Shown here piece after piece: positions 1 to 64,000 of a stretch of DNA of 64,000 nt (position 1 is the stretch's first letter; each line of letters begins with the position of its first letter). The position numbers and the translations under genes are program-made. The stretch covers positions 1-64,000 of the forward strand of contig DXHQ01000037.1 of assembly GCA_019113345.1 (NCBI GenBank). The letters run 5' to 3'. Origin of the DNA: Candidatus Faecalibacterium intestinigallinarum (GTDB lineage Bacteria > Bacillota > Clostridia > Oscillospirales > Ruminococcaceae). The notes beneath the pieces were generated by a model. It was not told the DNA's origin and made no database searches. It saw only the letters and a list, made by a program, of their open reading frames with translations.

Positions 1-32
1 AGATTTTCATGAAAAACAGCAGGCAGTAACAT
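1..32 (-). CDS. Hsp20-family small heat-shock protein (5' end only)
   Basis: Ten codons are visible before the window edge, starting at the ATG at 32 behind an AGGAGG at 41-46. They read MLLPAVFHEN, which matches the usual opening of clostridial Hsp20/alpha-crystallin proteins (MLxPxxFxEN). Such proteins are ATP-independent holdases that keep unfolding proteins soluble in the cytoplasm. The strongest support is upstream: a sigma-A promoter overlapped by a CIRCE operator, so the gene belongs to the HrcA heat-shock regulon. With only ten residues the family call rests on the N-terminal signature plus regulation; another HrcA-controlled gene is possible. Confidence 0.6.
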   Translation of the reverse strand, partial: MLLPAVFHEN

Positions 33-154
33 AAGTCAAACCTCCTATCGACGGCCCCTGCGGGGGGCCGGTAAAACGACTTTTGTCTGCCCGGCGGGGA
101 AGTGCTCTCGGGAGCTTTCCGCTCCCCGGCGCCCTTCCTCCTGAGCACGGCTTT

Positions 155-197
155 AGTATAGCACGTGCTTTTAGCACTGTCAATACGAGAGTGCTAA
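155..197 (-). promoter_or_regulatory. sigma-A promoter overlapped by CIRCE (HrcA operator)
   Basis: The inverted repeat TTAGCACTG - 9 nt - GAGTGCTAA lies at 171-197. It matches the CIRCE consensus (TTAGCACTC-N9-GAGTGCTAA) in 17 of 18 arm positions. On the minus strand a -35 TTGACA (178-183) lies inside the operator, and a perfectly spaced -10 TATACT (155-160, 17-nt spacer) follows. HrcA bound here would block RNA polymerase directly. Transcription runs left through a leader of roughly 115 nt with GC-rich hairpins into the gene starting at 32. Confidence 0.92.
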
Positions 198-301
198 AAT
201 TAACTTTTCCGTCACAAATAAGACATATTTCATGCAATCTTTTCTTCCGGCGTCCTCAGCAGCCGGGCCGCGCGGCCGTCAGCGGCCCACTTTGTTCCGG
301 C

Positions 302-1252
302 TCAGGCCGCCTGGTCGGAGGCGGCGCTGTCGGTCTCTTCGGTCTCCTGATCCCCGGCGGCCTCTTCGCCGGAAGCCGCCTCATCCGACGCGGCGCTGTC
401 GGACGCCGCCTCGCTGGAAGCCGCTTCGCTCGACGCAGCCTCGCTGTCCGCGCCGCTCGACGCCGCGTTGGGGTCCACCCCCTGCAGAATGGCCTCCTGC
501 AGCTCGTCGGGGTCCATCATGACCACCGAGTTGGCCTGGGAGGACGCCGCCTGTTCGGGCTTGGTGGCGCTCTCGGTCAGGCCGGTCAGATACCAGCTGC
601 CGCCGGTCCGCTCAAACAGATAGTCCATATATTTGGTGGGGGTGTCGGACTGGGTGCCGATCAGGTCGCCGGTGCCGCCGAGGGGGATGTATCCCACCGT
701 CACGTGCAGCCGGCCCTCCTGCTTGAACAGGGCGGTCACCTTGGCCCGGTAATAGCCCACGTCGCCGGTGACGGGGATGCTGTAGCACTGGGTCGTCTCG
801 TCAAAGGCGATGGTCATGTCGTCCATCTCAAAGCTGCGGTGGGTCAGCCGGAAGGACGGGCCCAGCAGCCGGGCCAGATAGGCGTCCACCTCGACGGCGG
901 GCAGCAGCAGCTGCTCGGTCACCGGGTCGTGGGCGTAGTTGTCAAAGCCGCCCTGGGTCTCCTGGATGTGGTAGATGCAGCCCCAGACGGCGGCCTCGCG
1001 CAGGGTCAGGTCGTCGATGTTCTCGATGCCGTCAAAAGGCAGCGGGTCGAACAGGACCAGCCCTTCCAGCTTGTCCTCGTACTCCTGCATCTCTTCGGTG
1101 TTGTCGAAAAGGCCGGCCACCAGCCGGACGCCGGCCGCCAGCACCGTAAAAATCCCGATGACCAGCAGCACCGCCATCGCCAGCCCCAGCGCCTGACGGC
1201 GGCGACGGCGGTGGATGCGTGCGTGTTCCTCCGGGGTCACATAGGTTTTCAT
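302..1252 (-). CDS. membrane-anchored extracytoplasmic protein with acidic Ala/Ser tail
   Basis: 316 residues, not a family I recognise. A basic cytoplasmic N-terminus (residues 1-20, RRRRR at 16-20) precedes one membrane segment at about 22-48. The soluble region (50-235) should face outward and resembles the conserved anchored proteins of unknown function common in gut Firmicutes. The last 80 residues are a low-complexity tail of SEAAS/DSAAS units rich in Ala, Ser and Glu, probably a flexible spacer. It stands alone, divergent from the aldolase gene. A GC-rich hairpin (about 262-290) follows the stop and may end transcription, though no clear T-run is present. Confidence 0.6.
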   Translation of the reverse strand: MKTYVTPEEHARIHRRRRRQALGLAMAVLLVIGIFTVLAAGVRLVAGLFDNTEEMQEYEDKLEGLVLFDPLPFDGIENIDDLTLREAAVWGCIYHIQETQGGFDNYAHDPVTEQLLLPAVEVDAYLARLLGPSFRLTHRSFEMDDMTIAFDETTQCYSIPVTGDVGYYRAKVTALFKQEGRLHVTVGYIPLGGTGDLIGTQSDTPTKYMDYLFERTGGSWYLTGLTESATKPEQAASSQANSVVMMDPDELQEAILQGVDPNAASSGADSEAASSEAASSEAASDSAASDEAASGEEAAGDQETEETDSAASDQAA

Positions 1253-1414
1253 AATGTATGCTGTCTCCTAAGATCAAAGTTCTCGGGTCCGCACGGGGCG
1301 GACATCACTCCGTATAGTATAACACAATGTATCTGCCTGCGGCTATGGTAATTTTGTGAAAAGCTGTTATAATGGTCTTATTCTGCAATACCGCATCGAA
1401 AGGGAGCGTATATC

Positions 1415-2443
1415 ATGATCCGTTTTACCAACGATTACAGCGAGGGCTGCCATCCCTCCATCCTCGAAGCCATGGCCGCCTCCAACACCGAGGGCAACCC
1501 CGGCTATTCCACCGACCCCCACTCGGCCCATGCCCACGCATTGATCCGCGCTGCCATCGGCCGTCCGGACGCCGCCGTCCACATTCTGGTGGGCGGCACC
1601 CAGACCAACGCCACCGCCATCGCGGCCTTTCTGCGGCCGTATGAGGCGGTGATCGCCGCCACCAGCGCCCACATCTGCGTCCACGAGACGGGCGCCATCG
1701 AGGCCACCGGCCACAAGTGCATCGCCTGCCCCGCCGCCGACGGCAAGCTGACCCCCGCCGCCGTCCGGGCCGCCGTGGCCGCCCATCCCGACGAGCACAT
1801 GGTCAAGCCCAAAATGGTCTACATCAGCCAGACCACCGAGATCGGCACCCTCTACACCCTGGGCGAAGTGGAGGCCCTGCGCGCCGTCTGCGACGAGCTG
1901 GGGCTCTATCTCTACCTGGACGGCGCGCGGCTGGCCGCCGGTCTGGCCGCCGGCGGGCCCTCCCTCGCCGACCTCGGCCGGCTGTGCGACGTCTTCTACA
2001 TCGGCGGCACCAAGAACGCCGCCCTCTTCGGCGAGGCGCTGGTCATCCTGAACGACGCCCTCAAGCCCGACTTCCGCTACAACATCAAGCAGCGGGGCGG
2101 GATGCTGGCCAAGGGCTGGCTGCTGGGCATCCAGTTCGAGACCCTGTTCCGGGACGGCACCGGGGCTTTCTATACCTCCCTGGCCGCCCACGCCAACGCC
2201 ATGGCCTTGAAGCTCAAGGCCGGCATCGCGGCGCTGGGCTACCCCTTCGCCTGCGACAGCGTCACCAACCAGCAGTTCCCCATCTTCCCGGATGGGGTGG
2301 TCAAGGCGCTGGAGTCCGATTTCGGCTTCGAGTTCTCGGCAAAGCCGGACGAGGGGCACACCTGCATCCGTCTGGTGACCAGCTGGGCCACCCCCGAGGC
2401 CAACGTCGACGCCTTCCTCGCCGCCCTCAAGGCCCTGTCCTGA
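1415..2443 (+). CDS. threonine aldolase / beta-eliminating lyase family PLP enzyme
   Basis: 342 residues, the normal length for low-specificity L-threonine aldolase, which splits threonine or allo-threonine to glycine and acetaldehyde using pyridoxal phosphate in the cytosol. Fold-type I landmarks are clear: GGTQTN (60-65) for the PLP phosphate, LYLDGAR with Asp169 for the pyridine nitrogen, and YIGGTKN with the Schiff-base Lys200. The ATG follows AAAGGGAG. The next gene converges on it with only 3 nt between stops. Substrate specificity cannot be read from sequence; related tryptophanase-like lyases share the domain. Confidence 0.85.
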   Translation: MIRFTNDYSEGCHPSILEAMAASNTEGNPGYSTDPHSAHAHALIRAAIGRPDAAVHILVGGTQTNATAIAAFLRPYEAVIAATSAHICVHETGAIEATGHKCIACPAADGKLTPAAVRAAVAAHPDEHMVKPKMVYISQTTEIGTLYTLGEVEALRAVCDELGLYLYLDGARLAAGLAAGGPSLADLGRLCDVFYIGGTKNAALFGEALVILNDALKPDFRYNIKQRGGMLAKGWLLGIQFETLFRDGTGAFYTSLAAHANAMALKLKAGIAALGYPFACDSVTNQQFPIFPDGVVKALESDFGFEFSAKPDEGHTCIRLVTSWATPEANVDAFLAALKALS

Positions 2444-2446
2444 CCG

Positions 2447-2788
2447 TCACGCCCACCCGGCCCAGACCTCGGGCTGATAGCCCGCCGTCGCCTGCCGCCC
2501 GTTGCGGACGATGGGTTGCTTCAAAAGCTGCTGGTTTTCAAACAGCTTGTCCTCCTTCTGCCAGTCGACCAGGGCGTCCAGCAGCGCAAGGGTCTGTTTG
2601 TCCCTGGCGTTCGGGTCGACCAGGTTCTGCCAGCCGCCCACTGCGCGGGCGACGCTGTCAAACTCCCCGCGGCTCATCTCCTTTTCCTTCAGATCGATCA
2701 TCTGAAAGCGGATGCCCCGCTCCTTAAAATAGCGCTGGGCCTTTTTGGTGTCAAAGCTCTTGCTGGTGCCGAAGATCTGGATGTTCAT
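2447..2788 (-). CDS. ArsC/Spx-family protein lacking the catalytic cysteine
   Basis: 113 residues with the ArsC-family thioredoxin-like fold. The N-terminal strand and helix read IFGTSKSFDTKKA. The family arsenate reductases and YffB/Spx-like proteins have Cys where this protein has Phe12, so arsenate reduction by the usual mechanism looks impossible. The later PIVRNG motif (about 92-97), the cis-proline region, is kept. It may be a binding or regulatory relative, as Spx is. It converges on the aldolase gene and is divergent from the ferredoxin gene. Confidence 0.75.
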   Translation of the reverse strand: MNIQIFGTSKSFDTKKAQRYFKERGIRFQMIDLKEKEMSRGEFDSVARAVGGWQNLVDPNARDKQTLALLDALVDWQKEDKLFENQQLLKQPIVRNGRQATAGYQPEVWAGWA

Positions 2789-2907
2789 ATATTTTGCCGT
2801 CCTCTCCTGTTTTGTCCCGGTTATTGTAAGTTATTGTAACATATTGCCGGGCGAAAGTATAGCCCGGGGCCGTTCGGGGCAGACTGTCTGCAAAAGGAGG
2901 GAACGCC

Positions 2908-3096
2908 ATGAAAGCGATCGTCGACCCCAATCTCTGCATCGGCTGCACCCAGTGCGCCGGCCTTTGCCCCGAGGTATTCTCGATGGAGGGGACGCTTGCC
3001 GTCGCCATCCCGGGCGATATCCCCGGCGAGGACGTGCCGCAGGCCGTCGCCGCCGCCGAGAGCTGCCCGGTCAGCGCCATCAGCACCATTCCGTGA
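2908..3096 (+). CDS. small [4Fe-4S] ferredoxin
   Basis: 62 residues. It carries CIGCTQC (Cys10, 13, 16) plus ESCP (Cys53), the four ligands of a single [4Fe-4S] cluster, as in monocluster ferredoxins. Cys20 (CPEVF) is an additional cysteine left from the two-cluster ancestor. A cytosolic electron carrier. AAAGGAGGG precedes the ATG and a strong terminator follows, so it is probably monocistronic. Confidence 0.92.
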   Translation: MKAIVDPNLCIGCTQCAGLCPEVFSMEGTLAVAIPGDIPGEDVPQAVAAAESCPVSAISTIP

Positions 3097-3104
3097 CCGC
3101 ATCC

Positions 3105-3145
3105 GCCCCGTCCGGCCAGTCCATACAGCCGGGCGGGGCCTTTTT
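3105..3145 (+). terminator. rho-independent terminator after ferredoxin
   Basis: GCCCCGTCCGGC pairs with GCCGGGCGGGGC across a short loop and is followed directly by CTTTTT. It separates the ferredoxin transcript from the polA promoter 12 nt downstream. Confidence 0.85.
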
Positions 3146-3156
3146 GCCGGCAAAAC

Positions 3157-3186
3157 TTGTTTCTGTCCGCCTGTTTGTGCTATACT
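3157..3186 (+). promoter_or_regulatory. polA promoter
   Basis: -35 TTGTTT (3157-3162), 18-nt spacer, extended -10 TGC-TATACT (3181-3186). The leader to the polA ATG holds a 7-bp hairpin (CAGCCCC...GGGGCTG, about 3208-3230). Confidence 0.7.
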
Positions 3187-3256
3187 AAGGGGTAATGGTG
3201 CGGCAGACGCACAGCCCCTCTGCACAGGGGCTGCACCTACAGGGAGGAAACACGCC

Positions 3257-5836
3257 ATGTCTTTACTGGTCGTTGACGGCAACAGCATCGCCAACCGCGC
3301 CTTTTTTGGCATCAAAGTCCTGACCACCAAGGAAGGACAGTACACCAACGCCATCTATGGCTTTATGAACATCCTGCTGTCTTTAACGCAGAACTATCAG
3401 CCGGACGAGGTCGCCATCGCCTTCGACCTGCCCGCCCCCACCTTCCGCCACAAAATGTACGACGGCTACAAGGCCAACCGGCACGGGATGCCGGAGGAGC
3501 TTGCGGCCCAGATGCCCCTGCTGCAGCAGCTCCTGACCGATCTGGGCTACAAACTGGTCACCGCCGAAGGGTGGGAGGCCGACGATATCCTCGGCACCCT
3601 GGCCGCCGCCTGCGACGCCCGGGGGGAGACCTGCTACATCGCCACCGGCGACCGGGACAATCTGCAGCTGGTCAGCCCCAACACCACCGTCCTGCTGGCC
3701 GCCACCTCGCGCGGGCACAGCGAAACGCGGGTGATGGACGAGGCCGCCGTCCGGGAAAAGTACGGCCTTGCGCCCAAACAGCTGATCGACGTCAAGAGCC
3801 TGCAGGGCGACGCCTCGGACAACATCCCCGGCGTCAAGGGCATCGGGGAAAAGACCGCCCTCGCCCTCATCCAGCAGTTCGGCAGTCTGGCCGGCGTCTA
3901 TGAGCATCTGGACGACCCCGTCATCAAGCCCCGGCAGCGGGCCAACCTCGAAGCCTACAAAGCCGACGCCGAGCTCAGCTATACCCTCGGCTCCATCCGG
4001 ACCGACGCCCCCATCGAGACGGCCGCGGGGGCCTACCGCCCCGGCGAAGGGGACAAGGCCGCCGCCGTCCGCCTGATGCTGGACCTCGAGATCCGGGCCC
4101 TCATCCCGCGGCTGGGGCTGGAACACGTGCTGCCCGCCGAGGACGAGCCGGCGCCGCCCGCCGCTCCCCTGCCCGCGGCGGAGGTCCGCTCCATGCCGGC
4201 GCGCCCCGCCGGCCTCTGGCTGCTGGCCGCCCGGCCCCCGGTCTACGGCAAGCAGGGCAACCGGATCATCGAGACCCGCCCCGCCCACTGGTACGCCGTC
4301 CAGGACCGGACCGTCTGCCCGCTGGCCGACGGCGAGCTGGCCCTGCTGCTGGACAATCCCGCCCTGCAGCTGGAAGTATTCGACGCCGCCCCCCTCTACG
4401 CCGCAGCCATGCAGGCCGGCGGCTGGGGCAGCGCCATCACCTGGGACGGCAAGCTGGCCGCCTACCTGCTGGACGCCTCGGCGGCCAAGTACAGCATCGC
4501 CGCCCTGGCCGAAACCTACCGGATCAAACCCGCCTTCACCTGCGAGGAATGGCCGGACGCCCCCTTGCTGGCCGGCCTTTTTGCCCGGCTGAAGGCCGAG
4601 ATCACCGCCCTCGGGCAGGACCGCCTTTACAACGAGATCGAGTTCCCCCTCGCGCAGGTGCTGGCCGACATGACCCGCACCGGCGTTCTGGTGGACAAGG
4701 CCGGCATCGAGCGGTTCGGCGCCGATCTGCACCGGAAGATCGAGGAAAAGCTGGACTACATCCGCGGCCAGGTGGAGGACCCCGACTTCAACCCCAACAG
4801 CCCCAAGCAGCTGGGCGAGATGCTGTTCGACAAGATGAAGCTGCCCCACGGCCGCAAAACCAGCCGGGGCTGGTCGACCGACAACGCCACCTTGCAGAAG
4901 CTGCGGCCCGACTGCCCCCTGATCGACGACATTCTGCAGTACCGCTCCTACCAGAAGCTCTACTCCACCTACGCCGAGGGGCTTTTGAAGGTGATCGCCC
5001 CCGACGGGCGGATCCACTCCACCTTCAACCAGACCGAAGCGCGCACCGGCCGCCTCTCGTCCGACAACCCCAACCTGCAGAACATCCCCATCCGCACCGA
5101 GCTGGGCAGCCAGCTGCGCGGCTTTTTCATCGCAAAGCCGGGCTGCGTCTTTGTGGACGCCGACTACAGCCAGATCGAGCTGCGCATCCTGGCCCACATC
5201 ACCGGGGACGAGCATATGCAGGCGGCCTTCCGGGCCGGCGAGGACATCCACCGCAGCACCGCCGCCAAGATCTACGGCATCCCGCTGGAGGAGGTCACCC
5301 CCCGGCTGCGCACCGCGGCCAAGGCCATCAACTTCGGCATCATGTACGGCAAGGGGGCGTTCAGCCTCTCGGAGGACCTGGGCGTCTCGGTGCGGGAGGC
5401 CGGCAGCTTCCTCAAAAGCTATTTTGCCAGCTTCCCCAAGGTGGACAGCTATATGCACAAGACCATCGCTGACGCCAAGGAAAAGGGCTATGTCAGCACC
5501 CTGTTCGGGCGGCGGCGGGCCCTGCCCGAGCTGGCCAGCTCCAACGTGAACGTCCGGGCCAGCGGCGAGCGGATGGCCCGCAACACCCCCATCCAGGGCA
5601 CCGCGGCCGACGTCATCAAGCTGGCCATGGTCAAGGTCTGGCGGCGCATCCGGGCCGAAGGGCTGCAGAGCCGGCTGATCCTGACGGTGCACGACGAACT
5701 GATCGTCGAGGCCCCCGAGGCCGAAGCCGAGACCGCCGCCCGCATCCTGAAAGAGGAGATGGAGGGCTGCGTCCGCTTCGCCGTCCCGCTGGACACCGAC
5801 GTCCATCAGGGAAAATCGTGGTTAGAAGCACACTAA
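3257..5836 (+). CDS. polA: DNA polymerase I
   Basis: 859 residues. The ATG at 3257 follows AGGGAGGAAA and gives the family N-terminus (SLLVVDGNS). The 5'-3' exonuclease domain (1 to about 290) keeps the metal-binding acidic residues (AFDLP, EADDI, TGDRDNLQL, DNIPGVKGIG). The middle 3'-5' exonuclease domain (about 300-470) is degenerate, lacking the DEDD acidic set, as in many Gram-positive Pol I enzymes, so no proofreading is expected. The polymerase domain has motif A (DYSQIELR, Asp636), motif B (R685...K689...Y697, NFGIMYG) and motif C (VHDE, Asp813). It fills gaps in Okazaki-fragment maturation and repair. tsaD follows after 24 nt, possibly co-transcribed. Confidence 0.97.
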   Translation: MSLLVVDGNSIANRAFFGIKVLTTKEGQYTNAIYGFMNILLSLTQNYQPDEVAIAFDLPAPTFRHKMYDGYKANRHGMPEELAAQMPLLQQLLTDLGYKLVTAEGWEADDILGTLAAACDARGETCYIATGDRDNLQLVSPNTTVLLAATSRGHSETRVMDEAAVREKYGLAPKQLIDVKSLQGDASDNIPGVKGIGEKTALALIQQFGSLAGVYEHLDDPVIKPRQRANLEAYKADAELSYTLGSIRTDAPIETAAGAYRPGEGDKAAAVRLMLDLEIRALIPRLGLEHVLPAEDEPAPPAAPLPAAEVRSMPARPAGLWLLAARPPVYGKQGNRIIETRPAHWYAVQDRTVCPLADGELALLLDNPALQLEVFDAAPLYAAAMQAGGWGSAITWDGKLAAYLLDASAAKYSIAALAETYRIKPAFTCEEWPDAPLLAGLFARLKAEITALGQDRLYNEIEFPLAQVLADMTRTGVLVDKAGIERFGADLHRKIEEKLDYIRGQVEDPDFNPNSPKQLGEMLFDKMKLPHGRKTSRGWSTDNATLQKLRPDCPLIDDILQYRSYQKLYSTYAEGLLKVIAPDGRIHSTFNQTEARTGRLSSDNPNLQNIPIRTELGSQLRGFFIAKPGCVFVDADYSQIELRILAHITGDEHMQAAFRAGEDIHRSTAAKIYGIPLEEVTPRLRTAAKAINFGIMYGKGAFSLSEDLGVSVREAGSFLKSYFASFPKVDSYMHKTIADAKEKGYVSTLFGRRRALPELASSNVNVRASGERMARNTPIQGTAADVIKLAMVKVWRRIRAEGLQSRLILTVHDELIVEAPEAEAETAARILKEEMEGCVRFAVPLDTDVHQGKSWLEAH

Positions 5837-5860
5837 AAATCACACCAAAGGAACGCGAAC

Positions 5861-6868
5861 ATGATCATTTTGGGAATCGAATCCACCTGTGACGAGACGG
5901 CCGCCGCCCTGGTCGAGGACGGGCGCACCCTGCTCAGCAACGTCATCGCCACCAGCGTCAAGGAGCAGGCCCTCTACGGCGGGGTGGTGCCCGAGATCGC
6001 CAGCCGCCGCCACTGCGAGTACATCAGCGCCGCGGTGGGCAAAGCCCTCGCCGACGCCGGCCGCACCATCGACGAGGTGGACGCGGTGGCCGTCACCTTC
6101 GCCCCGGGGCTGATCGGGGCGGTGCTGGTGGGGGTCAACTTTGCCAAGGGGCTGGCCTACGCGGCAAACAAGCCCCTGGTGCCGGTCCACCACCTGCGGG
6201 GGCACATCGCGGCCCTCTACCTGACCCACCCTGAGCTCAAGCCGCCCTTCCTCTGCCTGGTGGCCTCGGGCGGGCACAGCCACATCGTGCAGGTGGAGGA
6301 CTACACCCGGTTCCGCGTCCTGGGCCGGACGGTGGACGACGCCGCCGGCGAAGCCTTCGACAAGGTAGCCCGCACCCTGGGCCTCGCCTACCCCGGCGGG
6401 CCCAGCATCGCGGCCGCCGCCAAAACCGGCGACCCCCACGCCTACCGCCTGCCGGTGCCCCACGTCGAGGGCAAATACAACGTCAGCTTTTCGGGCCTCA
6501 AGACTGCGGTGCTCAACGAGGTCAACCAGGCGGGCATGAAGGGCCTGCCGGTCAATGTGCCCGACCTCGCCGCCTCCTTCCAGGAGCGGATCGACGGCAT
6601 CCTGGCCGAAAAGCTGCTGGCCGCCGCAGCCGACACCGGCGCCAGCCAGGTCTGCCTGGCCGGCGGCGTCGCCGCCAACGGACGGCTGCGCCAGCTGGTC
6701 AACGACGGGGCCCAGAAGCTGGGCGCGCAGGTCTTTCTGCCCCAGCTCAAGTTCTGCGGGGACAACGGCGCCATGATCGCCAGCCAGGGCTACTACGAGT
6801 TCACCGCCGGCCACACCGCCGGCCTTGACCTGAACGGCCTGCCCACCCTGCCGATCGATTATCAGTGA
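5861..6868 (+). CDS. tsaD: tRNA N6-threonylcarbamoyladenosine transferase TsaD
   Basis: 335 residues, the full family length. The ASKHA-fold ATPase starts with GIESTCDET. The metal-binding His111 and His115 lie in VHHLRGH, followed by VASGGHSH and the C-terminal GGVAANG and CGDNGAM loops. With TsaB and TsaE it moves threonylcarbamoyl from TC-AMP to A37 of tRNAs that read ANN codons. It shares the polA transcript or starts within the 24-nt gap. Essential housekeeping gene. Confidence 0.97.
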   Translation: MIILGIESTCDETAAALVEDGRTLLSNVIATSVKEQALYGGVVPEIASRRHCEYISAAVGKALADAGRTIDEVDAVAVTFAPGLIGAVLVGVNFAKGLAYAANKPLVPVHHLRGHIAALYLTHPELKPPFLCLVASGGHSHIVQVEDYTRFRVLGRTVDDAAGEAFDKVARTLGLAYPGGPSIAAAAKTGDPHAYRLPVPHVEGKYNVSFSGLKTAVLNEVNQAGMKGLPVNVPDLAASFQERIDGILAEKLLAAAADTGASQVCLAGGVAANGRLRQLVNDGAQKLGAQVFLPQLKFCGDNGAMIASQGYYEFTAGHTAGLDLNGLPTLPIDYQ

Positions 6869-6874
6869 GGCCAT

Positions 6875-6916
6875 AAAAAAGCCTGTCTGTCCGGTTCACC
6901 GGGCAGGCAGGCTTTT
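6875..6916. terminator. bidirectional terminator between tsaD and CPBP gene
   Basis: A long stem (AAAAGCCTGTCTG...CAGGCAGGCTTTT) with A-run on one side and T-run on the other lies between two convergent genes and can serve both. Confidence 0.88.
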
Positions 6917-6920
6917 GTTG

Positions 6921-7790
6921 TCAGGCCGTTTCTTCGGGCGGGGGCAGGCAGCGGGACCAGAAGGCGGCTATCTCGGGCAGGCGGCTTTTGCGCAGCAGAA
7001 AAACGGTGGGGACAAGATAGATCAGCGCCCCCCGCAGCATACTGGGGTCGTAGCTGCTGACCACCCCGCTGATGCTGCCGGTGCTCTGGTACAGCCCCAT
7101 GTTGATGAGGGCGGCGGTGTCCTGCATGGTGTGCAGAAAGACCAGCACCCACAAGTTGCCGCCGCGGAAATAGACGGCGGCGTACAGCATTCCGAGGGCC
7201 GCCGTGACGCAGCACTGCACCAGCACCCCCACCGGTGCGCTGGCCCGCAGGTTGGTCAGGTGCACCGCGCCGAACACAAGGCCCGAGAGCAGGCAGGCTT
7301 TCCAGACGCCGGCTGGCCCGGCGCCGAAGCGCTCCAGCAGCGTCTGGGCCACGACGCCCCGAAAGACCGTCTCCTCCGCCAGGCCGATCAGGAACATACA
7401 GAGGAAAAAGGCCGCGATCTGCCACAGCGGCTTGACCGCCGCCCCCTGCGCCGGGCCAGCCAGGGCGAGGTTGACGCTCAAGACCATGCTGACCATCACA
7501 AAGGAGAACATCCCCACCAGCAGCCCGTCCAGAAAACCGCGGCCCCGCTGGCGGCAGACCCACAGCCGCCCGGTCCGCCCCAGCAGGAACAGCCCCGCCA
7601 AAAGCCCAAACAGCTCGTTGACCGCTTGCAGCAGGAAGGTTTCCTGCACAAAAGGCCGGACCGCCGCCGGCCCCAGCAGCACCAGGACTAGCTCGAACAG
7701 GGTCATCCCCACTTCCATCGCCGCCAGAAACAGCACGGCGGTCAGGATACAGTAGCAAATCGGGTGCGCAGCCCGCAGTCGTTTCAGCAT
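6921..7790 (-). CDS. CPBP family intramembrane metalloprotease
   Basis: 289 residues, largely hydrophobic with about seven to eight membrane segments. The Abi/CaaX-protease (CPBP) motifs are present: EETVFRG with Glu139, Glu140 and Arg144, then FGAVH (His177) and HTMQD (His220, Asp224). The glutamates and histidines bind zinc within the membrane. Bacterial members process or protect against peptides such as bacteriocins, but the substrate here is unknown. ATG is preceded by GGGAGGG. Confidence 0.88.
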   Translation of the reverse strand: MLKRLRAAHPICYCILTAVLFLAAMEVGMTLFELVLVLLGPAAVRPFVQETFLLQAVNELFGLLAGLFLLGRTGRLWVCRQRGRGFLDGLLVGMFSFVMVSMVLSVNLALAGPAQGAAVKPLWQIAAFFLCMFLIGLAEETVFRGVVAQTLLERFGAGPAGVWKACLLSGLVFGAVHLTNLRASAPVGVLVQCCVTAALGMLYAAVYFRGGNLWVLVFLHTMQDTAALINMGLYQSTGSISGVVSSYDPSMLRGALIYLVPTVFLLRKSRLPEIAAFWSRCLPPPEETA

Positions 7791-7966
7791 TTGCAGCCCT
7801 CCCGGACGGTAAGATTCTGATACCTCATTGTATCACAAACGGGGCCGGAAAAACAGGGTCTTTCTTTTTTGCGCGCTCCGCCTCTGGCATTCCCCGCCGC
7901 AACGTGCTACAATAGAGGAAAAACAGAACGGCCCTGCAGGGCCGCGGCAGAAAGGAAGTTATCCCC

Positions 7967-8368
7967 ATGAGAATCGCAGTCACCTACGCAAACGGCGAAA
8001 TTTTCCAGCATTTCGGCCGCACCGAACAGTTCAAGGTCTATGACGTGGCAGACGGCAAGGTCACCCACAGCGAAGTGGTCGGCACCAACGGCCAAGGCCA
8101 CGGCGCTCTGGCAGGCGTCCTGCAGCAGCTGCATGCCGACGTTCTGGTCTGCGGCGGCATCGGCGGCGGCGCGCAGGCCGCCCTCGCGGCTGCCGGCATC
8201 CGGCTGTACGGCGGCGCGTCCGGCTCCGCCGACGCGGCGGTCGAGGCCCTGCTGGCCGGTCAGCTGGCCTACGACCCCGACGTCCACTGTGACCACCACG
8301 GCGAGCACCACCACGACGGCGAACACCATTGCGGCGAGCACCACTGCGCCGGCAACGGAGGGTGCTGA
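7967..8368 (+). CDS. NifX/NafY-family (dinitrogenase FeMo-cofactor biosynthesis) protein with His/Cys tail
   Basis: 133 residues. Residues 1-105 are a ribonuclease-H-like NifX/NifB-C domain: MRIAVTYANGEIFQHFG opens it and CGGIGGGAQAAL forms the central glycine loop. The last 27 residues hold roughly ten His and four Cys in HxxH and CGEHHC clusters, a metal-binding tail. No nitrogenase genes are near, so it is more likely a carrier or sensor of iron-sulfur or other metal clusters, as for the non-nif members widespread in anaerobes. RBS AAAGGAAG; an extended -10 (TGCTACAAT, about 7906-7914) lies upstream. Confidence 0.85.
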   Translation: MRIAVTYANGEIFQHFGRTEQFKVYDVADGKVTHSEVVGTNGQGHGALAGVLQQLHADVLVCGGIGGGAQAALAAAGIRLYGGASGSADAAVEALLAGQLAYDPDVHCDHHGEHHHDGEHHCGEHHCAGNGGC

Positions 8369-8440
8369 CGCGCCGGCCCTCTCAGTCAGCTGCGCTCAGC
8401 CCCCGTTGGCCCCCTCAGTCGTGCTTTGCACGACAGCTCC

Positions 8441-8570
8441 CCCGCACGCGTGGGAGCTTAAGATGTAGGGATTTTCATAAGCAGCAAAAAGGCCCTGCCT
8501 TATTCCGTTTAGTCGGAGTAAGACAGGGCCTTTTTCAAATCCATTCCTTATTGCCTCCCACGCGTGCGGG
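8441..8570. repeat. large palindromic repeat unit around a terminator
   Basis: A perfect 16-bp inverted repeat (CCCGCACGCGTGGGAG at 8441-8456 and its complement at 8555-8570) brackets an inner hairpin at 8486-8536. A diverged third arm (CTCCCACACGCGCAGGG) lies at about 8745-8761, just before the sulfotransferase stop. A smaller hairpin, TCGTGC-TTT-GCACGA, is at 8419-8433. The 397-base gap between genes (8369-8765) holds only this repetitive material; open frames across it look spurious. It resembles the dispersed non-coding repeats of Ruminococcaceae genomes. Confidence 0.7.
8486..8536. terminator. strong terminator-like hairpin in repeat
   Basis: AAAAAGGCCCTG...CAGGGCCTTTTT with near-complete pairing through CTTA/TAAG and TCCG/CGGA. 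It is symmetric, so it can end transcription from the NifX-like gene on one side and the sulfotransferase gene on the other. Confidence 0.8.
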
Positions 8571-8765
8571 ACTGCGAAGCTGAGGCGCGTCCTGCGGACG
8601 AAACAGCCGAAGCGGAGCAGGGGCAGCGGTCTGACTTTTGCAAGCGGCCTTTGGCCCGCGCGGCAAAAGCAGGACACCGCAACCAAGGGTGGCCCGAAGG
8701 GCCGGAGGGGGAAACAACGCGGCGGTTGTCACCACCGCACCAGCTCCCACACGCGCAGGGAAGCA

Positions 8766-10565
8766 TCACTGAAACCAGAACCCCTGATAATCGTACTTGA
8801 AGGTCCGGTAGCCCTGCATGGTGCACTGATAGGCGTACTGGCGGATCAGCTGGCCGTCGGCGTCGTATTCGCCGAACAGCATCGAGATGCCGCTGTTGAC
8901 GGCCCAGTGGCCGGTCTCCTCGTTCAGAGTAGCGTTGGAGACGATGCTGGAATAGGGCACCGGGAAGGATTCCACCAGTTCGACGGTGCCGGCGTTCTCA
9001 TCGACGCGGTAGACATAGGTGTAGCTGCGGTCGTCCGCGCCGCCGTAGAGCTCGGTGCTCACCCCGTCGGGCAGGTCCGGGTCGTAGCCGTCCCGGCTGG
9101 ACAGGGCCCAGTAGTTGTTGTTGAACATCCGCAGGTAGCCGATCCCCTCTTCTTCGCCCTCGGCCCAGGCCACGCTGTGCTGGCCGTACTGCCAGGTGAA
9201 GTCGCCCACCGGCGCAAGGCAGTACCCCTCATAGCCGGTGCCCTGCCAGAAGGCCGGGTCGCCGCACAGCCAGCCGACGGCGGCCTCGCCGTGGACATCG
9301 TCCACCTTGATGACGGTGGAGGTCTCGCGGGAGGAGACCACCAGGCTGTCGGTATCAGGCAGGTACTGGATGGTGTTCAGGTGGATCCAGTCCTGTTCGT
9401 CCACCTGCCAGAAAAAGGTGTCGGTGGCGCGGATGGGCCGGGTCTGGGCGTAGTAATCCGCCATCAGGTCCTTGAAATCCAGCAGCTCGGTCACCTCGCC
9501 GGTGGCAAGGTCGATCTCCAGCACCAGGTCCTCGACGTTGGCGTCGCCTGCCTTCTCAGCCAGGGCCACCACCGTGCCCTCCCGGCCATAGTCGATGTCG
9601 TGGTGCAGCTCGTAGTCCCCCAGGGGGTAGACCTGCTCCACCTCCCCCAGGCCGTTGATCCGGGCCAGCTTGTTGGAGGAGACGCAGGTGACCATCTCGT
9701 CCCCGTAGAAGAGGATGCGGTCCATCCCAAAGCCCTCCAGCACCATCTCATAGCGCATGACGCCGCTGTTGTCGTAGAGGAAGCCGTAGCCCAGGTAGCC
9801 GTTGGTCCGCATCATGGTGAACAGGCCCTCGTCCAGCGGCTCGGCGCTGGCGCCGTCGGTCACTTCCAGAATGGTGTCGTAGCCCGAATGGGTCTCGGGC
9901 ATCTCGATGGCAAAGCGGACGGTCTGCCGCAGGTTGCCCCAGCTGCCCCGCAGCCGGAGGGTGACCTCGTTCACTTCGCCGGGCACCAGGCCGATCAGCT
10001 GGAACTCGTGGGTGGCGGTATATTCCCTGCCCGAATGGTCGGCGGCTGTGGCAGTATAGTCGGGGATCCGCTCGTCGTCCACATGGACGGTGTACTCCAC
10101 CTGGGTGGGGAAGTCGGTCTCAAAATAGAGGTAAAGGCCGTTGGCCCCGGTGCCGAAGGGGTCGAGGACGGCCAGCGGGGTCTCGGCGGTCCACTCGACC
10201 CGGTGTTCCGCCCCGCGGGCAGAGAGGGCCTGCCCCCGCTCCAGCATGGCGCGGATCCGCTGCTGCACGCCAGTGTCGTAGTAGGTAAAGCCCTCCTCCT
10301 CGATGTCGGTGGGGACAAGCTGCAGCACGGTGATGCTGGCTTCGATCGGCGCGTGCCGGATCTCGACCTGTTCGGTCTCGTCCACGCCGATCAGGTCGCC
10401 GACGTCGACGGCCCAGCCGTCGCGGACGGCGCTCTCCTGCGCGGTGAACCACTTGCCCACCGCCGGCGCCACGACGGGCGCCAGCAACAGCAGCAGCACG
10501 AGCACCCCCGCCGCAACGGCGAAGGGCAGCCAGAGACGTTTTTTCTGTTTCGGTTTCGTTTTCAT
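8766..10565 (-). CDS. membrane-anchored aryl-sulfate sulfotransferase
   Basis: 599 residues. A basic start (KTKPKQKK) and one membrane segment (about 10-36) anchor it outside the cell. It has an N-terminal beta-domain (about 90-220) and then a beta-propeller with bacterial ASST motifs: ELHHDIDYG, DWIHLNTI, SLVVSSRETSTVIKVD and GQHSVAW. In characterised enzymes a propeller histidine is transiently sulfated and passes sulfate from one phenolic sulfate to another phenol. In a gut bacterium this would act on sulfated phenols, drugs or steroids. No DsbA/DsbL partner is nearby. It is monocistronic. Confidence 0.85.
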   Translation of the reverse strand: MKTKPKQKKRLWLPFAVAAGVLVLLLLLAPVVAPAVGKWFTAQESAVRDGWAVDVGDLIGVDETEQVEIRHAPIEASITVLQLVPTDIEEEGFTYYDTGVQQRIRAMLERGQALSARGAEHRVEWTAETPLAVLDPFGTGANGLYLYFETDFPTQVEYTVHVDDERIPDYTATAADHSGREYTATHEFQLIGLVPGEVNEVTLRLRGSWGNLRQTVRFAIEMPETHSGYDTILEVTDGASAEPLDEGLFTMMRTNGYLGYGFLYDNSGVMRYEMVLEGFGMDRILFYGDEMVTCVSSNKLARINGLGEVEQVYPLGDYELHHDIDYGREGTVVALAEKAGDANVEDLVLEIDLATGEVTELLDFKDLMADYYAQTRPIRATDTFFWQVDEQDWIHLNTIQYLPDTDSLVVSSRETSTVIKVDDVHGEAAVGWLCGDPAFWQGTGYEGYCLAPVGDFTWQYGQHSVAWAEGEEEGIGYLRMFNNNYWALSSRDGYDPDLPDGVSTELYGGADDRSYTYVYRVDENAGTVELVESFPVPYSSIVSNATLNEETGHWAVNSGISMLFGEYDADGQLIRQYAYQCTMQGYRTFKYDYQGFWFQ

Positions 10566-10658
10566 GAGGGTGCGATCCTTTCTGAACCATTTTATGCGGG
10601 GACAGGTCTGAAAAGCGCTTTGCGGCCCGGGCTGTCGCGGCCCGGCCGAACCAGTCCT

Positions 10659-10690
10659 AGTATAGCACCCGGGGCCTTTCGATGTGTCAA
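10659..10690 (-). promoter_or_regulatory. probable promoter of the sulfotransferase gene
   Basis: Extended -10 TGC-TATACT (10659-10664) with a consensus-like TTGACA at 10685-10690, but the spacer is 20 nt, longer than ideal. The extended -10 may dominate. Confidence 0.5.
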
Positions 10691-10768
10691 ATATTTCTTA
10701 GATTTGCGTTGCCTCCGCCACAAAACAGGCCGGCGGGAGGTAAAATCGGCGCAAATTTCCGCCGGCGT

Positions 10769-10797
10769 TTGACATCCGCCGCCTCTCCGTGTTATCC
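10769..10797 (+). promoter_or_regulatory. promoter of the chromate-transporter pair
   Basis: -35 TTGACA (10769-10774), 17-nt spacer, -10 TTATCC (10792-10797). It lies 36 nt before the first ATG, behind which is AAAGGAGGGG. Confidence 0.7.
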
Positions 10798-10832
10798 TTG
10801 CCCTACCAAATGACCAAAGGAGGGGCCCTCTT

Positions 10833-11411
10833 ATGAACGGGACAAACGACAAAAAGCAGGTTTTGCGCCGGCTGTTTTTCTCAACGCTTTCTCTCAGCGC
10901 TTTCACCTTCGGCGGCGGGTATGTGATCGTCACCCTGCTCAAGAAAAAGTTCGTGGACGAATGCCATTGGATCGAGGAGGACGAAATGCTCGACCTTGTC
11001 GCCATCGCCCAGTCGGCGCCGGGGGCCATCGCGGTCAACGGCGCCATCGTGGTGGGCTACAAGCTGGCCGGGATGCTGGGGGCGGCGGTGGCCATCACGG
11101 CCACCATCATCCCGCCCTTTGTCATCATCTCGGTCATCTCGGTCTTTTACGAGGCCTTCCGCAGCAATTTTCTGGTCAGCCAGATGCTGGCCGGGATGCA
11201 GGCCGGGGTGGGCGCGGTGATCGCCTCGGTGGTCTGGCAGATGGGGACGGACGTCGTCCGCTCCAAAAGCGCGGCGGCCATCCTCATCATGGCGGCCTCC
11301 TTTGCCGCCGCCTGCCTGTTTGAGGTCAACGTGGTGCTGGTGGTGCTGGCGGCGGCCGCCGTCGGCGTCGTGCGCACCCTGCTGGCCCAGCGGCGCGGCA
11401 AGGAGGGCTGA
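10833..11411 (+). CDS. chromate transporter, half-size ChrA subunit 1
   Basis: 192 residues, the length of one CHR domain. The family signatures FTFGGGYVIVTLL (about 24-36) and IAQSAPGAIAVNGA (about 57-70) are followed by about five membrane segments. Short ChrA proteins work as heterodimers of two oppositely oriented halves, and the second half follows after 2 nt. They are annotated as chromate/sulfate anion carriers; the natural substrate in gut anaerobes is unknown. Confidence 0.92.
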   Translation: MNGTNDKKQVLRRLFFSTLSLSAFTFGGGYVIVTLLKKKFVDECHWIEEDEMLDLVAIAQSAPGAIAVNGAIVVGYKLAGMLGAAVAITATIIPPFVIISVISVFYEAFRSNFLVSQMLAGMQAGVGAVIASVVWQMGTDVVRSKSAAAILIMAASFAAACLFEVNVVLVVLAAAAVGVVRTLLAQRRGKEG

Positions 11412-11413
11412 TT

Positions 11414-11974
11414 ATGATCTATTTGCAGCTGTTTTGGAGCTTTCTGCAGATCGGGCTGTTCAGCTTCGGGGGCGGCTACGCGGCCATCCCCCTCATTCAG
11501 GGGCAGATCGTGGACCGCCACGGCTGGCTCTCCATGCCCGAGTTCACCGATCTGGTCACCATCTCCCAGATGACGCCGGGGCCCATCGCCATCAACTCGG
11601 CCACCTTTGTGGGCATCAAGATCGCCGGGCTGGCCGGGGCGGCGGTCGCCACTCTGGGCTGCATCCTGCCCTCCTGCGTCATCGTCACCCTCATCGCCCG
11701 GCTCTACTTAAAATACCGCAGCATGGCGCTTTTGCAGGGGGTGCTGGGTTCGCTGCGGCCGGCCGTCGTCGCCATGATCGCCTCGGCGGGGGTCTCCATC
11801 CTGGTCACCGCCTTCTGGGGGGAGGCCGCCGTCGCCTTTTCCGCCACCAACTGGGTGATGGTGGCCATTTTTGTGCTGAGCGTCTTTCTGCTGCTCAAGT
11901 GCAAGCTGGACCCCATTCTGGTCATGGTGCTGGCCGGCGTACTCAAACTGGCCGCCGCGGCAGCCGGACTGTAA
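11414..11974 (+). CDS. chromate transporter, half-size ChrA subunit 2
   Basis: 186 residues, paralogous to its neighbour: FSFGGGYAAIPLI and ISQMTPGPIAINSATFVG correspond to the same two signatures. About six membrane segments. AAGGAGGG before the ATG overlaps the end of the first gene, so translation is probably coupled and the two halves are made in equal amounts. A terminator follows immediately. Confidence 0.92.
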   Translation: MIYLQLFWSFLQIGLFSFGGGYAAIPLIQGQIVDRHGWLSMPEFTDLVTISQMTPGPIAINSATFVGIKIAGLAGAAVATLGCILPSCVIVTLIARLYLKYRSMALLQGVLGSLRPAVVAMIASAGVSILVTAFWGEAAVAFSATNWVMVAIFVLSVFLLLKCKLDPILVMVLAGVLKLAAAAAGL

Positions 11975-12017
11975 AAAGCGCTCCCGCCGGGCAGGCCGTC
12001 CGGCGGGAGCGTTTTTG
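11974..12017. terminator. terminator after chromate-transporter pair
   Basis: AAAAAGCGCTCCCGCCGG...CCGGCGGGAGCGTTTTT, nearly perfect stem with A- and T-runs on either side. It serves both the ChrA pair and the convergent lipoprotein gene. Confidence 0.92.
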
Positions 12018-12024
12018 CTTTTTG

Positions 12025-12984
12025 TCAGGCCGGCACGTAGCCCGCCTTTTCGATGCAGTCCCGGCCCGCGTCGGTGGACAGCCAGTCGTAGAGCCGGCGC
12101 TCGGGGCTGTCGGGGGCGGCGCCCGCCCGGATGACGGCGTAGAAGTCGTTGCACAGGGGGTACTCCCGGGAAGCGATGGTGTCGTTGGCGGGGGCGACCC
12201 CTTCCACCGCCAGCAGCCGCAGCCCCGGCTGGGAATACATCTGGTCCACGTAGTAATAGACCGAAAAGCCGATGGCGTTGGCGCTGTTGTTGTAGGCGGC
12301 CACGCTGTCCACCAGGCCGCCCATGCTGGCGGGCGCCAGCTCGGTGGGGGCCTCCATCAGCTCCCCGTCCCCGATCAGCAGCTTCTGGAACAGGGTCTGG
12401 CTGCCGCTGTCCTCGCTGCGCTGGAAGGCCACGATGGGCGCGTCGGCCCCGCCCAGCTCCTTCCAGTTGGTGACCCGGCCGGCGTAGATGTCCCGCAGCT
12501 GGGCGAGGGTCAGGCTCTCGATGGGGTTTTCCTCGTTGACGATAAAGACCAGCGCATCCCGGCCGACCGGCTTCTGTTTCAGCTCAACGCCGGCGGCGGC
12601 GATCTCCTCCTTGACGTAGTCGGGGGCCTCGTAGACCACCAGCAGCTCGATCTCCGAGCTGCCGTAGACCCCCATGTTCTCCCAGGCGTAGGCGGTGGTG
12701 CTGACGGCGACGCTGCTCTGCGCCTCGCTGAGGGGGATGCCGGTGGTGTCGGCCATCATCTGGGCGATGAGGGGGATGCAGGCGGTCGAGCCGTCCACCC
12801 CGGGGAATTCCTCGGGGCTGAGAAAGGGTTCGGCCCCCGCCTCGCCCGAAGAGCTGGAGGCGGGGCCCTCGCCGCCCGAACTGCTCGCGCTGTCCGGGCC
12901 GGCGCAGCCGCTCAAAAGGGCGGCCGCCGTCCCAAGACCCAGCGCCGCCAGAAAGCTGCGGCGGGAAAGTTTCGTGTTGCGCAT
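12025..12984 (-). CDS. PstS-like substrate-binding lipoprotein with Tat-like signal
   Basis: 319 residues. The leader reads LSRRSFLAALGLG...LLSGC, joining a twin-arginine motif (SRRSFL) to a lipobox with Cys27, then a Ser/Gly/Glu-rich linker to about residue 60. The rest is a type-2 periplasmic-binding fold of the PBP-like/PstS group (DGSTACIPL, FQRSEDSGSQTLF, NAIGFSVYYYV). Such proteins bind phosphate or related anions; no permease genes are beside it. It is the second gene of a pair, 18 nt after the preceding lipoprotein, with AAAAGGAG before its ATG. Confidence 0.82.
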   Translation of the reverse strand: MRNTKLSRRSFLAALGLGTAAALLSGCAGPDSASSSGGEGPASSSSGEAGAEPFLSPEEFPGVDGSTACIPLIAQMMADTTGIPLSEAQSSVAVSTTAYAWENMGVYGSSEIELLVVYEAPDYVKEEIAAAGVELKQKPVGRDALVFIVNEENPIESLTLAQLRDIYAGRVTNWKELGGADAPIVAFQRSEDSGSQTLFQKLLIGDGELMEAPTELAPASMGGLVDSVAAYNNSANAIGFSVYYYVDQMYSQPGLRLLAVEGVAPANDTIASREYPLCNDFYAVIRAGAAPDSPERRLYDWLSTDAGRDCIEKAGYVPA

Positions 12985-13002
12985 GGCGTTTCTCCTTTTG
13001 TA

Positions 13003-14520
13003 TTACCAGTAGTAGGCGCTGTCCTCGTCCGCGAGGGAGGCAAAGATGCTCTCGCTGTACAGCCAGCTGCCGTCAAGGTCCATATAGCCCCGCTCAAAGC
13101 CGCGCCGGGCCGCGATGACCCCGTCGGGCAGCCCGTCTCCCCGGGAAACGTCCGCCAGCCCTGACAGCAGGATCTGCCCGCGGCTGTCCACCACGTCCGA
13201 GATCCAGCCGCCCCCCACGCCCCGCCGGGAGGCGCTGTAGACCGGGCCGTCCGGGCCCATGGTCAGGCAGTTCATGTTCTCATAGCCGCTGCCGGCGCTG
13301 TCATACACAAGGCCGGAGGCGTCGTAGATCAGGCTGTGCCCGTCGGGGTGGGCGGCGTCGGTGACGCTCAGCAAAACGCAGCCGTCCTGCACGCTGTAGA
13401 CCGAGACCCAGCTGTCCGCCTGACCGGACAGGGCGCCGAGGTCCGTTTCCACCTCGCTCCGGCCGTCGGGCCCGTAGAACAGCAGCCGGCCGTCGTCCAG
13501 CAGAAAGGCGGCCTCCTCCCCGTTGGACGCATAGGCGCCGAAGCCTCCCAGCAGCGGCAGCTCGCCCTCTTCCGTCACCAGAACGCTGCCGCTGTCCCGG
13601 GAGATGACGGCGGCGTCCGCCCGCCAGTAGGGGCAGCGCCCGTCATAGACGGCCAGGGGCTCCGCCTCGCCCAGGCGGCGGACGGCATACCCGTCCTCCA
13701 CCCGGTAACAGATGGTATTGTGGGCGCAGAAGCCGTCAAAGCCCTCGATCCACTCCCCCGACGCAAAGTCGTACAGGCTGTTGGACCAGACGTCGGTCTC
13801 CATGTCATGGGTCTGGGCGGCGGCGTAGAGGCTCGGGCCCGCTTCGTCATAGGCGCGGTAGGCGTAGGCGTTCTCCATCCGGGAGCATTCGCCGCCCGCC
13901 AGGTCGATCACCACCACGTCCGACCCGCTGGTCCCCGGCGCGCCGGGGTCGGCGGTCAGGGTCAGCACCACCTGCCCGCCCCCCACCGGCACACAGGCCG
14001 AGGTCTCGGCCGGCAGGGGGATCTCCTCCCCGCTGTCCAGTTCGATCAGCCGGCAGCCGCCCGGCCCGCCGGGCCCTGCGTCAACGGCAAAGCCGCCCGG
14101 CTCCAGCGCCAGCAGCCCCTCCGCCAGAGAGGCCCGCCAGTCGCCGGGCGCCGTCCAGAGCAGGGCGCCGTCCGCGCCGTAGACTTCGGTCACCCGGGCG
14201 CCGTCCGCCTCGTTTCTGCCCAGCTGCCAGCCGGCGGGCGCGTCGGCGCCCGGGGCATACAGCAGGCTGATGCTTTCGGAGGGCGCGGCCCGGTAAACCA
14301 CCGTATCCCCCCGCAGCAGGGTGCCCCCGCCGCTGCCGTTAACCGGGTAAAGATAGCGCAGCCGCCCGTCGTCCAGGGGGTTGGCGGCTTCCTCCCCGGT
14401 CTGGGCGGGGGCGCTGTCCGCCGGCGCGCCCGTCTGCCGGGCCGGCGCGCAGCCGGCCAGGGTCCCGGCCGCCAGCGCCAGGCAGAGCAGCGCGGTCCGT
14501 GCCTTGGTTTTTCTCTGCAT
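13003..14520 (-). CDS. lipoprotein with probable beta-propeller
   Basis: 505 residues with a Sec lipoprotein signal (lipobox LAGC, Cys24) and a Pro/Ala/Ser linker. The body shows repeated blade-like segments (YGADGALLW, LYDFASGEW, LIYDASGLVYDSAG, MDLDGSWLYSE), suggesting a WD40/quinoprotein-like propeller. I do not recognise a specific family. It is co-transcribed with the PstS-like lipoprotein downstream, so both may form one cell-surface sensing or binding unit. Start at 14520 is set by GAGGTGAAC. The former 3' end of tRNA-Thr and its terminator lie just upstream. Confidence 0.7.
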   Translation of the reverse strand: MQRKTKARTALLCLALAAGTLAGCAPARQTGAPADSAPAQTGEEAANPLDDGRLRYLYPVNGSGGGTLLRGDTVVYRAAPSESISLLYAPGADAPAGWQLGRNEADGARVTEVYGADGALLWTAPGDWRASLAEGLLALEPGGFAVDAGPGGPGGCRLIELDSGEEIPLPAETSACVPVGGGQVVLTLTADPGAPGTSGSDVVVIDLAGGECSRMENAYAYRAYDEAGPSLYAAAQTHDMETDVWSNSLYDFASGEWIEGFDGFCAHNTICYRVEDGYAVRRLGEAEPLAVYDGRCPYWRADAAVISRDSGSVLVTEEGELPLLGGFGAYASNGEEAAFLLDDGRLLFYGPDGRSEVETDLGALSGQADSWVSVYSVQDGCVLLSVTDAAHPDGHSLIYDASGLVYDSAGSGYENMNCLTMGPDGPVYSASRRGVGGGWISDVVDSRGQILLSGLADVSRGDGLPDGVIAARRGFERGYMDLDGSWLYSESIFASLADEDSAYYW

Positions 14521-14599
14521 ACAAGTTCACCTCGTTTGGTTGCCAAAATCTGGTCTGTATCCATAATACGAACGGACAGGCCCCATCATTGCATCCGGA

Positions 14600-14637
14600 C
14601 AACAAAAATCCCCCGAAAGCGCGGGCTTTCGAGGGAT
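14600..14637 (-). terminator. original tRNA-Thr terminator (chromosomal copy)
   Basis: On the minus strand ATCCCTCGAAAGC pairs with GCTTTCGGGGGAT and runs into TTTTTGTTG. It sits directly downstream of attL and would have ended the tRNA transcript before prophage insertion. It contains one C.A mismatch that recurs in the phage-supplied copy near 59,860. Confidence 0.85.
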
Positions 14638-14646
14638 CTTGACCTG

Positions 14647-14691
14647 TGGAGCTGCTATCCAGATTTGAACTGGAGACCTCATCCTTACCAA
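14647..14691 (-). repeat. attL: 45-bp direct repeat of tRNA-Thr 3' end
   Basis: These 45 bp are identical to 59,899-59,943. They start with the complement of the CCA end and cover the acceptor, T-arm and part of the anticodon stem of tRNA-Thr. This is the displaced, truncated chromosomal 3' end of the tRNA gene. Confidence 0.95.
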
Positions 14692-14806
14692 TAATAGCGT
14701 CTGTCTTTTGCGCATTTTGGCCGTTTGCGAAAAACCGCATAGATGCTCAATTTTTGCTTTGTGTGTTTTGTATGCAGGCGTATTCTGCGGCGGATTTTTG
14801 CGGCCA

Positions 14807-14826
14807 TTCACCCCAAATTCACCCCA
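14807..14826 (+). repeat. probable integrase arm-type site, left
   Basis: TTCACCCCAAATTCACCCCA, an 11-bp unit given twice in tandem, is repeated exactly and in the same orientation at 59,801-59,820. It lies 115 bp inside attL. Confidence 0.7.
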
Positions 14827-14831
14827 AAACA

Positions 14832-14882
14832 AAACAAAAGCACCCCCGTGTCACACCGTCAAGGTGCAGCACAGGGGCGTTC
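14832..14882 (-). terminator. terminator at the end of the late operon
   Basis: On the minus strand CCCCTGTG...ACACGGGGG with an inner GCACC/GGTGT pairing is followed by a T-rich tract. The hairpin overlaps the last codons of the methyltransferase gene. Confidence 0.75.
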
Positions 14883-15668
14883 GTCGTCTTTGTGGTTTAG
14901 TTCTTCGATGATCTGGCGTTCCCGGCCGGAGAGAGTCCACACCCTGGTGGGAGCATCGGTGTGCGGGACAGCCTGTTCAGCGTCGGCCTTACGGGCGGCG
15001 GCCCGGTCGGAAATCAGCAGCGCGCCGCCGAAGGCTTCCTTGCCTTCGGCCCGCATAGCGTCCAGAGCGCGGATGAATACCGCCTCCCGGCGGGGCAGCG
15101 CATAGGGGATGCCGTTGCGGGCCAGGGCCAGCGCGGCCTGGGTGGTGAGCAGGTTGGGCGGGTACTGGTAGATCGTCCGCTTGATGGTGTAGCCCTTGCG
15201 CTGGGCCGCCTTGATGGCCTCGCCGAGGTCGGGGGTGATCTCCACTGCGTTGTCCCCGTAGGATGTCACAAAAGCGGTGTTGACCTGGGCGCCGTTGTGG
15301 TAGGTGATGCGGCTGTCAGTGTAGATGACGCCCGCGCCATGCCTGGCCAGGCCCAAGGCAGTCAGACCCGGCGCAAACAGGAAGTAAGGGATCTGGCGCT
15401 CGGTGTAGAAACGCACAATCCTGGCCAGGCAGGAAAACGGCGGGTTGTCCAGCACTACCGCCCCGGCGGGGTAGTCGAAACGCTCATAGTCGCCGCCGGG
15501 CCAGAAGGGCCGCACCGTGCGGGACGGGTCGATGCCGTACCGCCGGCAGGCCCACGCCTTGACGGCCTCATAGACCGCGGGCGGGGTGTAGCAGTCGTCG
15601 GTAGTCTTTTTGGGCTGGAACTTAGCCACAAAGCCCTCGTAGTCGTTGAACTTTTCTTCTCGCGTCAT
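14859..15668 (-). CDS. phage adenine-specific DNA methyltransferase-like protein (DNPPF motif)
   Basis: 269 residues. The motif DNPPF (about 83-87) is the N6-adenine/N4-cytosine methyltransferase motif IV variant, and the N-terminus (TTDDCYTPPAVYEAV) resembles the start of Dam-like phage enzymes. The usual FxGxG SAM motif is not obvious. Last gene of the late operon, between a holin gene and attL. It could methylate phage DNA to evade restriction. Similar proteins in clostridial phages often carry other labels, and activity is unproven. Confidence 0.65.
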   Translation of the reverse strand: MTREEKFNDYEGFVAKFQPKKTTDDCYTPPAVYEAVKAWACRRYGIDPSRTVRPFWPGGDYERFDYPAGAVVLDNPPFSCLARIVRFYTERQIPYFLFAPGLTALGLARHGAGVIYTDSRITYHNGAQVNTAFVTSYGDNAVEITPDLGEAIKAAQRKGYTIKRTIYQYPPNLLTTQAALALARNGIPYALPRREAVFIRALDAMRAEGKEAFGGALLISDRAAARKADAEQAVPHTDAPTRVWTLSGRERQIIEELNHKDDERPCAAP

Positions 15669-15750
15669 GACGAAAACCTCCTTGAAAACAGGAATCAGGC
15701 AGCCCCCGCGCTGGAGGCTGCCTGTTACTCTAAACTGCTCTAAAGAAACT

Positions 15751-16104
15751 TTACAGCTTCTGCAATCTGACCTGCGCCTCGATGCGCTGAGTCAGGTAGG
15801 CGGCAATGTCGCCGTAGTTGTCGGTGATAAAGTCTTTGGCGGATTCGCTCAGGGACGCCATGCAGGCTGCAAGGGCCTTTGTGACAGCGATCTTCTGGGC
15901 GGCTTCATCGAATCTGCCCAACTCTTTCAGCTCGTCCGCATAGGTCTGCGAGATGCAGGCCACAGCATCGGCCACAGCGTCCGCGATCTCGGACAGCAGC
16001 CGGTTTTCGGTGTAAGCGTTGGCGACCTGCCGCAGCGCGCCGGCAGCAAAGCCGCCCACTGCGGTGACGGCCAACAGGAAAATTCCGCCGATCAGTTCGT
16101 TCAC
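15751..16104 (-). CDS. phage holin, LL-H-like
   Basis: 117 residues. One N-terminal membrane segment (about 5-25, IFLLAVTAVGGFAAGAL), then a long amphipathic helical region to the C-terminus, matching the LL-H holin architecture. Holins form the lesions that release or activate endolysin. It follows a second holin gene by 15 nt in the lysis module. Confidence 0.75.
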   Translation of the reverse strand: MNELIGGIFLLAVTAVGGFAAGALRQVANAYTENRLLSEIADAVADAVACISQTYADELKELGRFDEAAQKIAVTKALAACMASLSESAKDFITDNYGDIAAYLTQRIEAQVRLQKL

Positions 16105-16119
16105 GATATGTACCTCCCA

Positions 16120-16365
16120 TTACAGTTTTTCTTTCTTACGGGCCAAATAGACATCCGCCTTGCGAGCTTTCAGGGTCCAGCTGTTGTTTTTCCAGTAGCC
16201 CCACAGGGCGGCGACGACCGTCCAGACGTTGGTAACGATCAGCTCGATAGTCTGGTCCTCGATGGGCAGGACACTGTGCCCGGTCATCACGAGGACCTGG
16301 TTGACCAGGGCCAGGATCAGGCAGATCATGCGGGCAATGGTGCCGGCGGAAATGTTGGTGTTCAT
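16120..16365 (-). CDS. phage holin, SPP1/phi-LC3-like
   Basis: 81 residues. Two membrane segments (about 10-30 and 42-60) are joined by a short turn (SVLPIEDQ), followed by a basic C-terminus (KARKADVYLARKKEKL). This topology matches small two-segment phage holins. RBS AAAGGAGAA. It precedes the LL-H-like holin gene. Confidence 0.78.
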   Translation of the reverse strand: MNTNISAGTIARMICLILALVNQVLVMTGHSVLPIEDQTIELIVTNVWTVVAALWGYWKNNSWTLKARKADVYLARKKEKL

Positions 16366-16390
16366 GTGGTTCTCCTTTCAAAGGCTCTTT

Positions 16391-16633
16391 TTATTCGGGG
16401 ATACACCGGTTTTCGAACTTCTTGTAGGCGTCGAGGTACCATTCCTTTTTGTCCCCGTTGTAGGTGATCTCGTAGTACATACCATCCGGCAGGGTGCTGG
16501 AAATCAAATACTTCCAGTTCTGCAACACCTTGGCCTTCCAAACGGTGAATACCTCAAAATGGGGGAGTTTGTCGGCCTTGTCAATGTGCTCCAGGATGTA
16601 GCTCTTTACGAGATGTAACACTTTTTCATCCAT
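16391..16633 (-). CDS. small phage protein of unknown function
   Basis: 80 residues (MDEKVLHLVKSYI...ENRCIPE), soluble, with many Lys, Tyr and Trp. Not recognised. It is the first gene left of the IS110 insertion, so its transcription may now depend on the AT-rich region at 16,634-16,780 or on the element. GCGAGG lies 9 nt before the ATG. It could be a late accessory protein. Confidence 0.6.
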   Translation of the reverse strand: MDEKVLHLVKSYILEHIDKADKLPHFEVFTVWKAKVLQNWKYLISSTLPDGMYYEITYNGDKKEWYLDAYKKFENRCIPE

Positions 16634-16996
16634 GTCGAAAACCTCGCTTTCAATCGTTTCTAAATCAGTTGCAAAAAACAAACAAAGATGCAAAAAGAGA
16701 TGCAACACTTGCTGGTATACTGTTATCGATGAAATAAAAAACATTTCATCAAGGATGGTGTACGGTTGTGCCGGTTCTGAAAACATTGTAACATAGAACT
16801 ATCATGCGGGGCTGAAAGTGGCAAAATTGCTTGCTAGGTTTCCGATTTGGAAGTTACCAACAGTGTAGACCGTCCGTTCGCTTCGTAAAAGAATCAATGT
16901 TTTGGTTGGTTGGGCCGGCACAGCCGCTACCCGTATCAAAAACGCGCCTGTTGCTTTTGCGAAGAAGCGAAACTGTCCCGGGAAGGAGCGATGTAT
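16634..16996. other. AT-rich intergenic region and IS110 left flank
   Basis: No gene is seen. A perfect 8-bp inverted repeat (GATGAAAT / ATTTCATC) is at 16,728-16,750, and short TGCAA/TGCATC repeats lie at 16,665-16,710. From about 16,800 several pairings can form: GGTTTCC...GGAAGTTACC (16,837-16,858), CGGC-ACA-GCCG (16,916-16,926), and TTCGCTT (16,877-16,883) with AAGCGAA (16,965-16,971). This is where IS110-group elements encode their bridge RNA, so 16,800-16,990 is a candidate for it. Confidence 0.45.
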
Positions 16997-18265
16997 ATGA
17001 ATTTTGGACCAGTAGTGGGGATCGATGTCAGTAAACGTTTCAGCGACATGTGTATTCTGTCACCAGACAATCAGATTTTCGCACAAACAAAGATTTATCA
17101 CGATAGTACATCTATGAAGCGCGCTGAGGCTTTGTTGAAAAAGGCTACAGAAGCCTTTGGCGGCCGTCCGGCTGTTGTCATGGAGGCCACGTCACACTAC
17201 CACTTGATTCTGTTTCAGTTTTTCTCGGACTGTGGATATGACGTGCTTGTGGTTAATCCTCTCCAGAGCAGTTCCATGAAGGATTTTTCTATACGAAAGA
17301 GAAAAACAGACAAAGTAGACGCATTGAAGCTGGCCATGCTGTATCGCACCAAAACCCTACGTCCATCGCAGATCCCGCAATCTGCGATTCGTGCTTTACG
17401 GTTGCTTTGCCGGGAACGAGTAGAGCTTCTGAATGATGTGACTCGGTATAAAAACCGACTCACTGCCTTCTTGGATCAGATTTTCCCTGGATACGATAAG
17501 GTATTCTCGGATGTGGGCAGCATTACGTCGCGTGCCGTCTTGTCACACTTTCCAACTCCGGCCATCTTGCTGGCATCAGACGAGTACGAACTTGTTGAAG
17601 TAATTGCTACTGCCAGCAAATCAGGATACAAGTTTGCCAAAAAGAAGGCAGAAGCGCTTATAAAGACGGCGGAAACAGCCAAGGTTCTGGGGATTCACAC
17701 TTGTGCGGATGAAAGCATGATTTTGTCTGTTATTCCAATGCTGAACACTTTGTCAGACCGCGTAGCATACTTGGAACAGTCAATTGAAAATTTATTGGCG
17801 CAAGTAAAAACCATTCGCAAAAACGTAGAATTACTACAAACCATCCCTGGTGTAGGGCCTCACTCTGCCTCACTTATTATGGCAGAAATCGGTGATGTCT
17901 CGCTCTTCAAAAAGCCAAAACAGCTTGCCGCTTACTTTGGATTGGACCCTTCTGAAAGGCAATCTGGTACATTTCGAGGGACAAAGAACAAACTGTCAAA
18001 GAGAGGTTCTCCTTATGCACGGGCTGCTTTGCATATGGCAGTAGTCAACGCAGTATTCAAGCACGCCAACGCTCCTGCAGCCAATCCTGTTTTGTCCAGC
18101 TATTATGAAAAGAAATGTAAAACCAAACCGGCAAAAGTTGCGCTTGCCGCATCTATGCATAAATTGATCTTTATTATCTTCGCCGTTCTGCGCGATCAGA
18201 AGCCTTTCGAGCTGAGGACGCCTGAACAACATGCGAGGGAACAGGGGTTTATTAAAGCTGCTTAA
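16997..18265 (+). CDS. IS110-family transposase (DEDD plus Tnp domain)
   Basis: 422 residues from the ATG at 16,997, 8 nt after AGGAG; an in-frame ATG at 16,991 is possible. The N-terminal RuvC-like DEDD domain begins GPVVGIDVSK (Asp10) and includes VMEAT and RKTDKVDALKLA. A coiled-coil (about 265-300) leads to the C-terminal Transposase_20 domain with IPGVGPHSA, LAAYFGLDP, SERQSGT and SKRGSPYARAAL; the Ser in RQSGT is the probable catalytic serine. IS110 transposases recombine DNA guided by a bispecific RNA made by the element. It lies opposite to the late phage genes. Confidence 0.92.
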   Translation: MNFGPVVGIDVSKRFSDMCILSPDNQIFAQTKIYHDSTSMKRAEALLKKATEAFGGRPAVVMEATSHYHLILFQFFSDCGYDVLVVNPLQSSSMKDFSIRKRKTDKVDALKLAMLYRTKTLRPSQIPQSAIRALRLLCRERVELLNDVTRYKNRLTAFLDQIFPGYDKVFSDVGSITSRAVLSHFPTPAILLASDEYELVEVIATASKSGYKFAKKKAEALIKTAETAKVLGIHTCADESMILSVIPMLNTLSDRVAYLEQSIENLLAQVKTIRKNVELLQTIPGVGPHSASLIMAEIGDVSLFKKPKQLAAYFGLDPSERQSGTFRGTKNKLSKRGSPYARAALHMAVVNAVFKHANAPAANPVLSSYYEKKCKTKPAKVALAASMHKLIFIIFAVLRDQKPFELRTPEQHAREQGFIKAA

Positions 18266-18330
18266 ACCCACTTGTGATTGTGGGCCCTGAAATCAAAGCA
18301 GGGTCTATTTTGTTATGCCCAAATTGGCAT

Positions 18331-18358
18331 GGGGCAGCTTTTGCTGCCCTTGTTTTCT
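18331..18358 (+). terminator. terminator after the transposase gene
   Basis: GGGCAGC-TTTT-GCTGCCC followed by TTGTTTTC. Upstream between 18,267 and 18,330 there are three more short hairpins: CCCAC/GTGGG, CCCTG/CAGGG and ATGCC/GGCAT. Confidence 0.75.
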
Positions 18359-18363
18359 GCTTA

Positions 18364-18442
18364 GCGTAAGTGGCTGACAGGGTCAAGAGCGGCGAAGCCG
18401 TGATGGAAACCATCTACTCTTGACCCTGTTGGCCACTTATGC
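18364..18442 (+). ncRNA. candidate structured RNA, 26-bp stem with two inner hairpins
   Basis: The arms 18,364-18,389 and 18,417-18,442 pair over all 26 positions. Three pairs are G.U in RNA of this strand and the other 23 are Watson-Crick. The 27-nt loop itself holds GGC-GAA-GCC and GATGG-AAA-CCATC, so the whole can fold as a three-way junction. G.U-only deviations point to RNA rather than DNA palindrome function. It may be part of the IS110 element (guide RNA or end structure) or an independent element. No transcript is proven. Confidence 0.45.
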
Positions 18443-18506
18443 TATTGACTTTGCTTAATTGGTCTAAACTTGCTTCAAAAGTTGCAACATCTTGCGGCCT
18501 TTCTTA

Positions 18507-18547
18507 GCAAGTGGCAAGGGCAAGTGGCAAGGCGGCAAGCTGGCAAG
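18507..18547. repeat. GGCAAG short direct repeats
   Basis: GCAAG/GGCAAG units recur five to six times in about 41 bp, with spacings of 5-8 bp, directly downstream of the coiled-coil gene. Their composition suits a protein or IS target array, but no function is known. Confidence 0.4.
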
Positions 18548-18844
18548 TCACTCTGCCGGGTGGGTGTGCAGCGCTTCCAGGCGCTGGGCCGTGTCCTCGA
18601 GGTCGGCGATGCGGTGCTCGTCGGCCTTGAGCTTGGTCTCGAGGGTGGGGATGCGCTCGGCAAAGTTGTTGTGCCGCTGGACCTCCCGGGTCAGCTCTTC
18701 CAGCTTGGTGTCGGTGATGGCCTGCTGCTTTTCCAGTTGGGCCTGCATCCGGCTGGATGCCGCCCGGTTGGAGAGGATGACGCCGACCAGCGACAGGCCC
18801 CCGGTGATGATAGCGGCGAGGATCGCCGCGGTGGTGCTGTCCAT
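18548..18844 (-). CDS. holin-like protein with membrane segment and coiled coil
   Basis: 98 residues from the ATG at 18,844. One hydrophobic segment (about 4-24, AAILAAIITGGLSLVGVILS) is followed by a predicted coiled coil (about 30-90). This is the layout of phage hemolysin-XhlA-like or Rz-like accessory lysis proteins. It starts 5 nt after the endolysin stop. The IS110 element lies beyond its 3' end. Confidence 0.65.
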   Translation of the reverse strand: MDSTTAAILAAIITGGLSLVGVILSNRAASSRMQAQLEKQQAITDTKLEELTREVQRHNNFAERIPTLETKLKADEHRIADLEDTAQRLEALHTHPAE

Positions 18845-18849
18845 CGGTC

Positions 18850-19245
18850 TCACCCCTTCCAGCGGCTTTTGTTGGCGCGCACGTCCACATGGACAAAGGT
18901 GTCGTAGATGCCCACGCCGCCGTGGTCCCCCAGCAGCTGGCAGGCGTAGTCGTAAACCTCCCGCGGGGTGTGCCCAGCGACCTGGATATCCGCCGCCAAA
19001 CCCTCGCAGTGCTTGCTTTTCTTGGAGCTGTCCTTGACGCGAGCGTTATAGGCATCGGTTCTGTATGCACTGGTGATACTCACTGCTGCGCCAAAATGGA
19101 CGCGGATGCTTTCGAGGATGTCTACCAGTGCAGGGCTCACAAAAATCACATCGCTGCCATCACTGCACTGGAACTCGTGCAGCTTAAAATGGCCGGACAG
19201 CTGAACGTCGCCCTCACTTAGGCGATAACTTTTCACGTCATACAT
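18850..19245 (-). CDS. endolysin, M15 D-Ala-D-Ala carboxypeptidase-like
   Basis: 131 residues, the peptidase M15 (VanY/Ply500-like) domain alone. The zinc and catalytic pattern is present: SAYRT (59-63), SKHCEGLAADIQ with His79 and Asp86, and VHVDV with His119 and Asp121. It cleaves the L-Ala-D-Glu or D-Ala crosslink region of peptidoglycan at lysis. No cell-wall-binding domain is attached; the neighbouring protein with CBM5/12-like repeats could supply wall contact but is a separate chain. No signal peptide, so export relies on holins. Confidence 0.88.
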   Translation of the reverse strand: MYDVKSYRLSEGDVQLSGHFKLHEFQCSDGSDVIFVSPALVDILESIRVHFGAAVSITSAYRTDAYNARVKDSSKKSKHCEGLAADIQVAGHTPREVYDYACQLLGDHGGVGIYDTFVHVDVRANKSRWKG

Positions 19246-19262
19246 GGGTGTGCCTCCCTTGT

Positions 19263-19526
19263 TCATTCGTTTTTGATGTGTTCTTCCAGTGCGGTGATCC
19301 GGCGGTCGTGGTCCATGAGCTTTTCCTGCAGCCGCCGGTCGGCGTCTTTCAGCTCGGACAGGCTCTCGGTGTACCTTGCCTTGAAGTCTTCCAGGTTCGA
19401 CAGCAGCAGCTTGACCTGCCCGCTCAGCTCGTTGATGGTGCTTGTCAGCTTCACGATGGGCCCGGCCACGCTGGCCAGCAGGCCCACCAGAGCGACAACC
19501 ACCGTCACCACGCCCCACTCGGTCAT
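19263..19526 (-). CDS. XhlA-like membrane/coiled-coil lysis protein
   Basis: 87 residues starting at the ATG at 19,526 behind GGAGG. One membrane segment at about 3-25 (WGVVTVVVALVGLLASVAG) precedes a coiled coil (about 30-85). Members of this group associate with the membrane and help holins and endolysins. It resembles the 18,548-18,844 protein in layout, and the two flank the endolysin gene. Confidence 0.65.
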   Translation of the reverse strand: MTEWGVVTVVVALVGLLASVAGPIVKLTSTINELSGQVKLLLSNLEDFKARYTESLSELKDADRRLQEKLMDHDRRITALEEHIKNE

Positions 19527-20155
19527 GCGACCTCCTTCCACCCTGCCGGGTATGCGTCGGGGGAGTACACGTTCCCATCCATAGTGGATTCGTACACTTT
19601 CCCGTTGTAGGTCACACGGTCGCCGACGCTATAAGCATCATGCGCCCCGGTGGGCTGCACGAATTCGGGGTACTCGGTCGGTTCAGGGTTCTCCCCACCG
19701 CCCGGCTCGGGTTCGGGCCCGGGTTCTGTGCTTTCCACAAGCTCCCAGCCCGCGGGGTAGACGTCCGGGGCCCAAACGTTGCCGTTGATAGTGGACTTGT
19801 ACAGCGTGCCGTTATAATCCACCACGTCGCCGATATTGTACGCATCGTGTGCGCCGCTGGGCTGGGCCCACAGCGGGACGCCGCTGTCGTTAAGACCGAA
19901 CGCCGTGTACAGGCTCTCGGTGCCCGCACCGGGCGGATACTGGCTCTGCGAGACGTGGCTCTGTGCCACCTTGTACAGCTGCGGGTCGCCCAGGTTGTTG
20001 ACGCCGTGGGAGATAATATCGCCGGCGCTGTAGCTAGTCTGCGAGGCCCATACGGGATAGACGGTCGCCACCTCAAGGGCTTCGGCGTCGGTCAGGGTCT
20101 TGACGAACATCTGCAAGGCTTTCCGCAGCTGTTCCGCTGCCTGCAATCTGGTCAT
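19523..20155 (-). CDS. phage tail/lysis protein with CBM5/12-type repeats
   Basis: 210 residues. The C-terminal half has two 46-residue repeats (PSGAHDAYNIGDVVDYNG...YPAGWELV and PTGAHDAYSVGDRVTYNG...YPAGWKEV), each a carbohydrate-binding CBM5/12-like module. A third, diverged unit (VWASQTSYSAGDIISHG) is at about 50-66. A Pro/Glu/Gly-rich linker separates the last two. It probably binds cell-wall or capsule sugar at the tail tip or during lysis. Start overlaps the upstream stop (ATGA). Confidence 0.75.
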   Translation of the reverse strand: MTRLQAAEQLRKALQMFVKTLTDAEALEVATVYPVWASQTSYSAGDIISHGVNNLGDPQLYKVAQSHVSQSQYPPGAGTESLYTAFGLNDSGVPLWAQPSGAHDAYNIGDVVDYNGTLYKSTINGNVWAPDVYPAGWELVESTEPGPEPEPGGGENPEPTEYPEFVQPTGAHDAYSVGDRVTYNGKVYESTMDGNVYSPDAYPAGWKEVA

Positions 20156-20439
20156 TCCATCACCCCCAGTAAGGTATTCAGGACTTCGGTGTCGGTCGGC
20201 TCCGGTTCTGGCTCAGGCTGCTCCGCCTTCCACGCCTCGTAAGCCTCCGCGTTGGCCTCATAGCTCGCCACCGTACCGCGCTTGATGGTGGGCAGGATGA
20301 AGCCCTCGTACTGGTCAAAGACGGCCCTGTCGAGGCTATCCGGCCACCACAGGTAGCCCGGCGGCGGCATCGGCTGCGTGGTCTGTTGGATGGCCTCATA
20401 CTGGCCCTCTGCGCTCGGTGTGTTTTTCAGAATGTACAT
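20152..20439 (-). CDS. tail-associated protein of unknown function
   Basis: 95 residues (MYILKNTPSAEGQYEAIQQ). The central PPPGYLWWPDSLD and acidic PEPEPEPTD stretches resemble short proteins that follow tail-fibre genes in clostridial phages and may act in fibre assembly. I see no defined domain. Overlapping stop and start on the downstream side suggest coupled translation with the CBM-repeat gene. Confidence 0.6.
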   Translation of the reverse strand: MYILKNTPSAEGQYEAIQQTTQPMPPPGYLWWPDSLDRAVFDQYEGFILPTIKRGTVASYEANAEAYEAWKAEQPEPEPEPTDTEVLNTLLGVME

Positions 20440-20452
20440 TCAGGTCACCCCC

Positions 20453-23400
20453 TTACAGTTTGGTCAGGTCGATGCAGATGGACGGCCGGAACCCGAGCGA
20501 GTTCGACTTGTAGTAGTCGTAGCCGCCGTCGCCGTAGAGGCGCCCACCCGAGTCCACGAACCACGCGCGGTCCGAGGAATACTTGGTCGATGTCCAGTAA
20601 ACAGATCCGACACTTCTCCGGCTATTACTATTAAAGTAACTGAAACCACCATTCATCTGATCCTTGGTAGCAACAAATACCTTACCAGAGGTGTTACCTG
20701 CGGTAACACTCTTCAGACAGTTCTTCTGTGCCTCATTCAACGAATTTGCGAAGTTCGTACATTTCTGCTGCAAGTCATACCAAGTCGAGTTGCCAGACAG
20801 ACCATTCAGCGTCAGGTAGGCTTCCGATGCGGTCTTGTGGGAGATAATCCACTGCTGGCCCGCAAAGGTCATGATGTCGCCGACGTTGCCGATGGCAAGC
20901 AACAGCAGCGTCCCGCCGGTGTAGTAGGTGCTGCCGTCGGTGCAGTAGTAGACGTCGGGCGCGTTCATGGCGTCCGGTGAGATAACGGCCTCGCTCAGGA
21001 CGTAGTAGGTCTCGCCGCCCGAACCGGGAATGGCGTACCGGTGCCAGGTCGGCTGCGCCTCGATCATGGCCAGCAGCGTCTCGTTGATGTTCGAGCCCGC
21101 GCTTACGCTCGTGCCCTGCGTGGTCACGTCGTAGACGGTCGCGGCCAGCGGCTGGAACAGCGCGGCCACGTTGGAGGTGTCCACCATCGTCAACGTCCGT
21201 CCCGCATACAGCGTGGTGCCCTGGTCGTCCTGGTACACGGGCCCGGTAAAGCTGCCGGTGCTCGGCTGGATGACGTCCTGCGCTGCGATGTAGTACTTGG
21301 TACCGTCGGTGCCCGTCAGCACGTAGTAGTTGTGGTTTGCGTTGTCCGCGATGATGGTCTCCAGCGCCTCCGTCTGGTCGGTCACGCTGGACGTGCTGCC
21401 GCCGCTGGCCGAGAAGACGTGCGGCTGCTCCAGCGCGGTGAACAGGGCGACAGGGTTGGTCACGATCTCTGCCTCAGAGTCCACCACGAACTTGAAATAC
21501 TGCACGATGGCCGCGTTGCTGCCGTTGAGCATGGCGGTGAACTTGTCCGCGCTTGCGCCAATCGTCACATTGCCGTCAAGTGTCTTGGCCGCACTGCTGC
21601 CAGCTGAGATAAGCACCATCGTAAAGTTTGTACTTCCTGCTGTGCTGTACACGCCGAAGCAGTAATGGACGCCGCTCTCGCGCGGGAGCTCAGTCTGTGC
21701 GCCCGCGCTGCCCAGATACACCGCGTCCACCTGTTCCAGATGCCCTGTCAGGCCCCTGAAGCTCTTTTCGAGGGCGTCGATGTCATTCTGGATGGAGACG
21801 CCGTGCTTCCCGATGACCTGCTGCGAGGTGGTGCGCGGGAAGATGGGATTCCCCTGGTCGTCCCGCAGCTGTTCAGCCCGGCCGCCGTCCGGCAAGGCGT
21901 TGAACGGGATGGCGAACTGCCACGCCTTGTTGGCGGGCAGCAGGTCGGTCTTTTCGGCCGTCATCTGGATGGTGTGCTGACCGCTGGCAAGGATGCGGGT
22001 GTCCACGCTGATTTCTGCGTTCTCGCCCTGGTCAAGGATAGCATCCAGAACCTTTGCACCGTCCATGTATCCGGTCACGGCGATGCCGGTCACGCCGGTC
22101 TGGCCGCTGACGCTGATGGCTGCACTAAGGGTAAAGGGCTTGATCTGCTGCCCCATCGCGGTATCAGGGCCGCCGATGGTGATCCAGCCGACATTAACGG
22201 CAGACTGTTCGCTGGTCACATACGGGCCAGATGCACCGTCATCGTCTACAGCCTTTGCCCGGTACGTTACCGTGCCCCAGTCGCTGCTGATATGGTCAGT
22301 GGTGCTCAGGGCGCTGGTGGTGGCGATGACGTCCCAGTCAGAGCCGCCGTCCACTCTGCGCTCATATACATAGTTTTCAACCGTGCCGTCGGAGTCGGTA
22401 GCAGCGGTGAGCGTGATGATTGCGTCCTGTCCGCCCACCACGTTGGTCACGTAGATGCTTCCTGGCGCTGTGGGCGGCTGGTTATGCACGACGGTATATG
22501 CCTCACTGGTCACATACGGGCCCTCTGCCCCCATGTTATCTACGGCTTTGGCGCGGTACGTCACGGTCGTCCAGCTGTCGTCGATGCTGTCCGTTGCTGT
22601 CAGGCTGTTGGCGCTGGAGAACTGGGTCCACTGGCCGCTATCGACCTTGCGCTCGTAGATGTAATTGGCGATGGTGCCATCCTCATCGGTCGCGGCTGTC
22701 AGGGTAACGGTCGATTGCTGATTGCCGATTACATTGCTCGCGGTGATGGAGCCGGGCGCGGACGGGGGCTGGTTCGTGATAACGGTACCATCATCCAGAA
22801 CGAAAAGGTCGTTCGGGAGAACGAGAACAGGGCGGATATAATGGCTTCTCGTTGTGTCCCCAGCGTTAAAGCCCTGGCTCATCCATGGATAGGAACCCCC
22901 ATCGGTGCAGTAGTATGCGTACTGGCCCGAGCTGGCCGGAGCTGGTGTGCGCAGCCACCAATCATTTCCGTTCAGGTTTCTGGCATCATCACCAGAACTT
23001 GCAAACCAGCTCAGTACCGTTCCTTCATCCGGCACACCGCTGTAGCCACTCGTAGCACTGAAGCCGACCTCTGCAAGGCTCAAAAGGAACACTTTGCAGC
23101 TCAGGCCGTTTGAACCTTGATTTACGCTACCCGCGCCGCCGTAGTCCACATCAGAAACATAAGGGATTTTGACCTGCTTGACGGCGGCTTGGATATCGGA
23201 ATCCAGCGTGTTCAAGTAGGTATTGTTCAGCCACGTGTGGATTTCACAGTCGTCCGGGTAGTTGTAGTAGCGTTCGCCGTTATCCTCACCCCAAATACGG
23301 GAAGAGTGTGCACCCTTCCTCACTAGCACGGTGCCGCCTTCAAATCCGGAGTATGCGCTGGACGGGCTGTTTTGATGAGCAACGACAAATTCCACAGGGG

Positions 23401-23464
23401 AGCTATTTTCGTTCAGTTTGACGGTACTGCCCACCAGCTTGGTGCTGAGTTTTACTAATGCCAT
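20453..23464 (-). CDS. large tail-tip/fibre protein with DUF6273-like ends and FN3-like repeats
   Basis: 1003 residues. An N-terminal DUF6273/C-type-lectin-like domain (about 1-225, NDWWLRTPAP, HYIRPVLVLP) is followed by two tandem fibronectin-III-like repeats of about 92 residues (about 233-415, each opening NQPPSAPGSI or NQPPTAPGSI). A long central region (420-870) has carrier-like SxxETLLA repeats. A second DUF6273-like domain closes it (about 870-1003, QQWIISH...GGYDYYKSNSLGFRPSI). It probably contacts the host surface. The last 120 nt are much more GC-rich than the 200 nt before, suggesting a recombined tip. Confidence 0.75.
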   Translation of the reverse strand: MALVKLSTKLVGSTVKLNENSSPVEFVVAHQNSPSSAYSGFEGGTVLVRKGAHSSRIWGEDNGERYYNYPDDCEIHTWLNNTYLNTLDSDIQAAVKQVKIPYVSDVDYGGAGSVNQGSNGLSCKVFLLSLAEVGFSATSGYSGVPDEGTVLSWFASSGDDARNLNGNDWWLRTPAPASSGQYAYYCTDGGSYPWMSQGFNAGDTTRSHYIRPVLVLPNDLFVLDDGTVITNQPPSAPGSITASNVIGNQQSTVTLTAATDEDGTIANYIYERKVDSGQWTQFSSANSLTATDSIDDSWTTVTYRAKAVDNMGAEGPYVTSEAYTVVHNQPPTAPGSIYVTNVVGGQDAIITLTAATDSDGTVENYVYERRVDGGSDWDVIATTSALSTTDHISSDWGTVTYRAKAVDDDGASGPYVTSEQSAVNVGWITIGGPDTAMGQQIKPFTLSAAISVSGQTGVTGIAVTGYMDGAKVLDAILDQGENAEISVDTRILASGQHTIQMTAEKTDLLPANKAWQFAIPFNALPDGGRAEQLRDDQGNPIFPRTTSQQVIGKHGVSIQNDIDALEKSFRGLTGHLEQVDAVYLGSAGAQTELPRESGVHYCFGVYSTAGSTNFTMVLISAGSSAAKTLDGNVTIGASADKFTAMLNGSNAAIVQYFKFVVDSEAEIVTNPVALFTALEQPHVFSASGGSTSSVTDQTEALETIIADNANHNYYVLTGTDGTKYYIAAQDVIQPSTGSFTGPVYQDDQGTTLYAGRTLTMVDTSNVAALFQPLAATVYDVTTQGTSVSAGSNINETLLAMIEAQPTWHRYAIPGSGGETYYVLSEAVISPDAMNAPDVYYCTDGSTYYTGGTLLLLAIGNVGDIMTFAGQQWIISHKTASEAYLTLNGLSGNSTWYDLQQKCTNFANSLNEAQKNCLKSVTAGNTSGKVFVATKDQMNGGFSYFNSNSRRSVGSVYWTSTKYSSDRAWFVDSGGRLYGDGGYDYYKSNSLGFRPSICIDLTKL

Positions 23465-23479
23465 GTTTTTCCTCCTTTC

Positions 23480-24055
23480 CTATTTTGCGGCTTTTTCATA
23501 GTCGAAGTACGGACAAGTTCTCACCGGGCGGTTGGGGTTGATGACGCTTGTGTTCTTCGGATGCCCGGCAAGATTCGGGATGGCAACATATACGTTCTCT
23601 TTGACCTGCTCAAGGAAACAGTAAAAAAATCCGTCATCCTGCTGGTCGTAGTAGTACGATCCTGGAAGCCTCAGCGCCTCGTACTCCCTGCGCTCATACC
23701 ACTCCACAAAGGCTTTTCCGATGGTTTTCGGGATATAAGTACACAGTAGGAATCTGCCCTTGGATGCAGGATAAATTCCGGCCTCGGCAATACGGGACGT
23801 CGTCGAGAATACGATCACGGTGTCGGAATGCCGGGCTATGTAGCTTTCTGCTCTTGCGCAAAAGTCATGGCACAAAAGCATATCATCCTGCACATATACA
23901 GCATCGTCATTCGCTACCTTGATGGCTTCGACAAAGGACTCCACCGCCCCGCGGTGCTCTACGTCGTTATAGATCAGCGCACCGGGGATGAGCCGTTCCA
24001 GGTACACTGTGTCCCGCTCGGGAACCTTTCGTATGACGTACTTCATTTCAGCCAC
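23480..24055 (-). CDS. glycosyltransferase-like protein within the tail module
   Basis: 191 residues. An N-terminal alpha/beta pattern and VYVQDDMLLCHDF (about 73-85, D-x-D-like acidic motif with ALIYND before it) resemble nucleotide-sugar glycosyltransferases of the GT-A type. The fit is partial and no donor can be inferred. Its location between two fibre genes suggests it modifies the fibre or a related surface structure. The gene is AT-richer than its neighbours. Alternative: a structural tail protein with coincidental similarity. Confidence 0.5.
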   Translation of the reverse strand: MAEMKYVIRKVPERDTVYLERLIPGALIYNDVEHRGAVESFVEAIKVANDDAVYVQDDMLLCHDFCARAESYIARHSDTVIVFSTTSRIAEAGIYPASKGRFLLCTYIPKTIGKAFVEWYERREYEALRLPGSYYYDQQDDGFFYCFLEQVKENVYVAIPNLAGHPKNTSVINPNRPVRTCPYFDYEKAAK

Positions 24056-24060
24056 ACCTT

Positions 24061-25062
24061 TCAGGTATAATCCGCGAGAGTCTCGCCGTAGAGCGTGTTG
24101 GGCTTCGGGCTGGCCGGGAACTGGCCGGTGTACTGAATGAAGCCGCCGGTCATATCGTCCGGCAGCACGCTCGGCAGGACTTTGCCGTTTTCGTCAAGGC
24201 CCGCAACGCCGCCGGGGACGTTGACTCGCATGGTGTTGCCCATGTTGACGATGCCGCGGCCGTCGCCGGGGTGCTCTTCGCTGCCCGAGATAAGGGCCAG
24301 TGTGGCGTTCATATCGTCGGCCGGGATGGCCTGCGCATAGAAGCGTGCGCTGCCTGCAAATGTCTGCATGATAGGGGCAACACCGGCTGCCGCCGCAGTG
24401 CCCAGGGCATCATCGTGCAGAGATGCCACCGGGAAGTGTGTAGCCAGTGCCAACGCGCAGGCAACATCCGCCTGGTAGTGATACAGCCCGGTTCCTCCCG
24501 GCACCCACGCGGAGGCGGGGATGGTGATGCCCACCACATCGGAGGCGCCGACCACACCATCAATCATGCTTTTCAGCAGGGCTTCAGCTTCTTCGGCGGT
24601 GATGAAGGCATCTGCCGTGTACTGCACGTTGACGTTGACCTCGTCCGCCACTACGATGGTAATGGGAAAGCGGCGGATATCCGGGGGCTGGCCAGGGCTA
24701 TAGGCGTTGACCCACTGCGGATAGTCGCCCAGACTGCCGTAATAAATCAGGGTCTCTTCGGACGTCTCGGTTTTGGCGAAGACGCCGTATTCGTTGAGGT
24801 AAAAACCTGCCGCCAGTGATCCGTTGAGGTCGGAACGGTACTCGATGGTCATGGTCACAGTGCTCCCGGAATGGACCGGGGTTGTGGACGTCGCGTAAGC
24901 CATCGGCGAGATCAGATCCGTCAGCGCCGCCATCTGGTCCAGATTTTCGGGTTTGCCGGTGCCCACCATCACCTTGGTGATGGTCAGGGTCTCTCCTGCA
25001 AGCAGACCCGCAATCAATTCACGGCCGGCAGTCGGGCTTGTAAAACCATAGATATTTGCCAT
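24061..25062 (-). CDS. phage tail fibre (gpH-like N-terminal domain)
   Basis: 333 residues from the ATG at 25,062 behind AAGGAGGG. The N-terminus (ANIYGFTSPTAGRELIAGLLAGETLTITKVMVGTG shortened here) follows the P2 gpH-like fibre start that attaches to gpI and the baseplate. The C-terminal part (SGSEEHPGDGRGIVNMGNTMRV) is collar-like. It comes directly after gpI in P2 order. No chaperone gene (gpG) of the P2 type is obvious unless one of the small downstream genes serves. Confidence 0.75.
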   Translation of the reverse strand: MANIYGFTSPTAGRELIAGLLAGETLTITKVMVGTGKPENLDQMAALTDLISPMAYATSTTPVHSGSTVTMTIEYRSDLNGSLAAGFYLNEYGVFAKTETSEETLIYYGSLGDYPQWVNAYSPGQPPDIRRFPITIVVADEVNVNVQYTADAFITAEEAEALLKSMIDGVVGASDVVGITIPASAWVPGGTGLYHYQADVACALALATHFPVASLHDDALGTAAAAGVAPIMQTFAGSARFYAQAIPADDMNATLALISGSEEHPGDGRGIVNMGNTMRVNVPGGVAGLDENGKVLPSVLPDDMTGGFIQYTGQFPASPKPNTLYGETLADYT

Positions 25063-25063
25063 G

Positions 25064-25723
25064 TTATCCCTCCTTGATGTTCGGCAGCACGGTCTGCATA
25101 ATGGTGCCGCACTGCGCAGCTCCCACATAGAGGATGGCTTGCACATCCACATAGGCCGGCGGGAGTGTGGTTTCCATGACGGTGCCGCACATTGCCGTCC
25201 CAATGTGGATGGGCGGTTCGGCGGTCATCTCAGTCACGGTCGTGATATCATCCAACCAGGATGACAGACGCTTGACTGAGGCAAGGATGAGCCAAAATTC
25301 GCGCACGTCCTCCTGACTGATGCCAGCGGAAGTTTCGATGGTTGCCCGGAAGTGGTGCGGCTCGCCGTCGTACTCATACCACTCAGCGATGTGGCCGCCA
25401 CCGAATATAGCTCTCATAAGCCGTTCGACCGCCCAGGGCGTGCCCATCTTGCAATAGAAGAGCAGCGATGCCTTGACCAGGTCTCGTTTGGTCTCGATGG
25501 GGTATGTTTCGCGGTAGGCCGGTGTCCGCAGCTCCACAGCCAGATAATCCAGCAAAAACTCTGGCGCAGTGTCAATGGCGGCATAGCTGCGGCAGGCATC
25601 TGCATAGGCCAGAATCTTGTCGATTTGGATGTGCAGCGCATAGGCAAACGCCTGTGTTTCAACCTGGCTGGCCAGGTTGTCCGGCATGATCTGGGTAAAG
25701 AGACTGCCTTTTAGTTCAATCAT
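25064..25723 (-). CDS. baseplate protein, P2 gpI family
   Basis: 219 residues. ELKGSLFTQIMPDNLASQVETQAFAYAL and LRTPAYRETYPIETKRDLV fit tail protein I of P2-like phages, which joins the baseplate wedge to the tail fibre. It overlaps the baseplate J gene by 8 nt and is followed 2 nt later by the fibre gene, the P2 order J-I-H. Confidence 0.85.
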   Translation of the reverse strand: MIELKGSLFTQIMPDNLASQVETQAFAYALHIQIDKILAYADACRSYAAIDTAPEFLLDYLAVELRTPAYRETYPIETKRDLVKASLLFYCKMGTPWAVERLMRAIFGGGHIAEWYEYDGEPHHFRATIETSAGISQEDVREFWLILASVKRLSSWLDDITTVTEMTAEPPIHIGTAMCGTVMETTLPPAYVDVQAILYVGAAQCGTIMQTVLPNIKEG

Positions 25724-26873
25724 CTTCCAGCCCTCCGTAACTCACGGACGGATCACCCTGCAAAACGCCCACTTTGGTGCCGAGCACCACCGTATAGGTG
25801 GGCGCGGTGACCACAATGCGCTTTGCGCCGGCGGCCATGATGCGGGCCCGCAGCTCGTCCGGGTTGATATCCCGGCCGATGGTGCGCTGCCAGGATACAT
25901 ATTCGCTGACAGCTACCGTGACGCTCTGCTGAATGGATACAGCGCGGGCGCTGTCGCTGCGGTTGATGTAGTAAGTCAGGGCGATGGTATAAGGCACTTC
26001 ATCTGGCGCGGCGACCCGGACTAGGTCTGTCATCGGTCTCAGGTTGCGGGCGGACAGATAGTCGAGCATCCCATCGATGGCATCTTCATTCGGCTTGGAG
26101 CCGTCGGTCATGAGGAACACCACGTCCACGGTTCCGGCAGCCTGGTCGCTGGTGACTTCAACGTCGCCCACCGCAGGGCTGTAGGACTTGGCATGGTAGA
26201 TGTAGGAATCTTCGGGCCCCGCCGTGGAATAGGCGCCGGGGGCAAGGTAGATGCGCTCTTTGTAGCTTTCATCACTCTCGATGTTTGCGCCGCCGCTGGT
26301 GGGTGTGATGTTGCTGGCGCTGGCCACATACGGCACCGGGTCCACAATGGTGGACAGATCGCCTATCTCGTAGCCGTTGCCTCCTTCCCCTGCCACCGTG
26401 CAGGTAGCCGGAACGTCAACGGTCATCCCGCCGATGGGGATTTCGGCATATTCGTCGGTCGCAAAGTAGATCACGCCCTCCATCGCCACCCGCGTCCCCT
26501 TGGGAATAGAAACAACTGAGGGCCGTTCTGCCGACAGAGTGAACCGGATGGTGGTGGAAGCAGCTGTCGCCTGGTTGCGGGTCGTTCCTTTGAACAGGCC
26601 GAGGTTGTCGAGGAACCCGCCATAGCTGTACTTGAGCAGGTTTTGCTTGCCTGCCCGGTCGATGTACTGCATCGCCTGGTATATCTGGTCGGCCGCAGCG
26701 TACAGTTCCATCCGGTGCGGGCTCGATCTGTCAAGAGTGACAGTCTCGCCAGTGGCCGCGGAAATATAGGTCTCATAGTCAGCGACCATCTCGCTGCGGA
26801 TATCATTCACACCGCGGTCATCGATGAAGGAAATATCGGGGGTATTTGCAAGCGCGCTCTCCCAGTCAAGCAC
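25716..26873 (-). CDS. baseplate wedge protein J
   Basis: 385 residues, GTG start. The baseplate J domain has VNDIRSEMVADYETYISAATGETV, SIPKGTRV (about 120) and GGNGYEIGDL, then the C-terminal VRVAAPDEVPYTI segment. gpJ/gp6-family proteins form the baseplate wedge ring in contractile tails. It overlaps the gpW-like gene by 8 nt. Confidence 0.92.
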   Translation of the reverse strand: MLDWESALANTPDISFIDDRGVNDIRSEMVADYETYISAATGETVTLDRSSPHRMELYAAADQIYQAMQYIDRAGKQNLLKYSYGGFLDNLGLFKGTTRNQATAASTTIRFTLSAERPSVVSIPKGTRVAMEGVIYFATDEYAEIPIGGMTVDVPATCTVAGEGGNGYEIGDLSTIVDPVPYVASASNITPTSGGANIESDESYKERIYLAPGAYSTAGPEDSYIYHAKSYSPAVGDVEVTSDQAAGTVDVVFLMTDGSKPNEDAIDGMLDYLSARNLRPMTDLVRVAAPDEVPYTIALTYYINRSDSARAVSIQQSVTVAVSEYVSWQRTIGRDINPDELRARIMAAGAKRIVVTAPTYTVVLGTKVGVLQGDPSVSYGGLEDD

Positions 26874-27159
26874 TCTTTACCACCACCTTTGCTTTGACGT
26901 GCCCCTCAACGTCCGCCGTCCAGTCGATCTGCTGGAGGCGGAGAAAGGGAAAAAACTTGGGGATTTTTTCGGTCAGCTCGGCCACATACCGGACCTTTGC
27001 CGTTTCGCTTGGCAGGTCTACATAGGACATATCCAGCCCAAACTCGCGATCAAGCGGCATGGTGTGGATGGGGGTAGTAAGCAGCAGCTTGAGCTGCCGG
27101 TCGATATCGGCCAGACGGTCATCCGCGAAGGTGTACTCCAGCTGGAAATCAAAGATCAT
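26866..27159 (-). CDS. baseplate protein W / gp25-like
   Basis: 97 residues. LTTPIHTMPLDREFGLDMSYVD and LRLQQIDW are typical of the gpW/gp25 family, which nucleates sheath assembly at the baseplate. Overlaps both neighbours by 4-8 nt. Confidence 0.85.
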   Translation of the reverse strand: MIFDFQLEYTFADDRLADIDRQLKLLLTTPIHTMPLDREFGLDMSYVDLPSETAKVRYVAELTEKIPKFFPFLRLQQIDWTADVEGHVKAKVVVKSA

Positions 27160-27548
27160 GTGTACTCCTCCAGTGTAATGGTCAGGCTTGCGCGGGCCAA
27201 CTCGCCCTTGTTATAGATCAGGTCCCATGTCTCGCTCGCCCCAGTGATCCGGAAACGGTTGGCGCCCACAGGTCGGTTGCCCAGGATGAAATATTCTGCC
27301 TCACCGTTCTCCACCATCTGTTCGATGGATTCCAGCACAGACCGGGGACGGACGCCCAGACTTGCCGAAAGTGTAATGGGCAGGCTGATGGTTTGCAGCC
27401 CGGGGCCAAGGAACTCGGGCTTTGGCTTGATGCCAGGGGTCTCGTGGACGGCCCACCGGCTAGTCACATCCCGCGTCATGCCGTTGAAGGTGAGCGCATA
27501 GCTGTCGCTCACCCGAAATACGATATTTGAGCCGAGCGTGCCGATCAT
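27156..27548 (-). CDS. phage tail protein, P2 gpU-like
   Basis: 130 residues. GMTRDVTSRWAVHETPGIKPKPEFLGPG and QMVENGEAEYFILGNRPVG resemble gpU of P2-like phages, a tail protein that caps tube and sheath assembly or links the tail to the baseplate. Its position between V and W is unusual compared with P2, where U is near the tape measure. Confidence 0.75.
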   Translation of the reverse strand: MIGTLGSNIVFRVSDSYALTFNGMTRDVTSRWAVHETPGIKPKPEFLGPGLQTISLPITLSASLGVRPRSVLESIEQMVENGEAEYFILGNRPVGANRFRITGASETWDLIYNKGELARASLTITLEEYT

Positions 27549-27562
27549 GGCTCATACACCTC

Positions 27563-28273
27563 CTATCCAAGCGGCGGCGATGTAGGCGCGCCCGCAGCCG
27601 GGCAGGTATGCACGTGATGGACCAGGCTCACGCCGCTGATGACGCAGTCACCGGATGCACCGGTGATGTTGACCGTATTCCCATCGATTGTGATATTCGG
27701 TGCGGTCATAGTCAGCTTGCTTGCGGCATCTACCGTAACTGTCCCGCCGTCGATGGTCACGGTGCAGCTGCCCACCTTGAGGGTCAGCTTGCCTTTGACT
27801 GTGACGTCGGCGTTACCCTGAATGGTGACGGTCCTGTTTCCGGTTACCTGCTCTTCGTTATTGCCCTCGGTCGTATCTTTGCGGTCCTTTTTAACGAGCG
27901 TTTCCTGTTTGCCAACGATCTCCACATAATCGTCGCCTTCGGTATGGTAGAGGCTTTCCGGGATATTGGCATCGTAGCGGATGTAGCACTTCCACGGCTC
28001 CAAATCGAAATCCTTGCGGTACAAGCCTTCGTAACCCTCCGGGGGCACGTTTTTATCGCTCCACGGCCGCCAGAATACCACGCCAGCCTCGCTGCCGTTG
28101 GTCAGGTGTGCCACTGCGACAAGCGCGCCCACAGGAGGCATCATGTACTCGTGGGACAACAATGGGATATACCGGGTGACCTCGTCGTCCTTGTCGTGGT
28201 AGACCACCTGGATCATACCGCGCTCATAGTCGATGGCCGAGACTTTGCCCACCCGGACCTCATGTCTGGTCAT
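27563..28273 (-). CDS. baseplate spike protein V
   Basis: 236 residues. The OB-fold N-terminus (RHEVRVGKVSAIDYERGMI) is followed by a beta-helix of repeated VT/TV units (GNRTVTIQGNADVTVKG) and a C-terminal HVHTCPAAGAP tip. gpV-type spikes end with such His-rich turns binding iron at the apex that pierces the envelope. Overlaps the gpD-like gene by 4 nt. Confidence 0.9.
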   Translation of the reverse strand: MTRHEVRVGKVSAIDYERGMIQVVYHDKDDEVTRYIPLLSHEYMMPPVGALVAVAHLTNGSEAGVVFWRPWSDKNVPPEGYEGLYRKDFDLEPWKCYIRYDANIPESLYHTEGDDYVEIVGKQETLVKKDRKDTTEGNNEEQVTGNRTVTIQGNADVTVKGKLTLKVGSCTVTIDGGTVTVDAASKLTMTAPNITIDGNTVNITGASGDCVISGVSLVHHVHTCPAAGAPTSPPLG

Positions 28274-29268
28274 CCACTCACCACCTTTGACATTTCAAGG
28301 TCGACTGTGTAGCCGCTGCCTACACGGCTGGTGACCTTGTCCAAAAAATACTTGCCGGAGATGGGGCCGCCCATATCAGCGATTTCGATGCACTGAGTAG
28401 ACACCAGGTCGGGCCGGCCGGTGATGGTAACAGTCATCGTGATCGCTCCATGGTTGGCGTTGGCAATGGCGGCGTTGAGCTTGCGCTGGGCGTCTGCCTG
28501 GTCGTCTGCTTTCCCATTGAGCTTGAGCGGGCGGGTCATATCGCCGGCCGTGACCTTGATTTCCTCTTCGGTGGTCGGGTCAGTGTAGGTGTACTCTCCG
28601 CCCGTGTAAGTCCCATCCAGGGTTTGCCGCCAGGACCAGGACTGTATATCCGATGGCCGGATGGTAGCCACTGCGCCTTTGGCCTTATAATCCTCCGGGT
28701 CAAATACCACGAGTTTGTTGGAGTAGACCTTGACAAACAGGCCGTAGTCCTGACAGAGGGAGGTGAAGAACTCGCAGTCTGTCTGCTCGATTTGCTCCAC
28801 CGTTTGGATGGTCGGCGGTGATCCGCTCACCTCCCAGGACAGAGAAATGCCGGCGCGGGATGCAATCTCGCTGCCGATGGCCTGCAGGGTAGCTTTTTCC
28901 CACACCTTGTTCCGCAAGCTGGCCCGGAAGGACCGGTCGGCCGGGACCGACACTGCCGAAATGGTCCCGGTCCGGGGCCAGCCGGAAAAGCTGAAATCAT
29001 CGAGGACAAACGCCCCGCAGTCCAGCTCCCGGTCATCCCCTTCCCCGTCCCAATCCTGCACTTTGATCTTTGCGGTCATGGTATCGCCGGGCTGCGGCAG
29101 CCAATCATCCGCCCAGTGGCCGTCCCGGTCGTTGATCTCGACGTCGATGCTGTCAGATTCGCCCTCCGCAGGGTCGGTATAGGTCACAGTGCCTTTGTAC
29201 CCCTCCATGTCGGTGGTGATGGCGGCGCCGTTCCAGGTCAGCTCGGCTTTCGCTTTGCGCGTCCTCAT
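28270..29268 (-). CDS. baseplate hub protein, late control D-like
   Basis: 332 residues. EINDRDGHWADDWLPQPGDTM and CGAFVLDDFSFSGWP mark the gpD/gp27-like hub domain, and LVSTQCIEIADMGGPISGKYFLDKV the C-terminal part. The hub links tube to spike. Overlaps gpX gene by 4 nt. The old name late control D reflects P2, where the protein also binds the Ogr activator; no such role is implied here. Confidence 0.9.
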   Translation of the reverse strand: MRTRKAKAELTWNGAAITTDMEGYKGTVTYTDPAEGESDSIDVEINDRDGHWADDWLPQPGDTMTAKIKVQDWDGEGDDRELDCGAFVLDDFSFSGWPRTGTISAVSVPADRSFRASLRNKVWEKATLQAIGSEIASRAGISLSWEVSGSPPTIQTVEQIEQTDCEFFTSLCQDYGLFVKVYSNKLVVFDPEDYKAKGAVATIRPSDIQSWSWRQTLDGTYTGGEYTYTDPTTEEEIKVTAGDMTRPLKLNGKADDQADAQRKLNAAIANANHGAITMTVTITGRPDLVSTQCIEIADMGGPISGKYFLDKVTSRVGSGYTVDLEMSKVVSG

Positions 29269-29477
29269 GCAGTGATCCTCCAGGCGGGCAGGTTGACAGT
29301 CGGGTCAGGGGTCGGCAAAGGCGGCGTCTGAAGGACGGTCCCGTAGCCAAACGCAAAGGTGTCGAGCAGCGGGAAGTTGTGCTGCATCAGCCAGCCGGTA
29401 TACTTGACGTCGCCATAGACGCGGTATGCGATAAGGTCCCAGGCATCGCCCTGCTGTGTTGTGTAAGTGCTTGCCAT
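29265..29477 (-). CDS. tail protein X, LysM-like
   Basis: 70 residues. YTTQQGDAWDLIAYRVYGDVKYTGWLMQHN is the LysM-like gpX core, which attaches the tube initiator to the hub. Order X-D-V as in P2. Confidence 0.88.
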   Translation of the reverse strand: MASTYTTQQGDAWDLIAYRVYGDVKYTGWLMQHNFPLLDTFAFGYGTVLQTPPLPTPDPTVNLPAWRITA

Positions 29478-29487
29478 AGATGCCTCC

Positions 29488-31734
29488 TCAAGTCACGCCG
29501 ATGCGGAAATTCTTGCGCCGTTCTTCTGCTTTCATCTGGTTGTAGAGCCGCTTGAACTCCGCGAAACTGATGCGGCCTACTTCTTCAGCTTCCTGTCGAG
29601 TCGGGGTCGATCCATAGAAGTTGAAGACCGGCGACCACACAATGGTATCTCCGCCAGGCGCCGGCTCGGACGGGGACGGACCGCCGCGGCCATCCAGCAT
29701 GGCAGCCAGTTTGGACAAAGGCAGGACCGCCTCCGGCTCGCCGCCTTCGCCGATCTCGGCCAGGGTCGGCCCGGTAGCCACGCCGCCGTCTGCCAGCTGC
29801 GGGACCGACGGAATGGTTGGAATGTCAAAACCGAGAGTGGACCCGCCCACGACCGGCACCCAGTCCGGGATGGTCACCGAGATGGAATTGACTCCCTCAA
29901 TGGCCTTGTTGATGCGAGCAATCACAGCGTTGATAGGGACTGCTACGATGTTTCCAAGCATCCCAAACAGGTTGCCGAAAATGTTTACGACGTTCTGCCA
30001 GGCGGCTTCCCAGTTGCCGGCAAAGACGTTGTTCACAAAATCGCACAGGTTCTGGATGATTGCTTGGGCGTTGCCTGCTGCGGCCTGGATGCCGCTCCAG
30101 AAGGCTTGCAGGGTAGCGGCCGCTGTCGGGAACTTTTCACTGATCGAAACAATGAAGCTCGTGACCGCCGCATTGACCTTGTCCCAGTTTTGGTAGAGCA
30201 GGACAAGCCCCGCGCCAATAGCCAGAAGGATGCCCAGAGGCCCCATCATGGCAGAACCCAGTGCCTTGAATACGCCCACGGCTTTAGCCAAGCCGCCGGA
30301 TGCCTGGAACAGTGCAAGGCCCGTCTTGATGCTGCTCACCCAGTCCTTGACGGCGGAAACGGTATTCATGGCCTTGGTGACCGTGTTGACCGCCGGGCCA
30401 ACCGCCCGCAGGCCGACAGCAAAGGCCATGACAGTGCCCTTGTGCTCCCACAGGAAGTCCAGGAAGGGTTTCGCCTTGTCGTAGGCTGTCCCGGCCCAGG
30501 ATGCAAAATCGCGGATACCATCCACCAGTTCGGGCAGGCCGTCGGTGATGGCGTCGGTCGCCATATCGGCAAAATCCCCCGCGATCTCCTCGACCACGGG
30601 GGACAGGCTGCTGATGGCATCCGCGATTTCTGGTGCACGATCGGTGAGGGTACTGTAGACCCGCTCTGCAGCGGGCAGCATGGCGACCTCAAACTGCCGC
30701 CCAATCTGCCGCACTGTGCTGTCAAGGCCGCTCAGGCTTGCCTGGTTGATCTGCTCGATGGCATCGCCGGCGGCATAGGCGGCGTCGGAGGCCTCGGCCA
30801 TGGCCTGCAGAGCATCCACGCCCAGGTCCTCCCACATGGTGCCAAACAGCTTGACGCCCACAGCATCGCGCTGGACCTTGTCGTCCAGGTCGAGCAGGCG
30901 GTCAATGACGTCGAAGAAGGCTTTATTCGCGCCTTCTCCGCCCGCAGCGAACCTGTCCATCATCTGGTCGGCGTTCAGCCCGAGAGCCTGGTATGCCGCG
31001 ATGGTGGTGTCGCTGCCGTCGATGGCGCGGATGGAGAACTCCTTCACGGCGTCGCCGACCTTGTCCAGATTCCAGGCCGTGCCGTCTGCGCCGGCCTGAT
31101 AGACCTGGAACATCTGATCGGCCGAGAAGCCGAGTTTGGCAAACTGGACCGAGTACTCGTTGATGGAGTCGATCAGTTCGCCCGAAAAGTCAAGTCCGTT
31201 CTGCGCACCGGTGGAAATCAGGTTAAAGGCATCTTCGACCGAGACATTGAAGTTCTTGCGGATGGCTTCGGCCGCGCGGGTGCTTTCCGCCACGTCATAG
31301 CCAAAAGCCTGCTGCAGAGCCAGGGCACCCTTGGTAGCAGAAGCCAGTCCTCCCTTGCTCAGACTCTTCATATTGCGGTCCACGATGGCGACAGCATCGC
31401 CGATAGCCGCCACATCCTCGCCAAAGCCGGATGCGTAAACATCCTCCATGACGCCGCGCAGCGTTTCGAGCTCCCGGCCGGCAGCCCCGGTGGCGTTGGC
31501 CACCTGGGTGGTCGCCTGCTGCCATTCGTTGGCAAGGCCTGTCATGTACTTGCCCGCCGCCAGCGCGCCGGTGCCCATCGCAGCCATTCCGGCCGCCACA
31601 CCGGTAGAGACCCGGTTGGCCACCTTAACGATGGAGTTAAGCTGCTTGGATGAGGTCTTGACGCTCTTTCCGAGCGACTTGTCGACCTTACCAGCGATTT
31701 TGATGGCCAGTTCCATGACCTTGCTTTTTGGCAT
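29488..31734 (-). CDS. tail tape measure protein
   Basis: 748 residues from the ATG at 31,734; the frame also opens at a TTG at 31,740. The N-terminal region (about 1-250) is the TP901/P2-type tape-measure core, rich in Ala and Gln; hydrophobic segments lie at about 455-520 (GPLGILLAIGAGLVLLYQNW). The C-terminal 80 residues carry a Gly/Pro linker. Its helical length sets tail length. Its start overlaps the frameshift extension of the tail chaperone, the conserved arrangement. Confidence 0.9.
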   Translation of the reverse strand: MPKSKVMELAIKIAGKVDKSLGKSVKTSSKQLNSIVKVANRVSTGVAAGMAAMGTGALAAGKYMTGLANEWQQATTQVANATGAAGRELETLRGVMEDVYASGFGEDVAAIGDAVAIVDRNMKSLSKGGLASATKGALALQQAFGYDVAESTRAAEAIRKNFNVSVEDAFNLISTGAQNGLDFSGELIDSINEYSVQFAKLGFSADQMFQVYQAGADGTAWNLDKVGDAVKEFSIRAIDGSDTTIAAYQALGLNADQMMDRFAAGGEGANKAFFDVIDRLLDLDDKVQRDAVGVKLFGTMWEDLGVDALQAMAEASDAAYAAGDAIEQINQASLSGLDSTVRQIGRQFEVAMLPAAERVYSTLTDRAPEIADAISSLSPVVEEIAGDFADMATDAITDGLPELVDGIRDFASWAGTAYDKAKPFLDFLWEHKGTVMAFAVGLRAVGPAVNTVTKAMNTVSAVKDWVSSIKTGLALFQASGGLAKAVGVFKALGSAMMGPLGILLAIGAGLVLLYQNWDKVNAAVTSFIVSISEKFPTAAATLQAFWSGIQAAAGNAQAIIQNLCDFVNNVFAGNWEAAWQNVVNIFGNLFGMLGNIVAVPINAVIARINKAIEGVNSISVTIPDWVPVVGGSTLGFDIPTIPSVPQLADGGVATGPTLAEIGEGGEPEAVLPLSKLAAMLDGRGGPSPSEPAPGGDTIVWSPVFNFYGSTPTRQEAEEVGRISFAEFKRLYNQMKAEERRKNFRIGVT

Positions 31735-31903
31735 ACTCAATCACCACCCTGGCCATATCGTTCAGCTCGTCCAGCGGCAGGGACAAAAAGTAGTCCACGC
31801 CGCTGTGCAGTTGGAGAGAGAGTGCGATGCACCCTTTTTTGATCTCAGGCGGGGTTATTCCTCTCCATCCCCGCCGTACAGAAAAGAAGTGACCAGATTT
31901 TTC
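31688..31903 (-). CDS. tail assembly chaperone extension made by -1 frameshift (gpE' type)
   Basis: The frame one base back from the chaperone gene stays open past its stop and ends at 31,688, inside the tape-measure gene. Its sequence (GITPPEIKKGCIALSLQ, LSLPLDELNDMARVVIEYA) looks like the gpE' or gpGT C-terminal part. A G-AAA-AAT heptamer at 31,897-31,903 or T-TTT-CTG just downstream could be the slip site; neither is an ideal XXXYYYZ. The fusion product would be about 170 residues and bind the tape measure. Confidence 0.7.
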   Translation of the reverse strand, partial: EKSGHFFSVRRGWRGITPPEIKKGCIALSLQLHSGVDYFLSLPLDELNDMARVVIEYAKKQGHGTGHQNRW

Positions 31904-32202
31904 AGCTTGATGGCCTCCTTCGCCGGCAGCCGCTGGAAGAACTCCACCGGCTTGCCGGACGCCCGGGCGGCCATATAGACGGCGTAGTCCACCGTCAGCT
32001 CGGGCACGGGGGTCGCGCCCAGAGAGCGGGAGACCAGCTTGCCAACAGCGCACAAGTCCCCCGCGCTCATGTTTTCCAGCCCGGTCAGATCGACTTCACT
32101 ATACTCTGCACCCTCAAAACGATAGGACTTCGCAAAGCGAAGGATCAGCTCGTTTTTCTCTGCCGCAGGCAGGACGATTGCGTTTTCGTTTTTCTCACTC
32201 AT
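31855..32202 (-). CDS. tail assembly chaperone, gpE-like
   Basis: 115 residues (MSEKNENAIVLPAAEKNEL). It sits between tail tube and tape measure, where P2-like phages encode gpE and contractile-tail relatives encode the chaperone pair. LPAKEAIKLKNLVTSFLYG near the end precedes the frameshift region. ATGA overlap with the tube gene. Confidence 0.85.
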   Translation of the reverse strand: MSEKNENAIVLPAAEKNELILRFAKSYRFEGAEYSEVDLTGLENMSAGDLCAVGKLVSRSLGATPVPELTVDYAVYMAARASGKPVEFFQRLPAKEAIKLKNLVTSFLYGGDGEE

Positions 32203-32726
32203 CAGGTCTGCTCCCTCACTTTCTGCAGTTTATCAACGCCGCGGATGGCAAAACGCGGGTTGAATTTGTTCAGCTCGACCAGCTCTTCGTCGTCGACCTC
32301 GATCTTGATGTACGCGATATTGACGGCCACCGACGCGTTCATGGGGTTGGCGGGGTTCAGGGTGCCGGGGTCGAGGGTGGCGCACTTGCCGCGGACCACG
32401 ACCCGCATACTGCGGAAATTCGTGGCCATCTGGTCGTTCATCACCTGCTGGGAAACCCGCAGGGTCAGTGCCACGCCGTTGGGGTCCATCAGGTCGATGG
32501 ACTCACCGTCCAGCAGCCGGAACGGAATCTCCAACTGCATATTGGAGAAGTGCCCCACGGCGGGGTCGTCGAACTCGCCCAGGATGCCCGCGCCGCTGAC
32601 GGTCTCGGCCATCGACTCAAAGGGCGGCAGAGTAGTCTCTGCGCCTACGCCGATCAGCCGGCCGCCCTGATTGTCGTTGTAGACGTTGTAGTTGTTGATC
32701 TTGCTGGGGATGGGTCTCTGACTCAT
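32202..32726 (-). CDS. tail tube protein, P2 FII-like
   Basis: 174 residues. IPSKINNYNVYNDNQGGRLIGVGAE is the characteristic beginning of the major tail tube (FII) family, and MESMAETVSGAGILGEFDDP fits its core. Forms the inner tube. Overlaps the sheath gene by 4 nt. Confidence 0.92.
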   Translation of the reverse strand: MSQRPIPSKINNYNVYNDNQGGRLIGVGAETTLPPFESMAETVSGAGILGEFDDPAVGHFSNMQLEIPFRLLDGESIDLMDPNGVALTLRVSQQVMNDQMATNFRSMRVVVRGKCATLDPGTLNPANPMNASVAVNIAYIKIEVDDEELVELNKFNPRFAIRGVDKLQKVREQT

Positions 32727-34201
32727 GCGGCTTCACCTCCGGTCAGGGCGGTCTCCAGCGCGGAGACGTCGTACTCGTTGATGTTCTCGATGAACTCTGC
32801 AGGAATATAGGGTGCAAGGAACGTGTGGGTGGTCAAATGACCGTCCAGCAGGCTGGTGGTGGGGTTCTCATCAGCGCGGAACTCGGTCTTGTAGCCCGCG
32901 CAGTAGTCCCGCGCCACATAACCGTTGCCCTTGATGTTCTGGCTGTCGATGACCGACTGGATCAGCCGGCGGTTACCGGGTTCATCGACCTTCTGGAAAT
33001 AGGTCAGGATGAAGTTGTTCGCGTCCCAGTTGAAGAAACGCCGCACCGCAAGCCACCGGTCCTTCGGGTCGGTGGTAGACGGATAGGCGGCGGTATTGTT
33101 GCCCCAGGACCGCCAGCCGTTGACATTGATGGCAGTGACGATGCCATTGGCATTCAGGGTATCGTTGGCCTGCTGCTGGTCCAGCAGCACCTCGGTGCCG
33201 TCGTGCAATACAGTGCCAGTGCAGCGCAGCGCCTTGTTGGAGGGGCTTGCATAGGGCACATCTTCGTGGGTGCTGTCGGTGTAGGCGGTCAGTGCACCAA
33301 AAGCGGCGGAGTAATAGTAGCGTTTGTCGCCAATGGCGATCATCGGCCACAATGCCGCCGCAAAAGCAGATGTAACGCCCAGCTTTTCCTTGGCGGTTTT
33401 GACGCCGCTGTAGACCGCTGCGCCGTTCTCCTCTGCGTCGGTGGAGATGTCGATATAGGTCACCGCGCGGAACACGCCATTGATGCCCTCGGTCTTGGCC
33501 TGGAGAGCCGCTGCCACTACGGGCTGCTGACTCCAGCCGGGGGCAAGGAGGATGCCGGCGGTCATGCCCAGGCGGGGATAAATCTGCCGGATCAGCTCGA
33601 TGCCGGTCTCCTGGCCGGTCAGCGCATCCACACCGCCCACAATGTCGGCGACGGTGACGCCGTCCGGCTTGAGACTCTTGCTGGACACCTTGAGGGTAGC
33701 CGCTTCCGCCGCCGTGTCGTCCAGAACAACGATGTGGACAGAACCGTCGTCCGCATGGCTGGCCAGGTAATCCTCACCAGCGACCAGGGGCGTTTCCGCA
33801 TTCTTCACCACGAGTGTGTTCAGCAGCACATAGGGCTTGTCGTACCGTAGGGTGCCGTCGGCCTGGACAGTGACTTCTTCTTCCACGTTGGCGGTGGTGT
33901 GGGTGGACTTGTTGGGGTCCAGCACATTGACCAGGATGATCGGCGCCACGTTGAAAACACGGAAGCAGTAGTCCATGCTCTGGCACAGGGTGAAGTTCTT
34001 GAAGTCATCCGAGTACCCAAAGTTATTCTGGCACTCAGCGAAGGAGTAGCACAGAATGGGCTTGTTGACGGCGGCTGCAGGATCGTCCAGCATATGGATA
34101 GGTGCAGTCCCAAAAACGACCTGTAAGGCAGCGTCGCTCTCTACAGGAACAGTGAGGCTGGTTGCCTGTTCGGTCACGCTTACGCCATGATTATAGGGCA
34201 T
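32723..34201 (-). CDS. tail sheath protein, P2 FI-like
   Basis: 492 residues. Start HGVSVTEQATSLTVPVESDAAL is typical of the contractile sheath. GILLAPGWSQQPVVAAAL (about 220) and the C-terminal region DRLIQSVIDSQNIKGNGYVARDYCAGY shape also agree. The sheath contracts to drive the tube through the envelope. The presence of sheath, tube and baseplate set makes this a myovirus. Confidence 0.95.
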   Translation of the reverse strand: MPYNHGVSVTEQATSLTVPVESDAALQVVFGTAPIHMLDDPAAAVNKPILCYSFAECQNNFGYSDDFKNFTLCQSMDYCFRVFNVAPIILVNVLDPNKSTHTTANVEEEVTVQADGTLRYDKPYVLLNTLVVKNAETPLVAGEDYLASHADDGSVHIVVLDDTAAEAATLKVSSKSLKPDGVTVADIVGGVDALTGQETGIELIRQIYPRLGMTAGILLAPGWSQQPVVAAALQAKTEGINGVFRAVTYIDISTDAEENGAAVYSGVKTAKEKLGVTSAFAAALWPMIAIGDKRYYYSAAFGALTAYTDSTHEDVPYASPSNKALRCTGTVLHDGTEVLLDQQQANDTLNANGIVTAINVNGWRSWGNNTAAYPSTTDPKDRWLAVRRFFNWDANNFILTYFQKVDEPGNRRLIQSVIDSQNIKGNGYVARDYCAGYKTEFRADENPTTSLLDGHLTTHTFLAPYIPAEFIENINEYDVSALETALTGGEAA

Positions 34202-34203
34202 GG

Positions 34204-34485
34204 TTACACCTCCTGCTTGGTCTTCTCGGCCAGGCCGGCCTGTACGCGCTTATAGAGCGTGTAGATACGGCCGTACTTGTACGCGATCTGCTTTCTGGCG
34301 TCGGGCAGCCGCTCCAGCGGCAGCACCAGGCCGGCGACGGCCCGGTCCTCTGCGGCCAGAGCGGCCAGCCCAGGGGTAAGTCCGTTGGTGTAGCAGGTCC
34401 ACTGCTGCGCCACACCGCGGATGGTGGGGCCGCAGTAGACCAGGGTGCCGCCGGACGCTTCGGCAGCCTGTTTGGTCTTGTTCAT
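34204..34485 (-). CDS. small protein between tail terminator and sheath
   Basis: 93 residues (MNKTKQAAEASGGTLVYCGPTIRGVAQQWTCYTNG begins it, shortened). Such a 90-residue protein with a conserved GGTLVYCGPTI motif occurs upstream of sheath genes in Firmicute myophages; no function is known. It overlaps the upstream gene by 4 nt and precedes the sheath by 2 nt. Confidence 0.65.
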   Translation of the reverse strand: MNKTKQAAEASGGTLVYCGPTIRGVAQQWTCYTNGLTPGLAALAAEDRAVAGLVLPLERLPDARKQIAYKYGRIYTLYKRVQAGLAEKTKQEV

Positions 34486-35000
34486 GTGTAATAGTCCTCC
34501 GTTCTAAAGGCCGGGACGTCGAATTTGAGGGTCATTTTTCCGGTGTAATAGGGCCGGGCGAGGGCTGTCTCCCACTCCAGCGGGAACTTGAACCACCAGG
34601 AGCCTCCCTCGATGCCCGAGGTGCCGGGCTTGATCTGCACCGCTGGGTTGCGGGCGTACCGCCCGTAGATCGTCTGGATGATGTGCATCACGCCGCGGTA
34701 GCCCTGGCGGTCAGACCCAGACTTCGGGTGGCCGTCATTGTACAGGCAGATATGGAGCGTGACGCTGACCTCCTGGGCGCTGTTCACGTCCGCAATCTTG
34801 CCGCCGGAGATGTAGACCTGGATGCAGGGTTCGGGGATGTCCCCGGCCCGGGTCGTCTCATCGTAGCCGGTGGGCGCAGGCAAGTCCTGCAGGATGATGC
34901 GCAGCGGCCGCTGGTCCCCCGCAGAGCTGGCAAAAAGTTCGCCATCAAAGAGCCGTTCCAGGTCCTCTTTGATGGCGTCCTCCAAAAAGTCGATGGTCAC
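34482..35000 (-). CDS. tail terminator / completion protein
   Basis: 172 residues. AIKEDLERLFDGELF and DRQGYRGVMHIIQTIY with a beta-rich C-terminus (FPLEWETALARPYYTGKM) fit the tail terminator group in head-tail order. It caps the tail for joining to the head. ATGA-type overlaps with both neighbours. Confidence 0.65.
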   Translation of the reverse strand: MTIDFLEDAIKEDLERLFDGELFASSAGDQRPLRIILQDLPAPTGYDETTRAGDIPEPCIQVYISGGKIADVNSAQEVSVTLHICLYNDGHPKSGSDRQGYRGVMHIIQTIYGRYARNPAVQIKPGTSGIEGGSWWFKFPLEWETALARPYYTGKMTLKFDVPAFRTEDYYT

Positions 35001-35653
35001 TTGGCACCTCCATTCGCCTTGAGCGCCTTTGCGATCCGCTTGTCGATCTCAGCTTCGAGGGTGCGGTACATCAGCACGCGGGCGCTCTCCTGCACCTGCT
35101 CGTTCGCCATCATGCTGGGCACGGCCGGGCCGAGCAGCTTTTTGATGCGGGTCAGGTCGGGCCACTGCCCTTTGTGCGGATAGCCGTACCGCTCGATGCG
35201 GCGGCGAGCGCCGTCCATCGAGTAGGTCTGCCCGATCTGCCGCTGCACGATAGCCCGGTGGCCGCTGGAAAACTGGGTGATAAAGGCCGGCGCGCCGCCG
35301 CGCTCCAGCGGCTTCATGCCGCCGGAACGCAGCACCTTGGCCCGCGCGCCCGCGCTGGACGGCTGGACCAGGAAGTCCATCAGGTCGTTGACCGGCCCGC
35401 GGGAGCGGATCACCGCCTCGATGGTGCCGGGCTTTGCGGTCTGCAGGCGCGGGGCACCCTTGCTGCGGTCCCGCAGGATGGCGTCGTCGATGGTGTAGAC
35501 TTCGGCCACGTCCTCGGTGAGCTGTTTGCGCACCTTGCGGGCCGCCGCATTGATCGACAGCCGCAACACGTCGGGGGCCTCAAAGGCCAGTTTTTCAAGC
35601 CGCTGGCCGATGCGGACGATCTCGTCGTTGGTATCGACTTCCAGGTGGATCAT
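34997..35653 (-). CDS. minor tail / head-tail protein, gpZ-like
   Basis: 218 residues. IRIGQRLEKLAFEAPDVL and SINAAARKVRKQL match the gp10/gpZ (prophage minor tail protein Z) family, and FSSGHRAIVQRQ fits the middle. It takes part in head-tail joining or tail completion. Overlaps its neighbours by 4 nt. Confidence 0.75.
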   Translation of the reverse strand: MIHLEVDTNDEIVRIGQRLEKLAFEAPDVLRLSINAAARKVRKQLTEDVAEVYTIDDAILRDRSKGAPRLQTAKPGTIEAVIRSRGPVNDLMDFLVQPSSAGARAKVLRSGGMKPLERGGAPAFITQFSSGHRAIVQRQIGQTYSMDGARRRIERYGYPHKGQWPDLTRIKKLLGPAVPSMMANEQVQESARVLMYRTLEAEIDKRIAKALKANGGAK

Positions 35654-35985
35654 GTCCTCACCGCCTCGATCTCAATGGCAAGGATCCCCGCCTCGTCGTC
35701 GGCCTGCTGCACATAGTAGTCGCGGCCGTCAAGGTTCAGGCGCTTGCCCGGCATGGGGCGGCCGCCGTAGTCCACGGTGGCCACAAAGATCAGTTTGCGC
35801 GCCCGGTACATCCCGTCAGGGAAGATGCCGCCGCGGGCTGCATCCCGCTCCAGCAGGGCGTTGTCGTCCACCACCACGTCCATTTCCCGGCCGTCGATGG
35901 TATGCCTGTCGGCAAACTCCATCGGGTTGAGAAAGACGTTGTGGACGTCGGCAGCGACACAGTCCTTGAAAGAAAGCGCGCCCAT
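35650..35985 (-). CDS. head-tail joining protein
   Basis: 111 residues. DVHNVFLNPMEFADRHTIDG and PGKRLNLDGRDYYVQQADDE resemble the head-tail joining (ATP-binding sugar-transporter-like, gpFII) proteins of lambda-type heads. It begins 2 nt after the decoration-like gene. Confidence 0.7.
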   Translation of the reverse strand: MGALSFKDCVAADVHNVFLNPMEFADRHTIDGREMDVVVDDNALLERDAARGGIFPDGMYRARKLIFVATVDYGGRPMPGKRLNLDGRDYYVQQADDEAGILAIEIEAVRT

Positions 35986-35987
35986 CC

Positions 35988-36320
35988 TTAACCCAGCAGT
36001 TTGACAAGGACGGTGGTATCGGCGGATTCTGCCGCAGCGACGGCCCAGCCCGCCGGGATGTTGGCGGGTTCGGTGCCCGCGGCGGTGGAAATATTCTCGT
36101 CGGCCACGACCCAGTACAGGGCCTGACCTAGGGTGACGGCGCCGGTGGCCTTGGGCATCTCAAAGACGCCGGTCACATGGACGGCGCCGGTCTCGCCGGC
36201 AGCGATGTCCGCGGCGGCCACGCCGATGCGAGTGGCCAGGTTCACGACGTCGCCGGCGGCGATCTTGGCGGCGGCGGTATAGTCGATGGCTTCGCCTTTC
36301 TGCCAGTACTTTGCGCTCAT
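35988..36320 (-). CDS. capsid decoration / DUF2190-like protein
   Basis: 110 residues. Small beta-rich protein rich in Ala and Gly (AAKIAAGDVVNLATRIGVA), related to DUF2190 proteins encoded next to major capsid genes, which trim or stabilise the shell. 12 nt separate it from the capsid gene stop. Confidence 0.75.
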   Translation of the reverse strand: MSAKYWQKGEAIDYTAAAKIAAGDVVNLATRIGVAAADIAAGETGAVHVTGVFEMPKATGAVTLGQALYWVVADENISTAAGTEPANIPAGWAVAAAESADTTVLVKLLG

Positions 36321-36332
36321 GGTAGTGCCTCC

Positions 36333-37835
36333 TTACAGGGTGATTTTAGCGCCGGGGTTCTTCACCGCACCGCGGTAGTCTACGACGGTGACGCCCCAGT
36401 CGAGCCAGATGTCCCACACATAGCCGAGCTGGCCGGGGGTCTCCATCCGGCGGATGGTCGGGGTCTCCTGGCCGTTGAGGTAGTCCACTTGGATGCAGCG
36501 GGCGTAGCTCGGGTCGGCGATGATGAACCAGGGCACGGCGCCTGTGCCGGCCAGGGTGTTCAGGGTGCCGTCCTCGATGACCTGGAGCTGGTTGCGGTAC
36601 TGGTACAGCGCGTTGGCGGTGTGGCTGCCGATGCCGTCCACCTCGATCTGGGCGGTCTGGAGAATCTGCGCCAGGGTGAAGCCGTAGCCGACCGGCACCA
36701 CGATGAAGCGGGGCTGCACGGTGATGCTGTCGCCGAAGGGGTCGGTCTGGCTCATCATCTTCAGGATCATGCCCTGGATATTCTCGATGGAGGGCGCTGC
36801 GCCGGAGGTCACGAGGTTGCCGTGGTCCGCGTGGAACAGGGCCTTGTCGTCGAAGATGGTGGGGTTCGAGTACAGGATGGAATAGACCTGCTTGTTGATG
36901 GTCCGCTTGGCGCTGGCGGCATACATGCCGGGCACCTGGGTGATGAAGCCGATGTCGTCGTTGATGAACGCCTCGCGGGTCATCGAGAACTGGCGGCCGT
37001 AGGTGCTGATCTTGCGCTGGGGCAGCAGGTCGGTCTTGGGGGTGTCATGCTTAAGTTCGCCGCCCTCACCGACAGGCAGAAACTCGCCGGCGCCGCCCGC
37101 CAGGTACTCGTGGTCCTTGGTGGGCTTGAAGTCGGTGACGCTGCCCTTGGTGGTCCAGAGCTGGAAGGTGGTGGGCACGGCCTGATACCGCTGCACGATG
37201 GCCTTGCGGATGGTGTTGTCCAGGATGGCGGGGAAGGCGGCGGTGGGGTTGAAGAACTGCCGCTGCGCCATCCCCCACAGGTCGTCCTTGGACATCCGCA
37301 TCAGCGAGGCGGTGGTGCCCAGGCCCTCGCGCGCCATGCACTCGATGGCCAGGTCGCGCAGGGACAGCCCGCGCATCTGCTCGGCGCCGGCGGCGGGGCT
37401 GGCGGTTCTGATGCCGCTGCGCAGCAGCATGGCGTCCGAGGCGGCGGCGCGGAAATTGTCCTCGTCGCTGCCGCTTTCAGACATCCGAGCGCCCACAGGG
37501 CCATGGTGCTGGATCAGAAAATCCACCGCAGCTCTGCGGACGTCCTCCACGCTGGAGCCGTCCTGGATGTAGCCGGCGGGGTCCATGCCGGTCTGCCGGC
37601 ACAGGTTGATGATGTCGCTCATCCGGCGGCGCTCGTTTTCCACAGCGCGCTGCGCCTCTGCCGCGGCGTCCTGGCTGGGCGCGGCCCCGTCCTCGCCGCG
37701 GGTGCCGTCGCCGTCGATGACAGCCTGGCAGCGGTCGAATTCAGCCTGTTCGTCCGCAGTCAGGCCGCGGCCCTCGCTGCGGGCAAGGTTGACCAGCTCC
37801 TGCTGACGGGCAAGTGCTTCCTGTCTAGTGTTCAT
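36333..37835 (-). CDS. major capsid protein
   Basis: 500 residues from the ATG at 37,835 behind GGAGGTAAA. A coiled-coil N-terminal region (about 1-130, ALARQQELVNLARSE, ENERRRMSD) acts as a scaffold-like delta domain. The capsid core shows FNPTAAFPAILDNTI, PTKDHEYLAGG, FINDDIGFITQVPGMYA and GYGFTLAQIL. Fold is of the HK97/lambda-E type. The protease gene is immediately upstream with an 11-nt overlap, so the delta domain may be cleaved off at maturation. Confidence 0.9.
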   Translation of the reverse strand: MNTRQEALARQQELVNLARSEGRGLTADEQAEFDRCQAVIDGDGTRGEDGAAPSQDAAAEAQRAVENERRRMSDIINLCRQTGMDPAGYIQDGSSVEDVRRAAVDFLIQHHGPVGARMSESGSDEDNFRAAASDAMLLRSGIRTASPAAGAEQMRGLSLRDLAIECMAREGLGTTASLMRMSKDDLWGMAQRQFFNPTAAFPAILDNTIRKAIVQRYQAVPTTFQLWTTKGSVTDFKPTKDHEYLAGGAGEFLPVGEGGELKHDTPKTDLLPQRKISTYGRQFSMTREAFINDDIGFITQVPGMYAASAKRTINKQVYSILYSNPTIFDDKALFHADHGNLVTSGAAPSIENIQGMILKMMSQTDPFGDSITVQPRFIVVPVGYGFTLAQILQTAQIEVDGIGSHTANALYQYRNQLQVIEDGTLNTLAGTGAVPWFIIADPSYARCIQVDYLNGQETPTIRRMETPGQLGYVWDIWLDWGVTVVDYRGAVKNPGAKITL

Positions 37836-38469
37836 GTTTACCTCCAGAGAGTTTGTTCTGGTTGATCTTGATCTGCCGCTCCCACAGAGCGAGGGCGGCA
37901 GCTCCGTCTTCTTCGGACCGGCCGACGCCCACGGTGGCGTCTGCCGGCACAGACACGATGGAAACTTCCATCGGCGTCCATTTCCGGGCGATCTGGCAGG
38001 GGCCGGTGAAGCGGCCGTCCTGCGACTTCTTGCCGGGGGCCACCTCCTCCCAGACATCGACGCGGTACCGCACCGACGTGGTCTTCAGGGTGCCGGACCG
38101 GACCTTCTCGAAGATGCGCTCGGCGTCCTCGTCGGTGTCGAACTCCACCTCGGCCATGCCGCGGTTGTTTTCGACCCAGGCCCGGACCACCCTGCCGACC
38201 ACCCGGTCCACATCGTGGTTAAAAAGCAGCACCCCCACCTCGTTCAGCCGGGCAAGGTCCACGGCGTCCCCCGCGTGGTCGAGAATTTCAGGGCCGAACC
38301 ACCGCTGGTACGGTTCCTCGCTGGAAAAGCTGAGGATGCGCCGGCGGCTGTCCTGCCCGTCCTCCTCGCGGGCCAGGAACTGGCCCATGCTGCGGGTGGC
38401 GCGGTCTTTATTCCTCGGCTCCTTCGGGGTCGTCGCTTTGCTGGGCTGCGATCTGTGCGCCATTTCCAA
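37825..38469 (-). CDS. HK97-family prohead protease
   Basis: 214 residues. LFNHDVDRVVGRV (about 79-91), MAEVEFDTDEDAERIFEKVRSGTLKTTSV and PMEVSIVSVPADATVG are the peptidase U35 signatures; His82 and the SIVSVPAD region supply catalytic residues. TTG at 38,469 lies 6 nt after the AGGAGG, and an ATG at 38,463 is 12 nt after it, so the first is preferred. It cleaves scaffold or capsid N-termini during assembly. Overlaps the portal gene by about 60 nt. Confidence 0.85.
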   Translation of the reverse strand: MEMAHRSQPSKATTPKEPRNKDRATRSMGQFLAREEDGQDSRRRILSFSSEEPYQRWFGPEILDHAGDAVDLARLNEVGVLLFNHDVDRVVGRVVRAWVENNRGMAEVEFDTDEDAERIFEKVRSGTLKTTSVRYRVDVWEEVAPGKKSQDGRFTGPCQIARKWTPMEVSIVSVPADATVGVGRSEEDGAAALALWERQIKINQNKLSGGKHEH

Positions 38470-39913
38470 AAATCACCTCCTCCATGTTCACGCCCCTTTC
38501 GCGGCCGTAGGCCAGCACCTCGGCAGTCTCGTCCACCGCCTGCCGCCAGTCTTTGCCGCGCTCGGCGCAGATGTCCTGATAGGTTTTCTGCCCGGACTGC
38601 AGCGCAGTCTGACCGGCAGAGCTTTCTTTGGCCGGGTCGATCCACTTCTTGGGCGACTTGACCCAGGCGTGCGCCAGGTACTCGGCCTTTCTATCCCAGA
38701 AGCCGGGCAGATCGAGCAGCCCGGCGAGATAGCACGAAATGACAAACTGTTCATACACCTCGGTCATGAACTCCTGCAGAAGTTCCACTTCCTCGGCGTA
38801 GGTGTCCTCGTCCTCGATGGCGTTCTGCCGTGCGGACGAATAGGTCGAGCCTTTCATGTCGCGGGACACGGCCTCGTAGCTGAGGCCCTGCCCGGCGCCG
38901 ATCAGGCTCTGCTGGGTGCGCAGGAAGGCGGTGGCGTCGGTGGCCGCGCTGTGCGGGTCGATCACCTGGGCCTCGTCGCCGGCGCCCATCTCCATCATCA
39001 TGCCGGGGGACAGCCGCTTGCCGGCATAATCGACCCGCCCGTCGGGGCTGCGGCCGGCCGAGCGCCCGATGCCGCCCCCGGTGGGGATGGCCTTTTTGAT
39101 GAGCACTGCCAGACAGGCGGCGATCCGTTCCTTAACCGAGACGGCGTTGATAAACTCGTTGACGTCCCGGATGCGGGTCAGGGTGTGGGCCATGTCCGAA
39201 ATTTCCCGAATCTGGCTGGGTCGCCGCTTGGAGTACAGGAAGTAGGCGTCTTTGGCGTCCACGTAGGCCGATTCCAACATCCGCCAGCCCTCGATGTCGT
39301 ACTGCTGTATCCAGTAGCCCACCGGCCTGCGCCAGGCGTTGTACTCGATGCCGCCCACCACCCGGTTCCCGCGGCGGCGCGGTTCGGTGCGGCTCACGTC
39401 CAGTTCGTCCACCTCGATGGCCTGGAGCTTGAAGGGCACCAAGCCGCCGGAGGTGTGCCGGAACAGGAACAGGATGCCGCCGTCCACCTTTTTGCGCTCC
39501 ACCGCCATGCGGAGGATCTGGGTGAAGGACTGTTCGCCGGTGACGTCGCAGTTGCGGGCCTTGCACCACTGCCGCCACAGGTTTTCGATGCGCCGGTTGA
39601 GATCATCGTCGCCCGTATTCGCCCGCAGGGTATAGCCCTTGCCCACCACATTGCGCTTGTAGGCCAGGACGATGGCCTGCAGGATGTCGCTGTTGCGCTC
39701 CAGATCGCGCGCCCTGGCCCGGATCACGTCCCGGCTGAACCGGTCGGTGGTCTCGGCGCTCTCGTTGACGGCGGCCCAGTGGGAGTTGATGCGGCCGTAC
39801 CCGGCGGCATCGTAGTGGCGCAGGGCGTCATAGCTCTGCCGCCAGGCCTCCCGCTTGTAGGCCCACTGCGGGGACACGGCGGCGATCATATCGTCGAGAA
39901 AGCCCACCCCCAT
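38408..39913 (-). CDS. portal protein, lambda gpB family
   Basis: About 501 residues; start at the ATG at 39,913 (a GTG at 39,907 is also possible). GVGFLDDMIAAVSPQWAYKREAWRQ, DRFSRDVIRARARDLERNSDILQ and DGRVDYAGKRLSPGMMMEM are lambda-type portal features. The portal forms the dodecameric DNA channel at one capsid vertex and binds the terminase. Confidence 0.92.
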   Translation of the reverse strand: MGVGFLDDMIAAVSPQWAYKREAWRQSYDALRHYDAAGYGRINSHWAAVNESAETTDRFSRDVIRARARDLERNSDILQAIVLAYKRNVVGKGYTLRANTGDDDLNRRIENLWRQWCKARNCDVTGEQSFTQILRMAVERKKVDGGILFLFRHTSGGLVPFKLQAIEVDELDVSRTEPRRRGNRVVGGIEYNAWRRPVGYWIQQYDIEGWRMLESAYVDAKDAYFLYSKRRPSQIREISDMAHTLTRIRDVNEFINAVSVKERIAACLAVLIKKAIPTGGGIGRSAGRSPDGRVDYAGKRLSPGMMMEMGAGDEAQVIDPHSAATDATAFLRTQQSLIGAGQGLSYEAVSRDMKGSTYSSARQNAIEDEDTYAEEVELLQEFMTEVYEQFVISCYLAGLLDLPGFWDRKAEYLAHAWVKSPKKWIDPAKESSAGQTALQSGQKTYQDICAERGKDWRQAVDETAEVLAYGRERGVNMEEVIFGNGAQIAAQQSDDPEGAEE

Positions 39914-40140
39914 CACCTCCCGTCAAAAAAGGCCACATAGGTGCGGCCCAGTAGCGGCCCGCTGTCGTCGTCGGCAATCTGGGCTTCCAGGTCGTCCCGC
40001 AGGGATTTGAGCATGGCGAGGTCGGCCCGCGTCAGCGACCGGCTGCCGATCTTGTAGGACTGGCCGCCGACCAGGATGGTCTTGATCGCCGCATTGACCT
40101 GCCCCAGCAGCTCGGTTTTATCTTTGGTCGTGTTTTTCAT
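39913..40140 (-). CDS. head-tail connector-like small protein (gpW/DUF6148 type)
   Basis: 75 residues (QVNAAIKTILVGGQSYKIGSRSLTRADL). Placed between terminase large subunit and portal as gpW in lambda-like phages. SRSLTRADLAML is the typical motif of this group. Its stop overlaps the portal start. Confidence 0.75.
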   Translation of the reverse strand: MKNTTKDKTELLGQVNAAIKTILVGGQSYKIGSRSLTRADLAMLKSLRDDLEAQIADDDSGPLLGRTYVAFFDGR

Positions 40141-40149
40141 GGGGCCTCC

Positions 40150-42000
40150 TCAGAGCCAGTTTTCGTTTTCCCTGATCCAATCTTCTTCGGGCGCGGGCTG
40201 ATGGCGCTGCGCCGGCGCAGCGGCCGGCGGCGTTTGTGCAGCCGCTGCGGCATCGTCCCACAGGTAGAGCGAGCGCACCTCCATGATGTCGGCGGCGGCC
40301 GCTGCATAGACCTCACAGTCCAGGTAGTGGTTGTCGGCGTGGGAGGATTTTACCGCCCACCGCTGCACCTCTCTGCCGTTGACCCGCTCGGTGACCTTGT
40401 GTTCGGACGTGACCTGCTCGGCGTAGTCGAGGTCGCAGTCCTTGTGAACCATCCACGACCCGCTGCCGTTCGGGCGGCGCATCCGGGCGGCGATCATGTC
40501 CTTGTACTTGCCGCCGTCCACCAGGATGAGCTGCAGGCCGTTGGCCCGGCTGCCGGCCTTGTCCACGGTGGAGATGCGGTAATGCCCCTGCAGGTTGGAC
40601 ACGCCCTTGCAGGGCCGCACCCACTCGGTGTTGGCGATGCAGAAATTGTAGACGGCGTCGGTCTGATCGCCGCTGTCCATCAGGGCGAGGTCCACCATCA
40701 TGGACCCGCCGTCCGGGACACGGAACTCGGTGCCCATGATCCGCTCGACCTCGTCCATCGAGAGGGCCTGCCCGTGCGCCACGTTCTGGCTGGTCATGTA
40801 GTCGCCCCAGGCCCGGATGGTCCAGTACAGGCAGTTTTCCTGCACGTCGATGCCGCCGGTCAACAGCTTGGCCCAGGCAGGCAGCTCCCAGGCCGGCACG
40901 GCAGTCTGGCGCTCCATCACCATCTCGGCGTTGGTCTTGAGCTTGGTATCCTCCCACGGTTCGGCCAGCCACGAATTGACAAAGTTGTGCAGCAGGTCGG
41001 GGTCGTCCTTTGACTTCATGAACTCCCGCGCGATGTCCGAGAAGGAGGTGAACGGGGAGTATAGGGTGTTCATCCAGTAGGCCACGCTCTTGGGCGTCTG
41101 CGTGTCCTGCCGGACGTACTGCCACTGGCCGGCGCGCAGCATGGCGCCCTTGTCCCGGTCGGTGATGATGCAGCCGCACTCCTGGCACAGGTAGGTGGTC
41201 ATGTCGGCGCGCTTTGCCCGGTCGGGCACGTCGTCCTTGCTGGGCCATTTGAGCTGCGCGAATTTCAGCTCGATGTACCTGCCGCAGTGCGGGCAGGGCA
41301 CGAAATAGTGTTTTTCGGCGTCCGCCTCCTCTTTGGCCTTCCAGATGGGGCCGGTCTTGAGGGTGGGGGTGGACGCCATGAAGATCTTGCGGTTGAAGAT
41401 GTAGGTCTTGGTGCGCTCGATGGCCAGGGAGATGGGGTCGGCCTCGCGCTTTGTCGCTCCGGGGTACTTGTCCACCTCATCGAGGAACAGGTACCGGATG
41501 GGGGTGGACGCCAGGTCGGCCGGGCTGTTGGCGCCGGTCAGATAGACGGTCATGTCCCGGAATTTCTGCGCGAGGACCTTGCTCTCATGCTCCCTGTACT
41601 TGGCCCGCAGCGGCTTGCACTGGCGGAACATCGGCCCCAGCTTTGCTTCGACGGTCCGCTCGGCCAGCTCGTCGGAAGGATAGACGATCATGGCTGGCGC
41701 CGGGTCCTGATCGATGGCGCTGCCCAGAGCGTTCTCCATAGCCGACGTGCCGCCCACCTGGGTGGGCTTGACAAAGACGATCCGCTCGGTGGTATCGTCG
41801 CTGAAGGCGTCCATGATCTCGGTCAGGTAGGGGGTGAGAGCATTGCGCCAGGGGCCTGAAATGGAATTGCTGTCCGGGAGGATACGGTTTTTCTCGGCCC
41901 ACGCGGACACGCTCAGCCGCTCCCGCGGGCGCAGCAGTTCAACGGCGGGAGCCATCCACGCCGGCAGATCATAGGGCTTTACCGCAGGGCGACGGCTCAC
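40150..42000 (-). CDS. terminase large subunit, GpA family
   Basis: 616 residues, GTG start. ATPase motor motifs: PTQVGGTSAMENAL (Walker A variant, about 82-95) and RYLFLDEVDKYPG (Walker B, about 172). Two zinc knuckles (CPHCG and CQECGC, about 245-280) and the C-terminal nuclease region with GGIDVQENCLYWTI and DSGDQTDAVYNF follow. GpA terminases cut cos ends and pump DNA into the head. An Ala/Pro-rich tail closes it. Overlaps terS by 4 nt (GTGA). Confidence 0.95.
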   Translation of the reverse strand: MSRRPAVKPYDLPAWMAPAVELLRPRERLSVSAWAEKNRILPDSNSISGPWRNALTPYLTEIMDAFSDDTTERIVFVKPTQVGGTSAMENALGSAIDQDPAPAMIVYPSDELAERTVEAKLGPMFRQCKPLRAKYREHESKVLAQKFRDMTVYLTGANSPADLASTPIRYLFLDEVDKYPGATKREADPISLAIERTKTYIFNRKIFMASTPTLKTGPIWKAKEEADAEKHYFVPCPHCGRYIELKFAQLKWPSKDDVPDRAKRADMTTYLCQECGCIITDRDKGAMLRAGQWQYVRQDTQTPKSVAYWMNTLYSPFTSFSDIAREFMKSKDDPDLLHNFVNSWLAEPWEDTKLKTNAEMVMERQTAVPAWELPAWAKLLTGGIDVQENCLYWTIRAWGDYMTSQNVAHGQALSMDEVERIMGTEFRVPDGGSMMVDLALMDSGDQTDAVYNFCIANTEWVRPCKGVSNLQGHYRISTVDKAGSRANGLQLILVDGGKYKDMIAARMRRPNGSGSWMVHKDCDLDYAEQVTSEHKVTERVNGREVQRWAVKSSHADNHYLDCEVYAAAAADIMEVRSLYLWDDAAAAAQTPPAAAPAQRHQPAPEEDWIRENENWL

Positions 42001-42554
42001 GCCTTCATCCCGCCCTGGTCGTCACCTTTCAGCCGCATCCCGTCCACAAAGGCATTCAGCATGGTATCCAACTCCTTTCGCAGCGACCGCTGCGTACTTC
42101 TCACGGTGGTTGCATCCACATAGCCGGTCAGCATGCCGGCCAGGCGTGAGGTCATTCCATAGGCAAATTTTTTGAAGTTTGCCATAAAGTCGGACAGCTC
42201 ATCCACCGCCTGGCTGACCTCGATGTACTCGCCCTTTTCAATGGCCGTTTTCAGCTTGTGCAGCTCGGCCTGGCTGTTTTTCAGGGCGATTTCGGCCCGC
42301 AGCTTCTGCTCCTTGAGTTCGGCCTCTTTGTCCGTTTTGCTGCGCCCGTAGGCCTTGTCGGACAGATAGGCCGTGTACTTCTGCACCGTCGGCACAAGAT
42401 CATACCGGCGTCCGTCCGGGGTTTCGGTGGTCGGCAGGACGCCCTCCTGGGTGAGCTGCTGGATACGCCGCACACTCACCCCAAACAGGTCCGCCACGAC
42501 CTCCACGCGGTAGAGTCCACCGGCAAACGCCTTTCCATTTTCAACGTTTCTCAT
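41997..42554 (-). CDS. terminase small subunit, Nu1-like
   Basis: 185 residues. Winged HTH at 14-55 (VADLFGVSVRRIQQLTQEGVLP), then a long helical region (about 75-150) for self-assembly, as in lambda gpNu1 relatives. It recognises the cos DNA and recruits the large subunit. Confidence 0.88.
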   Translation of the reverse strand: MRNVENGKAFAGGLYRVEVVADLFGVSVRRIQQLTQEGVLPTTETPDGRRYDLVPTVQKYTAYLSDKAYGRSKTDKEAELKEQKLRAEIALKNSQAELHKLKTAIEKGEYIEVSQAVDELSDFMANFKKFAYGMTSRLAGMLTGYVDATTVRSTQRSLRKELDTMLNAFVDGMRLKGDDQGGMKA

Positions 42555-42820
42555 GCTGTCATTTCATTCTGCAAAGTTAGTTGTAACGAAGTGTGAATTT
42601 TGTTGAATTTTTTTCGCAGAAAAGCATCGGGCCTTCCGTGCCCCGCAGGGCCAATCCCTCCAGGAAGGACCCGCGAAACAAAAAATAAAGCGCACAGGCC
42701 TGTTACAGCCTTCCGGGGCCTCCGACCTGGGCGGGCGCGAAGGGGGACGCCCGCAGCTCCCGGCGGTGGGAAAAGAAACCACCATGCGCTTTCGAGGTCC
42801 GGTTACGGGGTCCCGGATGC
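42555..42820. other. non-coding region before terminase, candidate cos site
   Basis: No gene is seen in these 266 bases. Palindromes include ACAGGCCTGT at 42,694-42,703 and the CCTTCC...GGAAGG pairs at 42,628-42,668. A GpA/Nu1 terminase cuts at cos, which in lambda lies just before the small-subunit gene, so this gap is the best candidate; the cut point cannot be read from one copy. Confidence 0.4.
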
Positions 42821-42894
42821 TGGCACGACGGGCAGGAGTCGAACCTGCAGCCCGCGGTTTTGGAGACCGCCGCTCTGCATTGAGCTACCGCCGC
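42821..42894 (-). tRNA. phage-encoded tRNA-Trp(CCA)
   Basis: 74 nt including an encoded CCA end. Acceptor GCGGCGG pairs with CCGTCGT (two G.U). D-stem GCTC/GAGC has an unusual 6-nt loop AATGCA. Anticodon stem GCGGT/ACCGC has loop CTCCAAA, anticodon CCA (Trp). T-arm GCAGG-TTCGACT-CCTGC is regular. It lies 3 nt after a terminator-like T-run at the head of the late region. Confidence 0.88.
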
Positions 42895-42897
42895 ATA

Positions 42898-42932
42898 CAA
42901 AAAGAGCCGCGGGTGTCTCCATCCGTGGCTCT
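42898..42932 (-). terminator. terminator/attenuator between late promoter and tRNA-Trp
   Basis: On the minus strand AGAGCC-A-CGG pairs with CCG-C-GGCTCT, followed by TTTTTG. It lies about 5-40 nt downstream of a sigma-A promoter start and just before the tRNA, so transcripts reaching the tRNA and head genes must pass through it. Confidence 0.75.
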
Positions 42933-42940
42933 ACGAGTAC

Positions 42941-42970
42941 AGTATACCTCGCCCGAAATAGGAACTTCAA
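42941..42970 (-). promoter_or_regulatory. late-region promoter
   Basis: -35 TTGAAG (42,965-42,970), 18-nt spacer, -10 TATACT (42,941-42,946), leftward. It follows the sigma-like late regulator gene and precedes the attenuator hairpin, tRNA-Trp and the terminase operon. Confidence 0.7.
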
Positions 42971-43398
42971 GGAACTCTTTCGGGATTTTCGGGCGAAATT
43001 TCCATCGCATCCACCGTCCGGTGGTGCTGTTTTGCCGCCCATCGCAGGGTGACATTGTGGTCGGCCGCGATCCGCTCCCAGCGCTGGCCGAGGATGTACC
43101 TCCGGGTCAGGATGTCCCGGCGCAGGGGGTCGGGCACGGTATCAATGGCCGCCCTGACCTCGGCGCGGGCGGCGGCGCAGCGCGCAGCCTCGGCGGCGAG
43201 GCGCTGCTGCGCGTCCACGATCCGCTCCACCGCCCGCGGGATGGCCTGCCCGTCCCCGCCGCCGGGCATCCCGGTCAGCGCCTGAGTGACGCGGGCGGCT
43301 TCGGCGCGCAGGGCCTCGATCTCATCCGCGATGGTCTTTTCCCGCCGCAGCGCGTCGCGGTAGCGGTAGAGATAGGCGATTTTTTCAGGGTATGTCAT
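42967..43398 (-). CDS. sigma-70-region-4-like late regulator (DUF1492/ArpU-like)
   Basis: 143 residues. The C-terminal half (VPDPLRRDILTRRYILGQRWERIAADHNVTLRWAAKQHH shortened) is a sigma region 4 helix-turn-helix, with a coiled coil before it (about 20-85). Phage proteins of this type (DUF1492, ArpU) control late or muramidase genes. Its stop overlaps the -35 of the late promoter, so it may act right there. ATG at 43,398. Confidence 0.75.
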   Translation of the reverse strand: MTYPEKIAYLYRYRDALRREKTIADEIEALRAEAARVTQALTGMPGGGDGQAIPRAVERIVDAQQRLAAEAARCAAARAEVRAAIDTVPDPLRRDILTRRYILGQRWERIAADHNVTLRWAAKQHHRTVDAMEISPENPERVP

Positions 43399-43411
43399 GG
43401 GCACCTCCAAA

Positions 43412-43759
43412 TCAAACAAATTCTTTCGGCGGCAGGTCTGTTTCTTCGCCGATCTTCTTCCATAGGTGCAGGCAATACGGGTGGAGGTTAACATACTCGT
43501 TTTTAGGCGGATGGAACTGAACAGCGCATTCGTCATCCCTCCAAAAAATATCCTTCACAAGGCACATTTCTTCCCATGTGGGGCACCTGTTTCGAAGGCT
43601 CACACTGACGTGCTCCCAACCACCGGCCCACGATGCGATAATGGCCATTTCCCGCGGTGCCTTGTACCGCTTGTCGTTGATGTAGCAGGCCATACCATCA
43701 AACCCGGAATCTACGATTCGGAGACGTTTGTCATTCTTGATTTCAGCTATCTTTCGCAT
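43412..43759 (-). CDS. phage protein of the DUF7694 type
   Basis: 115 residues. GGWEHVSVSLRNRCPTWEEMC, VKDIFWRDDECAVQFHPP and EYVNLHPYCLHLW are a well-conserved block of small phage proteins of unknown function. About 50% GC, lower than neighbours, as are the next two genes. Confidence 0.72.
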   Translation of the reverse strand: MRKIAEIKNDKRLRIVDSGFDGMACYINDKRYKAPREMAIIASWAGGWEHVSVSLRNRCPTWEEMCLVKDIFWRDDECAVQFHPPKNEYVNLHPYCLHLWKKIGEETDLPPKEFV

Positions 43760-43761
43760 AG

Positions 43762-43971
43762 TTATTCCTCCAAAAAGTCGTAATACCGGAAAAGCCAGCG
43801 CAGCGCGAAGATCAAATCCGCCTTGCTCAGGTTGTCGTGTGCCTTCATTTCTGCAACGCGCTTTATGGCTTCTGTTTTTTCGCTGATGGTGACATCTGGG
43901 TTTTCGAGGTTATATTTAACAATTTTCAACGCTTGCGCGTTTACGTCCGGAAACATAATCTCGTTGCTCAT
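43762..43971 (-). CDS. small phage protein of unknown function
   Basis: 69 residues (MSNEIMFPDVNAQALKIVKY), helical with acidic start. No domain recognised. It begins 2 nt after the zinc-ribbon gene stop and ends 2 nt before the DUF7694-like gene. Confidence 0.55.
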   Translation of the reverse strand: MSNEIMFPDVNAQALKIVKYNLENPDVTISEKTEAIKRVAEMKAHDNLSKADLIFALRWLFRYYDFLEE

Positions 43972-43973
43972 GG

Positions 43974-44165
43974 TCAGTTCTCCATCTTTGCTCCGCAGTG
44001 GGGGCAAAATCTCCATGTCGGTCTTGTAATAATCCCTGCGGCAGTTTTGCACTGGCTACATCCAAAAATTGCGCAATTAGAATAGTTGTCGATTTGGAGC
44101 ACTACCCATTCTCCATGCGGTCGCAGATTCTCGAGGTCGATGGTTAGGATGTAGACTTTCTTCAT
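43974..44165 (-). CDS. small zinc-ribbon protein
   Basis: 63 residues with CSQC (about 36-39) and CPHC (about 54-57), a four-Cys zinc ribbon. N-terminus is a beta-rich stretch (KVYILTIDLENL). Probable nucleic-acid or regulator-binding peptide of the early operon. Confidence 0.6.
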   Translation of the reverse strand: MKKVYILTIDLENLRPHGEWVVLQIDNYSNCAIFGCSQCKTAAGIITRPTWRFCPHCGAKMEN

Positions 44166-44167
44166 GG

Positions 44168-44669
44168 TTAAAGACCCCCCGCCAAATCGAATAAAGTAAA
44201 CATCTTTCCAGCCTCGTCGGCCTCTTGCAGGTAGCCCACGCCGTCCCGGAAATAATCGGGGTTCAGCTCGATGCCCACGCCATAACGCTGCATCTTGATG
44301 GCCATGTAAGGCACCGTCATCAGGCCGCCGAAGGGGTCAAGGATGGTGTCGCCGGGATTTGACCAGCGGTTGATGGCGCGCTCCACAATATCGAGCTGCA
44401 GGGGGCAGATGTGCATCTCCCGCTTTTTCAGCCGCTGGCTGGTGTTGAGGGTGCGCATCCGGTTGATGTCGTCCCACACACCGTCCGTCCAACTGCCCGG
44501 CGCGCAGACCATGCCGGGCGAAGATCGCCCGGCGTCCGCCACGCAGCGCCCACAGCACGCTGGCACGCTGGTGAGGCTTGAGGATAGGGTTCAGTTCATC
44601 TTCTCCCACGTCCAGGCCGGACAGCGGCGCGACGTCGATCTTGCCCTCCAGAAACTCTCTGTACGTCAT
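44168..44669 (-). pseudogene. fused remnant of phage helicase and DNA methyltransferase
   Basis: The 5' part (44,669 inward) reads MTYREFLEGKI...LKPHQRASVLWALRGGRRAIFA, the start of a phage SNF2-type helicase; the 3' part in another frame reads VWDDINRMRTLNTSQRL, LDPFGGLMTVPYMAI and GIELNPDYFRDGV, the end of a DNA methyltransferase. The ATPase and the methyltransferase front half are missing, and the frames do not join. A GCCCGG...CCGGGC repeat at about 44,506-44,530 is near the junction. A shorter protein from the ATG at 44,512 could still be made but would lack most of the fold. Confidence 0.6.
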
Positions 44670-45061
44670 CTCATATCCCCTCCAACGTCGTCCTCTGTCT
44701 CGACGATCTCAATCTCCACCCTGGGCCTTGCCTTGTCCACCGCCCAGTCATCGGAAAAGCCGATGATCTCCTTCCAGCCGTCGTTTTGCAGCACCTTGCA
44801 GCGGACCAGCGCATCCTGGACGAACTTGCGCCCGGCGGTGATGTTATCCCGGTCCCGGCGGCGGTCTGGCTCGACCCACAGATACCGCATCACCACCGGC
44901 CGGCGGATATGTACGCCGTGCAGCTGGCGGCGTATCTCGGCGCAGATGCGGCGCTCGGCGTCTTTCTTGAGCTGGGCGCCCTTGTACCGGTTGGCCCGCT
45001 CGGCCTCGATCAGCTCGTTCAGGCCAGGCAGGCGGCCGGGGATGGTCAGTTTGTATTGCAT
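44666..45061 (-). CDS. RusA-like Holliday-junction resolvase
   Basis: 131 residues from the ATG at 45,061 behind AAGGAG. LTIPGRLPGLNELIEAERAN, RDRDNITAGRKFVQDAL and LQNDGWKEI are RusA family motifs; the DRDN aspartates are catalytic. It resolves branched DNA made during phage replication or recombination. It overlaps the helicase remnant by 4 nt. Confidence 0.88.
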   Translation of the reverse strand: MQYKLTIPGRLPGLNELIEAERANRYKGAQLKKDAERRICAEIRRQLHGVHIRRPVVMRYLWVEPDRRRDRDNITAGRKFVQDALVRCKVLQNDGWKEIIGFSDDWAVDKARPRVEIEIVETEDDVGGDMR

Positions 45062-45078
45062 GGGGTCACTCCTTCTTT

Positions 45079-45324
45079 TCAAAACAGGGTCAGCTGCCCA
45101 TATTCGTTTTCACTGGCGGCCGGTTGTGCCTTTTTAGGCCGCGTCCGCGGTTTTTGTGTGGTTGTTTCAGGTTTTGAAACAACCTCTGCACCTTGCGGCT
45201 TTTCCGCGCTGCACATCATATCCACCTGGGCCCACACCCGGCGCCAGTGCCAGACGTCCCTAAAATACATGGGCGTATACCAGACGTTCCCCTCATCCCG
45301 CGGGATCTGCCCCCCTCCGGTCAT
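45079..45324 (-). CDS. C-terminal part of frameshifted N-6 adenine methyltransferase
   Basis: 81 residues in the next frame (GQIPRDEGNVWYTPMYFRDVWHWRRVW then basic and Pro/Ser-rich tail). In related phage methyltransferases this WYTP..F.D.W.WRR block continues directly after the GDTL...YDRRG region found at the end of the preceding gene. It is thus the downstream part of a split gene rather than an independent protein. Confidence 0.6.
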   Translation of the reverse strand: MTGGGQIPRDEGNVWYTPMYFRDVWHWRRVWAQVDMMCSAEKPQGAEVVSKPETTTQKPRTRPKKAQPAASENEYGQLTLF

Positions 45325-45958
45325 AGGCGGTCGCCGGGTGGGCCAGGGTGTCGCCGATCACGACGTACCCGGCGCAGCCCAGCAAGCTGAGCTGTATGTA
45401 GCACATCAGGCCGACGGTAAAGTCGATGTCCTGCGCCACGAAAAGCACGCTGGTCTGGTAGTTGACCTTCTGCCGGGTACACTCATTTGCAAAGGCCACC
45501 AGCAGCGCCCCGGCCCCGCAGGCGGGATCAGAAACCGATACCCAGCCCTGCCTCTCAACCTGCGCGGCGATATTCTCACTGTTCAGCGCAGACATGGCGC
45601 TGCACACGTTGTAGGGTGTAAAAAACTGTCCGTTGTGCTCGTTGCCGAGGCCGAGCGTCATGAAAATTTCGCCAAGCAGGTCTTGATCCTGGTTTTCATC
45701 CAGTGCGGCTACAACCATGCCCAGCATCTCGGCCATGGTCTGCCGCTCGGCTTCCGTGTATTTTTCGCTCAGGGTTTTGTACGTCTTTTCGCGTTCATTC
45801 CGGTGCGCACGGTCAACCGCGTTGGAAATGGAGCAGGCGCACATGACGATCCAGTCAGCCCACACCTCCCACCTGCCATGCCTACCACAGAGGGATTCGA
45901 AGGCTTTGACCAGCTCTTTCTGGGCCGCCCCACGAACAAGCCGGGCGTCCGATTTCAT
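45293..45958 (-). CDS. N-6 adenine DNA methyltransferase, N-terminal part (frameshifted)
   Basis: 221 residues. FFTPYNVCSAM and VSDPACGAGALLVAFA (SAM-binding motif I) belong to the HsdM/N6-Mtase phage group. The frame ends soon after AYDRRGADPAG, where homologues continue. The break is at a run of six G (AGGGGGG, about 45,311-45,317 on the minus strand). Removing one G joins it to the next frame. This is a mutation, a sequencing error, or a phase-variation tract. The NPPY motif should lie in the missing join. Confidence 0.7.
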   Translation of the reverse strand: MKSDARLVRGAAQKELVKAFESLCGRHGRWEVWADWIVMCACSISNAVDRAHRNEREKTYKTLSEKYTEAERQTMAEMLGMVVAALDENQDQDLLGEIFMTLGLGNEHNGQFFTPYNVCSAMSALNSENIAAQVERQGWVSVSDPACGAGALLVAFANECTRQKVNYQTSVLFVAQDIDFTVGLMCYIQLSLLGCAGYVVIGDTLAHPATAYDRRGADPAG

Positions 45959-45964
45959 GCTGTA

Positions 45965-46705
45965 TCACCCCTTCCTCTTGTGCCGCCTGGGCCGCGTTGC
46001 CGCATCGGCCAGAAAGTCGTTGCCGCTGGGCGTATCGCGGTCCACCCGTTTTGCGCCCCCGCCGCGGTGGGCCGCCTGCCAGGCGTCTAGGGTGTGGATG
46101 CCCTGGGCCTGGCAGCGGTCCAGGATGCGACGGGTATAGGCCAGCGGGCATTTGGCGGCATGGGCTGCTGTCTCCCGGATGGCTTCCAGGATCAGCGTAT
46201 CCTCGATGCCTGCTTTTCTGTATTCAGCAAAAGTCTGATGCACGGCAGCCCCTCCGTTGTAGCCGCAGGCCGTCCAGAACGATTCCGGTTCGGCCTTCGC
46301 CTTCTCCGGCGGGTCCGAGCCGGAAGAAGACGAAGTCTTCACAGGAACAGGTACAGGTACAGGAGCAGGTACAGGTAAGCCGGATTTGCCGTTTTCATTT
46401 TCGGCAAAATCGGCATTTGCCGACTTTCCGGACTGCTGCCGCTTGCTGTTTGTTGCATCGGCACCCATACGCCCAGCCACGCGGCGCTTTTCACGTATTT
46501 CCTCCCACTTTTCCAAGTTGTCGTCCAGCCGTAGCCGCATAAACTCCCAGGCCACAGACGCGGCCGGATTCTCAAAAGCAGGGAGTTTCCCTGTCTCGGT
46601 GTAATCCAGAATAGCGAAAAACAGGCGGCCCACATCTTCCAGCGGAAGGCCCCGAATGGCTTTTGCCCAATCGGTATACAGAAGGACGCTTTTGCTTTTT
46701 TCCAT
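45965..46705 (-). CDS. phage replication initiation protein, DnaD/DUF6291-like
   Basis: 246 residues from the ATG at 46,705. SVLLYTDWAKAIRGLPLEDVGRLFFAILDYTETG opens a winged-helix N-terminal domain (DUF6291-like), followed by a linker with repeated Val/Pro (VPVPVPV) and a C-terminal DnaD-like helical domain (about 165-225, IEDTLILEAIRETAAH). Probable loader or origin-binding protein. The linker is encoded by CAGGTA-type 6-bp repeats at 46,337-46,377. Confidence 0.75.
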   Translation of the reverse strand: MEKSKSVLLYTDWAKAIRGLPLEDVGRLFFAILDYTETGKLPAFENPAASVAWEFMRLRLDDNLEKWEEIREKRRVAGRMGADATNSKRQQSGKSANADFAENENGKSGLPVPAPVPVPVPVKTSSSSGSDPPEKAKAEPESFWTACGYNGGAAVHQTFAEYRKAGIEDTLILEAIRETAAHAAKCPLAYTRRILDRCQAQGIHTLDAWQAAHRGGGAKRVDRDTPSGNDFLADAATRPRRHKRKG

Positions 46706-46722
46706 GCGGGCCTCCAAAACGT

Positions 46723-47484
46723 TTAGAACGGCATGGGTTCATCGTCGGGCACATCCACAAAGCCGTCGTTTGCATCCGGCTCTGCGCTCTGGTCCACCAC
46801 CGGTACATGGCTGGCGACGCCCTTGATCCAGGCGCAGGTGGGCTGGATGGCCTCGATCTGGCCGGGGGTCAGGTCGGCCGCCTTGCTGAACACGCAGGCC
46901 GAATAGGCGATGCCGTCGGCGTTCTTTTCTTTTTTCAGCTTGATGCAGGTGATGACGTCGGCGCTGCGCTTGCCCTTCATAATGAGCCGCTTGGCCAGAT
47001 AATCCTTGAAGGCCCGCAGGCTGGTGGGCGGCAGGGTCAGCAGGATGGGCAGAGCCTCGTTCTCCCGCAGCAGGTAGACCCGATGGGTGTTTTTGCAGGC
47101 TTTGGCGCTGCCCTTGCCGCCGCTGCCGAACTGGTTGAAGGGGCAGGTGGCGCAGTCCCGGACTTCGCCGGTCCTGGTGTCCAGGCCGTGCTTGCCGTCG
47201 GGGCTGCTGCAGTCGGGCAGGCCGCCCGAGCCGTCGAAGTCGTGCTCCCAGTAGACATTGACCGGGTGGTGATGGACGATCACGCCGGTGAGGGACTGGG
47301 CCGTCTCGGGGTTGTCGGGGTCGTCGCCCGGCACCTCAAAGGCCAGCCCGCCGCCGCTGGGGATCTTGACCGTGTCGAAGGGCACTTGCCCCAGGCCGTC
47401 CAGCTCCTCGGTGAGCATCTTGGCGATCTCGCCCGACATGGGAACGATGGAAAAGTTTTCCGCTTTCATCAAATTGGCTGCCAT
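46723..47484 (-). CDS. conserved phage replication-region protein
   Basis: 253 residues from the ATG at 47,484 behind AAGGAGGA. Two cysteine pairs (DCSSPDGK, RDCATCPFNQFGSG with CKN) suggest a metal-binding turn. The basic region VLLRENEALPILL to KGKRSADVITCIKLKKEKN is probably DNA-binding. Not a family I can name; context with SNF2 helicase and DnaD-like protein suggests ssDNA handling. Acidic C-terminus (DVPDDEPMPF) as in SSB proteins. Confidence 0.6.
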   Translation of the reverse strand: MAANLMKAENFSIVPMSGEIAKMLTEELDGLGQVPFDTVKIPSGGGLAFEVPGDDPDNPETAQSLTGVIVHHHPVNVYWEHDFDGSGGLPDCSSPDGKHGLDTRTGEVRDCATCPFNQFGSGGKGSAKACKNTHRVYLLRENEALPILLTLPPTSLRAFKDYLAKRLIMKGKRSADVITCIKLKKEKNADGIAYSACVFSKAADLTPGQIEAIQPTCAWIKGVASHVPVVDQSAEPDANDGFVDVPDDEPMPF

Positions 47485-47497
47485 AGGTAAATCCTCC

Positions 47498-47917
47498 TTA
47501 CTGTTTATGGAACGCCCGGGCTTTGCGCCGGGTGACGTCGTTGAATGTGTACACATTGACAAGGCCCTCGAACTCTTCGGGCAGCTCGTCGTCGTTCTCT
47601 TCGGCCAGGGCGCTCATGGCCCCCTGGAGGCTCTGGGCGTTGACCGTCTCCCGGATCAGGCTGCCCAGGCCATAGTTGCGCAGCGCGTCCATCAGGGCCT
47701 CATCCTGGCCGGCCGCCTTGCTGTACTTGGTCTTGGGAGTCAGGGTGTAGCTGTACCCGTCCCGGACGATCTGCACCGTTTCCTCGCTGACCATGCTGTC
47801 CGCCAGGGCGTCCCGGGCGGCCTCGATGGCGCGGTTGTTTTCCTTGACGGCTTCCGCCAACTGCTCTTTTTTATCCAGCAGCGCGCGGTAGGCGTCCAGC
47901 TGTTCCATAATGCTCAT
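47498..47917 (-). CDS. phage coiled-coil protein of unknown function
   Basis: 139 residues from the ATG at 47,917, which overlaps the helicase stop (ATGA). N-terminal coiled coil (LLDKKEQLAEAVKENNRAIEAARDAL), then a beta-hairpin (VQIVRDGYSYTLTPKTKYSKAAGQDEAL). Conserved in clostridial phages near SNF2 helicases. No enzymatic motif. Confidence 0.62.
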   Translation of the reverse strand: MSIMEQLDAYRALLDKKEQLAEAVKENNRAIEAARDALADSMVSEETVQIVRDGYSYTLTPKTKYSKAAGQDEALMDALRNYGLGSLIRETVNAQSLQGAMSALAEENDDELPEEFEGLVNVYTFNDVTRRKARAFHKQ

Positions 47918-49614
47918 GGTGTATCCCCTCGAAAATAGTTCTTCCAGCCGTCCACGATGGTACGGGCCAGGTCCTCTTTCCGCTCCAAAGCGTCCAGCAC
48001 CTGGTCGTCCACCGTGTGCTCGGCCAGCAGATGGATGTAGGTGACCGGCTGTGCCTGCCCGATGCGGTGGATGCGGGCCAAGGCCTGGGCATAGTTGGCG
48101 TAGTTGAAGTCCAGGCTGTAAAACACCGCCGCGCTGGCCGCGTGCAGGGTGATGCCGAGGCCTGCCGTCTGGATCTGGGCTACAAAGACCTTGACGCCGG
48201 GGTCCTGCTGGAACGTCTCGACGATGGCGCCCCGCTGGTCCATGGGGACCTCGCCGTCGATGCGGCCATAGCGGATGCCGCGCTGCTCCAGCAGCTGGCA
48301 GATGGCGGCGATCTCGGGGCGGAAGCGGGCAAAGACCACCAGCTTCTGCCCGGCCTCCTGGACGTAGTCCTCCAGGATGTCGGCCAAAGCGTCCAGCTTG
48401 GCGCTGCCGGCGGGCCGGGGGCGGTCGCCGCCGTCGGCCTGCACAAAGCCGCCGGTCAGCTGCATCAGCCGCAGCAGCTTGGTCAGGACGATGGAGGCGG
48501 TGACGTGTTCGCCGTTTTCCAGCTCGGCGCAGCTGGCCCGGGCGATCTGGGCGTACAGCCGCCGCACCGCGGGCTCCAGCTGCACATACCGGCGGACAAA
48601 GGTCTGCCCGGGCAGGTCCAGGCACTCGGCCTTGGTCACCCGCAGGGCGATGGAGTGCTCTTTGCGTGTCAGCTCGTCCATGTGCTGGTAGCCCACCACC
48701 TCGTGGCCGCCGTAGCCGCCCATCTGGCAGTAGCGATTGCGGAAAGCGTAGAAATTGGCGCCGAACACGCCGGGGTCGAGGAAGCGGTACTGGCTGTACA
48801 GGTCGATGACGCTGTTCTGGACCGGCGTCCCGCTGAGGATCAGCCGGCAGGCGGCGTTGTCGCCCAGCATCTGGACCGCCCTGGACTGGGCCGCCCGGGG
48901 GTTTTTGATCCGCTGGCTTTCGTCGCAGACGATCAGGTCGGCGGCGTACCCTTCCAGCGCCTCAAAGATGCCCTCCCGGTGGGTGGCCTCGTAGTTGATG
49001 ACAGCGACCAGCAGCCGGTTGGCTGTGTTGGGGTAGTCCGTCAGGCTGTGCAGCGCTTCCAGCCGCTGCTTTTTCTCGCCCAGCAGCACCCGTACCTCAT
49101 AGGGGAAGGCCGCAAAGGCTGCCAGGTCATGGGGCCAGACGCTGCACACACTGCTGGGGGCCACCACCAGCACCCGGGTGATCTTGTGCTGGCAGTAGAG
49201 CGCCCCCATGATGGCAATGGCGGTCAGGGTCTTGCCGCAGCCCATCTCGAACAGCAGTCCGAAACCGGCCGACGGCTTGCTGGAAAGCTGGATCAGCGCC
49301 ATGTTGGCGGCTCGTACCTGGTGGCGGAACATCTTGGCCCGCACCGGGTAGGACGTCAGGGGGACCGGCTCGGAGGCGGCGCGCTGGGCGTCCAGCTGGC
49401 GGGCGATGCCGGCCAGCCGCCGCCGTTCGGCCTCGACGGTGTCCGGCAGCGGGAAAATCTGTGCCAGTACATCCAGCAGGTCGAGCGTGACGGGGGCGGA
49501 GTAGGTACGCGCGGTCTTGTTCCACCGCAGCATCCCGGTCTTTTTGAGCTTGTCCATCCGGGCCTGCTCGATCTGTGCCAGGACGATCCGCCCATTCTTC
49601 ATGGCGACCTTCAC
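47914..49614 (-). CDS. phage SNF2/DEAD-like helicase
   Basis: 566 residues, GTG start behind GGAGGAGGAAG. Motif I FEMGCGKTLTAI (Walker A, about 108-120), DESQRIKNP (motif II), SGTPVQN (motif III), then helicase C domain with GEVPMDQRG and HRIGQAQPVTYIHLL (motif VI). ATP-driven DNA translocase acting in replication or repair of phage DNA. Overlaps a 47-residue gene upstream by 4 nt. Confidence 0.9.
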   Translation of the reverse strand: MKVAMKNGRIVLAQIEQARMDKLKKTGMLRWNKTARTYSAPVTLDLLDVLAQIFPLPDTVEAERRRLAGIARQLDAQRAASEPVPLTSYPVRAKMFRHQVRAANMALIQLSSKPSAGFGLLFEMGCGKTLTAIAIMGALYCQHKITRVLVVAPSSVCSVWPHDLAAFAAFPYEVRVLLGEKKQRLEALHSLTDYPNTANRLLVAVINYEATHREGIFEALEGYAADLIVCDESQRIKNPRAAQSRAVQMLGDNAACRLILSGTPVQNSVIDLYSQYRFLDPGVFGANFYAFRNRYCQMGGYGGHEVVGYQHMDELTRKEHSIALRVTKAECLDLPGQTFVRRYVQLEPAVRRLYAQIARASCAELENGEHVTASIVLTKLLRLMQLTGGFVQADGGDRPRPAGSAKLDALADILEDYVQEAGQKLVVFARFRPEIAAICQLLEQRGIRYGRIDGEVPMDQRGAIVETFQQDPGVKVFVAQIQTAGLGITLHAASAAVFYSLDFNYANYAQALARIHRIGQAQPVTYIHLLAEHTVDDQVLDALERKEDLARTIVDGWKNYFRGDTP

Positions 49615-49754
49615 GGTTCTTCCTCCTCCGGCCGGTCCTGGTCCTCATCGTCGGGCCAGTCCGAATAGTAGTAGTCGCCCGGTTCCAGGCTGGCCATGTA
49701 TGCCCGCTCCAGCGCGGCGTCCTGGGCGGCGCAGAGGCGTTCGGAATAGGTCAT
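49611..49754 (-). CDS. small acidic protein of 47 residues
   Basis: ATG at 49,754, stop TGA at 49,611-49,613, which overlaps the GTG start of the helicase (GTGA). The sequence begins MTYSERLCAAQDAALERAYM and ends in an acidic run with four consecutive Glu. Tight overlap and start position before a translationally coupled gene support it as real. No domain recognised; it may be a leader peptide that carries the helicase ribosome site, since the helicase RBS lies in its last codons. Confidence 0.55.
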   Translation of the reverse strand: MTYSERLCAAQDAALERAYMASLEPGDYYYSDWPDDEDQDRPEEEEP

Positions 49755-49765
49755 GGTGCACCCCC

Positions 49766-50479
49766 TCACTGCATCACCACGACCTGGCCCGCGTCGATCA
49801 GGTCGGCCAGATGGCTGGCGAAATAGTCGGCGATGTTGCGCTTGGCCTCCAGCTTCCAGACGCCGCCGTCTGCCTCAAAAAGGCCAATGCCCTTGTCGGC
49901 GTCTACCCGCAGCAGGAACTCGCTTTCGGGCTGTTCCACCTCCAGAAAGGTGCGGAAGGGCCGCAGCTGCACACGGGGCCTGACCTCCACCATTGCATTG
50001 AGGGCCACGCCCTGGCGGGCCTCCACTGTCTGGGTGACGCCGTTATCCTTGCTGCTGACGCTCTTTTCGTCGGTGATCCGGCTCAGCAGGTCCAGCAGGT
50101 ACTTAGTGCCGTCGTTGGGGATAAACAGGCTGCGCAGCTCGATCAGGGCTTCTTCCCGGGCACGGAATCCGGTACGCAGGCCGGGCACATCGGCTTCGGC
50201 GCGGTACAGGACATTGCGGGAAAAGTCCGGCAGGTAGGTGGTCATGACCTCCACTGTCTTGTGGCTTTTGGCCTGCACCAGGATGGTGGCGTCCATTTTG
50301 GCCAGCTCGGTGCGGATCAGTTTGCAGATGCCGTCCAGCCCGCTGACCGTGATGCACTCGGGACGGTCCACATGGGGCGGGATGCGGGTGAGGTGGCCGT
50401 CGGTGTAGGTCTGGCCGCCGATCTCAAAAGTCTGGGTCTGTTTCAGGGAGACGATTTTGTCGATCATTTTTGCGAGCAT
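49766..50479 (-). CDS. phage protein of unknown function (DUF2303-like)
   Basis: 237 residues. VEVRPRVQLRPFRTFLEVEQPESEFLLRV near the C-terminus resembles DUF2303 phage proteins. Mixed alpha/beta, no membrane segment, no catalytic motif visible. Encoded between a 120-residue protein and the small acidic gene. Confidence 0.58.
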   Translation of the reverse strand: MLAKMIDKIVSLKQTQTFEIGGQTYTDGHLTRIPPHVDRPECITVSGLDGICKLIRTELAKMDATILVQAKSHKTVEVMTTYLPDFSRNVLYRAEADVPGLRTGFRAREEALIELRSLFIPNDGTKYLLDLLSRITDEKSVSSKDNGVTQTVEARQGVALNAMVEVRPRVQLRPFRTFLEVEQPESEFLLRVDADKGIGLFEADGGVWKLEAKRNIADYFASHLADLIDAGQVVVMQ

Positions 50480-50500
50480 GGTATGTTCCTCCTGTATCGT

Positions 50501-50863
50501 TTATCGGGCTGCCAGCTTGAGCAGCTTGGGGGCTTCCTGTTCGGTGCCGTCCATGGATGTCTGGCCGGGCACCTGCGGCACCATCTCGGCCACGACCAGC
50601 TCGCCATTGTTGTCGTTGGTGACATAGAGCGAGGTGGCGACGGGGTTGGTGGGCGCGAGGGTGCTCTTGGCCGTCACCGAGACGCCGATGGTCTGGCGCT
50701 CATCGTCCGGCGCAAGCTCGATGGTCAGGGTGATCTTGCGCTTGGCGGTGGCCTTGGTGTTGGGGTCGAGGATGTTGTCGATGACCTTGTTCATCTCATA
50801 ATCGACGCGCTCGATGAACGCGCCGCGGGCCATCTGCAGGATGCTGTCACGGTTCTGTTTCAT
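50501..50863 (-). CDS. phage protein of unknown function (replication-terminator-like label)
   Basis: 120 residues. RKITLTIELAPDDERQTIGVSVTAKSTLAPTNPVAT is the conserved centre of a protein found in clostridial phages next to replication genes; database labels such as replication terminator are unsupported. Beta-rich with helical N-terminus (ILQMARGAFIERVDYEMNKV). Confidence 0.58.
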   Translation of the reverse strand: MKQNRDSILQMARGAFIERVDYEMNKVIDNILDPNTKATAKRKITLTIELAPDDERQTIGVSVTAKSTLAPTNPVATSLYVTNDNNGELVVAEMVPQVPGQTSMDGTEQEAPKLLKLAAR

Positions 50864-50876
50864 GTGCGGTCTCCTT

Positions 50877-52190
50877 TCATTGTTCCGGCCAGCGGCCGAG
50901 TTCCAAAGCGGTGGTCAGGTGGTCCCGCAGGGCCTCGAAGGGCGCGGCTGCCGCCTCGTAGGTGTCGTAGGGCAGGGCGTCCAGCAGGGCGAACTGCCCT
51001 TGCAGGATGGTCTCAACGCCGGCGGCAGCCTGCCGGGCCAGCGCCACAGCGTCGCCGCCGACCGGGCCGGCTTCCAGCTCTGCCAGGCGGTCCTGCAGGG
51101 CGGCGGCCTCGCGGCGGGCCTTGTCCAGTTCGGCGCGGGCCGCCTCGGTCCCCTCGGCCCGCCACTGGGCGATGTCGTCGGGATCGGCGCCCCGCACTTC
51201 GATGGGCCGGGCCTCCAGCTCTGCGATGCGGGCAGCCTTGTCGCGGGCGTCCTGCTGAGCATCGGCCAGCTCGTCCTCCCTGGCCTTGAGCTGGGCCAGC
51301 AGCTCCTGGTACTGCTTGTGGGTGGTGATGTCCCCCTCCTTGACGGCCTGCACCAGCTCGGCCGGCGCCGAGGGCTTGGCCGCCGCATACAGCAGAGACG
51401 GGCTGGCGGCCTCCAAAACGGCCTGTTCTTCTGGCGTCGAGCCTTTCAGCAGGGCGGCGACCTGCAAAAGACGATAGGCAGTGTCTTTGCCCAGCCCCAC
51501 GCTGCCGCACCACTGAACGAATGTTTTTTCGGAATACTGGTTGTGGTTCATCTTGTGCCCGTCGCAAATTGCGACAGGCAAAAGCGCCCCGTGGGCAATG
51601 CTCACCGCCTGGGCCAGCTGGACGACATAGTCCCGCCGGGCCTCGGCGATCAGCCGTTCGGCCGCGTGCAGGGTGTCTGCCGTGCGCGGGTCAAGGCCGC
51701 TGTAATCAAACGCTGCCATGGCTGCGGGCGCAGCCTGCGCAGGCGCCAAAGGCGCGGCAGTGCCGCAGGCCGCAGGGCAGCCGGGGGCCGATCCAGAGGG
51801 TCGGGTAAGTACGGTCGAGGAGCCGGACGTCGAGGGCGCGGCATCCGTCGAGCAGCTGCTCGGCGCAGCAGATACGCCCGGATTCGCAGCAGCGGCCCCG
51901 CTCGGGGCAGTCTTGGGTTCGCATGGGGTTTCCTCCTCTTGGCAGGCGGCCTCCGCGGCCTTGCGCAGCCGCACAAAGTCAGCGTCCGGCACGCTCTGCC
52001 ATCCTTCGTCCTCAGCGTAGCGCTCCAGCCAGTCCTCCGGCGCGGGGCTGCCCGCCTCCTTCCGAAACAGGCCCGTGAGCAGGTCGCTCTTGACCCAGCG
52101 CCCGGCGCCGCCGAAAAAGAAGAACTCAAACTGATGCGTCCGGTCGTCCCAGCGGTAAGCCGCGCTGCGGTTGGCGTTTAAGTAGATCAC
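50877..52190 (-). CDS. large phage protein with helical C-terminal domain and Ala/Pro linker
   Basis: 437 residues, GTG start after GGAGGGAAGG. N-terminal region (1-105, FFFFGGAGRWVKSDLL) is followed by a low-complexity Ala/Pro/Ser/Thr linker (about 105-158). The C-terminal part starts near MAAFDYSGLD and carries DUF3102-like phage domain features (SEKTFVQWCGSVGLGKDTAYRLLQVAALL) and a coiled coil (about 290-385). The linker overlaps a Cys-rich gene in another frame, so the 437-residue frame may in fact be a joint of two proteins. Confidence 0.6.
   Translation of the reverse strand: MIYLNANRSAAYRWDDRTHQFEFFFFGGAGRWVKSDLLTGLFRKEAGSPAPEDWLERYAEDEGWQSVPDADFVRLRKAAEAACQEEETPCEPKTAPSGAAAANPGVSAAPSSCSTDAAPSTSGSSTVLTRPSGSAPGCPAACGTAAPLAPAQAAPAAMAAFDYSGLDPRTADTLHAAERLIAEARRDYVVQLAQAVSIAHGALLPVAICDGHKMNHNQYSEKTFVQWCGSVGLGKDTAYRLLQVAALLKGSTPEEQAVLEAASPSLLYAAAKPSAPAELVQAVKEGDITTHKQYQELLAQLKAREDELADAQQDARDKAARIAELEARPIEVRGADPDDIAQWRAEGTEAARAELDKARREAAALQDRLAELEAGPVGGDAVALARQAAAGVETILQGQFALLDALPYDTYEAAAAPFEALRDHLTTALELGRWPEQ
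51706..51924 (-). CDS. Cys-rich small protein encoded in an alternative frame
   Basis: 72 residues. The ATG at 51,924 follows AAGAGGAGGAAACCCC, a strong ribosome site. Ten cysteines (Cys6, 12, 13, 19, 20, 28, 51, 56, 62, 65) and the tract DVRLLDRTYPTLWIGPRLPCG look like a folded metal-binding protein, whereas the overlapping 437-residue frame is low-complexity here. The real gene could be this one; the two may also both be used. Confidence 0.55.
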   Translation of the reverse strand: MRTQDCPERGRCCESGRICCAEQLLDGCRALDVRLLDRTYPTLWIGPRLPCGLRHCRAFGACAGCARSHGSV

Positions 52191-52528
52191 AGCCTTCCCT
52201 CCATTCTGGCGGCCATCGTACCGTAGTCCACGCCCGCAGCACTTGCCGCCAAGACGACTTTGCGAATTGCCGCATCCGAAGCGGCGGCGCGGGCTTTGGC
52301 GCGTTCACGGATGATCTCAGGACTGGGTATAGTGTCGGGTCTGGGCTCGGGAATGCTCATATCCTCTTTGTGGGCGGCATTATAGGCGGCGCAGGCCATG
52401 AGCTTTGCTTTCCGGGCGCAGGCTGGACAGCGCTTGCGGCTGTAGCCCACGTTGTGCATCACCTTGCCGCAATCAATGCACACGCGGGTGAACTTCATGT
52501 TGTTGGCGGGGGCAGTAGTGTTGCGCAT
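52187..52528 (-). CDS. zinc-ribbon protein, paralogue of the 53,388 gene product
   Basis: 113 residues. CIDCGKVMHNVGYSRKRCPACARK is a zinc ribbon, and the C-terminus ends GVDYGTMAARMEGRL. The same layout, CVVCGKVMRGVGNKTKYCPECRR and GLSYGQYVARHTK, is found in the 53,388-53,810 protein, so the two arose by duplication. Confidence 0.65.
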   Translation of the reverse strand: MRNTTAPANNMKFTRVCIDCGKVMHNVGYSRKRCPACARKAKLMACAAYNAAHKEDMSIPEPRPDTIPSPEIIRERAKARAAASDAAIRKVVLAASAAGVDYGTMAARMEGRL

Positions 52529-52530
52529 GG

Positions 52531-52902
52531 TCAGCCCTCCTTTGTTTTGGGCTTGTGTGACGCTGTCAGCCCGCTGTCCACCCCGTACAGCCGCGCGGTG
52601 GATATGACATTGCGGGCCAGGTCGGTGAGGATGTCCCGGTCGCCGGCCCGGTCCGGCGCGTCCAGCGCATCGACGGCCGCGTGGGCCTTGACGGCCAGAC
52701 AGTAGACCGCGCCTCGCAGGGAGATCAGCTCGCTGTGGTCATCGGCCGCATTGGCGGCGACCCGCAGCGCGTCGGCCAGGTCCTGGGCCTGCTCCCGTTC
52801 GCGGTTATGGCGGGCCAGGCCGTCCTCCTGGTAGCGCTCCATAGCCCGGTCGGCCTTGGTCTGCCAGCGTTCGGCCAGGGCGATGATTTCAACCTTGGTC
52901 AT
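52531..52902 (-). CDS. helical phage protein of unknown function
   Basis: 123 residues, helical throughout (MTKVEIIALAERWQTKADRAMERYQ). No motif recognised. Overlaps its upstream neighbour by about 14 nt. Confidence 0.55.
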   Translation of the reverse strand: MTKVEIIALAERWQTKADRAMERYQEDGLARHNREREQAQDLADALRVAANAADDHSELISLRGAVYCLAVKAHAAVDALDAPDRAGDRDILTDLARNVISTARLYGVDSGLTASHKPKTKEG

Positions 52903-53086
52903 GGTTGCTCACCTCCTGTACCAGGGCTGCAGATGCAGCCAACAGTTGCTTGATCTCCCACGGCAGCAGGCCCGTGTCCTCGTACTCGGCCAGCCGCTGG
53001 ACAAGCTCTGCTTTAGTGGCGGCGCTCCAGTAACCGTCCTTGATGCCGTTTGCCCGCTGGTGGGTCATGCGATCGTTTTCAGTCAC
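52889..53086 (-). CDS. small phage protein of unknown function
   Basis: 65 residues. VQRLAEYEDTGLLPWEIKQLLA is a short motif frequent in small phage early proteins. No function known. Confidence 0.58.
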   Translation of the reverse strand: MTENDRMTHQRANGIKDGYWSAATKAELVQRLAEYEDTGLLPWEIKQLLAASAALVQEVSNHDQG

Positions 53087-53294
53087 GGCAGCTCACCTCC
53101 TTCGGCGGCTCGGGAAGCGGCATCCAGTGGGTGACGTGCTTGGTGCGGGCGCCGTACACCTTCCACCAATCCCCCAAATCCCGGCATCCCTGCTCCACCT
53201 TGAGCTGATCCTTGCTATAGGGGCGGCAGACGATGACAGGCTGGCCATACGGCGGCAACTTGTCCTTGACGCTGGTCCAGTTCATCTCTTGCAT
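53079..53294 (-). CDS. DUF551 family phage protein
   Basis: 71 residues. WTSVKDKLPPYGQPVIVCRPYS at the start and THWMPLPEPPKE at the end are the DUF551 signature seen in many phages. It is preceded by a 93-nt gap with hairpins (see 53,295-53,387). Confidence 0.8.
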   Translation of the reverse strand: MQEMNWTSVKDKLPPYGQPVIVCRPYSKDQLKVEQGCRDLGDWWKVYGARTKHVTHWMPLPEPPKEVSCRD

Positions 53295-53387
53295 TTTGCT
53301 TTACCTCCCTGTATAATGGGGGCGAGAAGCGCCCCCTGTTTCTCGCTTTTGGCCCTGCCCGATCTAGCTCATCGGGTGGGGTCGCTT
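53295..53387. other. hairpin-rich spacer in the early operon
   Basis: Two stable hairpins: GGGGGCG-AGAAG-CGCCCCC at about 53,319-53,337 and CCCGAT...ATCGGG at about 53,357-53,376. On the minus strand no clear T-run follows, so they could be processing or regulatory elements rather than terminators. Confidence 0.4.
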
Positions 53388-53810
53388 TTATTTTGTGTGC
53401 CTGGCCACATACTGGCCGTAACTCAGCCCGGCGGCGTCGGCCTCGGCCGCTACCGCGCGGACGTCCCCGCTTGCGGGGTGTTTGGAACGATCCCGCTTGA
53501 TGCGTGCCAGTTCGCGGGCCCTTGCATTTTCGCGCTCGCGGCGGCACTCGGGGCAATACTTGGTTTTGTTGCCTACGCCCCGCATCACCTTGCCGCAGAC
53601 TACGCAGATGCGGATGTATCCGCGTTTGCCCGAGCGGCTGCCGAGGGGCTGCGGCTCTTTGGGATTGGGCTTGTCGCCGCGGTGCGCGGCCGCATAGGCG
53701 GCGCGGCGCTCTCTGTCCAGGGCGATGCGGCAGTCGGTGCAGTACCGCTGCGGCCCGCGCGGATGCTCGATCAGGCGTCCGCAGCGCTGGCAGGGGGCCG
53801 CGGGTCTCAT
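53388..53810 (-). CDS. double zinc-ribbon phage protein
   Basis: 140 residues from the ATG at 53,810, overlapping the upstream stop (ATGA). Two zinc-ribbon pairs: CQRC/CTDC (about 7-27) and CVVC/CPEC (about 69-89). C-terminal SGDVRAVAAEADAAGLSYGQYVARHTK is shared with the 52,187 gene product. Probably binds nucleic acid. Confidence 0.65.
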   Translation of the reverse strand: MRPAAPCQRCGRLIEHPRGPQRYCTDCRIALDRERRAAYAAAHRGDKPNPKEPQPLGSRSGKRGYIRICVVCGKVMRGVGNKTKYCPECRRERENARARELARIKRDRSKHPASGDVRAVAAEADAAGLSYGQYVARHTK

Positions 53811-54085
53811 GCGCTGTGCCGCCAGTTGCTGCGGCGCTCGATCTTGCGGACAGGCACCCGCTTGTACTCGTCCATGGCGCGCTTGAGGTCGTCCTCGGAC
53901 AGCGAGACCAGCGCAGCCATCAGCGCGGCAAGCAGAAAGCACAGGGTTGCAGTCAGCGCGTACAGCCACCACAGGGCGGGGTACTCGGCAATGCCGCACA
54001 ACAGCCACATGCCAAAGCCGCCCAGGGACACGACGCAGAGCTTGCCGCCAAAGAGGGCTGTCTTGCGGATGTAAAATCGTTCCAT
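53807..54085 (-). CDS. two-segment membrane protein
   Basis: 92 residues. Two hydrophobic segments (about 14-33 and 40-62: CFLLAALMAALVSL) and a basic C-terminus (RKIERRSNWRHSA). Encoded in the early operon; small membrane proteins there can be superinfection-exclusion factors, but nothing in the sequence proves that. Confidence 0.6.
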   Translation of the reverse strand: MERFYIRKTALFGGKLCVVSLGGFGMWLLCGIAEYPALWWLYALTATLCFLLAALMAALVSLSEDDLKRAMDEYKRVPVRKIERRSNWRHSA

Positions 54086-54097
54086 GATGACCTCCTG

Positions 54098-54358
54098 TCA
54101 TTTCAAACGTGCGTCCAGCCGGCGGATGCCGCCGGACATCTCGGGAGTGCTGTCATGCGGCGGAGTGCCGGCGCGCAGCAGGGCCAGCACGTCGTCCAGG
54201 TTGATGAGGGTCTTACTGCCGGCGTGTATAGCGGGCAGGCGTCCTTCTCGGGCAAGCTGGCGGATGTAGTATTCGGTAACGCCGCTGCCGGGGTCCAGGG
54301 CCTTGATTTCGGCCACGATGCCGGCGGCTGTGCGCATCCGGGGGATGGGTTCGGTCAT
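54098..54358 (-). CDS. excisionase/MerR-like HTH protein
   Basis: 86 residues. GVTEYYIRQLAREGRLPAIHAGSKTLINLDDVLALL is the helix-turn-helix of the excisionase (HTH_17) family. Candidate Xis of this phage or a DNA-binding early regulator. Confidence 0.7.
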   Translation of the reverse strand: MTEPIPRMRTAAGIVAEIKALDPGSGVTEYYIRQLAREGRLPAIHAGSKTLINLDDVLALLRAGTPPHDSTPEMSGGIRRLDARLK

Positions 54359-54361
54359 GGG

Positions 54362-54574
54362 TCAGTCCTCCTTCCCGGTGGCGGCGAGGGCGGCGGCCCG
54401 GATGGCTTTGCCGCACTCGTCGCAGTAGGTGAGGGTGCCCAGCAGGTCGCAGTCGCCGTCGGCGATCTCAGCCTGCAGGTCCACCGCGTGCAGCACCCCG
54501 CACTGCGGGCAGAATGCGTAGACGCGGTCAGGATCGATGGGGATCAGCTTGCGCTTGTGCAGGATGTAAAACAT
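54362..54574 (-). CDS. zinc-ribbon early protein
   Basis: 70 residues. CPQC (about 22-25) and CDEC (about 51-54) form one zinc ribbon in an acidic protein (MFYILHKRKLIPIDPDRVYAFCPQCG begins it, shortened). Its function is unknown. Confidence 0.6.
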   Translation of the reverse strand: MFYILHKRKLIPIDPDRVYAFCPQCGVLHAVDLQAEIADGDCDLLGTLTYCDECGKAIRAAALAATGKED

Positions 54575-54664
54575 TGATGCTCCTTGTCTTTTTGTTCACT
54601 TCCTCCTATACTTGATTTACCGGCTGTTGCCGCAGCCGAGATTCAAGGAAAGGAGGGAATTGCG

Positions 54665-54880
54665 TTGTGGATTTATCGTTCTCCCATTGGGCCATTTGTA
54701 ATTCGGCGCGCCCGCGATGGATATTATGAGCTTTGGCACGGCAGTGAGTGTTATGGCCGCTACATCAACCCTGTTGCCGCAGCGGATGATGTCTACTTGC
54801 AGCACACCGGCTGCGACCAATGGGATGATTTGAACATTTCCAACGCGCCCACCGATTTGGGCGAATGGGAGAGAACTTAA
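54665..54880 (+). CDS. small phage protein on the opposite strand (TTG start)
   Basis: 71 residues. The TTG at 54,665 follows AAAGGAGGG with correct spacing. Sequence: LWIYRSPIGPFVIRR, then YYELWHGSECYGRYINPV and DLNISNAPTDLGEW. It is the only + strand gene within the early operon, and a + strand terminator (54,891-54,929) directly follows. Not recognised; may be a small toxin-like, regulatory or counter-transcribed gene. Confidence 0.6.
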   Translation: MWIYRSPIGPFVIRRARDGYYELWHGSECYGRYINPVAAADDVYLQHTGCDQWDDLNISNAPTDLGEWERT

Positions 54881-54884
54881 CCTC

Positions 54885-55121
54885 TCACGGGAGCGGACGC
54901 TGGTCATCGGCGTCTGCTCTTTCGCTTTTATCCGCCATTTTACACAGCACCGCCAAAATCTTGCTTATGGCGCTGATCGTATTGGACATCTCAAAGGACA
55001 TCTCGCTGCTCAAGATGTTGCCACCGATAATGCGGGCAGTCATGAATTCGCAGTAGTAGACCACCAGTCGTGTGACACTGCACATTGCCCTATCGACCAA
55101 AGTCCTGCTTTCTTTCGTCAT
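54885..55121 (-). CDS. helical early protein of unknown function
   Basis: 78 residues. ATG behind AAAGGAG. Helical, with several Met and Cys (LVVYYCEFMTARIIGGN). Its 3' end contains the terminator for the opposite-strand gene. Unknown function. Confidence 0.55.
   Translation of the reverse strand: MTKESRTLVDRAMCSVTRLVVYYCEFMTARIIGGNILSSEMSFEMSNTISAISKILAVLCKMADKSERADADDQRPLP
54891..54929 (+). terminator. terminator of the + strand early gene
   Basis: GAGCGGACGC pairs with GCGTCTGCTC (one mismatch) followed by TTTCGCTTTT. Lies in the last codons of the opposing gene. Confidence 0.7.
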
Positions 55122-55169
55122 AATTTTGCTCCTTTCTTAAACTCTTTTATCCGTCCCAGGACGGATAGT

Positions 55170-55406
55170 TCACAACTTTAAGGTTGCCTCTGTGATGAGC
55201 AGGGCCGTCGGGTAGTCCGGGTCATATTCAAATGTGATCCGGACTTTCTGTTTGTCATCCACGAACTTCATAAAGTCCGCGATGGCTGCGAGCCTCTTGA
55301 AGGCGTCGGCCTTGTCCCAGACACCGACTCCGGTATTGGGCGCCGCCGATGTGCCCATTAAGATGCTGTACCCGTAGTGCAGCAGCGTTTCTGTTTTACG
55401 ATTCAT
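55170..55406 (-). CDS. small phage protein of unknown function
   Basis: 78 residues from the ATG at 55,406, whose A-TG-A overlaps the stop of the HTH gene before it. Sequence starts MNRKTETLLHYGYSILMGTS. Not recognised. Confidence 0.58.
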   Translation of the reverse strand: MNRKTETLLHYGYSILMGTSAAPNTGVGVWDKADAFKRLAAIADFMKFVDDKQKVRITFEYDPDYPTALLITEATLKL

Positions 55407-55600
55407 TTGTCCTCCCTTCTTTCGATCAGCCGGTCGAGCGCAGCGTTCAACTTGGACTCTGCGCCTTTGGGAGTACGGTGACCATTGATAACGGCGCTCA
55501 GGTAGCGGTAGTCCCAGCCGGCTTCGGTGGCGAGCTGTCGTGCGGTTACGCCGGAAAGGTGCATCCGCCCCAGTAAATCTGCCGTCCATTGCGCAGGCAT
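55403..55600 (-). CDS. Cro-like XRE-type repressor
   Basis: 65 residues from the ATG at 55,600 behind GGAGG. HTH at LSGVTARQLATEAGWDYRYLSAVINGHRTP. A longer frame opens at 55,654 (TTG) behind GGAGGTGATT but lacks a good start, apart from a rare ATT. It faces the repressor across the operator region and probably acts as Cro or early regulator. Confidence 0.68.
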   Translation of the reverse strand: MPAQWTADLLGRMHLSGVTARQLATEAGWDYRYLSAVINGHRTPKGAESKLNAALDRLIERREDK

Positions 55601-55694
55601 CGCGGCCTTTGCCTCCGAGCTAACGTTGATTTGACTAATTTTAATCACCTCCAATTGTGCAAAAGAGCAAAGTTTAATTTGTTCTTCTATAATA

Positions 55695-55832
55695 GTTGAA
55701 CTTGTTCGTCATTTGTGATATGATTTGATTGTCGAACAAAATAATCTCAAACGTTGAACAAGTTCAACCTTGCAAGCACAGTATAGCTGATTTTATCCAA
55801 CTTTACAAGAGTTTTCGTTGAACTTTTTCAAC
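55695..55832. promoter_or_regulatory. immunity operator region with three repressor sites
   Basis: Three related 16-bp palindromes with the core GTTGAAC-2 nt-GTTCAAC: 55,695-55,710 (GTTGAACTTGTTCGTC, imperfect), 55,753-55,768 (perfect, GTTGAACAAGTTCAAC) and 55,817-55,832 (GTTGAACTTTTTCAAC). They lie between the divergent repressor (55,868) and Cro-like genes. AT-rich spacers between them hold promoters in both directions; exact -10/-35 boxes are uncertain. Confidence 0.75.
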
Positions 55833-55867
55833 TTTTACAAGTTGCATAAAATTCAGGAGTGAATATT

Positions 55868-56200
55868 GTGTTTTATGACCTGTTTATTGAGCTATGCCGC
55901 AAAAAGGGTGTTGCCCCCACACGCGCCGCGATGGAAATAGGGCTGAATAAATCCACGCCGACCACTTGGAAAAAGAAAGGGTTGACCCCACAGGGAGCCA
56001 CCCTACAAAAAATTGCTGACTATTTTGGTGTGACAACAGATTGCCTTTTGGGTACCGAAACAGAAAAAGACCCCGCTGCTCCTAGCGAGGTCTCTGAATC
56101 CGATCTGAAGTTTGCGCTGTTCGGTGGCGAGGCCACCGACAAGCAGCTGGACGAAGTGCGGCGCTTCGCTCGGTTTATCAAAGAGCGTGATGCAAAGTGA
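55868..56200 (+). CDS. phage repressor, XRE-type
   Basis: 110 residues from the GTG at 55,868 (AGGAG 8 nt before); a GTG at 55,859 is in frame but has poorer spacing. HTH region: KKGVAPTRAAMEIGLNKSTPTTWKKKGLTPQ, then KIADYFGVTTDCLLG. Acidic linker and a C-terminal helix follow; the protein is short and has no LexA-like peptidase domain, so control of induction probably needs the ImmA-like protease encoded next. Overlaps that gene (GTGA). Confidence 0.88.
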   Translation: MFYDLFIELCRKKGVAPTRAAMEIGLNKSTPTTWKKKGLTPQGATLQKIADYFGVTTDCLLGTETEKDPAAPSEVSESDLKFALFGGEATDKQLDEVRRFARFIKERDAK

Positions 56201-56601
56201 ATTTGAATGACTTGTACCGTTTGGCCGAGGCTAAAGGAATCGATGTATCCAATTTTCCGCTGCCGGAAAGCGGCAGCCTTGCGCTGGAGCTGGGCAACCG
56301 ACAGTATATCGGGATAGACAACTCCCGGCGCTACTCCGCCGGGGAAGAAGCCGCCCACCTGGGGCACGAACTGGGACACTGTCTGTACGGGGGATTCTAC
56401 AACGAAAAATCCGCCCTGGACACCATCATGCGACATGAGGTGCGGGCGGATAAGTGGTACATCGAAAACGCTATCCCGCGGGCAGAGCTGGAAAGGCTGC
56501 TGGCCGGCGGGTATGAGCTTTGGGAGATCGCAGAGATTATGGGCACGACTGAGGATTATATCCAAAAGGCGTGCGCATATTACGCGATTGGAAATATGTA
56601 G
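56197..56601 (+). CDS. ImmA/IrrE-family metallopeptidase
   Basis: 134 residues. HELGH motif at His57-Glu58-Leu59-Gly60-His61 with a downstream Glu/Asp-rich segment (RHEVRADKWYIENAI). ImmA proteins cleave the adjacent phage repressor on DNA damage signals (known in ICEBs1). Its overlap with the repressor gene fits this pairing. Confidence 0.9.
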   Translation: MNLNDLYRLAEAKGIDVSNFPLPESGSLALELGNRQYIGIDNSRRYSAGEEAAHLGHELGHCLYGGFYNEKSALDTIMRHEVRADKWYIENAIPRAELERLLAGGYELWEIAEIMGTTEDYIQKACAYYAIGNM

Positions 56602-56607
56602 GGGAGG

Positions 56608-57606
56608 ATGAATATGGGGTTACGCTTCCGAAAGAGTAAAAAAGTAGGCCCGTTCCGGGTCAATATCAGCCAAAAAGGCGTGGGCTGGTCTGTGGGGGTG
56701 CCGGGTCTGCGCTACACAAAGAAAGCAGGCGGCGGCAGCCGCGTAACAGCCAGCGTGCCAGGGACAGGCATCTCTTATGTGAAAGAGTCCGGCGGCAGCA
56801 ATCAGAGGAAAAAGCCCCGGATAGCAGAAGGCAACACGGCAAAGTTGAATGCAGCCAAACCATCTGCGTCGCGTATGCCTGTTCCGTCCCCCGAGCTGAC
56901 AGAGCCGCAGCCTCCCCAGAACGGCGGCAAAAAAACCGGACACGGTTGCTTATGGTGGGTAATGGCAATATTTTTCTGGCCATTTTTCCTATCCGCCTGG
57001 TTTTGGAAGACCGACAAGTTCAAGCTCAAAAAGCCTGCAAGAGCTTTTGCCCTGGTTGCAGTTTGGGCAATTCTTCTGGCTTCTTGGAGTGCTTCTTCTA
57101 CCGAGTCCAATCTGGCAGTGTCCAGCTCCGCGGCGTCTTCCGTTGTATCGTCTTCTGCGCCAGCTTTGGAGGCAGAAAGCGAACCAGAAAGCCTAGCCGC
57201 ATCATCTGAGCCAGCAGAAGATGTTGCGGACAGCCAGCCGGAAGAAGCCGCATCCGCGCCCATGCAGGAAGAGGCTCCATCCGAATCAACTCCCGCGTCC
57301 GAAGCGCCTGCTGCAGCCGCTCCCAGTGAACCTGCACAAGACGCAACCGCTCCCGACAGTACGGCTTCCGGCTCGCCTGCAGTGGTCCCCGCGCCCGTAC
57401 CTGTCCCCACGCCTGCGCCTGCAGAGAGCAGCTCGGTGGAAGAGACGATCGAGGAACCTGAACCGCAAGAGGCGATGGTGTGGGTCACAGCGACCGGCTC
57501 CAAATATCATAGCCGGCCAAACTGCGGCAACACAAAAAGCTCCTCGCAGGTGCCGATCAGCCGGGCTATTGCAATGGGCCTGGAACCATGTAAACGCTGC
57601 TACTAA
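56608..57606 (+). CDS. DUF4236 membrane protein with C-terminal zinc domain
   Basis: 332 residues; preferred start is the ATG at 56,614, six nt after AGGGGAGG. N-terminal DUF4236 (FRKSKKVGPFRVNISQKGVGWSVGVPG) is followed by two membrane segments (about 105-150), a long Ala/Ser/Glu/Pro linker (about 165-285) and a C-terminal Ada-like zinc motif (YHSRPNC, PCKRC). It is the third gene of the lysogeny operon. Function unknown; it could be a lysogen surface or signalling protein. Confidence 0.7.
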   Translation: MNMGLRFRKSKKVGPFRVNISQKGVGWSVGVPGLRYTKKAGGGSRVTASVPGTGISYVKESGGSNQRKKPRIAEGNTAKLNAAKPSASRMPVPSPELTEPQPPQNGGKKTGHGCLWWVMAIFFWPFFLSAWFWKTDKFKLKKPARAFALVAVWAILLASWSASSTESNLAVSSSAASSVVSSSAPALEAESEPESLAASSEPAEDVADSQPEEAASAPMQEEAPSESTPASEAPAAAAPSEPAQDATAPDSTASGSPAVVPAPVPVPTPAPAESSSVEETIEEPEPQEAMVWVTATGSKYHSRPNCGNTKSSSQVPISRAIAMGLEPCKRCY

Positions 57607-57649
57607 AACAAAAAGAACCCCGTCCACCTGTTGGCGCAGGTGAACGGGG
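57606..57649 (-). terminator. terminator after the DUF4236 gene, active leftward
   Basis: CCCCGTCCACCTG pairs with CAGGTGAACGGGG; on the minus strand the T-run follows. No minus-strand gene feeds it directly, so it may shield the immunity genes from leftward host transcription. Confidence 0.65.
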
Positions 57650-57712
57650 CAACAGACCGGCTCCCCTCAAAGAGGATCGTCGCACAGCCCTAGACACTGT
57701 GAGTATACCTCT

Positions 57713-57744
57713 TTTTGGGTGGGTCTGTCAACCTATACCCAAAA
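57713..57744. repeat. inverted repeat at the integrase ribosome site
   Basis: TTTTGGGT (57,713-57,720) and ACCCAAAA (57,737-57,744) are perfect complements with an inner GGT/ACC pair; the right arm touches the AGGAGG of the integrase. It could be an operator or a translational block. Confidence 0.55.
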
Positions 57745-57755
57745 GGAGGTTTTTT

Positions 57756-59177
57756 ATGGCGACCGTTGAAAAGCGGGGCAAAGGCTACCGCATCACGGTG
57801 GCGGCCGGCATCGGGCTGGACGGGCGGCAGATACGCCGCCGGACGATCTGGACGCCGGACCCCAAGATGACGCCCCGGCAGGTTGAAAAAGAACTGGCCC
57901 GGCAGGTGGTCAAGTTCGAGGAGCAGGTGAAGGCCGGCGGCGGGGGCGACGGCGGGAACATCCGATTCGCGGACTTCGCGGCCCGCTATATGGAGGAATA
58001 TGGCAAGCTCTATCTTAAGCCAACCACCCTGGCCAACTACCAGGGCTGCCTGGTGCGGATCAATCAGGCCATCGGGCACCTGCGGCTCAAGGACATCACC
58101 CCGCTGCACATCCAGGCTTTTTACCGCAACCTGCAGGAGGAGGGAGTGCGCCAGAAGGTCACCGCCCAGGCCACCCCTGCTCTGGCGGCCTGGCAGCAGG
58201 GGCAAAAGCTCTCTCAGGCCGAACTGGCCCGCCGGGCGGGTGTTTCCCGGCCCACGGTGGGGCAAGCCCTCAAGGGCCGCCCGGTCAGCCTGGACAGCGC
58301 CCAGAAGCTGGCCGCCGTCGCCGGGCAGCCGGTAGGCGTCCTGTTCCAGGTGCAGCCCAACACCTCCCCCCTCTCGGCGGCTACCATCCACGCTTACCAT
58401 CGGGTGTTGTCCTCCATCCTCAAGCGGGCAGTGCGGTGGCGCTGCATCCCTGCAAACCCCGCCGAGGGCGCCGAGCTGCCATCCCTTGCGGGCCACAGCG
58501 CCCACTACCTGGACGAGCCGGACGCCCGGCGGATGCTGCAGCTGCTCCTCTCCGAGCCCATCAAGTGGGCCGCGCCGGTGATCTTTGACCTGCTCAGCGG
58601 CCTGCGCCGGGCCGAGCTTCTGGGCCTGCGCTGGCAGGACGTGGATCTGGACGCCGGGCTGTTGCGGGTCGCCCAAAGCTGGAACTATGTTCCGGGCACC
58701 GGCACCTACATCAGCACCCCCAAGACCGAGGGGTCCATCCGCTGCCTGCGGATCTCCACGGCGGCGGTGGCCATCCTGCGCACCTACAAAACCTGGCAGG
58801 ACGGCCTGCGGTCATCCCTCGGGGACGCCTGGCAGGACACCGACGGCCGCGTTTTCACCAGCGAGATGGGGCGGCCCATCTTCCCCTCTTCTTTGACGGC
58901 ATGGCTGCGCAAATTCATCCGGCGCACCGGGCTGCCGCCCAGCTCGGTCCACAGCCTGCGCCACACCTACGCCAGCCTGCTGCTGGCTGAGCGCACCCCG
59001 CTGGTGGTGGTCGCCCACAACCTGGGCCACGCCCAGGCCAGCACCACCGCCAACATCTACGCCCACACCATCCAGTCCGCCGAGGTGGCCGCCGCCGGCA
59101 TCCTGGACCGCTTCGCGGACGGGCTGGCGGGGCAGGGTGAGGCTAACCGGGGCGAGAATGCGCAAAAATTCATCTAA
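57756..59177 (+). CDS. tyrosine integrase with inserted HTH domain
   Basis: 473 residues from the ATG at 57,756 behind AAAGGAGG. N-terminal arm-binding segment (1-65), then a core-binding domain (70-135 and about 205-240) interrupted by an XRE-like HTH (about 145-200: LSQAELARRAGVSRPTVGQALKG). Catalytic domain: Arg284, Lys323, His399, Arg402, His425 (LGH), Tyr435. Longer than usual (about 370-400). It lies directly left of attR and recombines attP with tRNA-Thr. Confidence 0.92.
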   Translation: MATVEKRGKGYRITVAAGIGLDGRQIRRRTIWTPDPKMTPRQVEKELARQVVKFEEQVKAGGGGDGGNIRFADFAARYMEEYGKLYLKPTTLANYQGCLVRINQAIGHLRLKDITPLHIQAFYRNLQEEGVRQKVTAQATPALAAWQQGQKLSQAELARRAGVSRPTVGQALKGRPVSLDSAQKLAAVAGQPVGVLFQVQPNTSPLSAATIHAYHRVLSSILKRAVRWRCIPANPAEGAELPSLAGHSAHYLDEPDARRMLQLLLSEPIKWAAPVIFDLLSGLRRAELLGLRWQDVDLDAGLLRVAQSWNYVPGTGTYISTPKTEGSIRCLRISTAAVAILRTYKTWQDGLRSSLGDAWQDTDGRVFTSEMGRPIFPSSLTAWLRKFIRRTGLPPSSVHSLRHTYASLLLAERTPLVVVAHNLGHAQASTTANIYAHTIQSAEVAAAGILDRFADGLAGQGEANRGENAQKFI

Positions 59178-59226
59178 TGTACGACAAATACAAAATCATC
59201 TCACTTTACTTTGCTGTAAAAAGCAT

Positions 59227-59232
59227 TATAAT
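59227..59232 (+). promoter_or_regulatory. -10 of promoter for the attR-proximal gene
   Basis: Consensus TATAAT at 59,227-59,232; a weak -35 CTTTAC lies 17 nt upstream. Independent of the integrase transcript. Confidence 0.55.
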
Positions 59233-59266
59233 ACAAATAGAACATTATTAAAGGAGTAAACCTAAA

Positions 59267-59788
59267 ATGAAAATTATAAAAAAAATTGAAGAAAAGAAAG
59301 CTCTTATTGTCCTTACCGCTGTTCGAGCAGTGTGTGAAGATTCTCAGGAAGTCGCCTATTTTGTAGGGGTTCAAGATAATCCGTATATTCCTAGCAGTCA
59401 TACTATAAAAACCGAAATCGCAAAAAACGGGTGGAAGATTTTGTCTGAAGATGATGAATGGATCGAACGCTGGGAGATAACTATCGAATTGCCCAAAGGT
59501 TTTTGCTTTTGCTGCTACAAAGTAACCAGTTCTGATATTGTTACATATGCCATATTCAAAGACACACGTTATAAGGACGGCAAACTACATATGTGCCATC
59601 CTTTTATCTCGCCGGTAAGATGTGAAATGGTTGAGCATGATAATGTTGTACAGCCAGATATAGCCAGTGCAATCGAAAAAATCGCCCAAAGCGGCATCTG
59701 TCTTTGTATGGATAACTCTTCCGATAAGATGATAGCTCAGGTGATTTCCAAGGAGCTTATTGCAAAGTATCCATCTTCGTATAAGTAA
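59267..59788 (+). CDS. low-GC cargo gene beside attR, unknown function
   Basis: 173 residues. AAAGGAG before the ATG. The gene is strongly AT-rich against neighbours at about 60-65% GC. FVGVQDNPYIPSSH and a Cys-rich patch (FCFCCYK, later CLCMDN) are visible, with mixed alpha/beta pattern. No signal peptide or membrane segment. Location between integrase and att with its own promoter is typical of morons; a host-fitness or anti-phage role is possible but not shown. Confidence 0.65.
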   Translation: MKIIKKIEEKKALIVLTAVRAVCEDSQEVAYFVGVQDNPYIPSSHTIKTEIAKNGWKILSEDDEWIERWEITIELPKGFCFCCYKVTSSDIVTYAIFKDTRYKDGKLHMCHPFISPVRCEMVEHDNVVQPDIASAIEKIAQSGICLCMDNSSDKMIAQVISKELIAKYPSSYK

Positions 59789-59800
59789 AACTGTAACGAG

Positions 59801-59820
59801 TTCACCCCAAATTCACCCCA
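59801..59820 (+). repeat. probable integrase arm-type site, right
   Basis: Exact copy of the 20-bp sequence at 14,807-14,826. It lies 78 bp inside attR. Confidence 0.7.
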
Positions 59821-59855
59821 CCGGACAAAACCGACGAAATCACATAAACAGGAAA

Positions 59856-59885
59856 ATCCCCCGAAGACTCATACCTTCGAGGGAT
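59856..59885 (-). terminator. phage-supplied tRNA-Thr terminator
   Basis: On the minus strand ATCCCTCGAAG pairs with CTTCGGGGGAT and continues in TTTTCC. It mimics the chromosomal copy at 14,608-14,637, including the same C.A mismatch, so the prophage restores both tRNA 3' end and terminator. Confidence 0.75.
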
Positions 59886-59898
59886 TTTTCTATACCTA

Positions 59899-59974
<76 letters not shown>

Positions 59975-60038
59975 AGGACTGCGGGATGTATTATAGCACA
60001 CTCCGCGCAGCTTTGCAAGAGGGAATTTCCGGCTTTTT

Positions 60039-61316
60039 TCAATTTTTTCCGTTTTTGGCGGCCGGAGGCAGCGGGGCGGCGCCGTCGGGGGCCACCTCCA
60101 GCGAAGCCTGCGCCCGCTTGTCCCGCCGGTAGGCGGTGGGGGTCTGGCCGGTGGCGTTCTTGAACATCTTGGTAAAGTAGTTCACGTCCAGAATGCCCAC
60201 CTCTTCGGCCACCACCGCCACCCGGGCGTTGGTGGTCAGCAGCAGGCGGGCCGCCCGCTCCATCCGGCGGCGGCTGATGTAGTCGGTCAGGGTCTGACCG
60301 GTCTCCTGCTTGAACACGTTGGACAGATAGCTGGGGCTGATGTAGCACTGGGCCGCCAGGGTCTTGAGGGAGAGGGGCGCGTCCAGATGCAGGTTGATCT
60401 CGTTGATCACCTTCTGGATCAGGGGACTGTACTGCCGCAGGGAGTACTGCTGCACATAGCGGCAGTACTCCTTCACCATCCGGACCCGCAGCCGCCTGCC
60501 TTCCTCGACGCTGCCCAGCGTTTCAAGCTCGAGGGCAAAGCGGGCCGAGATATGGTCGAGGTAATAGGGGTGGACGCTGGCCTGCTCGATGGCCTTGCGG
60601 AACAGGCTGTTCAAAATGATGGTGTAGTTTTTGAACTCCCGCAGAGGGCTGCGCAGCCGGGGCGCCAGCTGAAACTGGTGGAAATTCTCATACGCCGCCA
60701 GCGCGGCCTGCACGTCCCCTTTGGCCACCGCTTCCAGCATTTTGTTCTCGGCGGCGTACCGCTCGGCGATCAGTTCGGCGGGCAGCTGCTCGGTGAAGGA
60801 AGTCTCCCGGAATCTTTCCAGGCTGGGCCGGAAGCGCAGCGGCATGAACTCCCGCCACTCGGCCGTTTTGAGCTCCCCCTCCGGGAACGCCAGGGAGACC
60901 ACCGCAAAGAGGGAGGTCTTGATGGTGTTGTCCTCCACCTGCCGCACCCGGTTGTAGTACTCTTCGACCACCCTCTGGGCTTTTTCGTCCAGGTACTTTT
61001 CGCACCACGCCAGCGACTGGCTGGACCGCGGCCCGTCCGCCCAGGGGCCGAAACAGTAGAGGGTGTCCTTTTCGTCCGGCGACAGGAAGAGCGCGAACCG
61101 CAGCTCGAACACCCCCTGCGCAAAGACCAGGGTCTTTTCCGGCACCTGGTCCAGCAGCTGCCGGCCAAAGCCGGGCCAGTCGAACTCGGCGTCCAGGGCG
61201 CGGCGCAGCCCGTAGTCGAAATTGTCGATCCCCGCAAAGGGCGGGGTCACCCGCGTCAGGCCGATGTTCATCGACCCGGCAAGCTTTTCCAGCACCCGGC
61301 TGATCTCAACTTTCAA
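60039..61316 (-). CDS. AraC-family transcriptional regulator
   Basis: 425 residues, TTG start with GAGGTG before it (an ATG 15 codons later is also possible). N-terminal large sensor part (about 1-290) is of the AraC two-component YesN-like type without a receiver domain. C-terminal HTH_18 (about 295-395): SLKTLAAQCYISPSYLSNVFKQETG and VAVVAEEVGILDVNYFTKMFKNATG. It is divergent from the GH3 gene and probably controls it. Confidence 0.9.
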   Translation of the reverse strand: MKVEISRVLEKLAGSMNIGLTRVTPPFAGIDNFDYGLRRALDAEFDWPGFGRQLLDQVPEKTLVFAQGVFELRFALFLSPDEKDTLYCFGPWADGPRSSQSLAWCEKYLDEKAQRVVEEYYNRVRQVEDNTIKTSLFAVVSLAFPEGELKTAEWREFMPLRFRPSLERFRETSFTEQLPAELIAERYAAENKMLEAVAKGDVQAALAAYENFHQFQLAPRLRSPLREFKNYTIILNSLFRKAIEQASVHPYYLDHISARFALELETLGSVEEGRRLRVRMVKEYCRYVQQYSLRQYSPLIQKVINEINLHLDAPLSLKTLAAQCYISPSYLSNVFKQETGQTLTDYISRRRMERAARLLLTTNARVAVVAEEVGILDVNYFTKMFKNATGQTPTAYRRDKRAQASLEVAPDGAAPLPPAAKNGKN

Positions 61317-61636
61317 TCCAGTTCACCTCTCCGTTTTTTCTTCTTCCGGTCCCTGCCGCGCATCCTGCTCATACAACTTTACGCTTTCGATTATAACACA
61401 AAAACCGCCGGCAGAAAAGCCGCCGGGCCTCTGTCAGGACCATTTTTCACAATTTTTGCCGGGAATTTATCGTAAAATTCACCATTTCTTTGCCCAAACT
61501 GCCGCAAATTCGGACAGAATGAAAAAATTATACGGAATCTTCTCAAAAAAATCCTTTCCTTTGCCTGCGGCTTATGCGATAATAAAATCAATATGGGCCT
61601 TTTCGCCCCCACCCGCTTGAGAAGGAGGAACGCTTC
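61317..61636. promoter_or_regulatory. divergent promoter region, AraC regulator and GH3 operon
   Basis: 320 bases with no gene. A leftward -10 TATAAT is at 61,390-61,395. For the rightward operon a weak -10 GATAAT at about 61,579 and a strong AGAAGGAGGAA before 61,637 are seen. GC-rich GCCGCCGG repeats lie at about 61,406-61,425. AraC binding half-sites cannot be named. Confidence 0.5.
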
Positions 61637-63886
61637 ATGGCAAAAAAAGCATCCGACAACCTGAAATATTACCACAACCCCAACGGTCCCACCATCGGCA
61701 CCGTCTCCCGCCGCGTCATCGAGAAGGACGGCCTGACCTTCAAGGACATCGACGGCACCGGCGAGGTGACCGCCGTCAACGACTGGCGGCTCTCCCCGGC
61801 CGAGCGCGCCGCCGCCTACGTCAAGACCCTGACCACCGACGAAAAGATCGCGCAGCTGTTCATCTCGGACTGGCGGATGGGCCCCGCCTGCCCCGCCGCG
61901 GGCCACACCGTCATCCCCGACGAATCGGGTGTGCTGGACGACGCCGAGTTCAACGGCAAGACCATCTTTGGCGAGCAGCACCTGCCCGGCACCACCACCC
62001 TGATCAAGGAGTGGTTCAACCGGCATCTGATCCTGCGGGCCAGCCCCTCCCCCGCCGACATGGCCGACTGGCTCAACCAGCTGCACGCCGTCGCCGAAGA
62101 GTGCGAGCATTTCGTCCCGGTGCAGGCAGCCTCCAACTCCCGCAATGAGAACGGCGAGGTGGTCTTTGGGATGAACGATGCCTCGGGCGTCTTTGCCACC
62201 TGGCCCGGCACCCTGGGCATCGCGGCGGCCGTCCTGGGCGAGGACGGCGACACCGCCCTGATCGACAAGTTTGCCGACTGCATCCGGCGCGAGTGGGCCG
62301 CCTGCGGCCTGCGCAAGGGCTATATGTACATGGCCGACTGCGTCAGCGACCCCCGCTGGCAGCGCACCTTCGGCACCTTCGGCGAGGACCCCGAGCTGAT
62401 CGAGAAGATCTTCGAGCGGCTGATCCCCGGCATCCAGGGCGGCCCCGACGGCGTCACCAAAGACGGCGTGTCCATGACGGTCAAGCACTTCCCCGGCGGC
62501 GGCGCCCGCGAAAACGGCTTTGACCCCCACTACGCCGCCGGCCAGTGGAACGTCTATGCCACCGAGGGCTCGCTGCAAATATACCACATCCCCACCTTCC
62601 GCCCCGCCGTCAAGTACCACGCCGCCTCCATCATGCCCTATTACTCCAAGCCGGCGGCCGCAAAGAGCGCCCCCCAGACCGACTGCGAGGGCAGCGCCCT
62701 GCGGATGGACCCCTACGGCTTTGCCTACAACAAGGTGTTCATCGACGGCATCCTGCGCGGGCAGATGGGCTTTGACGGCTACATCAACTCGGACACCGGC
62801 ATCACCCACAACATGAGCTGGGGCGTGGAAGCGCTGGACGTCCCCGAGCGGATCGGCTTTGCGGTCACCCAGTCGGGCGTCGACCTCATCAGCGGCCTGT
62901 TCGACAACGCCGAGGGCCGCGAGGCCTACGCCCGCGCCGCCAACGGCTACTACGACACCCACCCGGTCCCCGAAGGGTTCAAAAAGGAGGACCTGGTCCT
63001 GACCGACGAGAGCCTGGACCGCGCCGTCAGCCGCACCCTGGCCGAGCTGTTCCAGCAGGGGATGTTCGAGAACCCCTATGCCGACCCCAAGCACGCCGAG
63101 GAAGTGGTGGCCAACGAGGACGACTGGAAGGAAGCCGCCCTGGTCCACCGCGAGAGCGTCGTCCTGCTCAAAAACCAGGACCGCACCCTGCCCCTGACCA
63201 CCGACAAGCTGTCGGGAGCGAAGGTCTACGCCGAGGCGTTCGCCAAGGACGCCGAAAAGGGCGCAGCCGCCACCAAGGCCCTGCGGGAGATGATCGCCCG
63301 GTTTGAGATCCACCTCACCGACGACCCCGCCGAGGCCGACTACGCCATTCTGATGGTCAGCCCGTCGTCGGGCGCCTACTTCAGCGCCACCCCCGGCTAC
63401 CTCGAGCTGGATATCTGCGAGGACAAGACGGTCCACGACGTCGGCGCCGACGGCAAGCCCCTGCCCTCCACCCACACCGAGACCACCCTTGCGGGCGCAA
63501 AGCGCATCCCTGCCATCGCCGCGGCGGTGCACGCCCACGGCGGCCGGGTGATTGCCAACATCAACTTCCCGCTGGCCTGGATGGTGGGCAACGTCGAGCC
63601 CTATGCCGACGCCCTGACCGCCGGTTTCGACACCTACCCCTCCGCCACCCTGGACGTCCTCTTCGGGCGCTTTGAGCCGGTGGGCCGGCTGCCCATCACC
63701 CTGCCCCGCAACGACGCGGTGCTGGCCGTCAACGCCGACGGCGTCTGCGCCAGCCCCAACGACGTGCCCGGCTACGCCAAGGACCAGTACATGGACCCCG
63801 CCCTCAAGGACGAGAACGGCAAGGCCTACGCCTACCGCGACGCCGCCGGCAACTATTACGAGCTGCGCTTCGGCCTGCGCTACTGA
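61637..63886 (+). CDS. glycoside hydrolase family 3 enzyme
   Basis: 749 residues. GH3 N-terminal TIM barrel: TFGTFGEDPELIEKI (about 249-263), SMTVKHFPGGG (about 279-289) and GFDGYINSDTG with the nucleophile Asp (about 383). The C-terminal (alpha/beta)6 sandwich (about 500-690) carries LVHRESVVLLKNQ. It hydrolyses beta-glucosides, xylosides or similar; specificity is not visible. No signal peptide, so cytoplasmic. An SDR gene follows after 16 nt. Confidence 0.92.
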   Translation: MAKKASDNLKYYHNPNGPTIGTVSRRVIEKDGLTFKDIDGTGEVTAVNDWRLSPAERAAAYVKTLTTDEKIAQLFISDWRMGPACPAAGHTVIPDESGVLDDAEFNGKTIFGEQHLPGTTTLIKEWFNRHLILRASPSPADMADWLNQLHAVAEECEHFVPVQAASNSRNENGEVVFGMNDASGVFATWPGTLGIAAAVLGEDGDTALIDKFADCIRREWAACGLRKGYMYMADCVSDPRWQRTFGTFGEDPELIEKIFERLIPGIQGGPDGVTKDGVSMTVKHFPGGGARENGFDPHYAAGQWNVYATEGSLQIYHIPTFRPAVKYHAASIMPYYSKPAAAKSAPQTDCEGSALRMDPYGFAYNKVFIDGILRGQMGFDGYINSDTGITHNMSWGVEALDVPERIGFAVTQSGVDLISGLFDNAEGREAYARAANGYYDTHPVPEGFKKEDLVLTDESLDRAVSRTLAELFQQGMFENPYADPKHAEEVVANEDDWKEAALVHRESVVLLKNQDRTLPLTTDKLSGAKVYAEAFAKDAEKGAAATKALREMIARFEIHLTDDPAEADYAILMVSPSSGAYFSATPGYLELDICEDKTVHDVGADGKPLPSTHTETTLAGAKRIPAIAAAVHAHGGRVIANINFPLAWMVGNVEPYADALTAGFDTYPSATLDVLFGRFEPVGRLPITLPRNDAVLAVNADGVCASPNDVPGYAKDQYMDPALKDENGKAYAYRDAAGNYYELRFGLRY

Positions 63887-63902
63887 TGGAAAGGACGCCG
63901 CC

Positions 63903-64000
63903 ATGCAAAAGAACGTATTGAACACCGACCTGACCGGCAAGGTCGCCGTCGTCACCGGGGCGGGCGGGGTGCTGTGCTCCGACATGGCCAAGACTCTGGC
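63903..64000 (+). CDS. SDR-family oxidoreductase (5' end only)
   Basis: First 32 codons reach the window edge. The start (MQKNVLNTDLTGKVAVVTGAG) gives a Rossmann TGxxGxxG-like turn (VVTGAGGVL) typical of short-chain dehydrogenases, with resemblance to D-mannonate/fructuronate oxidoreductases. Co-transcribed with GH3, suggesting uronic-acid or sugar catabolism. Confidence 0.75.
   Translation, partial: MQKNVLNTDLTGKVAVVTGAGGVLCSDMAKTL

What the first reader, a model, noticed from the sequence alone, without database searches (positions are those of the whole stretch)
42821..42970. Late promoter followed at once by a terminator and then tRNA-Trp
A good sigma-A promoter is followed within about 40 nt by an intrinsic terminator, then a tRNA and the terminase operon. 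The sigma-like regulator gene ends on the promoter. This resembles lambda late control, in which Q overrides a terminator close to the promoter, but no Q is known here. The tRNA may be a by-product or a sensor of readthrough.
Basis: partly seen in the sequence, partly recalled or inferred. Interest (0 to 1): 0.6.

Follow-up and report, generated by a model that had tools for sequence, protein, structure and literature searches.

The report
Phage late-gene switch with tRNA slot
In a gut-bacterial prophage, the switch for the late (particle-building) genes has a promoter that runs almost at once into a transcription stop signal and then a tRNA gene; the same promoter-and-stop layout recurs in many related Gram-positive phages, including the S. 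aureus phage phi11, and the tRNA place is often filled by tRNA look-alikes that have lost or damaged their decoding part.

Summary
The regulator gene's stop codon lies in the -35 box; the -10 follows at 42946-42941, an intrinsic terminator at 42932-42899, tRNA-Trp at 42894-42821, then TerS/TerL. The layout is conserved among relatives of the regulator (phrog_36, the family of phi11 RinA). The -35 region is a 5-bp direct repeat at 10-bp pitch, 13-14 nt before an often extended -10 (51/166 loci vs 8/1495 control windows). A terminator lies within about 100 nt of the -10 in 25/42 non-redundant promoters, falling to 9/42 and 5/42 in the next two 100-nt bins. Half-site sequence varies with the regulator's sigma-4-like C-terminal domain, not its N-terminal part. 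S. aureus phi11, SA97 and Lactobacillus PLE2 share the layout. The slot behind it holds one tRNA (Trp, Ser, Ile, Gly, Met) or a tRNA-like element without a normal anticodon arm (about 90-fold enriched over background). Likeliest: a lambda-Q-like second lock, where the regulator's promoter is coupled to read-through of the terminator, and the tRNA-like element is a processing unit of the read-through RNA. Read-through dependence on the regulator and RNA processing are inferred, not shown.

The parts
42967..43398 (-). late regulator gene, 143 aa, RinA/phrog_36 family; two long helices plus C-terminal sigma-region-4-like domain
   Evidence: phrog_36 E 2e-14; phi11 RinA hits the same PHROG at E 2e-38; AF2 model pLDDT 87.5; Foldseek sigma-4 -35-binding domains, prob 0.99 but E>0.5; Sigma70_r4 in 16 of 23 aligned relatives
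42961..42975 (-). operator: direct repeat GTTCC-TTGAA-GTTCC, 10-bp pitch, centred on the -35
   Evidence: single copy in the window at up to 3 mismatches; class of repeats 51/166 vs 8/1495; half-sites covary with the C-terminal domain
42941..42970 (-). late promoter, TTGAAG-18-TATACT, start near 42934 (inferred)
   Evidence: spacing conserved in relatives
42899..42932 (-). promoter-proximal intrinsic terminator
   Evidence: leader fold -17.9 kcal/mol, z -2.7; terminators in 25/42 homologous positions
42821..42894 (-). tRNA-Trp (CCA) with encoded 3' CCA; D loop AATGCA lacks the usual GG, first pair G1-U72
   Evidence: ARAGORN, Rfam, fold; host tRNA-Trp for comparison
42555..42820 (-). non-coding interval before terS, largely shared with relative L005; possible cos region (inference)
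   Evidence: sequence comparison
41997..42554 (-). terminase small subunit
   Evidence: phrog_57 E 6e-28
40150..42000 (-). terminase large subunit, GpA type
   Evidence: PF05876, PF20454

Best explanation
This is the late-gene switch of a Faecalibacterium-type prophage. The RinA-family regulator, encoded just before the late operon, binds a direct repeat that overlaps the end of its own gene and the -35 region of the late promoter (inferred from conservation and covariation). RNA polymerase starting there meets an intrinsic terminator about 35-40 nt later. In the lysogen this stops both basal late transcription and read-through from the early operon. After induction, polymerase that has engaged the regulator passes the terminator, by regulator-dependent antitermination as with lambda Q at pR'-tR' (inferred, not shown), and transcribes the tRNA and the terminase and structural genes. 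The tRNA-Trp occupies a conserved slot for one tRNA or tRNA-like element; its shared part, acceptor stem plus T arm close behind a hairpin, is the kind of structure RNase P recognises, so its likeliest role is to be cut out, separating the terminator hairpin from the late mRNA and setting that mRNA's 5' end (inferred).
For: Terminator within 3-103 nt of the -10 in 25/42 non-redundant promoters, then 9/42, 5/42, 4/41 and 5/41 in successive 100-nt bins; set 1 alone 19/32 vs 35/344 downstream windows, p 4e-10; second set 6/11 vs 7/126. Operator 51/166 vs 8/1495; the two half-sites match in 4.7 of 5 positions within a locus and 2.9 between loci; half-site similarity tracks the C-terminal domain (partial r 0.33, permutation p 0.002) and not the N-terminal part (-0.07); TG-N extended -10 in 37/42 though not part of the search. 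Same layout in phi11, SA97, PLE2 and in FP_Lugh, Aster and NatCom phages. [quoted passage not shown] Slot: 9 of 10 ARAGORN tRNAs in the non-window loci lie 107-244 nt after the regulator stop; tRNA-like descriptor 13 hits in 60 kb of slot vs 2 in 854 kb elsewhere; hairpin directly before 18/25 elements vs 99/300 control positions, p 2e-4.
Against: No transcript or binding data. For phi13 Ltr, a late regulator of the wider group, a reporter carrying 200 bp upstream and 50 bp downstream of the start already depended on the regulator (PMC13123087), which shows activation and not antitermination. About 40% of promoters with a clear operator lack a detectable terminator in the first 100 nt. No similarity of the regulator to any Q protein was detected. 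In Lactobacillus phages the terminator lies after the tRNA-like element, so the order is not fixed and the processing idea does not fit all members equally.
Confidence: 0.45

Rival explanations
1. The regulator is a simple promoter activator and the terminator is a leaky attenuator that trims late transcription by a fixed factor; no antitermination is involved.
For: phi13 Ltr activates a reporter cut 50 bp after the start (PMC13123087); regulator has a sigma-4-like DNA-binding domain; operator overlaps the -35.
Against: Many of the terminators are strong (window -16.7 kcal/mol plus U-tract; phi11 -13.2 with six T), and a constant loss has no obvious benefit to explain the enrichment close to the promoter. 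Extended -10 in 37/42 suggests some regulator-independent initiation.
Confidence: 0.3
2. The terminator serves the upstream (early) operon, whose last gene is the regulator; its position behind the late promoter is incidental.
For: The regulator is the last gene before the late operon, as expected for an operon-end terminator; operators overlap the stop codon, so there is little room upstream of the promoter.
Against: Terminators peak in the 100 nt after the -10 rather than spreading over the leader, and late transcription would still have to pass them.
Confidence: 0.17
3. The tRNA-Trp supplements translation of late proteins (a rival for the tRNA part only).
For: Intact anticodon loop and encoded CCA; authors of the phage L genome suggest this for one of its late tRNAs (PMC8022706).
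Against: The host has its own tRNA-Trp and Trp has one codon in the standard code; isotypes in the slot differ between phages (Trp, Ser, Ile, Gly, Met); several occupants lack an anticodon arm or have 8-10-nt loops.
Confidence: 0.15
4. The terminator is a tRNA-sensing (T-box-like) switch: its loop UGGAGAC is complementary to the tRNA-Trp anticodon loop over 7 nt.
For: 7-nt complement, reached by 243 of 20000 loop shuffles; an alternative leader-tRNA pairing is predicted more stable (-52.6 vs about -46.6 kcal/mol).
Against: No T-box or other Rfam match besides tRNAs; found after the fact in one locus; the tRNA in cis is made only after the terminator has been passed.
Confidence: 0.03

Closest known systems
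Lambda Q / QBE / pR'-tR' late control (phages lambda, 21, L)
   Same: Last early-operon gene encodes the regulator; tandem repeat (phage 21 QBE) overlaps its 3' end; promoter; terminator downstream in lambda (own knowledge); tRNA genes at the 5' end of the late operon in L and Sf6 (PMC8022706) and in Shiga-toxin phages (own knowledge).
   Different: Regulator unrelated in sequence, with a sigma-4-like domain; operator centred on the -35; antitermination not shown.
RinA/Ltr late activators of Gram-positive phages (phi11 RinA, phi13 Ltr)
   Same: Same PHROG as RinA; [quoted passage not shown] lies directly upstream of the packaging genes.
   Different: Described as promoter activators; in the papers I could search, no promoter-proximal terminator or antitermination is mentioned for them. 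phi13 has 18-bp repeats further upstream.
GOLLD and ROOL RNAs near phage tRNA islands
   Same: Phage non-coding RNAs near tRNAs.
   Different: Hundreds of nt long and ornate; no Rfam match at the loci scanned; one ROOL locus has tRNA-like elements but no such regulator within 1.5 kb upstream.

Membership tests
RinA / phrog_36 late regulators | sequence homology | tested here: met
   window regulator E 2e-14; phi11 RinA E 2e-38 to the same profile
RinA / phrog_36 late regulators | gene directly upstream of terS with repeat operator at its 3' end | tested here: met
RinA / phrog_36 late regulators | activates the late promoter | not testable with these tools
   needs a reporter assay
Lambdoid Q antiterminators | sequence or fold similarity to a Q protein | tested here: not met
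   no Q among the PDB profile hits or the Foldseek hits shown
Lambdoid Q antiterminators | repeat binding element at the late promoter, terminator downstream | tested here: met
Lambdoid Q antiterminators | regulator-dependent read-through | not testable with these tools
   needs in vivo or in vitro transcription
tRNA | cloverleaf, anticodon loop, CCA | tested here: met
tRNA | G18-G19 in the D loop | tested here: not met
   D loop AATGCA; host and Omnicron tRNA-Trp have GG
T-box riboswitch | Rfam covariance match | tested here: not met
   only two tRNA matches at gathering threshold in the window
GOLLD / ROOL | Rfam covariance match | tested here: not met

The most novel reading that the evidence does not exclude
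RinA-family regulators of Gram-positive phages are Q-like antiterminators that evolved independently from a sigma-region-4 fold, and their late leaders carry a recurrent class of tRNA mimics (acceptor stem plus T arm, anticodon arm lost or corrupted) used to process or protect the late transcript.
Probability: 0.33. Interest if true: 0.85.

Novelty: new variant of a known kind. Interest (0 to 1): 0.66.

Why it matters
Late control in Gram-positive temperate phages is described as promoter activation by RinA/Ltr. A conserved terminator just behind the promoter, present even in phi11, would mean that read-through is part of the switch, and phi11 makes that directly testable in a laboratory phage. 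The tRNA-like elements in the same place are mostly missed by ARAGORN and would be a recurrent, largely unannotated group of phage RNAs.

Tried and rejected
T-box or other known riboswitch: no Rfam match. GOLLD/ROOL: no match at the slot; ROOL is rare in the order and not next to the regulator. Loop-anticodon complementarity as a mechanism: one locus, found post hoc, wrong order of synthesis. DNA pattern from the L004/L005 interior in viral contigs returned, apart from the two source contigs, three stretches without the element. Broad regulator alignment A2 was too diverse for the search for related loci. Extra terminators inside the late operon as evidence for processive antitermination: minus and plus strand give similar numbers (17 vs 19), so no support.

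Full report
Observation. On the minus strand the regulator ORF (43398-42967) ends with TGA inside the -35 hexamer TTGAAG. The -10 TATACT follows after 18 nt, the terminator hairpin begins 8 nt after the -10, and the tRNA-Trp begins 4 nt after the U-tract. By consensus alone the promoter is no better than chance in this stretch, so the case rests on comparison.

The regulator. It matches phrog_36, as does phi11 RinA. Its model has two long helices and a small C-terminal domain whose best structural matches include sigma region 4 domains that bind -35 elements; these matches have good local geometry but are not significant by E-value. Pfam finds Sigma70_r4 in 16 of 23 aligned relatives, and DUF1492 in 9.

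Conserved anatomy. I collected 166 regulator loci in two sets: 102 from the host family and IMG/VR, and 64 from the host order. A direct repeat of five bases at 10-bp pitch around a TTGAA-like centre, 13-14 nt before a -10, was found at 40/102 and 11/64 loci against 3/1018 and 5/477 control windows. These counts include near-duplicates; after removing them 42 promoters remain. The two half-sites agree with each other (4.7 of 5) far better than with other loci (2.9 of 5), and half-site similarity follows the C-terminal domain and not the N-terminal part, as expected if that domain reads the repeat. High within-locus agreement is partly built into the search. TG-N extended -10 elements, which were not searched for, occur in 37 of 42, though not in the window.

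The terminator. A hairpin of -10 kcal/mol or better with a U-tract lies within 3-103 nt of the -10 in 25 of 42 promoters, then 9, 5, 4 and 5 in the next four 100-nt bins. The first set gives 19/32 against 35/344 downstream windows and the second 6/11 against 7/126. Some hairpins are bidirectional: the antisense rate in set 1 was 10/32. In phi11 a repeat TGGCAGT sits 3 nt after the rinA stop and a terminator at +114 to +138, before terS; SA97 and PLE2 match, with different but again duplicated repeats, and TEM126 has the repeat and the same hairpin with one extra base before the T-run. FP_Lugh, Aster and two NatCom phages also have terminators behind the regulator. Of the other RinA-type phages read, D6E has a hairpin at the regulator's stop codon, Vadim and Sha1 have no clear terminator behind the promoter within 400 nt, and Javan626 has one further down, so the layout is common but not universal.

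The tRNA slot. ARAGORN finds ten tRNAs in the non-window loci of the two sets; nine lie 107-244 nt after the regulator stop: Ser, Ile, Gly, Met and one with an 8-nt anticodon loop. A descriptor for acceptor stem, T arm and CCA gives 13 hits in 60 kb of slot and 2 in 854 kb elsewhere; of the 13, L051 looks spurious and L084/L095 are tRNA-Gly with the 5' strand mis-assigned. Among the rest are elements that are not ordinary tRNAs: L004 and L005 (about 80-nt interior), L027 and L115 (one hairpin, no D arm), L023 (10-nt anticodon-like loop). Lactobacillus phage Lb has acceptor, D arm and T arm but no anticodon arm; phiJL-1, found by DNA similarity to the Sha1 element, keeps acceptor and T-stem pairing with one compensatory and two one-sided changes and none broken. 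L004 and L005 differ by one compensatory pair in the acceptor stem. This covariation is slight. The top DNA match to the window's tRNA-Trp, MT839005.1, has the same kind of regulator upstream (HMM E 1e-15) and a terminator. A hairpin ends within 9 nt of 18/25 elements against 99/300 control positions.

Mechanism. Shown: regulator family, operator class, promoter-terminator layout, recurrent slot. Inferred: regulator binding, terminator passage depending on the regulator, RNase P processing. The likeness to lambda Q is of anatomy, not ancestry. Published work on phi13 Ltr shows activation (PMC13123087), so antitermination could come in addition to activation or not at all; I put the combined best explanation at 0.45. 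Two papers on RinA and the Ltr superfamily that I know of were not in the library, so whether their authors noticed the terminator is not known to me.

Novelty. The parts are known kinds; the combination in RinA-family phages and the anticodon-less occupants of the slot appear undescribed within what I could search, which leaves out most subscription journals.

Noticed in passing
L222 (G332:C1), upstream of the ROOL RNA: A row of odd tRNA-like elements with CCA precedes a ROOL RNA; no RinA-type regulator within 1.5 kb upstream.
   Followed up: partly
L223 (MT839005.1) about 1104-1182: A further tRNA-like stretch lies between the terminator and the tRNA-Trp.
   Followed up: no
L017 2428-2471: Sub-threshold D12-methyl RNA match (38.5 bits, cutoff 57) about 200 nt after the tRNA-like element.
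   Followed up: no
window 42820-42555: Interval before terS is shared with L005, including a GC-rich imperfect palindrome CCGGGACCCCGTAACCGG; possible cos site.
   Followed up: no
window 59899-59974: tRNA-Thr (GGT) on the minus strand; could be a prophage attachment site or host gene.
   Followed up: no
T loops of L017, L027, L107, L115, TMW 1.1386 P1: T loop TGCRANY instead of TTCRANY recurs in the tRNA-like elements.
   Followed up: no
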